Assembly: GCA_027052175.1 (NCBI GenBank)
Contig: JALUFE010000076.1
Coordinates: forward strand, 1-35,184
Reading direction: 5' to 3'
From: Helicobacteraceae bacterium
Lineage (GTDB): Bacteria > Campylobacterota > Campylobacteria > Campylobacterales > Sulfurimonadaceae
DNA: 35,184 nt
Of the stretch, positions 1 to 35,184 are shown piece by piece (within the stretch, counting starts at the first letter, position 1; each line of letters begins with the position of its first letter). The translations under genes were made by a program, and so were the position numbers. The notes under the pieces were generated by a model. It saw only the letters and a program-made list of their open reading frames with translations, had not been told where the DNA came from and did not search any database.

Positions 1-124
1 TTGACTCATTCTTTTGTATTTTACTTCTCTTGGCATTGTTGACTCCTTGGAATCTTTTGCTTCAATTTCAGCAACTTTTATTCCATTCGGTCAGTGCCGG
101 CATTTGTTTTGCTATAATGGAACG

Positions 125-625
125 ATGAAAAAGTCGTTAGAACGTATTTTTCTCGGTATCGTCCTCTTTGCATCGGCAATTTTGGGCTACAACTACTATA
201 GTGAATACCGATTCGAAGAGAATTTCGACAAAAGGTATCTGCCTCCTTTACATAAAAAAGAGCAGGAAATTTTGCGAAATATGCAGCGCTCCTTTGGATA
301 TACCGTGCGATTTCCAATCGTTATCACGGAGAAGATACCCGGACGCATCTACGGATTTGCGACATTCAACAAGAAAGGGCACGTCGTTATCTATCTTAAC
401 AAACGTGTCTTTAAAGAGAGTTTCGACTACATTCTCGATGATGTACTCGCACATGAGTATGCCCACGCACTGCTGTTGAGTCGTGGCTATATCAATGATG
501 CAGAGGGTGGGCATACACCTTTGTGGCAGCGAACTTGCAAAGCCCTTGGCGGACTACACTGTGAACGCTATGTAGACAGAGACGACGTAGTAAGCAGAAA
601 ATTGCGAAAAATTTTAGGAGAATAA
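125..625 (+). CDS. SprT-like zinc metalloprotease domain protein with N-terminal membrane anchor
   Basis: ORF 14..625; likely start ATG 125 (MKKSLERIFLGIVLFASAILGYNYY). Contains HEYAHALLLSRGY (HExxH) and GHTPLWQRTCKALGG typical of SprT-like proteins. Confidence 0.8.
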   Translation: MKKSLERIFLGIVLFASAILGYNYYSEYRFEENFDKRYLPPLHKKEQEILRNMQRSFGYTVRFPIVITEKIPGRIYGFATFNKKGHVVIYLNKRVFKESFDYILDDVLAHEYAHALLLSRGYINDAEGGHTPLWQRTCKALGGLHCERYVDRDDVVSRKLRKILGE

Positions 626-626
626 A

Positions 627-1253
627 ATGGAATTACAATATGTTGGACCAAAACCCATTATAGATCAACACGGAATCGATTTTGACAAAAGCGAACCGGA
701 CAGATACATCTTTATCCATGCAGTTTTGGAACTTATAGAAAGCATCGAAGCGTGTTACGACAACAGTTGCAAGGGTATTATCGATATAACCGAATACACT
801 CACAAGCACGTAAGCGGCGCTCAGCTTGTAGAATTTGCAAAAAAGCATTGTAGCGAGCAGATCGAAGAGATCATAATAGAAAAAGAGCTGCGACTCGACA
901 CGCTCATCTCAGAATACAAACAGCACGTCCACGACAACGATCTGCTACAAATCGAAGACAAAGAAGCTTGGCTTGGCAACATCGATATTATGGAAGGATA
1001 CTACAAACAATTTGTCCAAAACGAAGTGGTTTACGAGTGCCTGCTTGATATACTCGCACAAAACCTTTACCAAAAAAGGATCAAAGAGATCATCTTCGAT
1101 CTTGGCAACAATTACGGATTTGTCTTCACTTATCTGCAAAATGTTCTAAGCGAACATAAACCGCCACTCGATGCCGAGATGCAAATAGAGGTAAGAGAGG
1201 GTCATACCGTAGGTCATTTCTATATCCGTCATCCCCAAAAGGCAAATATCTAA
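627..1253 (+). CDS. hypothetical protein (208 aa)
   Basis: Intact ORF directly after the SprT-like gene, same strand, 1 nt gap with upstream aggagaataaa. No motif recognised. Confidence 0.7.
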   Translation: MELQYVGPKPIIDQHGIDFDKSEPDRYIFIHAVLELIESIEACYDNSCKGIIDITEYTHKHVSGAQLVEFAKKHCSEQIEEIIIEKELRLDTLISEYKQHVHDNDLLQIEDKEAWLGNIDIMEGYYKQFVQNEVVYECLLDILAQNLYQKRIKEIIFDLGNNYGFVFTYLQNVLSEHKPPLDAEMQIEVREGHTVGHFYIRHPQKANI

Positions 1254-2623
1254 CCCCTTTGAATCTCCATCAGCTCTATGAGCTTGGCGACGCTCTCTTC
1301 AAAAGCTGCGATCTCTCCGGCATCTTGCATGAGGAACGCCTCCATCGCCTCTTTTTTCTCTATCGCCTCATCGAGCTCCACATCGCTTCCTTTTATATAG
1401 GCGCCTATACGAATAAGCATCTCATTCTCCTTGAGCAGTGTATAAAGACGTCTAAACTTCCTCGCCGCCAAGGCATGCTCTTTTGAAATGATGTCGTTCA
1501 TCACCCGTGAAGCGGAGTTTAAAATATGTACCGGCGGGTAGATTCCAAAGTCCGTCAGCTCCCTTGAGAGGACAATGTGCCCGTCAAGGATAGAACGGGA
1601 CTGATCGGCGATGGGATCACTCATGTCATCTCCCTCGATCAGGACGGTGAAAAAGGCGGTAATGCTGCCTTTGCCTTCCTCTTTACCGGCACGCTCCATC
1701 AGCTGTGGCAGTAGAGTGAGCGAACTCGGCGGATACCCTTTGGAAGTGGGCGGCTCACCAAGAGCGAGTCCTATCTCACGCTGCGCCATTGCAAAACGGG
1801 TGACGGAGTCCATGATAAAAAGCACGTCTCTACCTCGCTCCTTAAAATACTCCGCCACGCTCATCGCACTGAAAGCTCCATATTTTCGCATCAAAGGACT
1901 GTCGTCACTCGTCGCTACGACAATGACCGTATTCGTCAAATCGCCTCCGAGATTTTTTTCGACAAATTCGGGCACTTCACGCCCCCGCTCCCCAATAAGA
2001 GCTACCACCTTGATTGGTGCTTCGCTACCGCGAACGATCATTCCCATCAGCGTCGATTTGCCAACCCCGCTGCCGGCGAATATTCCGAGTTTCTGCCCTT
2101 TTCCGCAGGTAAGCAGACCGTCGATACTTTTCACACCGACGGAAAAAACTTCATCGATCATCCCACGTTTCATAGCCTCTATAGGAGGTTTGATGATAGG
2201 CTGTTGCGAAGTGGTCTCTATGTTCCCTTTCCCGTCTACAGGACGCATAAAAGGATCGACGACTCTACCAAGGAGCGCTTCACCTACGGGGATGTTGAGC
2301 CCACTTTGGTCCATAAAGACCCGATCACCCGTCCTCAGCCCCTCGACAAAACTAAAAGGAGTGATGTAAAATTCGCGTCCCACCAACTCCGTTACCATGC
2401 CTATCGTCTCAAGCTCGTTTTCCTCGGAAACTATACGCACCATGTCGCCGATGCCAACTTTCAATCCGGTGGCTATGATAACGGTGGCATTGATTTGAGT
2501 CACTTCTCCAAATGCAATCGAAAGCTTCTCTTTGGAAAGTTTTTCGGAAATTTTTGAGAGACTAATATCTCGCTCCTGTAGGAGAGTTGATAAGGGAAAA
2601 AAACTCAGCCCGAGTTTTCTCAT
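1250..2623 (-). CDS. fliI: flagellum-specific / type III secretion ATP synthase FliI
   Basis: Walker [52 protein letters not shown]. Start uncertain: M34 of the ORF (2623) overlaps the 3' end of folE. Confidence 0.92.
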
Positions 2624-3137
2624 CCTTTTTGAAAAGTCCTCGCAAAGCCGAAGAGGTAGTGGTGGAATTGATCTTCTCCACCCCCCGCATCTCCATACAC
2701 ATATGACGTGCCTGAATGACAACGCCTACCCCTTTTGGATCGATCGTTTCCATGATCGCATCGGCTATCTGTTCGGTGAGCTGCTCCTGAATCTGCATGC
2801 GTCTGGCGAAGACATCGACCACCCGCGGAATTTTCGAAAGGCCGACAACCTTGCCGTCGGGAATATAAGCTACATGTGCCCGCCCGATGATAGGGAGAAG
2901 ATGGTGTTCACAGGTAGAATAAAACTCTATATCCTTTATAAGTACCATTTCGTCGTTACTGCTTGTAAAAAGTGCGGATTTCAGTATCTCCTCGGCATTT
3001 TGCTTATAACCGCCAAAGATGAACTCATACGCCTTTTTGACTCTTTTTGGTGTATCCAAGAGTCCCTCTCTCTCCGGATCCTCGCCTATATGGCGCATCA
3101 TCACTTTTACCGCTTCTTCAAACTCTATATCATTCAT
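2562..3137 (-). CDS. folE: GTP cyclohydrolase I
   Basis: [53 protein letters not shown] and HMCMEMRGV signatures of FolE. Confidence 0.95.
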
Positions 3138-3242
3138 CTTTTTCCAATCAATCTGCTATGCTATTTGTTTGTAAAAGGATACTCTCTCGTTGCTTTAAAT
3201 TTAATATAATACCAACAAGAATAAAATCAAGGCATAGCATCT

Positions 3243-4619
3243 ATGAAACTTTGGATTACACTGCTTCTGAGCACTTTACTTTTTGGACGTTCCATACCGC
3301 AGGGATACATCTCTCCTATTCCTTTGGATGTCTTGACAAAACCGGAAGAGAGAGTACATTTCGGCTCGCTTTTATTTGACGACGGTATAGCGACGCCGGA
3401 TTCAAAACAAAAGATAGCAAATGAACTTTCGTACATACAAATAAGTAACATATACTTCAACAACTATGAAGCCGTCTGGCTTGAGATTCTCAAAAGAGAA
3501 CTTGTCAAACTCGGAATAACACCAAACAAAACGTTCGCCATTACGGCTTCTTCCATCACATCAAAAATGCTCTGGCCAGAACTCGATCCGGGAGCTGTCT
3601 ATACCGTCGGAGTGATAGATCTCGGCAAAACTCCAATGACGCTGCAACTGCCTGACAACTTTGACTATGCGCTTCTGCTCGATCATTTCGGCAATGAAAT
3701 TGCCTCTTTGGATGCAAATGGCAGCTATCTTCTCTACGGTCCCGATGAAGACTTCGTCCCCTCTACCAAACTGCTGCGTATAAACGACGAAGACAAGGAG
3801 TTTCAAACTCTCCAAAGCGACACCTATACGAACTTCCTGTTTATCCGAATGCCACGAGATGCGAATATAAGCGCTTTTCAATCACGACTGCATGCCACCC
3901 CGCTACAACAAAATGCGAGCTTATCAAATGAATTCATAGATATCTCTGCTTTGGAAAGCATCGTTCTACTGCCAAAAAGTGCACGTTTTTTCAAACTGCT
4001 CGATACCGTCGCTCAAGACGATGTACTCCCAGCACCCAAGACAAAGGAGCTCGCTGCGGTGGGGATCGTTAAAAACAGAGCTTTTCAGCCCGATCTGCGA
4101 AAAAGAGCGCTTCTGCAGGATGCGGCACACACTGCGGGCATCATTTTACAAAACACTCCCGCTTTGTATCATCTTAAAGCTCTTTCCAATCCAAAGAGAA
4201 AAGATACTGCCGTCATTACTCTCATTGTCGATGATAAAAACACCACGCTTTCGGGTTCAAACAGCTATCTTCTGCATATGCCGGCCAATATAGCGGCACA
4301 AAACTGGAGCGTCACGCTTTACGATACACAAACAACTTCGATGCTGCAAAATCCACTCCAGCTACACCCATACATTCTTGGCAGCGACAAAGAACTTCTC
4401 TATAACGCCGATGGAAGCATCGATCTGCATTTTGCACCGCAAACGGAAAATGATGCCCTCCAAGCCAATACGATCAAAACGGTTCCAGGCAAAAATTTTT
4501 TCGCAATTGTCCGCTTTTACAAACCGCGGATGGATGAAAAAGGACTTGATCTATCACTTCAAAAACTTGAGAGCAACATTTCAAAAAGAGAGCCGGATGA
4601 AGATATTTCCGTTTTTTAG
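3243..4619 (+). CDS. secreted protein, probable DUF1254/DUF1214 type
   Basis: N-terminal signal peptide MKLWITLLLSTLLFG. C-terminal WSVTLYDTQTTSMLQNP...YNADGSIDLHFAPQ...FFAIVRFYKP resembles DUF1214; family assignment from recall. Confidence 0.65.
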   Translation: MKLWITLLLSTLLFGRSIPQGYISPIPLDVLTKPEERVHFGSLLFDDGIATPDSKQKIANELSYIQISNIYFNNYEAVWLEILKRELVKLGITPNKTFAITASSITSKMLWPELDPGAVYTVGVIDLGKTPMTLQLPDNFDYALLLDHFGNEIASLDANGSYLLYGPDEDFVPSTKLLRINDEDKEFQTLQSDTYTNFLFIRMPRDANISAFQSRLHATPLQQNASLSNEFIDISALESIVLLPKSARFFKLLDTVAQDDVLPAPKTKELAAVGIVKNRAFQPDLRKRALLQDAAHTAGIILQNTPALYHLKALSNPKRKDTAVITLIVDDKNTTLSGSNSYLLHMPANIAAQNWSVTLYDTQTTSMLQNPLQLHPYILGSDKELLYNADGSIDLHFAPQTENDALQANTIKTVPGKNFFAIVRFYKPRMDEKGLDLSLQKLESNISKREPDEDISVF

Positions 4620-4641
4620 CTTGAAGTGAATTTTTTTATGG

Positions 4642-4647
4642 TATAAT
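4642..4647 (+). promoter_or_regulatory. putative -10 box (TATAAT) of rpsU
   Basis: ttttttatggTATAATttc about 38 nt upstream of rpsU, T-rich upstream as usual in Campylobacterota promoters. Confidence 0.6.
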
Positions 4648-4684
4648 TTCATTTCAAAAATTTTACAGAAAGTGGGTGATGTGA

Positions 4685-4897
4685 ATGCCTGGTATTATCG
4701 TAAGACCAGACGACAGTTTTGAAGCTGCGTACAGACGTTTCAAGAAACAAGTGGATCGTAACCTCATCGTTACGGAAGCGAGAGCTCGAAGATTCCACGA
4801 GACTGAAACTGAAAAACGCAAGAAGTTCAAAATTGCGGCTCGCAAGAAGATGCTCAAGCGTCTTTATATGATGCGACGCTACGAATCACGACTCTAA
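4685..4897 (+). CDS. rpsU: 30S ribosomal protein S21
   Basis: 70 aa basic protein [26 protein letters not shown]...[17 protein letters not shown]. Confidence 0.95.
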
Positions 4898-4919
4898 GTA
4901 TAAGCCTTCGGGCTTGTAC
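4898..4919 (+). terminator. stem-loop after rpsU with UUCG tetraloop
   Basis: GTATAAGCC-TTCG-GGCTTGTAC directly after the rpsU stop; near-perfect 9-bp stem (one G-U). Confidence 0.7.
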
Positions 4920-4939
4920 CCTTCTAACTTTTACTCCAT

Positions 4940-6310
4940 TCAAAATCGCAAACCGCTTCCCACAATGAGCTGATAATCACTTTTAAGAGGTGTTATACCA
5001 CCTGCGGACTGGGGAGAGTCTATATAATCCCAAATGAAACTCGTATTGATAAAAATCCGATCCTCGATGATATCGTTCTCAAGCGTAACATCGGTATGAT
5101 GTTTGTATCGACCCGATTTTTTCTGTGTCAATGTCAGCTGATAGTTTATTTTCATTTTATTGAGATGATTGAATTTATATTCATATTTTGTATATGCTTC
5201 AAATGAGAGGGACGTTTCATACGGCTTCGCCTCATCACTGGCAAAGTAGCGCGTATAGAGATACGCCGGACCTGCGGCGACATCCCATTTCACTTTCTCG
5301 ACATCGAAAACCGTATATCCTACTCCAAAACCGAATGTATACTGTTTGTCGATATTCTGGAACTTGTTGTTGTAAAATTCGGCTACAACCGGAGTGAAAA
5401 AGAGCTTTTTCGTATAAAAGAGGTCATATTTGACATTGAGACGGTTGTCGTTTGCCGTCGTTTGGCCTGCCGCTTTGTTGAAGCGTCCCAAATAATCCAT
5501 GCTAAATCGACTCTTGGGCGTTCTGCGTTCCAGACTCTCTTTGAAGACGACATCTTCCTGCTCGATATTTCCTTTCCTGAAATCGATGTTTAAAGAGAAA
5601 TCTCCGACCCATTTTCGCGACTCTCTCTCCTCTGCCGAAGTGATGGAAATAATCATATCCTTGTTAAATGTATACGTATGATCGCCGCTGATAATCGTGA
5701 TTTTGTCATCTTTATAACGTATGACTCCTTTGAAAATCGCGACGTTATCTATGTTCACCTGCATAGGGGCGTATGTTTTTATCTCGACGATATCTTTGAA
5801 CTTGAATCTGTAAATACCGAACTCTTTACTGTCGAATTCGAGCTCTTTTTCATACAAAGAGCGCACATGGCCTATCAGCCAGTCTCCATATTTTGTTCTT
5901 ATCCAGTCAAACCCCGCCCTTGGTGAAGGTGCAAAAGTCTTCTTTTTGAGTAGTTTGGTTACATTGACAGTTCCGTTTTCATCGATCGATTCGACGACAT
6001 CTTTTATTTTGAGATGTTTTTTTTCTTTATCGAAACGATTGGCTTTTTCGCTTAATTCCTCTTTGGAAAGTCCCGAGGTATCTTCGACAACGATCGGTTC
6101 GTTTTCATTGGAGTTCGCCTCCACGGAAGCCGTTTTGTTTATCTCCTTGCGCCCTGTAGATTCTTGGGAGCCGCTTCTTTTTGTGTCGTCCAACTTGCTG
6201 CTTTGCAGATCAAGGCTCTCTCCAAAAAGCGCACCAGTAATGAAAAAAGCGAAAAAAACACTAAATTTTACCATAGAGCTCATTGTAGAGTTCAAGGGCA
6301 TACCGATCAC
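4940..6310 (-). CDS. DUF481 (YdiY-like) outer membrane protein
   Basis: Signal-like N-terminus (MVKFSVFFAFFITGALFG), C-terminal beta-barrel pattern ending in F (LIVGSGLRF), DUF481-like FRKGNIEQEDVVFKESLERRTPKSRFSMDYLGRF. True start may be an internal Met. Confidence 0.75.
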   Translation of the reverse strand: MIGMPLNSTMSSMVKFSVFFAFFITGALFGESLDLQSSKLDDTKRSGSQESTGRKEINKTASVEANSNENEPIVVEDTSGLSKEELSEKANRFDKEKKHLKIKDVVESIDENGTVNVTKLLKKKTFAPSPRAGFDWIRTKYGDWLIGHVRSLYEKELEFDSKEFGIYRFKFKDIVEIKTYAPMQVNIDNVAIFKGVIRYKDDKITIISGDHTYTFNKDMIISITSAEERESRKWVGDFSLNIDFRKGNIEQEDVVFKESLERRTPKSRFSMDYLGRFNKAAGQTTANDNRLNVKYDLFYTKKLFFTPVVAEFYNNKFQNIDKQYTFGFGVGYTVFDVEKVKWDVAAGPAYLYTRYFASDEAKPYETSLSFEAYTKYEYKFNHLNKMKINYQLTLTQKKSGRYKHHTDVTLENDIIEDRIFINTSFIWDYIDSPQSAGGITPLKSDYQLIVGSGLRF

Positions 6311-7358
6311 TCATTCCAGCAATAAAATCTGCTACGACACGGTGTTTCGCTCTCTTTGACAGTTGCCTGTAATAATAGGAAGAAAGCATAGCGGGCTCCT
6401 CCATCAAAGCTTCGTAAAGTCCTTCTACAGCCTTCGACCCCGCATACATCTTACGGACGATACGATGATGTTTGTAGAGCTTTTGCATCAGCACTTTTTT
6501 GAGCTTTTTGATCTGCGTCTCAAGCGCTTTGTCGAACCCGATCGGAATCTCGACAGAAGCCGGCAAAGCTGCACACAGTACTTGAGTGTTCTCTACACGC
6601 TCTTTGGAAAACTCCAAAAGTGCATAGACGAGATGATTAATCAAATGGGAACTGAAACGATAACGAAACATCTCGTGTTCGTTCATCTCTATCCCTTCAG
6701 AGCGTACCTTCTCCAAAATCGTCACTACAAGGTCACTCTCTTGCAAATCTTCAAATGTAATAAGTCCGGAGTTAATACCGTCGTCGATATCATGACTGAT
6801 GTAGGCTATCTCATCCGCACGATCGACGATCATCGCTTCGATGCTTGGATGTGTCGCGAGATCGAATGTTTCATCAATCCATTTTGGCAGAAAGCTTTTT
6901 TTGTAGGGATAGGAGTGCTTGAGTATCCCCTCCAGTGTAGCGAAGGTGAGGTTGAGCCCATCAAAGTTTTTATAGCGTTTTTCAAGCAGTGAAACGACAC
7001 GAAAGCTCTGAAAATTGTGCTCGAAACCGTTTGTAAAACCGTCCCTCTTGAGACATTCGTCAAGTTTGTCGCCACCTATGTGTCCAAAGGGAGTATGGCC
7101 CAGATCATGTGCAAGTGCTATCGCTTCCGCGAGAGACTCTCGAAGTCCAAGAGATCCCGCGATGCTGCGTGCAATTTGAGCGACCTCTATGGAATGAGTG
7201 AGGCGCGTGCGGAAAAAATCTCCCTCATGGTTTAAAAAAACCTGCGTCTTGTACTCAAGCTTACGAAAACTTCCACTGTGAATGATTCGATCACGGTCAC
7301 GGGCAAACGGATCGCGAAAGTCGTCATGATGCTCATAAAAGCGCTCGTCACACCGCAT
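6261..7358 (-). CDS. dgt: deoxyguanosinetriphosphate triphosphohydrolase-like HD protein
   Basis: RDRDRIIHSGSFRKLEYKTQVF, RTRLTHSIEVAQIARSI, ALAHDLGHTPFGHIGGDKL (HD motif). Start ATG 7358 overlaps the phnA-like stop (TGATG). Confidence 0.92.
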   Translation of the reverse strand: MRCDERFYEHHDDFRDPFARDRDRIIHSGSFRKLEYKTQVFLNHEGDFFRTRLTHSIEVAQIARSIAGSLGLRESLAEAIALAHDLGHTPFGHIGGDKLDECLKRDGFTNGFEHNFQSFRVVSLLEKRYKNFDGLNLTFATLEGILKHSYPYKKSFLPKWIDETFDLATHPSIEAMIVDRADEIAYISHDIDDGINSGLITFEDLQESDLVVTILEKVRSEGIEMNEHEMFRYRFSSHLINHLVYALLEFSKERVENTQVLCAALPASVEIPIGFDKALETQIKKLKKVLMQKLYKHHRIVRKMYAGSKAVEGLYEALMEEPAMLSSYYYRQLSKRAKHRVVADFIAGMSDRYALELYNELYGKI

Positions 7359-7861
7359 CACGCTTTTTTCAAAAACTCCGCTTTGAGGTAAATTTTCGTA
7401 CCGTTCACACGCCCTTCGATATGCCCTTCTACATCTTGAGGAATGGAAATATTCCGTACGGTCGTTCCTCGTTTTGCCGTAAATCCGGCTCCTTTGACAT
7501 CGAGGTCTTTGAGTATAACGACATTGTCCCCCGCTTTGAGTTCGACGCCGTTGGCGTCTTTGACGACTACTTTGTTTGCTTCGGCACTTTGGAGCGCATC
7601 CACAAGCTTTTGTTCCTCCTCTTCGAGGTACATCATATCTGTCATGTCGCTTCTTCCCAGCTTGCTCCACAACAGGTAACTAAGTACTTTCACATCCGGA
7701 TTTTCGCTCCACATAGAGTCATTCAGACAATTGAAGTGGGTCTCATCAAGGTCACCACTCTCGATCTGCTCTTTGCAGGTCTCACACAGCATCACACTGT
7801 GCTCGGGTGCAAATTCATACGCCTCTACATTCTCACTGCTTCCACAAAGTTCACAATTCAC
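7358..7861 (-). CDS. PhnA/YjdM-like zinc-ribbon protein
   Basis: CELCGSSENV...CETCKEQIESG zinc ribbon and C-terminal VVVKDANGVELKAGDNVVILKDLDVKGAGFTAKRGTTVRNI, typical of PhnA. Confidence 0.88.
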   Translation of the reverse strand: MNCELCGSSENVEAYEFAPEHSVMLCETCKEQIESGDLDETHFNCLNDSMWSENPDVKVLSYLLWSKLGRSDMTDMMYLEEEEQKLVDALQSAEANKVVVKDANGVELKAGDNVVILKDLDVKGAGFTAKRGTTVRNISIPQDVEGHIEGRVNGTKIYLKAEFLKKA

Positions 7862-8091
7862 TATTTTTTCTCCTTATCTTGAAATTGAATGGCATCATCG
7901 ATGTCGGGTTTTTGTTTTTTATGTTTGAAAAAGGCTTTCTCCGCCTCTTTTTCATTATACTTGCGGCACTCCTCGGGAATGTTTTGCGTATTTGGCTCCG
8001 CGGCTATCTGATCGCACATCGTACCGTTTATGGTCAAGTTACCGCATCCGCTTACAAAAAAAAGCGATGCAAATAGAAGTAGATTTCTCAT
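7861..8091 (-). CDS. small putative lipoprotein (76 aa)
   Basis: Lipobox-like MRNLLLFASLFFVSGCGN; adjacent to phnA-like and thyX, same strand. Confidence 0.65.
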   Translation of the reverse strand: MRNLLLFASLFFVSGCGNLTINGTMCDQIAAEPNTQNIPEECRKYNEKEAEKAFFKHKKQKPDIDDAIQFQDKEKK

Positions 8092-8945
8092 CAGTCCTCT
8101 TTTACGATTAGTTTGAGATATTTTTTCGGGGTCGCCGCTTTCATCGCACGTGCCAGCCAGCGAATCTGGAAATAGGCTGCACCGCTGTCACGCAGCGAAA
8201 AGTAGTTCTTCAAGCTTCTGAGATTGAACGTCACGACCATATCGACCTTCCAGTTGTCAGTAACGATATGTTTGAAAGCATCGCCAACATTTCGCTTCTT
8301 TTTGCCGCTTTGCAGCGCCTCGAAAAGTGCTTCGCTGTTGGCCTGAAACTCGTCAAGCAGCGGCAGTGAACTTTTGGCAACCGCTTTGAGAAAAAAGTCA
8401 TCGAGCCTTTTTCGCTGAAATTCCAATTTATTGAACATCGTCTCTATTTCGATACGATTGTACGCTTCCTCCGCCGTTACCAGCATATCGAAACCGTTTA
8501 CCTTCCGAAAGAAAAATTCCTGTGGCTCGACATCTTCCAGACTCGCTACATAGGCATTGATGACACTGCTCATCGTATAACGGGTACTACGTACACTTAT
8601 GGCCTGCAGACGGTGTCTGGCATGCTCCTGCAACACTCCTCGCGATGTGCCGCGAATCAGGTAACTGAGGTTGGTGTGTTCCAAGATAGAGTGGTGAAAA
8701 TAGGTCCATGCAAGATCGTCGAGAAGTTTCGAGTCGTCTATGGCGCTGAGCTCCCTGAGGGCTTCTTCTGTTGGCAGTTCATCCTCAAGCGACTGCACAA
8801 CTTCGTTTTCACTGCTGCAAAAGGAGTCATAGCAGGTGCGTGCAGCCACTTCACTGACACCGATGCCGCTCTCCGCAAGCAGAACTACACTCGGTTTACG
8901 ATATCGTATGCCCTCAATCGTTTCAAATTCGCTCTCTTGGCTCAC
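8091..8945 (-). CDS. thyX: flavin-dependent thymidylate synthase
   Basis: RHRX7S signature RHRLQAISVRS; FHHSILEHTNLSYLI. Confidence 0.95.
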   Translation of the reverse strand: MSQESEFETIEGIRYRKPSVVLLAESGIGVSEVAARTCYDSFCSSENEVVQSLEDELPTEEALRELSAIDDSKLLDDLAWTYFHHSILEHTNLSYLIRGTSRGVLQEHARHRLQAISVRSTRYTMSSVINAYVASLEDVEPQEFFFRKVNGFDMLVTAEEAYNRIEIETMFNKLEFQRKRLDDFFLKAVAKSSLPLLDEFQANSEALFEALQSGKKKRNVGDAFKHIVTDNWKVDMVVTFNLRSLKNYFSLRDSGAAYFQIRWLARAMKAATPKKYLKLIVKED

Positions 8946-8980
8946 ACCTGTTTCCTCATCAAAAATTTTCTAATTATACC

Positions 8981-9622
8981 CTATTTTTCCACACCATCAA
9001 GTATGGGAACGAAGTCGCACTCTTCGAGTTCTTCCTTTTCAATGCGCTCTCCATGCTTGTAAAAACGGGTGATAATCTGCTTCTCTTTGATCTGAAGCGG
9101 AGCTACGAGCATGCCATCCTCTGCAAGCTGATCAAAAATCCTCTGAGGAATCATCTTTGCAGTGGCGGAAAAAAGAATGCGATCATAGGGAGCGTACTGT
9201 ATCCAGCCGTTTTGACCGTCATCGGTACGCACATGAACATTTTGATAACCAAGCGCTCTAAAGCGGCTCTTGGCTTCAAGCACCAGCTGCTCTATACGCT
9301 CGATCGTAAAAACACCGCGAAAAAGATGACTCAAAACCGCAGCCTGATAGCCGCTGCCGCATCCAATTTCAAGTACTCTGTCGACCCCTATGGGTGCCAG
9401 ATATTCCGTCATCTTCGCTACCGTCAAAGGAGAGCTGATAAACTGCGCCCCGGCTATGGGCAACGCATCGAGTTTATAGGCGATACGCTCGAAACCTTTG
9501 GGTACAAAAAGCTCGCGCGGTGTGGCGGCTATGGCTTCTTTGACTCTTTGTGTCAGCGGAAAAATTTTCTCTATCTCCTCCGCCATTTTCTGCGACCTGC
9601 GCAGCTGTAATTCCAAATTCAC
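8981..9622 (-). CDS. pcm: protein-L-isoaspartate O-methyltransferase
   Basis: FVPKGFERIAYKLDALPIAGAQFISSPLTVAKMTEYL, VLEIGCGSGYQAAVLSHL, GMLVAPL. Confidence 0.93.
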   Translation of the reverse strand: MNLELQLRRSQKMAEEIEKIFPLTQRVKEAIAATPRELFVPKGFERIAYKLDALPIAGAQFISSPLTVAKMTEYLAPIGVDRVLEIGCGSGYQAAVLSHLFRGVFTIERIEQLVLEAKSRFRALGYQNVHVRTDDGQNGWIQYAPYDRILFSATAKMIPQRIFDQLAEDGMLVAPLQIKEKQIITRFYKHGERIEKEELEECDFVPILDGVEK

Positions 9623-9623
9623 A

Positions 9624-10355
9624 CTACTCCCCTATCCCGATGTCCATATAGCGGCGCATCTTCTTGATCTCGTTTTTGTCAAACTTTTTGAGTAAAATAT
9701 CTCGCTTCCCGTTACGCTCGTCGATGCCAAAAGGAGAAACAATGCCGCTTTGGGCATTGCACTCCTCGTTGCGATTGTCGCTGCAGACCACATAACACTC
9801 GTTCATAACGGCAAGCGCATTTGTAAGCGTGAGATAGTTCCGCTCTCGTATCTTCCCCCACCAGCTCGGTGCGGCGATGATATCCGCTCCTTCTAACTGC
9901 ATCCACAGTTTTTTGAAGCGCAGTTCGAAGCAGATCAAAATGCCGAGCTTCACGCCCGCCACCTCAAATATCATGATATCCGTTTCCTCTCCTGCATCGA
10001 AGTAGCGATGCTCGTCACCGAACTTGAAAAGCTTCGCTTTTGCCTGTCTTCGAAGTATAGCACCGTCATACAACACATAAGCGAAGTTCTTCGCCCCATC
10101 CCCGTCACGCTGCAGTAACGTCAGTATAACCGTTTTGTTTTTGGAGGCTTCTGTAAGTTTTGGTAGTGCGACCTCGGCAAAATCGAGCGCCGCTTCGAAG
10201 TTTTCATAGTCATACCCTGTCAGACAGACCTCACCTGCTACCACAAGTGAATTCTCCGGGCACCTGTCAATCAGGTCAAGGAGTCTATGCAGATTGTGGT
10301 CATACTCTTTCGTCGTCTCAAACAGAAGCGTACAGAGCTTAGAAATCGTCGTCAA
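9624..10355 (-). CDS. carbon-nitrogen hydrolase (nitrilase superfamily)
   Basis: E-K-C triad context: [43 protein letters not shown]. Confidence 0.88.
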
Positions 10356-11367
10356 AGCTGAGGCTGCCTTTGGAGTAGTTCGCTACGGTGCCTTCGAAGA
10401 AATTGGTCTTCTGGTCGTTGAACTTGGCAAAATCATCCACCCACTTGATAGGGTGTTTGACGTTATACAGCGGCTCGAAACCGACAGCATTGAGTCTTTC
10501 GTCGGCAAGGTACTTGATATACTGTTCTATAATCTCGTCGGTAAGACCAAGAATCTGCCCCTGCGTGATATATTTGCCCCACTGGGTCTCAAGCTCGACG
10601 GCATTTTTGAACATCTCGATGACCTCGGATTTTAGCTCCTCTGTAAAGAGATCGGGACGCTCTTTTTTGAGGGTATTGATGATGTTTTGAAAAAGTACGA
10701 GATGGGTTACCTCGTCACGCTGGATAAAACGGATCATCTGCGCGCTTCCAAGCATTTTACCGCTTCGGGCCAACGTGTAAATGTAGGTAAAGCCACTGTA
10801 GAAGTAAATCCCCTCAAGAATCTGGTTGGCAAAACAGGCTTTGACGAAATTATGCTCGGTCGGATCTTTTGCAAGTTCTTCATAGACTCTGGCTATCGCA
10901 TCGTTCTTGTGCTTGAGCATCATGTCGCGCCGCCACAGTTCATATATCTCTTCGGTATTAGTCGAAATGGAATCCACCATAACCGCATAACTTTGGGAAT
11001 GGAGCGCTTCCTCGAAGCTTTGACGTACCAAGATAAGGTTGACTTCGGGCGCAGTGACATAGGGGTTGACATTGTCGATAAGGTTGTTTGTCTGGAGCGA
11101 ATCCATAAAGATAAGCTGCGAAAGCGCTTTGTCGTACGCCGTCTTCTCCGCATCGGTAAGATTTTTGTTATAGTCTACGACATCCCGCGTCATATCGACC
11201 TCTTTTGGGAACCATGTGTTGTTGAGCATCATCTCCCACAAATTGTATGCCCACTGATACTTGATATCGTTAAGCTCAAAAATACCCGTTGGATTACCGC
11301 CGAAAATCTTACGCTCGTTGGCTGTCTCTTTGGTGTTTGGGTTGTAGATCTGTTTTCTGTGCAGCAT
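10339..11367 (-). CDS. nrdB: class I ribonucleotide reductase beta subunit
   Basis: [32 protein letters not shown]-terminal SLSFDDDF. Confidence 0.95.
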
Positions 11368-11458
11368 AAGCGATTCTCCTGAAAATTCTTTATAAAAAGT
11401 TGGGCTCTTTATAAAAAATTCTGTCTGACATTTTAGTGAATTTTAGATTAAATATAGG

Positions 11459-11464
11459 TATAAT
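11459..11464 (+). promoter_or_regulatory. putative -10 box (TATAAT) of purT
   Basis: aaataggTATAATtgg-type sequence 33 nt upstream of purT ATG. Confidence 0.55.
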
Positions 11465-11497
11465 TGGAGTAATTTTTTTCATAAGGAAAATCAAACG

Positions 11498-12661
11498 ATG
11501 GAATTTAGCGCACCACTCAAAAGCAACTCCACAAAGATCATGCTTCTCGGATCGGGAGAACTCGGCAAAGAGGTCGCCATAGAGGCACAAAGACTCGGTC
11601 TTGAAGTCATCGCGATTGACCGCTACCAAAACGCTCCGGCACACCATGTCGCTCACAGAGCACACGTGGTCGATATGCAAAACAAGGAGGCGGTACTTGA
11701 GATCGTCCGTCGTGAGAAGCCCGATTTCATTCTACCCGAGATCGAGGCTATCAGCATCGACGCACTCTTCGAAGCTGAAAAAGAGGGCTTTCATGTCATC
11801 CCAAACGCAGAAGCGGTCAACAAGACGATGAACCGTAAAAACATTCGCGTCTTTGCCGCCGAGGAGCTGGGGCTAAAAACCAGTCCGTACGTTTTTGTCA
11901 AAAGCTATGAGGAGCTTGTCGCAGCCGGCGAAAAGGTCGGATACCCGTGTGTCATCAAGCCCGTTATGAGCTCCTCCGGTCATGGACAGAGCATCGCAAG
12001 AAAGCCTGAAGATATGCAAAATTCCTGGGAGATCGCCAAAGAGGCGCGCGGCGATGCGAGTGAATTGATCGTAGAGGGGTTTGTGGACTTCGACTATGAG
12101 ATCACGATGCTCACAGCTCGAAACGAAAAAGAGACGGTCTTTTGCGAACCTATAGGCCATGAACAGCGAGACGGAGATTATGTCTTCTCCTGGCAGCCGA
12201 TGCAAATGAGCGAAGTCGCCAAACAAAAAGCGCAAGAAATCGCCAAAACGATCACTGACGGTCTCGGAGGTCGCGGTATCTTTGGAGTGGAGCTCTTCAT
12301 CAAAGGGGATGAAGTTTACTTCAGTGAAGTCTCCCCTCGCCCGCACGACACCGGAATGGTCACCCTCATCACTCAAAGCCAGAGCGAGTTCGCCCTGCAT
12401 CTGCGCGCCGTGCTTGGTCTGCCGCTTGGATTTGCCTTCTATGGGGATGGAGCGAGTGCCGCATACAAAGCCGAAAACGAAAGCTACGCTCCCGTAGTCG
12501 ATGTCAATGAAAGCATCTTCGATGAAAAGAGCTTCGTGCGCGTCTTCTCCAAGCCGGAATCCCATAAAGGGAGAAGAATGGCAGTCGTTTTAGTCTTTGA
12601 CACGGTGCAAAAGGCACTCTCCAAAGCAAGAGAACTTGTGACGAAAATACAGGACTGCTAA
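11498..12661 (+). CDS. purT: formate-dependent phosphoribosylglycinamide formyltransferase
   Basis: [51 protein letters not shown]-grasp [35 protein letters not shown]. Confidence 0.96.
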
Positions 12662-13206
12662 GAAATTCTCTGCAAGGCCTCGATAAGCACTGCAGGTTCT
12701 ATCTGCTTTACAGCCGCTTCGAGCTTCTCGGCATCCCAAGAGGGATCGACGCGAAGACGTCTTTGCAAAATGATTTCCCCGCTGTCATACTCTTCATCGA
12801 CAAAATGCGCACTCACGCCGCTCTCCCTCTCACCAGCCGCGAGAACCGCCTCATGAACTTTTCTGCCGTACATTCCCGTTCCCCCGAATTTCGGCAGCAG
12901 TGAAGGGTGTGTGTTGACGATGCGACGGGGATAGCGCCTTATAAGCTCTTTTGAAATTTTTTTCATATAACCCGCAAGGATAACGAGATCAATATCATGC
13001 TCTTCTAATTTCTCTAAAATAGTCCCTGTCACTCTATGCGGATAGAGTCTTTCGTTGACAACTTCGCAGACAATTCCGTTGGCTTGTGCCCTTTGTATAA
13101 CAGAAGCGTTTGAATTGTTTGTTATGATGAGTTTTATATTGAAACCGGCTCGCAAAAGTGGTTCCAGCACCGATCCGTTATGAGAAGCAAAAAGTGCAAT
13201 ATTCAA
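12658..13206 (-). CDS. purN: phosphoribosylglycinamide formyltransferase
   Basis: [70 protein letters not shown]. Confidence 0.93.
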
Positions 13207-13254
13207 TACTTACCTTTTTTTGATAGCATTATACAAAATTTACGAGGACAGAGG

Positions 13255-14181
13255 ATGAAAATAGTTTTACTCGATGCCATAACCTTTGGCGATACGGATT
13301 TAAGCGGCTTTGACAAACTCGGAGAAGTGACAATCTACCAAAAAACTCTGCCGCAGGAGACTTTGGAACGTATCAAAGAAACCGATGTGGTTGTAACGAA
13401 CAAAGTGGTCATTACAAAAGAAGTGATGCAACAATGTCCAAATCTCAAACTCATTGCCATTGCCGCAACAGGTATGAACAATATCGATCTCGATGCAGCA
13501 CGAAGTCTTGGAATCGAAGTGAGAAACGTTGCAGGCTACTCCACCGCTTCGGTTGTCCAGCATACTTTTGCGATGCTGTTGTATCTGTTAGAGCATTCAA
13601 GATACTATGACGATGCGGTCAAAAGCGGCAGCTACTCCAGAAGCGGTGTCTTTACCGACGTGAGTCGTCCGTTTTGGGAAGTAGCAGGCAAAAAGTGGGG
13701 AATCATCGGACTTGGAGCAATCGGCAAAGGGGTCGCCGAAGCGGCTTCCGCCTTTGGAGCCGAAATCCTCTACTACTCCACAAGCGGCAAAAACAGCTTC
13801 GCGAAGTATAAAAGAGTGGAACTTGACGAACTGCTCCAAGAATGCAGTATCGTTTCCGTCCATGCTCCACTGAACGAACGGACCAAAAATCTGTTAGGGT
13901 ATGAAAAACTTGTGAAAGTAAAAGAGGGAAGTATTATTCTCAATCTCGGCCGAGGAGGTATCATCGACGAAGCGGCGGCAGCGAAAATCGTCGACGAAAA
14001 GGAACTTTATATCGGTTTGGACGTCTTTGAAAAAGAGCCCTTGCCTAAGGACTCTCCTCTTTTACAGGTAGCACACAAAGAGCGTCTCTATCTCACACCG
14101 CACATCGCCTGGACAAGCAGGGAAGCCAGAGAAAAACTCATAAAAGGAGTCATCGCCAACATCAAAGAGATATGCTGTTAA
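13255..14181 (+). CDS. D-2-hydroxyacid dehydrogenase (glycerate dehydrogenase-like)
   Basis: GIIGLGAIGKGVAEAASAFGAEI, SIVSVHAPLNERTKNLL, ILNLGRGGIIDE, GLDVFEKEP. Start at ATG 13255 after aggacagagg. Confidence 0.9.
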   Translation: MKIVLLDAITFGDTDLSGFDKLGEVTIYQKTLPQETLERIKETDVVVTNKVVITKEVMQQCPNLKLIAIAATGMNNIDLDAARSLGIEVRNVAGYSTASVVQHTFAMLLYLLEHSRYYDDAVKSGSYSRSGVFTDVSRPFWEVAGKKWGIIGLGAIGKGVAEAASAFGAEILYYSTSGKNSFAKYKRVELDELLQECSIVSVHAPLNERTKNLLGYEKLVKVKEGSIILNLGRGGIIDEAAAAKIVDEKELYIGLDVFEKEPLPKDSPLLQVAHKERLYLTPHIAWTSREAREKLIKGVIANIKEICC

Positions 14182-14579
14182 CACTCTCGCTCTTTGGTGC
14201 TTCTTTCCTGGCGGCTACTATCCTCCCTTTTAGCAGTGAAGCAGCGCTCGTCGGTGCACTGCAGGAAGGGCTGTCACCCACTACTGCCCTGCTTGCAGCC
14301 TCCAGCGGCAATCTCCTTGCCATCATCCTCAACTACGCACTTGGCTACTTCCTCTATGAAAAGATGCACACCAAGCTCCACACCTCCAAAACAGGCAAAA
14401 AAGCCTACAAATGGGGACACAGATACGGCTACTACGCTTTGCTGCTTTCATGGCTACCTATCATTGGTGACCCACTTACGATTGTTGCCGGTTTGGTGCG
14501 GCTGAATTTTTGGTATTTTTTGCTGATAGCCGGCAGCTTAAGAGTGCTTCGTTACTATCTGATAATCATAAGCTTTTAA
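14172..14579 (+). CDS. YqaA/DedA-like (VTT domain) membrane protein
   Basis: PFSSEAALVGALQEG...SSGNLLAIILNYALGYFL...YGYYALLLSWLPIIGDPLTIVAGLVRLNFWYFL. Confidence 0.8.
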   Translation: MLLTLSLFGASFLAATILPFSSEAALVGALQEGLSPTTALLAASSGNLLAIILNYALGYFLYEKMHTKLHTSKTGKKAYKWGHRYGYYALLLSWLPIIGDPLTIVAGLVRLNFWYFLLIAGSLRVLRYYLIIISF

Positions 14580-14618
14580 ACAAAACCAAGTATAATCACA
14601 AAAAACTACTATCAGTGA

Positions 14619-16133
14619 GTGAAAATGGCAAAAGTTCTTATCATCGGTGCGGGCGGTGCGGCTCTCAGTGCTGCGATAGCGGCAAAACAAAGCGGTGCGG
14701 ATGTAACGGTCGTGACAAAAGAGTATCCGACACGCTCGCAGACCTGTATGGCACAGGGCGGCATCAACGCGGCTATCGGTGCAGACGACAGTATAGAAGC
14801 ACATATCGAAGATACACTCAAGTCCGCCAAAGGTCTGGCGGACATGAAAGCGGTAGAATTGATGTGTTCAAAAGCGCCTGAAGCTATTGGCTGGCTGGAC
14901 TCTATCGGTGTGCCTTTCTCGCGTACTGAAGATGGGCATATTGCACAGCGACGACTAGGTGGTGCATCACACTCAAGAGCCTGTTATGCACAGGATTATA
15001 CGGGTTTGAAGATACTTCATACACTCTATGACTACGCTAACAAACTGGATATCGAGTTTGTAAACGAGCGTTTTTTGCTTGATCTGTTAGTAGAAAACGG
15101 CAGAGCCTACGGTGCACTCTTTTTGAACATCAAAACAGGAGAAGTCGAAGCCATCACTGCTGACAGTGTCATCCTCGCAACCGGCGGTTACTCCAAACTC
15201 TACCATAGCCACTCCACCAACTCCAAAGCTGCCACTGGTGATGGCATAGCTGCAGCGGCAAGAGCGGGAGCGAAGCTCTCTAATATGGAGTTCGTGCAGT
15301 TTCACCCGACAGCCCTCAAAAGCTCGGCCATTTTGATAAGCGAGAGTGCCAGAGGGGCAGGCGGGAAACTGCTTAACTCCAAAGGGGAACGCTTTGTAGA
15401 GGAACTAAAACCCCGCGATGAGGTAAGCCTTGCCATCTACAAAGAGATGCAAAAAGGAGAGGATATCACTCTCGATATCACCCATCTTGGAGAAGCGTTC
15501 ATCGAAGAGAAGCTGCCGCAGGAGCGCAAACTCGCCATCCTCTATGAGGGAGTCGACCCCGTCAATGATCCACTGCCTATCAAACCTGCCGCTCACTATA
15601 CGATGGGCGGCATAGCGGTCGATCTTGCTATGCAAAGCAGCATAGAAGGGCTTTATGCCGTTGGGGAGTGCAGCGAGTCGCGCGTACATGGTGCCAACCG
15701 GCTTGGAGGCAACTCACTGCTTGAGATCGTTGTTTTTGGAAAGATAGCCGGAGAGAATGCAGTCAAACAGCTAAACAAAGAGCCGCTCGATCCCGCCAAA
15801 GCGATCAAAACGGCAGAAACAAAACTGCAGCGACTTTTCGATGCCAAACCGCAAGAGAATTTTTACGATACCAGAGCCAAGCTTGGTGATCTTTTCTACA
15901 CCAAATGTGGTATAGAACGTAACGCCAAGGAGCTAAAAGAGCTGCTTGCATTCATTACAGATATCAAGACAAACAAAGAGTACTTCGGCATCATCGACAA
16001 AAACAGAGCCTACAACACCAACCTCATCAACTATCTCGAGTTTGAAAATCTTTTGCAGGTTGCCGAGTCTGTAGCGAAAGGGGCACTGGAAAATGAAACA
16101 AGCACAGGGGCACACAGAAGGAGTGACGTATGA
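14619..16133 (+). CDS. succinate dehydrogenase/fumarate reductase flavoprotein subunit
   Basis: VLIIGAGGAALSAAIAAKQSG, TCMAQGGINAAIG, FVQFHPTALKSSAILISESARGAGGKLLNSKGERF, AHYTMGGIAVD, HGANRLGGNSLLEIVVFG. Upstream TATAAT at 14591. Confidence 0.93.
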   Translation: MKMAKVLIIGAGGAALSAAIAAKQSGADVTVVTKEYPTRSQTCMAQGGINAAIGADDSIEAHIEDTLKSAKGLADMKAVELMCSKAPEAIGWLDSIGVPFSRTEDGHIAQRRLGGASHSRACYAQDYTGLKILHTLYDYANKLDIEFVNERFLLDLLVENGRAYGALFLNIKTGEVEAITADSVILATGGYSKLYHSHSTNSKAATGDGIAAAARAGAKLSNMEFVQFHPTALKSSAILISESARGAGGKLLNSKGERFVEELKPRDEVSLAIYKEMQKGEDITLDITHLGEAFIEEKLPQERKLAILYEGVDPVNDPLPIKPAAHYTMGGIAVDLAMQSSIEGLYAVGECSESRVHGANRLGGNSLLEIVVFGKIAGENAVKQLNKEPLDPAKAIKTAETKLQRLFDAKPQENFYDTRAKLGDLFYTKCGIERNAKELKELLAFITDIKTNKEYFGIIDKNRAYNTNLINYLEFENLLQVAESVAKGALENETSTGAHRRSDV

Positions 16134-16843
16134 AGATCAAAGTCCAAAGAGAAAATGAACTGACAGAGTATGAAGTAGAGAGTGTGCTCACCCTTCTTGA
16201 AGCGCTCGAGCAGATCAAATCCGCTCAGGATGCTTCGCTTGCCTTCACGCACGGATGCCGCAGCAGTGTCTGTGGCAGCTGTGCCGTGCGAGTCAACGGC
16301 AAAGAGGTACTCGCCTGCGCACACAAAGTCCAAGAGGGCGATGTCGTAGAGCCGCTTCGTAACCTCCCTGTCGTGCGTGATTTGGTCGTAGATATGGAGC
16401 GCTCATTGCAGACGAACAAGCGTTCACATGCCTATCTTGAGCGCTACAACGAAGTCTCGCTTACCCACGAGGATGAAAAGCTCAATGCACTTCAAAGCGA
16501 CTGCATCCTCTGCAACTCCTGTTACAGCGTCTGTCCTGTTTATAGTGTGAACGAAGATTTTTTGGGACCGTTCGCACTTACTCGTGTCTGGAAATATGTC
16601 AGTGACAAGCGCGAAGGTAAACCAAAACCAAAGATCGACGCCATCCAACAAAACGGCGTATGGGACTGCACACTCTGCAACGAGTGCACACTTGTGTGCC
16701 CACAGGGTATTTCCCCCAAGCAGGATATCGAAAAGCTGCGTGCGAAGTCAGCGCAGTTTGGCTATATGGATCCTAACTTCGGATCGTTTGGCGGAGGATT
16801 CGAGAGCTTTGGCGGTGGCTTTGACGGCTCGCCGCAATTTTAA
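16130..16843 (+). CDS. succinate dehydrogenase/fumarate reductase iron-sulfur subunit
   Basis: CRSSVCGSCAVRVNGKEVLAC (2Fe-2S), CILCNSCYSVCP and CTLCNECTLVCP; Gly/Phe-rich C-terminal tail. ATGA overlap with the flavoprotein gene. Confidence 0.93.
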   Translation: MKIKVQRENELTEYEVESVLTLLEALEQIKSAQDASLAFTHGCRSSVCGSCAVRVNGKEVLACAHKVQEGDVVEPLRNLPVVRDLVVDMERSLQTNKRSHAYLERYNEVSLTHEDEKLNALQSDCILCNSCYSVCPVYSVNEDFLGPFALTRVWKYVSDKREGKPKPKIDAIQQNGVWDCTLCNECTLVCPQGISPKQDIEKLRAKSAQFGYMDPNFGSFGGGFESFGGGFDGSPQF

Positions 16844-16852
16844 GGATAAAAG

Positions 16853-18787
16853 ATGCTGCATCTGCAAGACTTTCTGCTGCTGCTCAAGGAGTCTTTCCGC
16901 GATCTCCTGCCGATCGTTCTTGTTATAATCTTCTTCCAGGGTGCCATTATCGAAAGCATTCCGCAGAACTGGCTTGCTACCTCCATCGGACTGCTGATAG
17001 TCGCTATCGGCCTTGCCGTTTTTCTACTTGGACTGGAGATAGGCATCTTTCCTGTCGGAGAGGGCTTGGCAACGGAGTTCGCACGCAAAGGCTCCATACG
17101 ATGGATACTCCTTTTTGCTTTTCTTATCGGTTTTGGTACGACGATAGCAGAACCCGCTTTAGTCGTTATCGCCGACAAAGCCGCAGCCATCAGCAACGGA
17201 CGCATCGATGCGGATTTCCTTCGTGGAGTCGTCGCTTTTTCGGTCGGTTTTGCGATACTTTTGGGATCATGGCGCATCATCAAAGGGCATCCGATCCACT
17301 ACTACATCATCGCCGGCTATATCCTCGTTGTTGTGACAACCATCTTCAGCCCAAACGAAATCGTGGGTCTGGCTTACGATCTTGGCGGTGTGACAACCTC
17401 GACGGTAACCGTCCCGCTTGTAGCAGCTCTTGGTATTGGCCTGGCTTCGAGCATCAAAGGGCGCAATCCGATCCTTGACGGTTTCGGACTGATCGCTTTT
17501 GCCAGTCTCACACCGATGATTTTTGTGCAGATTTACGGTATCTATGTCTACAACTTCATCGATCCGATCACAATAAGCGATATTCCGACACTCATCGCCA
17601 CCAACGGAGAACCCGAAGCTGCAGCAGTACTGCAGCTCGATGTCAAAGGATTGGCACTCAGTCTTCTGGGAGTTCTCAAAGACGTTTTTCCTATCCTTGC
17701 TATCATTCTCTTTTTCCAATATGGCGTACTTAAAAAACCTATAGAAAATCTCAAAGAAGTTCTCATCGGATTCGCTTTGGTTATCATCGGCCTCGACGCT
17801 TTTATCATCGGTCTTGAGATGGGACTTTTCTCATTGGGCGAGACGATGGCGCAGGAACTGACAAAAAAAGCGAGTGTGGCCGTTATCTATGCTTTCGCTT
17901 TTGCCATCGGCTTTTCGACGACAATGGCCGAGCCAAGTCTGACTGCAATCGCAAAAAAAGCCAAAGAGGTGAGTGACGAACGCATCAATGACTTCGTTTT
18001 ACGTCTTTTCGTCGCACTCGGTGTAGCCGGAGGGATTACATTGGGAGCGTTCCGCATCATAAACGGTGGTGAAATCGTCTACTATATCACAGTAGGATAC
18101 ATCTTCGTCATCGCTCTGACTTTCATTGCACCGAAATACATCGTCCCTATCGCTTACGACAGCGGCGGTGTGACAACCTCGACGGTAACCGTCCCGCTTG
18201 TCGCCGCCATCGGTTTAGGTCTTGCAACCAACACACCAGGGCGCGACCCACTTGTAGACGGCTTTGGTCTGATCGCTTTTGCCTCGCTCTTCCCCATGAT
18301 AACGGTTATGACTTACGGTGTTATAGCTGAAAAAATGGGCATCAAAGGAGAAGATGAAAAAGAGCGAGAACATTACGATGAACTTCTCCACGCTCTTGAA
18401 GCGGCTCAAGATATGGATCTTGCCACGATCAATGTCGATGGAGGTAATCAGACATGCTCTTTCAAGATGCCTTTTTCTGCTGTTCACCTCATCGTCCCAA
18501 GAACCAAAGAGGAAGAGGCCATCGAAGTTGCTTTGCAATCCGGTGCACGCGGTGTGACAACGTTTGCAGCAAAAGGATTTGGTCTCCAAGAATCCGAACG
18601 GATGTACAACAAACTCCAGATGGAAAAAGAGAATGTGGATCTGATGTTCATCGTCCCAACTAAAAAAGTAGAGGAACTGATCCGATCACTTATGAACGAA
18701 CTGGGTATTCTCAACAAAACAGGGATAATCTACTCTCACTCTATTGAAAACATCAAAGGATTGAGTTTAAGAGGTGAAGATCTGTAA
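16853..18787 (+). CDS. tandem DUF1538 membrane protein with C-terminal P-II-like domain
   Basis: Two homologous halves, each with GGVTTSTVTVPLVAA(L/I)G(I/L)GLA...DGFGLIAFASL(T/F)PM; C-terminal VHLIVPRTKEEEAIEVALQSGARGVTTFAAKG. Confidence 0.85.
   Translation: MLHLQDFLLLLKESFRDLLPIVLVIIFFQGAIIESIPQNWLATSIGLLIVAIGLAVFLLGLEIGIFPVGEGLATEFARKGSIRWILLFAFLIGFGTTIAEPALVVIADKAAAISNGRIDADFLRGVVAFSVGFAILLGSWRIIKGHPIHYYIIAGYILVVVTTIFSPNEIVGLAYDLGGVTTSTVTVPLVAALGIGLASSIKGRNPILDGFGLIAFASLTPMIFVQIYGIYVYNFIDPITISDIPTLIATNGEPEAAAVLQLDVKGLALSLLGVLKDVFPILAIILFFQYGVLKKPIENLKEVLIGFALVIIGLDAFIIGLEMGLFSLGETMAQELTKKASVAVIYAFAFAIGFSTTMAEPSLTAIAKKAKEVSDERINDFVLRLFVALGVAGGITLGAFRIINGGEIVYYITVGYIFVIALTFIAPKYIVPIAYDSGGVTTSTVTVPLVAAIGLGLATNTPGRDPLVDGFGLIAFASLFPMITVMTYGVIAEKMGIKGEDEKEREHYDELLHALEAAQDMDLATINVDGGNQTCSFKMPFSAVHLIVPRTKEEEAIEVALQSGARGVTTFAAKGFGLQESERMYNKLQMEKENVDLMFIVPTKKVEELIRSLMNELGILNKTGIIYSHSIENIKGLSLRGEDL
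17384..17421 (+). repeat. 38-bp exact direct repeat, copy 1 (within the DUF1538 gene)
   Basis: ggcggtgtgacaacctcgacggtaaccgtcccgcttgt, identical to 18164-18201, exactly 780 bp apart. Confidence 0.95.
18164..18201 (+). repeat. 38-bp exact direct repeat, copy 2 (within the DUF1538 gene)
   Basis: Identical to 17384-17421. Confidence 0.95.
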
Positions 18788-18894
18788 CCTTTTTCTCTAA
18801 ATCATAAAAAAAACGGATATTCAAATACATTTAAGAAATATCCATCTATAATTATTACTTCATCAACAAACTGAATCATCACAAAGGAGTTTCA

Positions 18895-19338
18895 ATGAAA
18901 AAAATTCTCGTAAGCCTGGCGGCAGTAGTCGCTCTAAGTTCAGCTGCATTTGCAGGAGTTAACAGTCAAACAGGATGTGGTTTGGGTGCCATGATCATCA
19001 AAGATGACAGTTCTGCAGTGCTTCTTGCGCTTCAAGCAACGACAAACGGTACATCCATGAACCAGACTTTCGGTATCACAAGTGGTACACTCGGATGTAG
19101 AAAAACGAAACTCGTTATGAATGAAAGAGCTCAAGAGTTTGTTGCAAGCAACATGGATACACTTGCAAAAGAGATCGCAATAGGTCAGGGGGAGAGTATT
19201 GACACGCTTGCGGAGCTTCTCAACATCGAAGATAAAGCAGGTTTCGCTGCAGCACTTCAAGCCAACTACAACAAAATCTACGCCAGCAAACATGTCAAAA
19301 TGGCAGATGTTCTCGACAACATCGCTACTGTCGACTAA
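18895..19338 (+). CDS. DUF3015 periplasmic protein
   Basis: Signal peptide MKKILVSLAAVVALSSAAFA; TGCGLGAMI...SMNQTFGITSGTLGC typical of DUF3015. Confidence 0.85.
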   Translation: MKKILVSLAAVVALSSAAFAGVNSQTGCGLGAMIIKDDSSAVLLALQATTNGTSMNQTFGITSGTLGCRKTKLVMNERAQEFVASNMDTLAKEIAIGQGESIDTLAELLNIEDKAGFAAALQANYNKIYASKHVKMADVLDNIATVD

Positions 19339-19349
19339 CACACTTTTAT

Positions 19350-19366
19350 AGAGGCCTAAGGCCTCT
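19350..19366 (+). terminator. stem-loop between DUF3015 and DUF4105 genes
   Basis: AGAGGCC-TAA-GGCCTCT, perfect 7-bp stem 12 nt after the DUF3015 stop. Not immediately followed by a U-tract. Confidence 0.55.
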
Positions 19367-19382
19367 GTATGAGGAACTTTTC

Positions 19383-21206
19383 ATAAAACAGTTTTTTTTT
19401 ATTCTCCTCTTTTCATCTGTTTTATCGGGTGTGACTCTGCGCGAAGCTCTGCAAAAAGCAGTGGACGATAAAATATATGAACAGAGATACTGGAAACTGC
19501 TTTTGCACTACAACGGCAACGAAAGCGAAATAGACGATGCCTCTTTTTTTCTCAGCCCCAAAGGACGCACCTCACCAAAAGAGGAACTTATCGCAACACT
19601 CGATGCACTCTATCATGAAAAGAGTCACGACGACAACGCTACAGCCTGTCGTTATCCCGCACGAACCCGCTGGCTGAAAGAAAAACTCTCTCTGACAAAC
19701 CTGCCGAATGTACAATGCCAGGAGTATCAGAACGTACTCAAACGAGTCGATCCGCAATCCGCCACACTCGTTTTTCCTTCGGCACACATCAACTCACCCG
19801 CTTCTATGTTTGGACATACTTTCATACGTATCAATTCCTCCTACCACTCCAGACTGCTTGCTTATGCCATAAACTACGCCGCCGACGCCGATCCGGACAA
19901 AGAGAACGCCGTCGTTTTCGCTATAAAAGGACTTTTTGGCGGTTACGCCGGAAGATATTCACTGCTGCCATATTATGATAAACTCAAAGAGTACAGAGAT
20001 ACTGAAAACAGAGATATATGGGAATATGATCTCAACCTGACAAAAAAAGAAACACTTCAGATGTTCGAGCACATCTGGGAGATCAAAGATGTACGGGCAT
20101 CTTACTACTTTTTTACGGACAACTGCTCGTATGAAATGCTCTGGCTTATAGAAGCAGCCAAACCTTCCGTACATCTGCGAGAACACTTTTTACTGGATGT
20201 CATTCCTTTGGAAACGGTGCATGTGGCAAAAAAAGAGGGATTGATTGCGGCAGTGAACTATCGTCCCTCGAAGCGAAGTGTCATAGAGGCCTACAAAAAT
20301 ATTTTGCACTATCGTGCCATCATGCTCGCAAAACAGCTTGCAAAAGCGAAAAGCACTCCGCAAGAGCTGCTTGCCAGTCGCTATAGTGCGGATATAAAAA
20401 GATACACACTCGAAGCGGCCATAGAATTGACACAGTATTACTATCAAAAAGGAGAGTTTGGCAAAGAGAAGTATCTTGATATTTTTCACTCACTTACAAG
20501 CGCTCGGGCAAAACTCGGCAGAACAAAAAAAGTAATTCCAAAAAAGCCGCCCAATCCTCTTGAAGGACATAGAGCGAATAGAGTGTCTCTCGCATTGCAA
20601 AGTATCGATAGAACCGGATCTGTGCATTTTGGATTTCGTCCTGCATATCACAGCCTTGGCGACCCACTTTATGGATTTTTACGAGGAACACAGATAGAAT
20701 TTCTCGATTTCGAGGCTTACACGACAAAAAAGAGACTCCATCTCGATAAAGCAACCGTTCTTTCCATAATTTCCATCGCTCAAACTGACAGCTTCTTCAA
20801 TAATTTTTCGTGGAGAATGAATCTTGGATGGAACAGAGACTACCTCGATACAAAAAGCAGATTCAATTTCAGTGTCGGGGCTGGGATCAGTTTCGGGAAT
20901 GATGTCGGATACCTCTACACTCTCATCGATCCTCTTTTCTACAAAACCGATAAATTTGTAACAGGGATCGGTGCAAGCGGAGGATTCGTCATTGATTCTT
21001 ATCAGAAGATAGGCAATACAAAAGTGGAATATACTCACAGATGGTACGAAAATGCAAAAGAGCAGAATATCATCTCATGTGTTCAGACTTTCCGCCTTCA
21101 ACAAAATCTCGCTCTCAAACTCAAATACGATTATCATCAACGAAAAAAGGGGAAAGAGGAATCGAACGAGGAGATTTACTCGTTCGAACTGGGGTACTAC
21201 TTTTAA
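19383..21206 (+). CDS. DUF4105 family exported protein (possible AUA start)
   Basis: ORF track starts at GTG 19431. In-frame upstream codons from 19383 encode (I/M)KQFFFILLFSSVLSG, a signal peptide, preceded by GAGGAA. Body: FPSAHINSPASMFGHTFIRINSSYHSRLLAYAINYAA, YFFTDNCSYEMLWLIEAA. Confidence 0.8.
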   Translation: MKQFFFILLFSSVLSGVTLREALQKAVDDKIYEQRYWKLLLHYNGNESEIDDASFFLSPKGRTSPKEELIATLDALYHEKSHDDNATACRYPARTRWLKEKLSLTNLPNVQCQEYQNVLKRVDPQSATLVFPSAHINSPASMFGHTFIRINSSYHSRLLAYAINYAADADPDKENAVVFAIKGLFGGYAGRYSLLPYYDKLKEYRDTENRDIWEYDLNLTKKETLQMFEHIWEIKDVRASYYFFTDNCSYEMLWLIEAAKPSVHLREHFLLDVIPLETVHVAKKEGLIAAVNYRPSKRSVIEAYKNILHYRAIMLAKQLAKAKSTPQELLASRYSADIKRYTLEAAIELTQYYYQKGEFGKEKYLDIFHSLTSARAKLGRTKKVIPKKPPNPLEGHRANRVSLALQSIDRTGSVHFGFRPAYHSLGDPLYGFLRGTQIEFLDFEAYTTKKRLHLDKATVLSIISIAQTDSFFNNFSWRMNLGWNRDYLDTKSRFNFSVGAGISFGNDVGYLYTLIDPLFYKTDKFVTGIGASGGFVIDSYQKIGNTKVEYTHRWYENAKEQNIISCVQTFRLQQNLALKLKYDYHQRKKGKEESNEEIYSFELGYYF

Positions 21207-21208
21207 AG

Positions 21209-23011
21209 CTACTTTCTTGAAGCTCTTTTTCTTTCGTGTTCTTTAAGCAGCTTTTTACGGATTCGGACATTTTGCGGTGTGACTTCGAGGAGTTCGTCAT
21301 CTTCTATCCATTCGAGTGCGCGCTCCAAACTCATTTCTCGCGGCGGAACGAGTTTGATCGCATCGTCGGCTCCGGCACTTCGGATGTTTGTCTGTTGCTT
21401 GCCTTTGATAGGGTTAACCACAAGGTCATTCGCACGTGAGTGCTCACCGATGATCATCCCCTCATATACCTTTGTCTGTGGCTTGATAAAGAGCACCCCA
21501 CGGTCTTGGAGATTGTAAAGCGAGTAGGCAAGCGCTTCGCCGTTTTCCATAGAGATAAGCGCACCATAGCTTCGTGACTCGACGCTGCCGCTGTAAGGGC
21601 GGAACTCCAAGAAGGAGTGGTTCATAACGCCCTCCCCTTTTGTGTCGGTAAGGAACTGTCCTCTAAAACCGATGAGTGCGCGCGCAGGGATCTCGAACTC
21701 GATACGCTGAAAGCCCTGTCCCATCGGAACCATCGATTTCATCTCCGCCTTTCGCTTTCCAAGACGCTCAATGACCGTACCGCTGAGATCTTCGGGAACG
21801 TCGATGACAAGATGCTCGAACGGCTCACATTTCACACCTTCGATCTCTTTAACGATGACCTCAGGACGACTAATACCGAACTCATACCCTTCACGGCGCA
21901 TATTTTCCGCCAAAACCGTAATCTGCAGTTCTCCACGACCGGAAACTTTGAACTTTCCTTCTCCCACGGTTTCGAGTTTCATCGCGACATTTGTCTGCAT
22001 CTCCGCTTCAAGACGGTCTTTGAGTTTGTTGGCCGTAACATGCTTTCCTTCCTGGCCTGCAAGCGGTGAGTCATTGACGCTGAAAACAACCGTCAATGTC
22101 GGCTCTTCAATATGAAGCGGATCGAGTGCTTTGGGATTTTCCACATCACAGACGGTATCACCTACATCGACAGTCTCCATACCGGCAAAGGCGACGATAT
22201 CACCCGCTTCCGCCTCTTCGATCTCCATTCTGTTGAGACCATGGAAACCGATAAGCTTTGTAATACGCCCTTTGACCATCTCACCGTCAGCCTTGGCAAG
22301 CATAACATTGTCACCTTTTTTTACACGACCGTTGAAGATACGGCTAATGCCGATCTTCCCGACATAATTGTCATAATCGAGCGTGAATACCTGCGCCTGG
22401 AACGGATTGTCCGCACTGCCTTCCGGCTCTGGAATCTCGTTGATGATCGTCTCGAAGATACACTGAAAGTCGCCGTCTTCATCCTCCATGTCAAGCTTGG
22501 CTATCCCGTCACGCGCCGCAGCGTAGATCACAGGAAAATCGAGCTGATCCTCATTGGCGTCCATATCGGCAAAAAGGTCGAACATCTCATCGACCACACG
22601 CTCAGGCTCTGCTGAGGGCTTGTCTATCTTGTTTACAACAACAATCGGTTTCTTGCCAAGTTGGAGCATCTTTTTAACGACGAATTTCGTCTGCGGCATA
22701 ACACCCTCGTAAGCATCCACAAGTACGAGTACGCCGTCAACCATCTTGAGCACCCGCTCGACCTCACCACCAAAGTCGGCGTGTCCCGGAGTGTCGATGA
22801 TGTTGATCTTGTAATCTTTATAACGAATGGCGGTGTTTTTTGAAAGGATCGTGATGCCTCTCTCTTTTTCAAGGGCATTGGAGTCCATCGCTCTCTCTTC
22901 AACCTGCTCGTGTTCGGCAAAGGTTCCTGACTGCTGCAGTAAACCGTCCACAAGCGTCGTCTTTCCATGATCGACGTGAGCGATAACTGCGATATTTCTA
23001 ATCTTTTGCAA
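21209..23011 (-). CDS. typA: translational GTPase TypA/BipA
   Basis: [84 protein letters not shown]. Confidence 0.97.
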
Positions 23012-23096
23012 ATTGCGTCCTTTGAAAGGGTAAATATTTTTGGAATTATATCGAAATTGTGGTTATAATAATATTGACTCAACAGAAGGATGCCGC

Positions 23097-24395
23097 TTGG
23101 AACACTCCATACGAGATTGTATTTATTTGAATTGCAAAAATCTTCTGGATTATCCCAAAGAACTCAAAACAGTATTTGAAACTTTGCAAAATAATGGAGC
23201 ACGACCTATCATAGTCGGGGGATTTGTTCGTGATGCTCTTTTGGGAGTATCAAAACGCAAAGACATCGACATAGAGGTATATGATATTGACTCCTATGAG
23301 AAACTGACACAACTTCTTGCTCCCTTTGGAAGTGTCTGTGTCGTTGGAAAAAGCTTTGGGGTATGCAAACTCAGGCTTGGTGAGTTGGAGTGCGACTTCT
23401 CGCTGCCTCGAAGAGAGACAAAAACAGCCAGCGGACACAAAGGTTTTAGCATTTATCATGATAAAACACTCACCTTCAAAGAGGCTGCATCACGGCGTGA
23501 CTTTACGGTCAATGCGCTTGGATTTGATCCAATCAGAAACGTTTTACTCGATGAGTACAATGGTTTGAGAGATCTGAAAAACAAAACACTCCGGGCGGTC
23601 AATGAAAAAACTTTTACAGAAGACCCACTGCGTATCCTGCGTGGAGTCGTTTTTGCCGCTCGGTTTAGCTTTCATTTTCATCCATCTCTTACAAAACTCT
23701 GCCAAGATATGATAGCAAAAAATATGCTTGCAGAACTCCCAAAAGAGCGCATTTTCGATGAGTTGAGAAAGCTCTTTTTGAAGTCCAAAAAACCTTCACG
23801 CGCTTTTTTACTGCTCAAACGTCTTGGAGAAGATATCTACTTCAAAGAGCTCTTTTTTCTCCCCCGTCAACAGTTCAAGCATACTCTGGATACTCTGGAT
23901 CGTCTGGCTTGTCATGATAATTCTGATCTTGCACTCTTTTTTGCCGCCATGCTTTTGTATGTGCCGGATGCGAACAAAGTGCTATGGCGTTTTACAAACG
24001 ATAAAAGATTGTGCGAAAAAAGCTTCTCTTTGCTTGCAAACTATAACACGCTTCTAACACTTTTAAAAAACGGTTATAGCAATTACGATCTGAAAAAGGC
24101 GGCTGTCACTGTGCCTATGGAGTTCACACTGCGATTTTTGGAAGCGCTCTATCCCGATATGCAAAACTCCATAACAGTTATGAGAAGAAGGTGCGAAGAG
24201 CTTGGTATCTTGTATGAACCGATCAAGCCGCAAATCACGGGAAAAGATCTTATAGCAGCAGGTCTTGCTCCCTCACCACAGTTCAAAGAGATTCTTGCCA
24301 AACTTTATGATCTGCAGCTGCAGGGGAAAAAAATCGACCAAACATCTCTTTCAGACTACCTTGAGACTATTTACGCTCGATCCCCTCACTGTTGA
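23097..24395 (+). CDS. cca: CCA tRNA nucleotidyltransferase / poly(A) polymerase family
   Basis: PIIVGGFVRDALLGVSKRKDIDIEVYDID, RRDFTVNALGFDPI, LDEYNGLRDLKNKTLRAV, FTEDPLRILRGVVFAARF. Start uncertain: TTG 23097 or ATG 23040. Confidence 0.88.
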   Translation: MEHSIRDCIYLNCKNLLDYPKELKTVFETLQNNGARPIIVGGFVRDALLGVSKRKDIDIEVYDIDSYEKLTQLLAPFGSVCVVGKSFGVCKLRLGELECDFSLPRRETKTASGHKGFSIYHDKTLTFKEAASRRDFTVNALGFDPIRNVLLDEYNGLRDLKNKTLRAVNEKTFTEDPLRILRGVVFAARFSFHFHPSLTKLCQDMIAKNMLAELPKERIFDELRKLFLKSKKPSRAFLLLKRLGEDIYFKELFFLPRQQFKHTLDTLDRLACHDNSDLALFFAAMLLYVPDANKVLWRFTNDKRLCEKSFSLLANYNTLLTLLKNGYSNYDLKKAAVTVPMEFTLRFLEALYPDMQNSITVMRRRCEELGILYEPIKPQITGKDLIAAGLAPSPQFKEILAKLYDLQLQGKKIDQTSLSDYLETIYARSPHC

Positions 24396-24753
24396 TCTCT
24401 ATAACGGTATGCACGTTTCCTCTGGGGTTGAAGTCGGCTGTGAGTTTCATGTACTTTGGCTTGAGCTTTTCAAAAAGCGTCTCATATATCTCGTTTGCGC
24501 TTGCTTCATGTGAAATGTATCTGTTACGAAAAGAGTTGATATAGAGCTTGATCGCTTTGAGCTCTACAACCCATTCGTTTGGAATATACTCCAGATATAA
24601 TGTCGCAAAGTCGGGATACCCGCTTCGTGGACACAAGCAGCTAAACTCCGGCAGCGTTATCTTGATAAGATATTCTCTTTCATATTTGTTTGGCCATATT
24701 TCGAGGTCTTTTTCGACATCGAACTCGGCTATCTCTTTTTCTCCATATTTCAT
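24367..24753 (-). CDS. queF: NADPH-dependent 7-cyano-7-deazaguanine reductase
   Basis: FSCLCPRSGYPDFATLYLEYIPNEWVVELKAIKLYINSFRN and HEASANEI signatures of QueF. Confidence 0.95.
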   Translation of the reverse strand: MKYGEKEIAEFDVEKDLEIWPNKYEREYLIKITLPEFSCLCPRSGYPDFATLYLEYIPNEWVVELKAIKLYINSFRNRYISHEASANEIYETLFEKLKPKYMKLTADFNPRGNVHTVIEINSEGIERK

Positions 24754-26150
24754 GATATCTCCTTCATCTGTGATAGATATTTTCCCTGAAAATAATCGAC
24801 TCCCAGCTCTTTTGCAAGATTAAACTGCAACTCCTCTTCGATCATTTTCACCCATGTCCGTATGCCTCTCGTATGAGCGATATATCCGAATCCCTTTATA
24901 ATATCAGCGGATTCTTCTAACCGATCCTCTTTGGTATAACCGCTGTCGAAACGTACTATATCAATATCAAGATCACGCAGATACAAAAAACTCGTATGCG
25001 CCACGCCGAGCTGATCAACCGCAAAACGAATTCCAAGCTCTTTGTAAGAGTTTAAAATGGTATTGAATTTTTTTGTTTTGAAATAGTACTCATTTTCACT
25101 GAACAAAAAGATGAATCTACTTCCCATCTTTTCTTTTCCGTCAAGAAGCTGTCTAATTTTTTCCAGAAAAAGCGGATTTCGAAGTGAACTCGTCGCTATT
25201 GGAACGGCTACCCTTTTTGTTTCGAAACGCTCTATATTTTGTAAAACATTTTCAAATAACATCATATCAAAATCGAGTGTCAATCCAAGTTTGTTGATCA
25301 CCTTTTTATATTTTTTCTGATAGATATACCGTTCCTTTTTCGTTTTGATTCGCACAAAAAGTTCGACAAACTGCGCTTTCTTGTCCGCATCAAAAACAGT
25401 TTGAAAAGCGATGGATATGGAGCTGTTTTCTATGGCCTCTATAACAAGCGATTCAAGCTCGTTAGGATCGATGGCGTCGAAATTCGCCTCTTTCTTATAA
25501 TGGTTGATCTCCTGCTGCTCGAAAAGATGGTCAATGAGATGATCGATATTTTTTGAAAAACCTGTGTCGGTAATGGCACCGGAAATTTTCACCTCGATAT
25601 TTTCGATCTTGAACTCACCACTTTTCAAACACAAAAGATCTATAAGTACTTTATGTTCATTTGCAGAACCTTCCAGTCCTATAAGAAAATCACCGCCTTT
25701 GATCCTTCCCAAAGGAAAATCGCTAAATCCTTTTTTTTCAAGATACTCTCCCAGCCACTTTGCAAAATAACGAAGAACCTTGTCTCCGTTTTTTATACCG
25801 TACTGTTCGTTGATATCGGTAATGTTGTCGACACTGATAAGCATAAGAGTATAATGTGCGTGTTTTGGAATCTGCTCTTTGAGATATTCGTAAAGATATT
25901 CCCGGGTGAATGTTTTACTGACCGGATCGGTGATCGTAACGTCGAATCCTTTGTAGATCAAGTAGAGAATGAAATAGACACTCACCAGCAACAGCACTGA
26001 AGATTCTATATAAAACGCCGCCGAAAGATTTTCGTAATTGGTTATAAGAGTGGTAAAAACAAGCACCAGAATAAGCCCAAAGATGGGAAGCCCCATCCTC
26101 AATGCCAGTCCGAACCGATACTCACGCTCTTTTTTTTCAGGGAGAAGCAT
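24750..26150 (-). CDS. membrane protein with degenerate GGDEF and EAL domains
   Basis: N-terminal TM segments; GGDEF-like DNITDINEQYGIKNGDKVLRYFAKWL...GRIKGGDFLIGL; EAL-like FVELFVRIK...FAVDQLGVAHTSFLYLRDLDIDIVRFD. Confidence 0.82.
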   Translation of the reverse strand: MLLPEKKEREYRFGLALRMGLPIFGLILVLVFTTLITNYENLSAAFYIESSVLLLVSVYFILYLIYKGFDVTITDPVSKTFTREYLYEYLKEQIPKHAHYTLMLISVDNITDINEQYGIKNGDKVLRYFAKWLGEYLEKKGFSDFPLGRIKGGDFLIGLEGSANEHKVLIDLLCLKSGEFKIENIEVKISGAITDTGFSKNIDHLIDHLFEQQEINHYKKEANFDAIDPNELESLVIEAIENSSISIAFQTVFDADKKAQFVELFVRIKTKKERYIYQKKYKKVINKLGLTLDFDMMLFENVLQNIERFETKRVAVPIATSSLRNPLFLEKIRQLLDGKEKMGSRFIFLFSENEYYFKTKKFNTILNSYKELGIRFAVDQLGVAHTSFLYLRDLDIDIVRFDSGYTKEDRLEESADIIKGFGYIAHTRGIRTWVKMIEEELQFNLAKELGVDYFQGKYLSQMKEIS

Positions 26151-26155
26151 ACAAC

Positions 26156-28561
<2,406 letters not shown>

Positions 28562-28659
28562 TCAGCTATGAAATTTTAACAAAGAAGCAAAACACTCTTT
28601 AGTTTTTTGGAAAATCCGCTTTTTCTTTATTCTTGTCGTTCGATTATGAAATTATCTTT

Positions 28660-28711
28660 AGACTTCTTGTAAAACTCTTAAATAGTCTCAGAGGAGTTTT
28701 GCAAGAAGTCT
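28660..28711. repeat. R1: 52-bp palindromic element with 20-bp terminal inverted repeats
   Basis: AGACTTCTTGTAAAACTCTT-aaatagtctcag-AGGAGTTTTGCAAGAAGTCT; arms match except two T/C differences. Right arm is identical (inverted) to the start of the 35021 module. Confidence 0.85.
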
Positions 28712-28843
28712 TTTGTATAATAATTGCAGACATTTTACCTAAAAAAATACAATACCCATATTCCTCTTTTTCAAAAAAGAGGTTACTTTGATTTTTTGCT
28801 TCACACAAATGTGAAATCATTTGTCGTTGGTCACTCATTTTTT

Positions 28844-29914
28844 TCAGATGACTATAGGCATTATGACCGTTTTGAAATTGTTTTCCTGGAGTACGAAAGG
28901 ATGATTGCTGTCGTTTAAACCCATTAGAAATTCAGGTGTTTCGATGCTGTTTAAAAAATCAAGAATATATCTGCTGTTTACTGCCAAGATAAAAGATTCT
29001 TCAAAGTTTGCAGGATAGAGAAGCTCTGTTTTTGCTTCATTGTTGTCGTCACTGAGGGATTCGAAAACTATTTTTTCATTCAAAAACGTGAGTTTGACGT
29101 CGTTGGAGACAGTCGTAATTTGTTTAAGAGCATCAATGATCTCTTTTTTTGGCAAAGTAAGACTTTTTTTTGTCTCTTTTGGAATGATGCGGGAATATTC
29201 GGGAAACTTTCCGTTTATCAATTTTGTAAAGAAGGTATATTCGGTCGATACGATGATAAGATGTGTTTCGTCATAAAACATCGAAATGTCATCGAAAAAG
29301 AGTTTTTGTATCTCCAATATGGCTTTTTTCGGGATAATAATTGAAAGTTCTGCATTTTGTTGTTCATTTTGAAGTGTAACGATGGCAAGTCTTCTTGTAT
29401 CTGTCGAGACGAAATTGATACTTTGCTCTTTAATATCTATAAGCGCACCGTTTAATTCGAATTTTGGATTGTTGGTATCGATGGCCGGAGTGATTTTTTT
29501 TAAAGCATCTATGAGTTTGTGGGAATTTATGGTGAGACTCGGTTTGTTTTCGTATGAAGGAAATTCTGGAAACTGTTGTGGAGAGAAGATAGGAAGCTTA
29601 AATTTTGAATTTCCCTGTTTAATGAACAAGGTGTCATGAAGCAGTTCCAGTTCTATCTTGTCGTTTTTGAGGATTTTTACGATATCAAGCAGTTTTCTTC
29701 CGTTGGCAGTGGCTTGTCCATTTTGAAGTATCTCGACGTTTTGTGTTGAGACAAAAAGACCTATGTCATAGTCGGTAGCTTTTATATTGAGTGTGTTGTT
29801 TTGTGCATCGAGAAAAATATGAGAGGTTATGAGTGAAGTATCTTTTTTTTCAAGAAAAGGCGTTGCATGTATAAGGATATTTTCAAGAATATTTTTTTCA
29901 ATGAGTACTTTCAT
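28844..29914 (-). CDS. dnaN: DNA polymerase III beta sliding clamp
   Basis: MKVLIEKNILENILIHATPFLEKK...ATDYDIGLFVS...NGRKLLDIVKIL, C-terminal VLQENNFKTVIMPIVI; located after dnaA. Confidence 0.95.
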   Translation of the reverse strand: MKVLIEKNILENILIHATPFLEKKDTSLITSHIFLDAQNNTLNIKATDYDIGLFVSTQNVEILQNGQATANGRKLLDIVKILKNDKIELELLHDTLFIKQGNSKFKLPIFSPQQFPEFPSYENKPSLTINSHKLIDALKKITPAIDTNNPKFELNGALIDIKEQSINFVSTDTRRLAIVTLQNEQQNAELSIIIPKKAILEIQKLFFDDISMFYDETHLIIVSTEYTFFTKLINGKFPEYSRIIPKETKKSLTLPKKEIIDALKQITTVSNDVKLTFLNEKIVFESLSDDNNEAKTELLYPANFEESFILAVNSRYILDFLNSIETPEFLMGLNDSNHPFVLQENNFKTVIMPIVI

Positions 29915-29970
29915 TTCGTTTCCCTCTTATATATTTATATTTTTAGTAGGTAGTAGTAGGGGGAGTTGAA

Positions 29971-30085
29971 TACGTGAACAACATACAAGTACTCCCTTGA
30001 TAAGGCTTTTTTGTATGTGAATGAACTCTCTTTCAACTTTCACACCTATTCACTTGGGAAATTATATCTTTTTTTTTTATCAGTG
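29971..30085. promoter_or_regulatory. putative oriC2-type region in the dnaA-dnaN intergenic space
   Basis: TGTGAATGA at 30016-30024 (reverse complement TCATTCACA), weaker CTATTCACT at 30046-30054 and cgtgaacaa at 29973, followed by AT-rich attatatcttttttttttatcag. Confidence 0.5.
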
Positions 30086-30131
30086 CCAAACTTGAGTTTT
30101 CAACATTTTTCGTGACACCGTTTTTGTTGGG

Positions 30132-31451
30132 TCAGGCACTTTCTGAAGAGGAGGTCAGTTTATTGGTCAGTTCTTCTATTTTTGTTTTGAAATCTTCGTC
30201 GTTTTCGATGAGTTCGTTGATCTTTTTGAGCATATGGCTGATGGCGGTGTGATCTTTCATGCCAAAGTACTGAGCAAGCTGCGGCATTGTGTTTTGTGTA
30301 AGTTCGCGACTGAGATAGATGGCGATACGTCTTGCATAGACGATGTTTTTGCTTCTGCTTTTACTCTTAATTTCACTGGGTTTGATGTTGAGGTCTTTGG
30401 CGACCGTTTTGGTGATACTGTCGAGTGTGAGATTGGCTCTGTTTTCCTGAATCTGGTCTTTGAGTATCTGTTTGGTGAATTCGAGCGTGATGTCTACATG
30501 CATTAATTGCGAGTAGGCATGGAGTTTGGAAAGTATCCCTTCTATTTCACGTACATTGCTCTCTATTACCGTTGCTATGTAGTTTACGATATCATCGTCG
30601 AGTTTTACTTTGTTGATTTCGCATTTTTTCTTGATGATGGCGATTTTCGTTTCGAGTTCTGGTGGTTGAATGTCGGCTACAAGACCCCATTCGAAGCGGC
30701 TTTGCAGCCGTTTTTCGAGTCCGCCTATCTGTTTTGGGTGTTTGTCGGCTGTGAGGATGATCTGTTTTTTTTCGCTTTTGAGTGCTTCGAACGTATGAAA
30801 AAACTCCTCTTGGATCGTGTCCTTGTTACTGAGAAACTGTATATCGTCTATGAGAAGTACATCGCATTTTCTGTATTTCTCTTTGAAGCGCTCCATCGTC
30901 TGGTTGCGCACGTGGCGAAGAAAATCGTTGAGAAACTGTTCGACGGTCGTGTAGATGACGTTTTTTCCTCTGTTTTGCAGTACATTTCCTGCTGCTTGCA
31001 TCAGGTGGGTTTTGCCAAGCCCTACTCCTCCGTAGATAAAGAGTGGATTATAAACTTCTCCCGGTTTTTCACTTACGCTTTTTGCTGCTGCATAGGCGAA
31101 CTGGTTCGAACCGCCGACCATAAAGTTGTCGAATGTGTGAGAGGGATTGAGCATGGAATTGACGATTTTTTTTGTCGTTTCACTTTTTTTTGTTCGCCCG
31201 TTGAGTGTTTTGGCGTTTCTTTCGACTATTTTTACATTGATTTTTTTTCCTTTTACTTCAAAAAGATGTTCAAGTTTGTTTTTGTAGCGATTCTTTATCC
31301 AGCTCGCTATGAGTGGATTCGGTGCGACGAAGAGTGCAGTTGTGTCATTTGATCGTTTTGCATCGTATTGGAGTTGTTTGATATAACGGTTGTATTCTAT
31401 CTCAGGTATTTCCTCTTTGAGCATATTGAGGACTTCATTGGCTATTTTCAT
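30132..31451 (-). CDS. dnaA: chromosomal replication initiator DnaA
   Basis: NPLFIYGGVGLGKTHLMQAAGN (Walker A), CDVLLIDDIQFLSNKD, C-terminal SKNIVYARRIAIYLSRELTQNTMPQLAQYFGMKDHTAISHMLKKI. Start ATG 31451. Confidence 0.97.
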   Translation of the reverse strand: MKIANEVLNMLKEEIPEIEYNRYIKQLQYDAKRSNDTTALFVAPNPLIASWIKNRYKNKLEHLFEVKGKKINVKIVERNAKTLNGRTKKSETTKKIVNSMLNPSHTFDNFMVGGSNQFAYAAAKSVSEKPGEVYNPLFIYGGVGLGKTHLMQAAGNVLQNRGKNVIYTTVEQFLNDFLRHVRNQTMERFKEKYRKCDVLLIDDIQFLSNKDTIQEEFFHTFEALKSEKKQIILTADKHPKQIGGLEKRLQSRFEWGLVADIQPPELETKIAIIKKKCEINKVKLDDDIVNYIATVIESNVREIEGILSKLHAYSQLMHVDITLEFTKQILKDQIQENRANLTLDSITKTVAKDLNIKPSEIKSKSRSKNIVYARRIAIYLSRELTQNTMPQLAQYFGMKDHTAISHMLKKINELIENDEDFKTKIEELTNKLTSSSESA

Positions 31452-31474
31452 AATCTCATTGCACTTGTTTTTTA

Positions 31475-31564
31475 TGTGAATAATACTGAAATTATTCATA
31501 AATCGAGGTTAAATCAGGCGTATTTACAGGACTTTTTCAATGTGAATGGATATTATGTGAATAA
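31475..31564. promoter_or_regulatory. putative oriC1 DnaA-box cluster upstream of dnaA
   Basis: Three same-orientation boxes: TGTGAATAA 31475-31483, TGTGAATGG 31541-31549, TGTGAATAA 31556-31564 (reverse complements TTATTCACA/CCATTCACA). Confidence 0.7.
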
Positions 31565-31775
31565 CTGATCTTACGCACCATATCATAAACTCGAAAAGAG
31601 AAAACCTTTGTCTTGCAGCTGGCACTTTCTCTTCTCGCCTTTTGGGTTGCTTTTGTGACATACGATTGCTGCGTTACATTTTCCTCAGTGTAGCTACGGC
31701 TATGCTTCGTCGGTGTAACTTGCACTTGGATATCGCTAAAAGCACTCAGTTTATGATATGGTGTGTAAGGTCAGT
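31564..31775. repeat. R4: 212-bp element with 28-bp terminal inverted repeats
   Basis: ACTGATCTTACGCACCATATCATAAACT (31564-31591) against the reverse complement of AGTTTATGATATGGTGTGTAAGGTCAGT (31748-31775), two mismatches. Internal hairpins at 31592-31637 and around 31690-31703. Confidence 0.85.
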
Positions 31776-31869
31776 GAATGACTTTTTTTGTCTTTGAAAA
31801 GATTCTCTATCTGTTTGGTTATAGAATCAGATATAATAATATTTAATGATTATAAACAAATTAAAAAAA

Positions 31870-31885
31870 TGTTTCACATGAAACA
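31870..31885. promoter_or_regulatory. parS-like ParB binding site
   Basis: TGTTTCACATGAAACA: 7-bp perfect inverted arms, one substitution (G to A, centre) from the canonical parS form TGTTTCACGTGAAACA; origin-proximal. Confidence 0.65.
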
Positions 31886-31901
31886 TGAGCAAAGGGATAA
31901 A

Positions 31902-32202
31902 GTTATTACTCCACCAATCAATTATCTAAATCAGCAATGCAGTGATTTTGTTCATAATCAAGGCAATTTCTTGCAGGTGTAGCCGTAGCTAAGTTTGGAA
32001 ATTTTTTTGCGAAATGTCGCAAGCTTTCACTCCTCCCATAGGGCGTTATAAAGAGAGCTTTACTCTTCGTTAGATAACCTTCACCGTAGCGCCCGCTACG
32101 CTGAAGGTTATCTGCCTTGATTAAAACTCTCTTGATAACGCTGAGACTACTTAGGAGTTTTGCAAGAAGTCTATTGAGTTAGTTTGTTGGTGGAGTAATA
32201 AC
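31902..32202. mobile_element. R2: 301-bp MITE-like element with 16-bp perfect terminal inverted repeats
   Basis: GTTATTACTCCACCAA (31902-31917) and TTGGTGGAGTAATAAC (32187-32202); internal inverted AATCAAGGCA/TGCCTTGATT, strong hairpin 32072-32113; no ORF. Confidence 0.75.
32072..32113. other. long hairpin inside R2 (12 bp + mismatch + 7 bp, 2-nt loop)
   Basis: AGATAACCTTCA-C-CGTAGCG-CC-CGCTACG-C-TGAAGGTTATCT. Confidence 0.9.
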
Positions 32203-32402
32203 ACCGTCAGATATGCCTTTTTCTTGTTGCCTTTTTAGAGATGAGATGATTTTCGCTCATCTTTGTACGGAAATGACTTGAAGTAGAATGATTACGACTG
32301 CATCGCTTTTCATACAAATGCGGGCTAGACGCATCTCATTAGATATGAAATTATTTCCTTCGCATTACTTAAAAGTTAGGCGGAGTATAAGTAAAATAAG
32401 AA

Positions 32403-32408
32403 TATAAT
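32403..32408 (+). promoter_or_regulatory. putative -10 box (TATAAT) of hisF
   Basis: aagaaTATAATttttt about 30 nt upstream of hisF ATG 32438. Confidence 0.55.
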
Positions 32409-32437
32409 TTTTTCATATTTTGTACATTGAGATAAAA

Positions 32438-33199
32438 ATGAAAAATTATTTTGCTAAACGAATCATCCCTTGCCTGGATGTAAAAGACGGACGGGTGGTA
32501 AAAGGTGTCAATTTTGTCGGTCTCAGAGATGCCGGTGATCCTGTCGAAGTTGCAAGACGTTATAATGAAGAGGGTGCGGATGAACTAACCTTTTTGGATA
32601 TAACGGCTTCGAGCGACAATCGCGATACGATTGTCGATATCGTAGCGAAAGTGGCGAAGGAGGTCTTTATTCCACTCACGGTGGGCGGAGGTATCCGCAA
32701 GCTCGATGATATCTATAAGCTTCTCAATGTCGGTTGTGACAAAGTGAGTGTCAACTCTGCCGCGGTCAAGCGTCCCGAACTTATCAACGAAGGGGCGAAG
32801 CGCTTTGGAAGCCAATGTATCGTCACGGCTATCGATGTCAAAAAACATGGTGAGAGATACCATGTCTATCTCAACGGCGGGCGAGTGGACACAGGCATCG
32901 ATGCGGTTGCATGGGCGAAAGAGGTGGTCGATCGAGGCAGTGGCGAGATCCTTTTGACCTCTATGGATACAGACGGCACGAAAAAAGGTTTTGAACTCGA
33001 TATCACTCAACAGATAAGCGAAGCGGTGCACGTTCCTGTCATTGCAAGCGGAGGAGCGGGAACTATGGAACATATCAAAGAGGCATTTGAAATAGGTGCC
33101 GATGCAGCGTTGGCGGCAAGCATTTTTCACTATCATGAAATAGATATTATGGAGCTCAAACACTACTTGGATAAAAACGGAATCCCTGTTCGCCTATGA
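32438..33199 (+). CDS. hisF: imidazole glycerol phosphate synthase subunit HisF
   Basis: [73 protein letters not shown]. Start at internal Met (32438). Confidence 0.97.
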
Positions 33200-33723
33200 T
33201 GATTGTATGTGCAGGCAATAACGAACATTTCAGTTTTGCTTCCCCTATGGGTGTAGGATTGATTGAGATGAGTATCAATCTTACACGCCTTTGTTTGATG
33301 AATCCGCCGGAATATCTGCTTTTTGTCGGGACTGCCGGAAGTTACGGAGAGGCAGAGATTTTCGATATAGTCAAAAGCAAAACTGCCGCTAACATCGAAC
33401 TCTGCTTTTTGCAAAACGGATGTTATACGCCGCTTGATAACGTCATAACGGCTAACACGGAAAAAACGAAAGATATTATCGTCAACAGCTCCAACTATAT
33501 AACGACAAACAAAGCGTTAGCAAAAAGTTTTCTGCAATATGGCATAGGACTCGAAAATATGGAGTTTTTTGCATTTCTGTCTGTCGCTAAGGAGTTTGAT
33601 ATCCCTGCCGGTGGTCTTTTCTGTGTGACAAACTATACCGATGAAAACGCGCACAAAGATTTTTTGAAAAATCAGCAAAAAGCGAAAATGTTGCTTGAAG
33701 AGTATGTGGAAGGATTGCAATGA
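33196..33723 (+). CDS. purine-nucleoside phosphorylase-like (PNP/UDP family) protein
   Basis: [62 protein letters not shown] overlap with hisF. Confidence 0.75.
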
Positions 33724-34796
33724 AAGTAATGAAACCCTCTATAATGGATTATACGAGAGAAGAACTGGAAGCTGTGGTGAAGCCAAAATTTCGAGCAAAG
33801 CAGATTTTCGGCTGGGTTTATCATCATTATGTAGAGAGCTTCGAAGAGATGAAGAACATTCCAAAAAAACTTCAAGAGAATCTTTCGCAAAAATTTGTCG
33901 TCAATCCGCTTAAAATTGTCAACAAAGAGATATCGAGTGACGGAACGATCAAGTATCTTTTCGAGCTTTCAGACGGTAAAACGGTCGAATCCGTATGGAT
34001 AAAAATGAAAGATGCTCTGTATGATGAAAAAGGAAAACTACTGCATGAAGCGAAGTATTCAGTCTGTGTATCGACGCAGGTAGGATGTAAAGTGGGCTGT
34101 TCCTTTTGTCTCACGGCAAAAGGTGGTTTTACAAGAGATCTCACAGCCGGAGAAATTGTAGCTCAGGTTGTTAGTTTGAAAAAAGACAACGATCATGCGC
34201 ATAATCGCATAACAAACATCGTTTATATGGGGATGGGTGAACCGCTTGACAACTTGGACAATCTTGCTAAAGCCATAAAGATTCTAAAAGATCAAGATGG
34301 ACTTGCAATTTCAGCAAAAAGACAGACAGTCTCAACGAGTGGGCTTTCGACAAAAATAGACAAGCTTGGGAAAATGGATCTTGGTGTGCACATTGCCATA
34401 TCGCTGCATGCAGTGGATGATGAGTTGCGAACGGAGCTTATCCCTATGAATAAAGCACACAATATAAACTCCATCATAGAAGCGGTTAAACGCTACCCTA
34501 TAGATACGCGTAAACGGGTAATGTTTGAGTATCTTGTCATAAAAAACAAAAACGATGATGTATCAAGCGCGAAAAAGCTTGTCAAACTTCTTGCGGGCAT
34601 CAAAGCCAAGGTAAATCTTATCTACTTCAATCCCTACCCCGGAACACAGTATGAACGGCCAGACAAAGAGGATATGCTCAAATTTCAAGATTATCTGACG
34701 AGTCATGGAGTTTTATGCACCATACGTGATTCCAAAGGCATAGATATCAGCGCTGCATGTGGTCAGCTCAAAGAAAAAGTACAAACAAAGGGATAA
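33720..34796 (+). CDS. rlmN: dual-specificity RNA methyltransferase RlmN
   Basis: Radical SAM CKVGCSFCLTAKGGFTRDLTAGEIVAQV, YMGMGEPLDNLDNL, SLHAVDDELRTELIPMN, C-terminal DISAACGQL. Confidence 0.95.
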   Translation: MKVMKPSIMDYTREELEAVVKPKFRAKQIFGWVYHHYVESFEEMKNIPKKLQENLSQKFVVNPLKIVNKEISSDGTIKYLFELSDGKTVESVWIKMKDALYDEKGKLLHEAKYSVCVSTQVGCKVGCSFCLTAKGGFTRDLTAGEIVAQVVSLKKDNDHAHNRITNIVYMGMGEPLDNLDNLAKAIKILKDQDGLAISAKRQTVSTSGLSTKIDKLGKMDLGVHIAISLHAVDDELRTELIPMNKAHNINSIIEAVKRYPIDTRKRVMFEYLVIKNKNDDVSSAKKLVKLLAGIKAKVNLIYFNPYPGTQYERPDKEDMLKFQDYLTSHGVLCTIRDSKGIDISAACGQLKEKVQTKG

Positions 34797-34846
34797 TTGC
34801 AAAAGCGCTATAATTCGTTCAACTTATCTTTTTTTAAAGGCTTTTA

Positions 34847-34939
34847 ATGAGTGATGTGGGTGTATTTGAAGTTGTTTTACTTGTTGCGGTTTTTGCTGTA
34901 GGGGTTGGAGGATTTCTCTGGGCAGCTTTGAAAGATTAG
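34847..34939 (+). CDS. 30-aa single-TM small protein
   Basis: MSDVGVFEVVLLVAVFAVGVGGFLWAALKD; TATAAT at 34809-34814 upstream, stem-loop at 34948-34976 downstream. Not in the ORF track because of length. Confidence 0.6.
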   Translation: MSDVGVFEVVLLVAVFAVGVGGFLWAALKD

Positions 34940-34947
34940 GTACGGCA

Positions 34948-34976
34948 AGACGGCCGACACACCAGGAGGGCCGTCT
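34948..34976 (+). terminator. stem-loop after the 30-aa ORF
   Basis: AGACGGCC-gacacaccaggag-GGCCGTCT, perfect 8-bp stem; no strong U-tract follows. Confidence 0.5.
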
Positions 34977-35020
34977 ATGTGTGAAATAATACCTTACTTT
35001 TCTTACATTTTTCTTTCTTT

Positions 35021-35184
35021 AGACTTCTTGCAAAACTCCTAAGTAGTCTCAGCGTTATCAAGAGAGTTTTATTACTCCACCAATAAACTAACTCAATTTT
35101 AGATGCTGCAATCTTGTTCCTAATCAAGGCAGTTTCTTGAAGGCATAGCTGTAGCTATGTTGAAAGAAACTAACGCAGAGTAGG
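35021..35184. repeat. R3: repeat-family copy truncated by the window end
   Basis: First 50 bp (35021-35070) are the exact reverse complement of 32123-32172; followed by ATTACTCCACCAA, TAATCAAGGC and a hairpin at 35131-35171, all paralleled in R2. Confidence 0.85.

Follow-up and report, generated by a model that had tools for sequence, protein, structure and literature searches.

The bcr1 repeats of the Bacillus cereus group are mobile repeats with a conserved secondary structure. The REP/REPIN sequences associated with RAYT consist of 20-40 bp units whose palindrome is tagged with GTAG at one end (PMC3733652), and share with the elements described here the nature of palindromic intergenic DNA repeats. 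Chunjie (Geobacter) and QMITE2 (Coxiella), both included in a review of prokaryotic MITEs (PMC10969869), are likewise small intergenic elements with terminal inverted repeats (TIRs), direct repeats and a foldable core. Sulfurimonas, Arcobacter, Campylobacter and cruciforms are unmentioned in that review, and our literature search found no paper describing the superfamily reported below and no relevant one on MITEs with Sulfurimonas or Arcobacter. Further likeness exists to the IS5-family insertion sequences (IS; DDE_Tnp_4) and MITEs, with respect to the outer TIR of our type I elements (TAGACwTCTTGCAAAACTC) with TA flanks, the non-coding nature and the size below 500 bp.

The window, i.e., the whole stretch of 35,184 nucleotides analysed, belongs to a Sulfurimonas-like MAG that is 86% complete. 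A sequence of 301 bp, herein designated R2 (31902-32202), is bounded by exact 16-bp inverted arms, GTTATTACTCCACCAA (31902-31917) and TTGGTGGAGTAATAAC (32187-32202), of which the complementarity is 83% when lengthened to 30 nt; the number of perfect 16-bp inverted pairs, at most 1 kb apart, expected in the window by chance is about 0.01. No ORF of 80 aa or longer overlaps R2, and R2 lies 17 bp past a parS-like site, a DnaA-box-like site being about 340 bp away. An earlier note on this DNA had described the perfect terminal repeats, the lack of an ORF and this position correctly. With a probability of about 0.92, R2 is not an origin element but a scar beside parS, left by non-autonomous DNA transposons (MITEs) nested in one another. 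The features in and around R2 are as follows.

31870-31885, unstranded: parS-like site TGTTTCACATGAAACA, kept between dnaA and hisF in both syntenic sisters (L043 and L044)
31904-31991, plus strand: family B MITE, of which the left part is present, with TIR TTACTCCACCA... preceded by TA; 81% to L024 positions 1-88 and, over 61 nt, 95% to the copy in L023
31980-31991, unstranded: TAGCCGTAGCTA, the 12-bp hairpin tip common to A and B, forming the B-to-A junction (by alignment)
31980-32173, plus strand: family A MITE represented by its interior and whole right end, with TIR TAGACTTCTTGCAAAACTCC of IS5 type; 94% to L010, the match running from 31971 to the exact right end
32062-32122, minus strand: family A copy of module M; the hairpin contains the internal loop CAAGGC/AACGAAG and ends in the tip GTAGC-GCTAC (covariance model, 69 bits, and fold)
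32173-32201, plus strand: terminal repeat from the right end of the family B MITE, with TA directly after it; 96% to L024 positions 243-270
32199-32371, plus strand: right part of a family D MITE adjoining R2, ending in CATTACT-TA, the left part missing; 81% to L166 (type copy) positions 103-273

The genome-wide search with R2 yielded copies of its parts but not of R2 itself: the 301-bp unit is single-copy, whereas A, B, C and D, the component families, all have multiple copies. Over positions 79-272, R2 resembles family A, of which more than 10 genomic copies match with identity up to 96%, and positions 1-90 and 272-301 match family B. Family A has ends of its own (TAGACTTCTTGCAAAACTCC), and family B, with a complete 266-bp copy in L024, has the ends TTACTCCACCA(A/G)(C/T)AAACTAACTC. 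Upon alignment to copies of these families and of family D, the A, B and D segments are sharply bordered. R2 is chimeric, made up of MITE families A and B from the same genome, and located beside half an element of family D; this further fragment (32203-32371) had been overlooked in the earlier note. The long inverted repeat AATCAAGGCA ... TGCCTTGATT proposed there is present with respect to both sequences, but these are the feet of the hairpins of two different elements, B and A, respectively, and do not form a single palindrome.

As a MITE should be, R2 is shorter than 500 bp, devoid of ORF, furnished with TIRs and located at a site that is empty in relatives, but it exists in one copy and not as a multicopy dispersed unit; because of this, R2 is MITE-derived, yet not a MITE family of its own. 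The possibility that R2 represents one intact, separately mobile 301-bp MITE family is very unlikely: the perfect 16-bp ends flanked by TA would agree with it, but the unit is single-copy, the interior is that of family A joined to the ends of B, and R2, with its 301 bp, is one of the six elements that fail the three-arm test passed by 117 of 123 elements (see below). A single intact MITE was rejected on account of the mosaic borders. The MITE-like nature originally assigned to R2 is thus valid for mobile DNA in general (multicopy parts, site empty in sisters), but not for one intact element, R2 being an A/B chimera joined to a truncated D. The statement that no clear target-site duplication is visible needs a correction, in that TA flanks both ends of R2 (GT-TA-TTACTCC ... 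GGAGTAA-TA-AC) and had been counted into the terminal repeat as first delimited. The left and right flanks of this TA/TA pair, a candidate duplication, derive from different contexts, however.

The simplest order of events that we infer is the following. Family D would have been inserted into a TA just 3' of parS, family B into a TA within D, and family A into a TA close to the right terminus of B; a deletion from the TAGCCGTAGCTA hairpin of B to that of A would then have followed, and a further deletion would have removed the left part of D. Nesting was observed independently near the end of the window, where B is located at a TA inside A (35020-35161). Other elements identified in the window are listed below.

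28659-28712, unstranded: 54-bp mini-element consisting of two family A (type I) end repeats only, between gyrB-like and dnaN-like ORFs
31565-31774, unstranded: R1, a truncated family C MITE, TIR CTGATCTTACGCACC...GGTGTGTAAGGTCAG, with 7-bp duplication TGAATAA/TGAATGA and an M copy at 31666-31725
35020-35184, unstranded: family A MITE interrupted at a TA by a family B MITE, ended by the contig edge, with an M copy at 35122-35181

The left duplication of R1 overlaps the DnaA-box-like TGTGAATA at 31556 (31556-31564; right copy 31775-31781), into which R1 appears to have been inserted. End-repeat pairs about 50-70 bp apart, resembling the mini-element at 28659-28712, were also observed in G003, G004 and G062.

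The dnaA-hisF region was compared with that of two sisters carrying hisF upstream of dnaA and a DnaA of 90-91% identity, L044 (a contig of G002) and L043 (a contig of G003). Both sisters keep parS and the TGTGAATA boxes, and neither R1 nor R2 is present. The parS-hisF spacing is 85 nt when 31904-32371 is removed, versus 68 nt in L043 and 95 nt in L044, and from this empty-site spacing R2 together with the D remnant is concluded to be inserted DNA. The empty site that the earlier note had suggested looking for therefore exists, and its alternative, that R2 could be single-copy and conserved at this site as an origin component, is contradicted by the absence of R2 from the dnaA-hisF region of both sisters. 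A functional role of R2 in the oriC/parS region, for instance as a DnaA, ParB or unwinding element, would be in keeping with its closeness to parS (17 bp) and to the DnaA-box-like site (about 340 bp), but is extremely improbable, given that both syntenic sisters lack R2 while retaining parS and the boxes and that parts of R2 are found at many unrelated loci. R2 is a mobile-DNA scar and no origin component. As the intergenic DNA of the sisters has diverged, the native status of the left flank of R2 cannot be proven base by base. Two separate observations concern L043. Between its dnaA and parS (within positions 1-3000), it has a lipoprotein-like ORF containing repeated segments, where a different ORF is present in the other sister; this marks the dnaA-hisF interval as one in which genes are frequently replaced. 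Directly after parS, it carries TTGGTGGAG, identical to the first nine bases of the right end repeat of R2, probably by chance.

Families A, B, C and D have unrelated ends and a common hairpin module, M, in which the internal loop CAAGGC/AACGNAG separates two stems and GTAGC-GCTAC forms the tip. Using a covariance model trained on copies of A, B and C, with D outside the training set, a total of 62 M copies were identified in the window's genome, D included. Among 200 relatives, 72 contained M; a wider sample, searched more strictly, gave 48 of 397 genomes of the phylum Campylobacterota, representing several families of Campylobacterales. In an analysis of 80 copies (67 loci, most of them held out), both sides vary in 18 of the 19 pairs, and the covariation was 0.524 versus 0.167 after shuffling and at most 0.114 when slid; the alignment of these copies was fitted to the model, by which the pairing is somewhat inflated but the conserved loop is not. 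The loop columns consist of one base at 82-100%, save for the variable bases of the 3' strand, and the middle stem takes 49 sequences among the 80 copies. No Rfam family scored above its gathering score, and searches of plasmids, phages and viral contigs gave no copy of the elements. The complete genome G361, from another family of the order, contains 13 equal-score M copies with type V ends, GGGCACCTCTAATAACCCC.

A total of 123 distinct elements were obtained by extracting the inverted repeat around each M match. Since 235-325 bp were allowed in this search, the observed peak in length is no artefact of selection: extracted lengths are mostly 264-276 bp, and core lengths of types I and III-VI mostly 264-269 bp (271 bp in type IV). 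A three-arm fold was predicted for the 117 elements mentioned above, with a basal stem of 31 bp (median) and arms of 39 and 36 bp, and 116 contain a CCY...RGG centre. One arm bears the invariant internal loop CAAGGC/AACGNAG. The energy z-score of a family A copy folded as DNA was -12.7. The median global identity among 14 elements of twelve end types was 64%, compared with 59% for shuffled sequences. These observations altogether place the parents of R2 in a Campylobacterales superfamily of about 264-270 bp with at least 10 end types and near-random identity between types, which keeps its shape, length and loop while its sequence is nearly lost. With respect to gene context, 26 elements are in tandem, 15 in divergent and 5 in convergent intergenic positions and none lies inside an ORF, as judged by rough ORF calls; a role as transcription terminator, considered as one candidate, is disfavoured by this context.

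Based on the conservation of the shape, we tentatively favour the reading that the folded DNA arms aid the mobilisation of the elements or their survival and persistence. It is also conceivable, on a rather speculative level, that the mobile superfamily is defined not by sequence but by a folded DNA shape of about 266 bp, with three arms of fixed geometry and an invariant CAAGGC/AACGNAG loop, and that this shape is recognised by protein and the ends are exchangeable, so that one chassis would be used with different transposases. The main alternative, somewhat unlikely in our estimate, is that the shape is a neutral by-product, all elements descending from a single ancestor and the palindrome arms being kept paired by templated repair. 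The families are indeed homologous, and quasi-palindrome correction is a recognised mutational process, but such correction should erase a mismatched loop, and the loop CAAGGC/AACGNAG is instead the most conserved part, near-invariant between stems of such variable sequence; in addition, the length is held at 264-270 bp despite near-random identity.

M and the three-armed shape could instead represent a non-coding RNA carried by the elements, as the strong covariation and the invariant internal loops might suggest, together with an excess within M of G-T wobbles (73) over A-C mispairs (51, of which 35 are in one column). This is unlikely. Mispairs on the M-bearing strand, counted over copies that are not phylogenetically independent, were 282 G-T versus 197 A-C in the first arm but 142 versus 384 in the second, and no transcript strand is favoured by these opposite biases; with a single transcript, both arms should be biased toward one strand, and the pattern therefore fits a two-fold symmetric DNA element weakly better. 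The lack of an Rfam match also speaks against RNA. Movement of the elements as REP/REPIN-type repeats by RAYT (Y1) transposases has a minimal probability. They are palindromic and intergenic and carry GTAG in a hairpin, but at its tip and not at its foot; the window's own genome, G003 and G004 all bear M with no match to Y1_Tnp, and M and Y1_Tnp co-occur at chance level (33 observed versus 29 expected).

Type I ends are also those of an IS5-like IS found between TA flanks in G055 and G007 (916-919 bp; IS ends TAGACATCTTGCAAAACTCA), and the G055 copy carries HTH_Tnp_4 and DDE_Tnp_4. L329, L339 and L331 have TAGACATCTTGCAAAACTC or TAGACCTCTTGCAAAACTC ends with TA flanks, L329 containing ORFs of PF13613 and PF13359, and broken ends of a similar IS are present in G099. 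Family A therefore shares both TIR and target-site duplication with an autonomous IS that carries a transposase, and passes the tests of an IS5-type MITE save for the cognate transposase in its own genome, no PF13359 match being found in the 86% complete assembly of the window's genome (G000). We infer that IS5-type (DDE_Tnp_4) transposases would bind the shared terminal repeat, duplicate TA and move family A in trans, a mode of mobilisation that is well supported. Exact TA was found on both sides in 41 of 56 intact elements (type I, 19/25; type II, 11/18; type IV, 8/9; type VI, 3/4). Type III is instead flanked by 7-bp direct repeats, perfect in 2 and matching at 6 of 7 positions in 4 of 14 cases, which suggests that it is likely moved by a different transposase. 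PF13359 was detected in only 4 of 200 relatives and was not found in most M-bearing ones; from this rarity, many copies may be relics or dependent on other transposases. Mobility today in the window's genome is unproven. The complete genome G125, with 13 DDE_Tnp_4 matches (mostly open frames of 329-339 codons) and just one M element, represents an unrelated IS expansion.

A suspicious repeat near the origin thus turns out to be nested mobile debris. The presence of a MITE superfamily held by shape, with covarying arms, an invariant loop and at least 10 end types, suggests selection on the fold of a non-coding transposon, and renders testable whether MITEs owe their spread to their internal DNA (or RNA) structure and why one interior is combined with ends that differ in the length of target duplication.

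As to the known systems, bcr1 is set apart by description, being shorter and a single sequence family of other hosts. The REP/REPIN sequences differ in that the Campylobacterales elements require no RAYT. Chunjie and QMITE2 are single families of variable length (178-235 bp for Chunjie), and a fixed three-armed shape common to families with unrelated ends is not described for them (PMC10969869). From the IS5-family systems, the type I elements differ by an interior unrelated to the IS, as in the type II MITEs of the same review (PMC10969869), and by the three-arm interior shape, which is also found under at least nine other end types.
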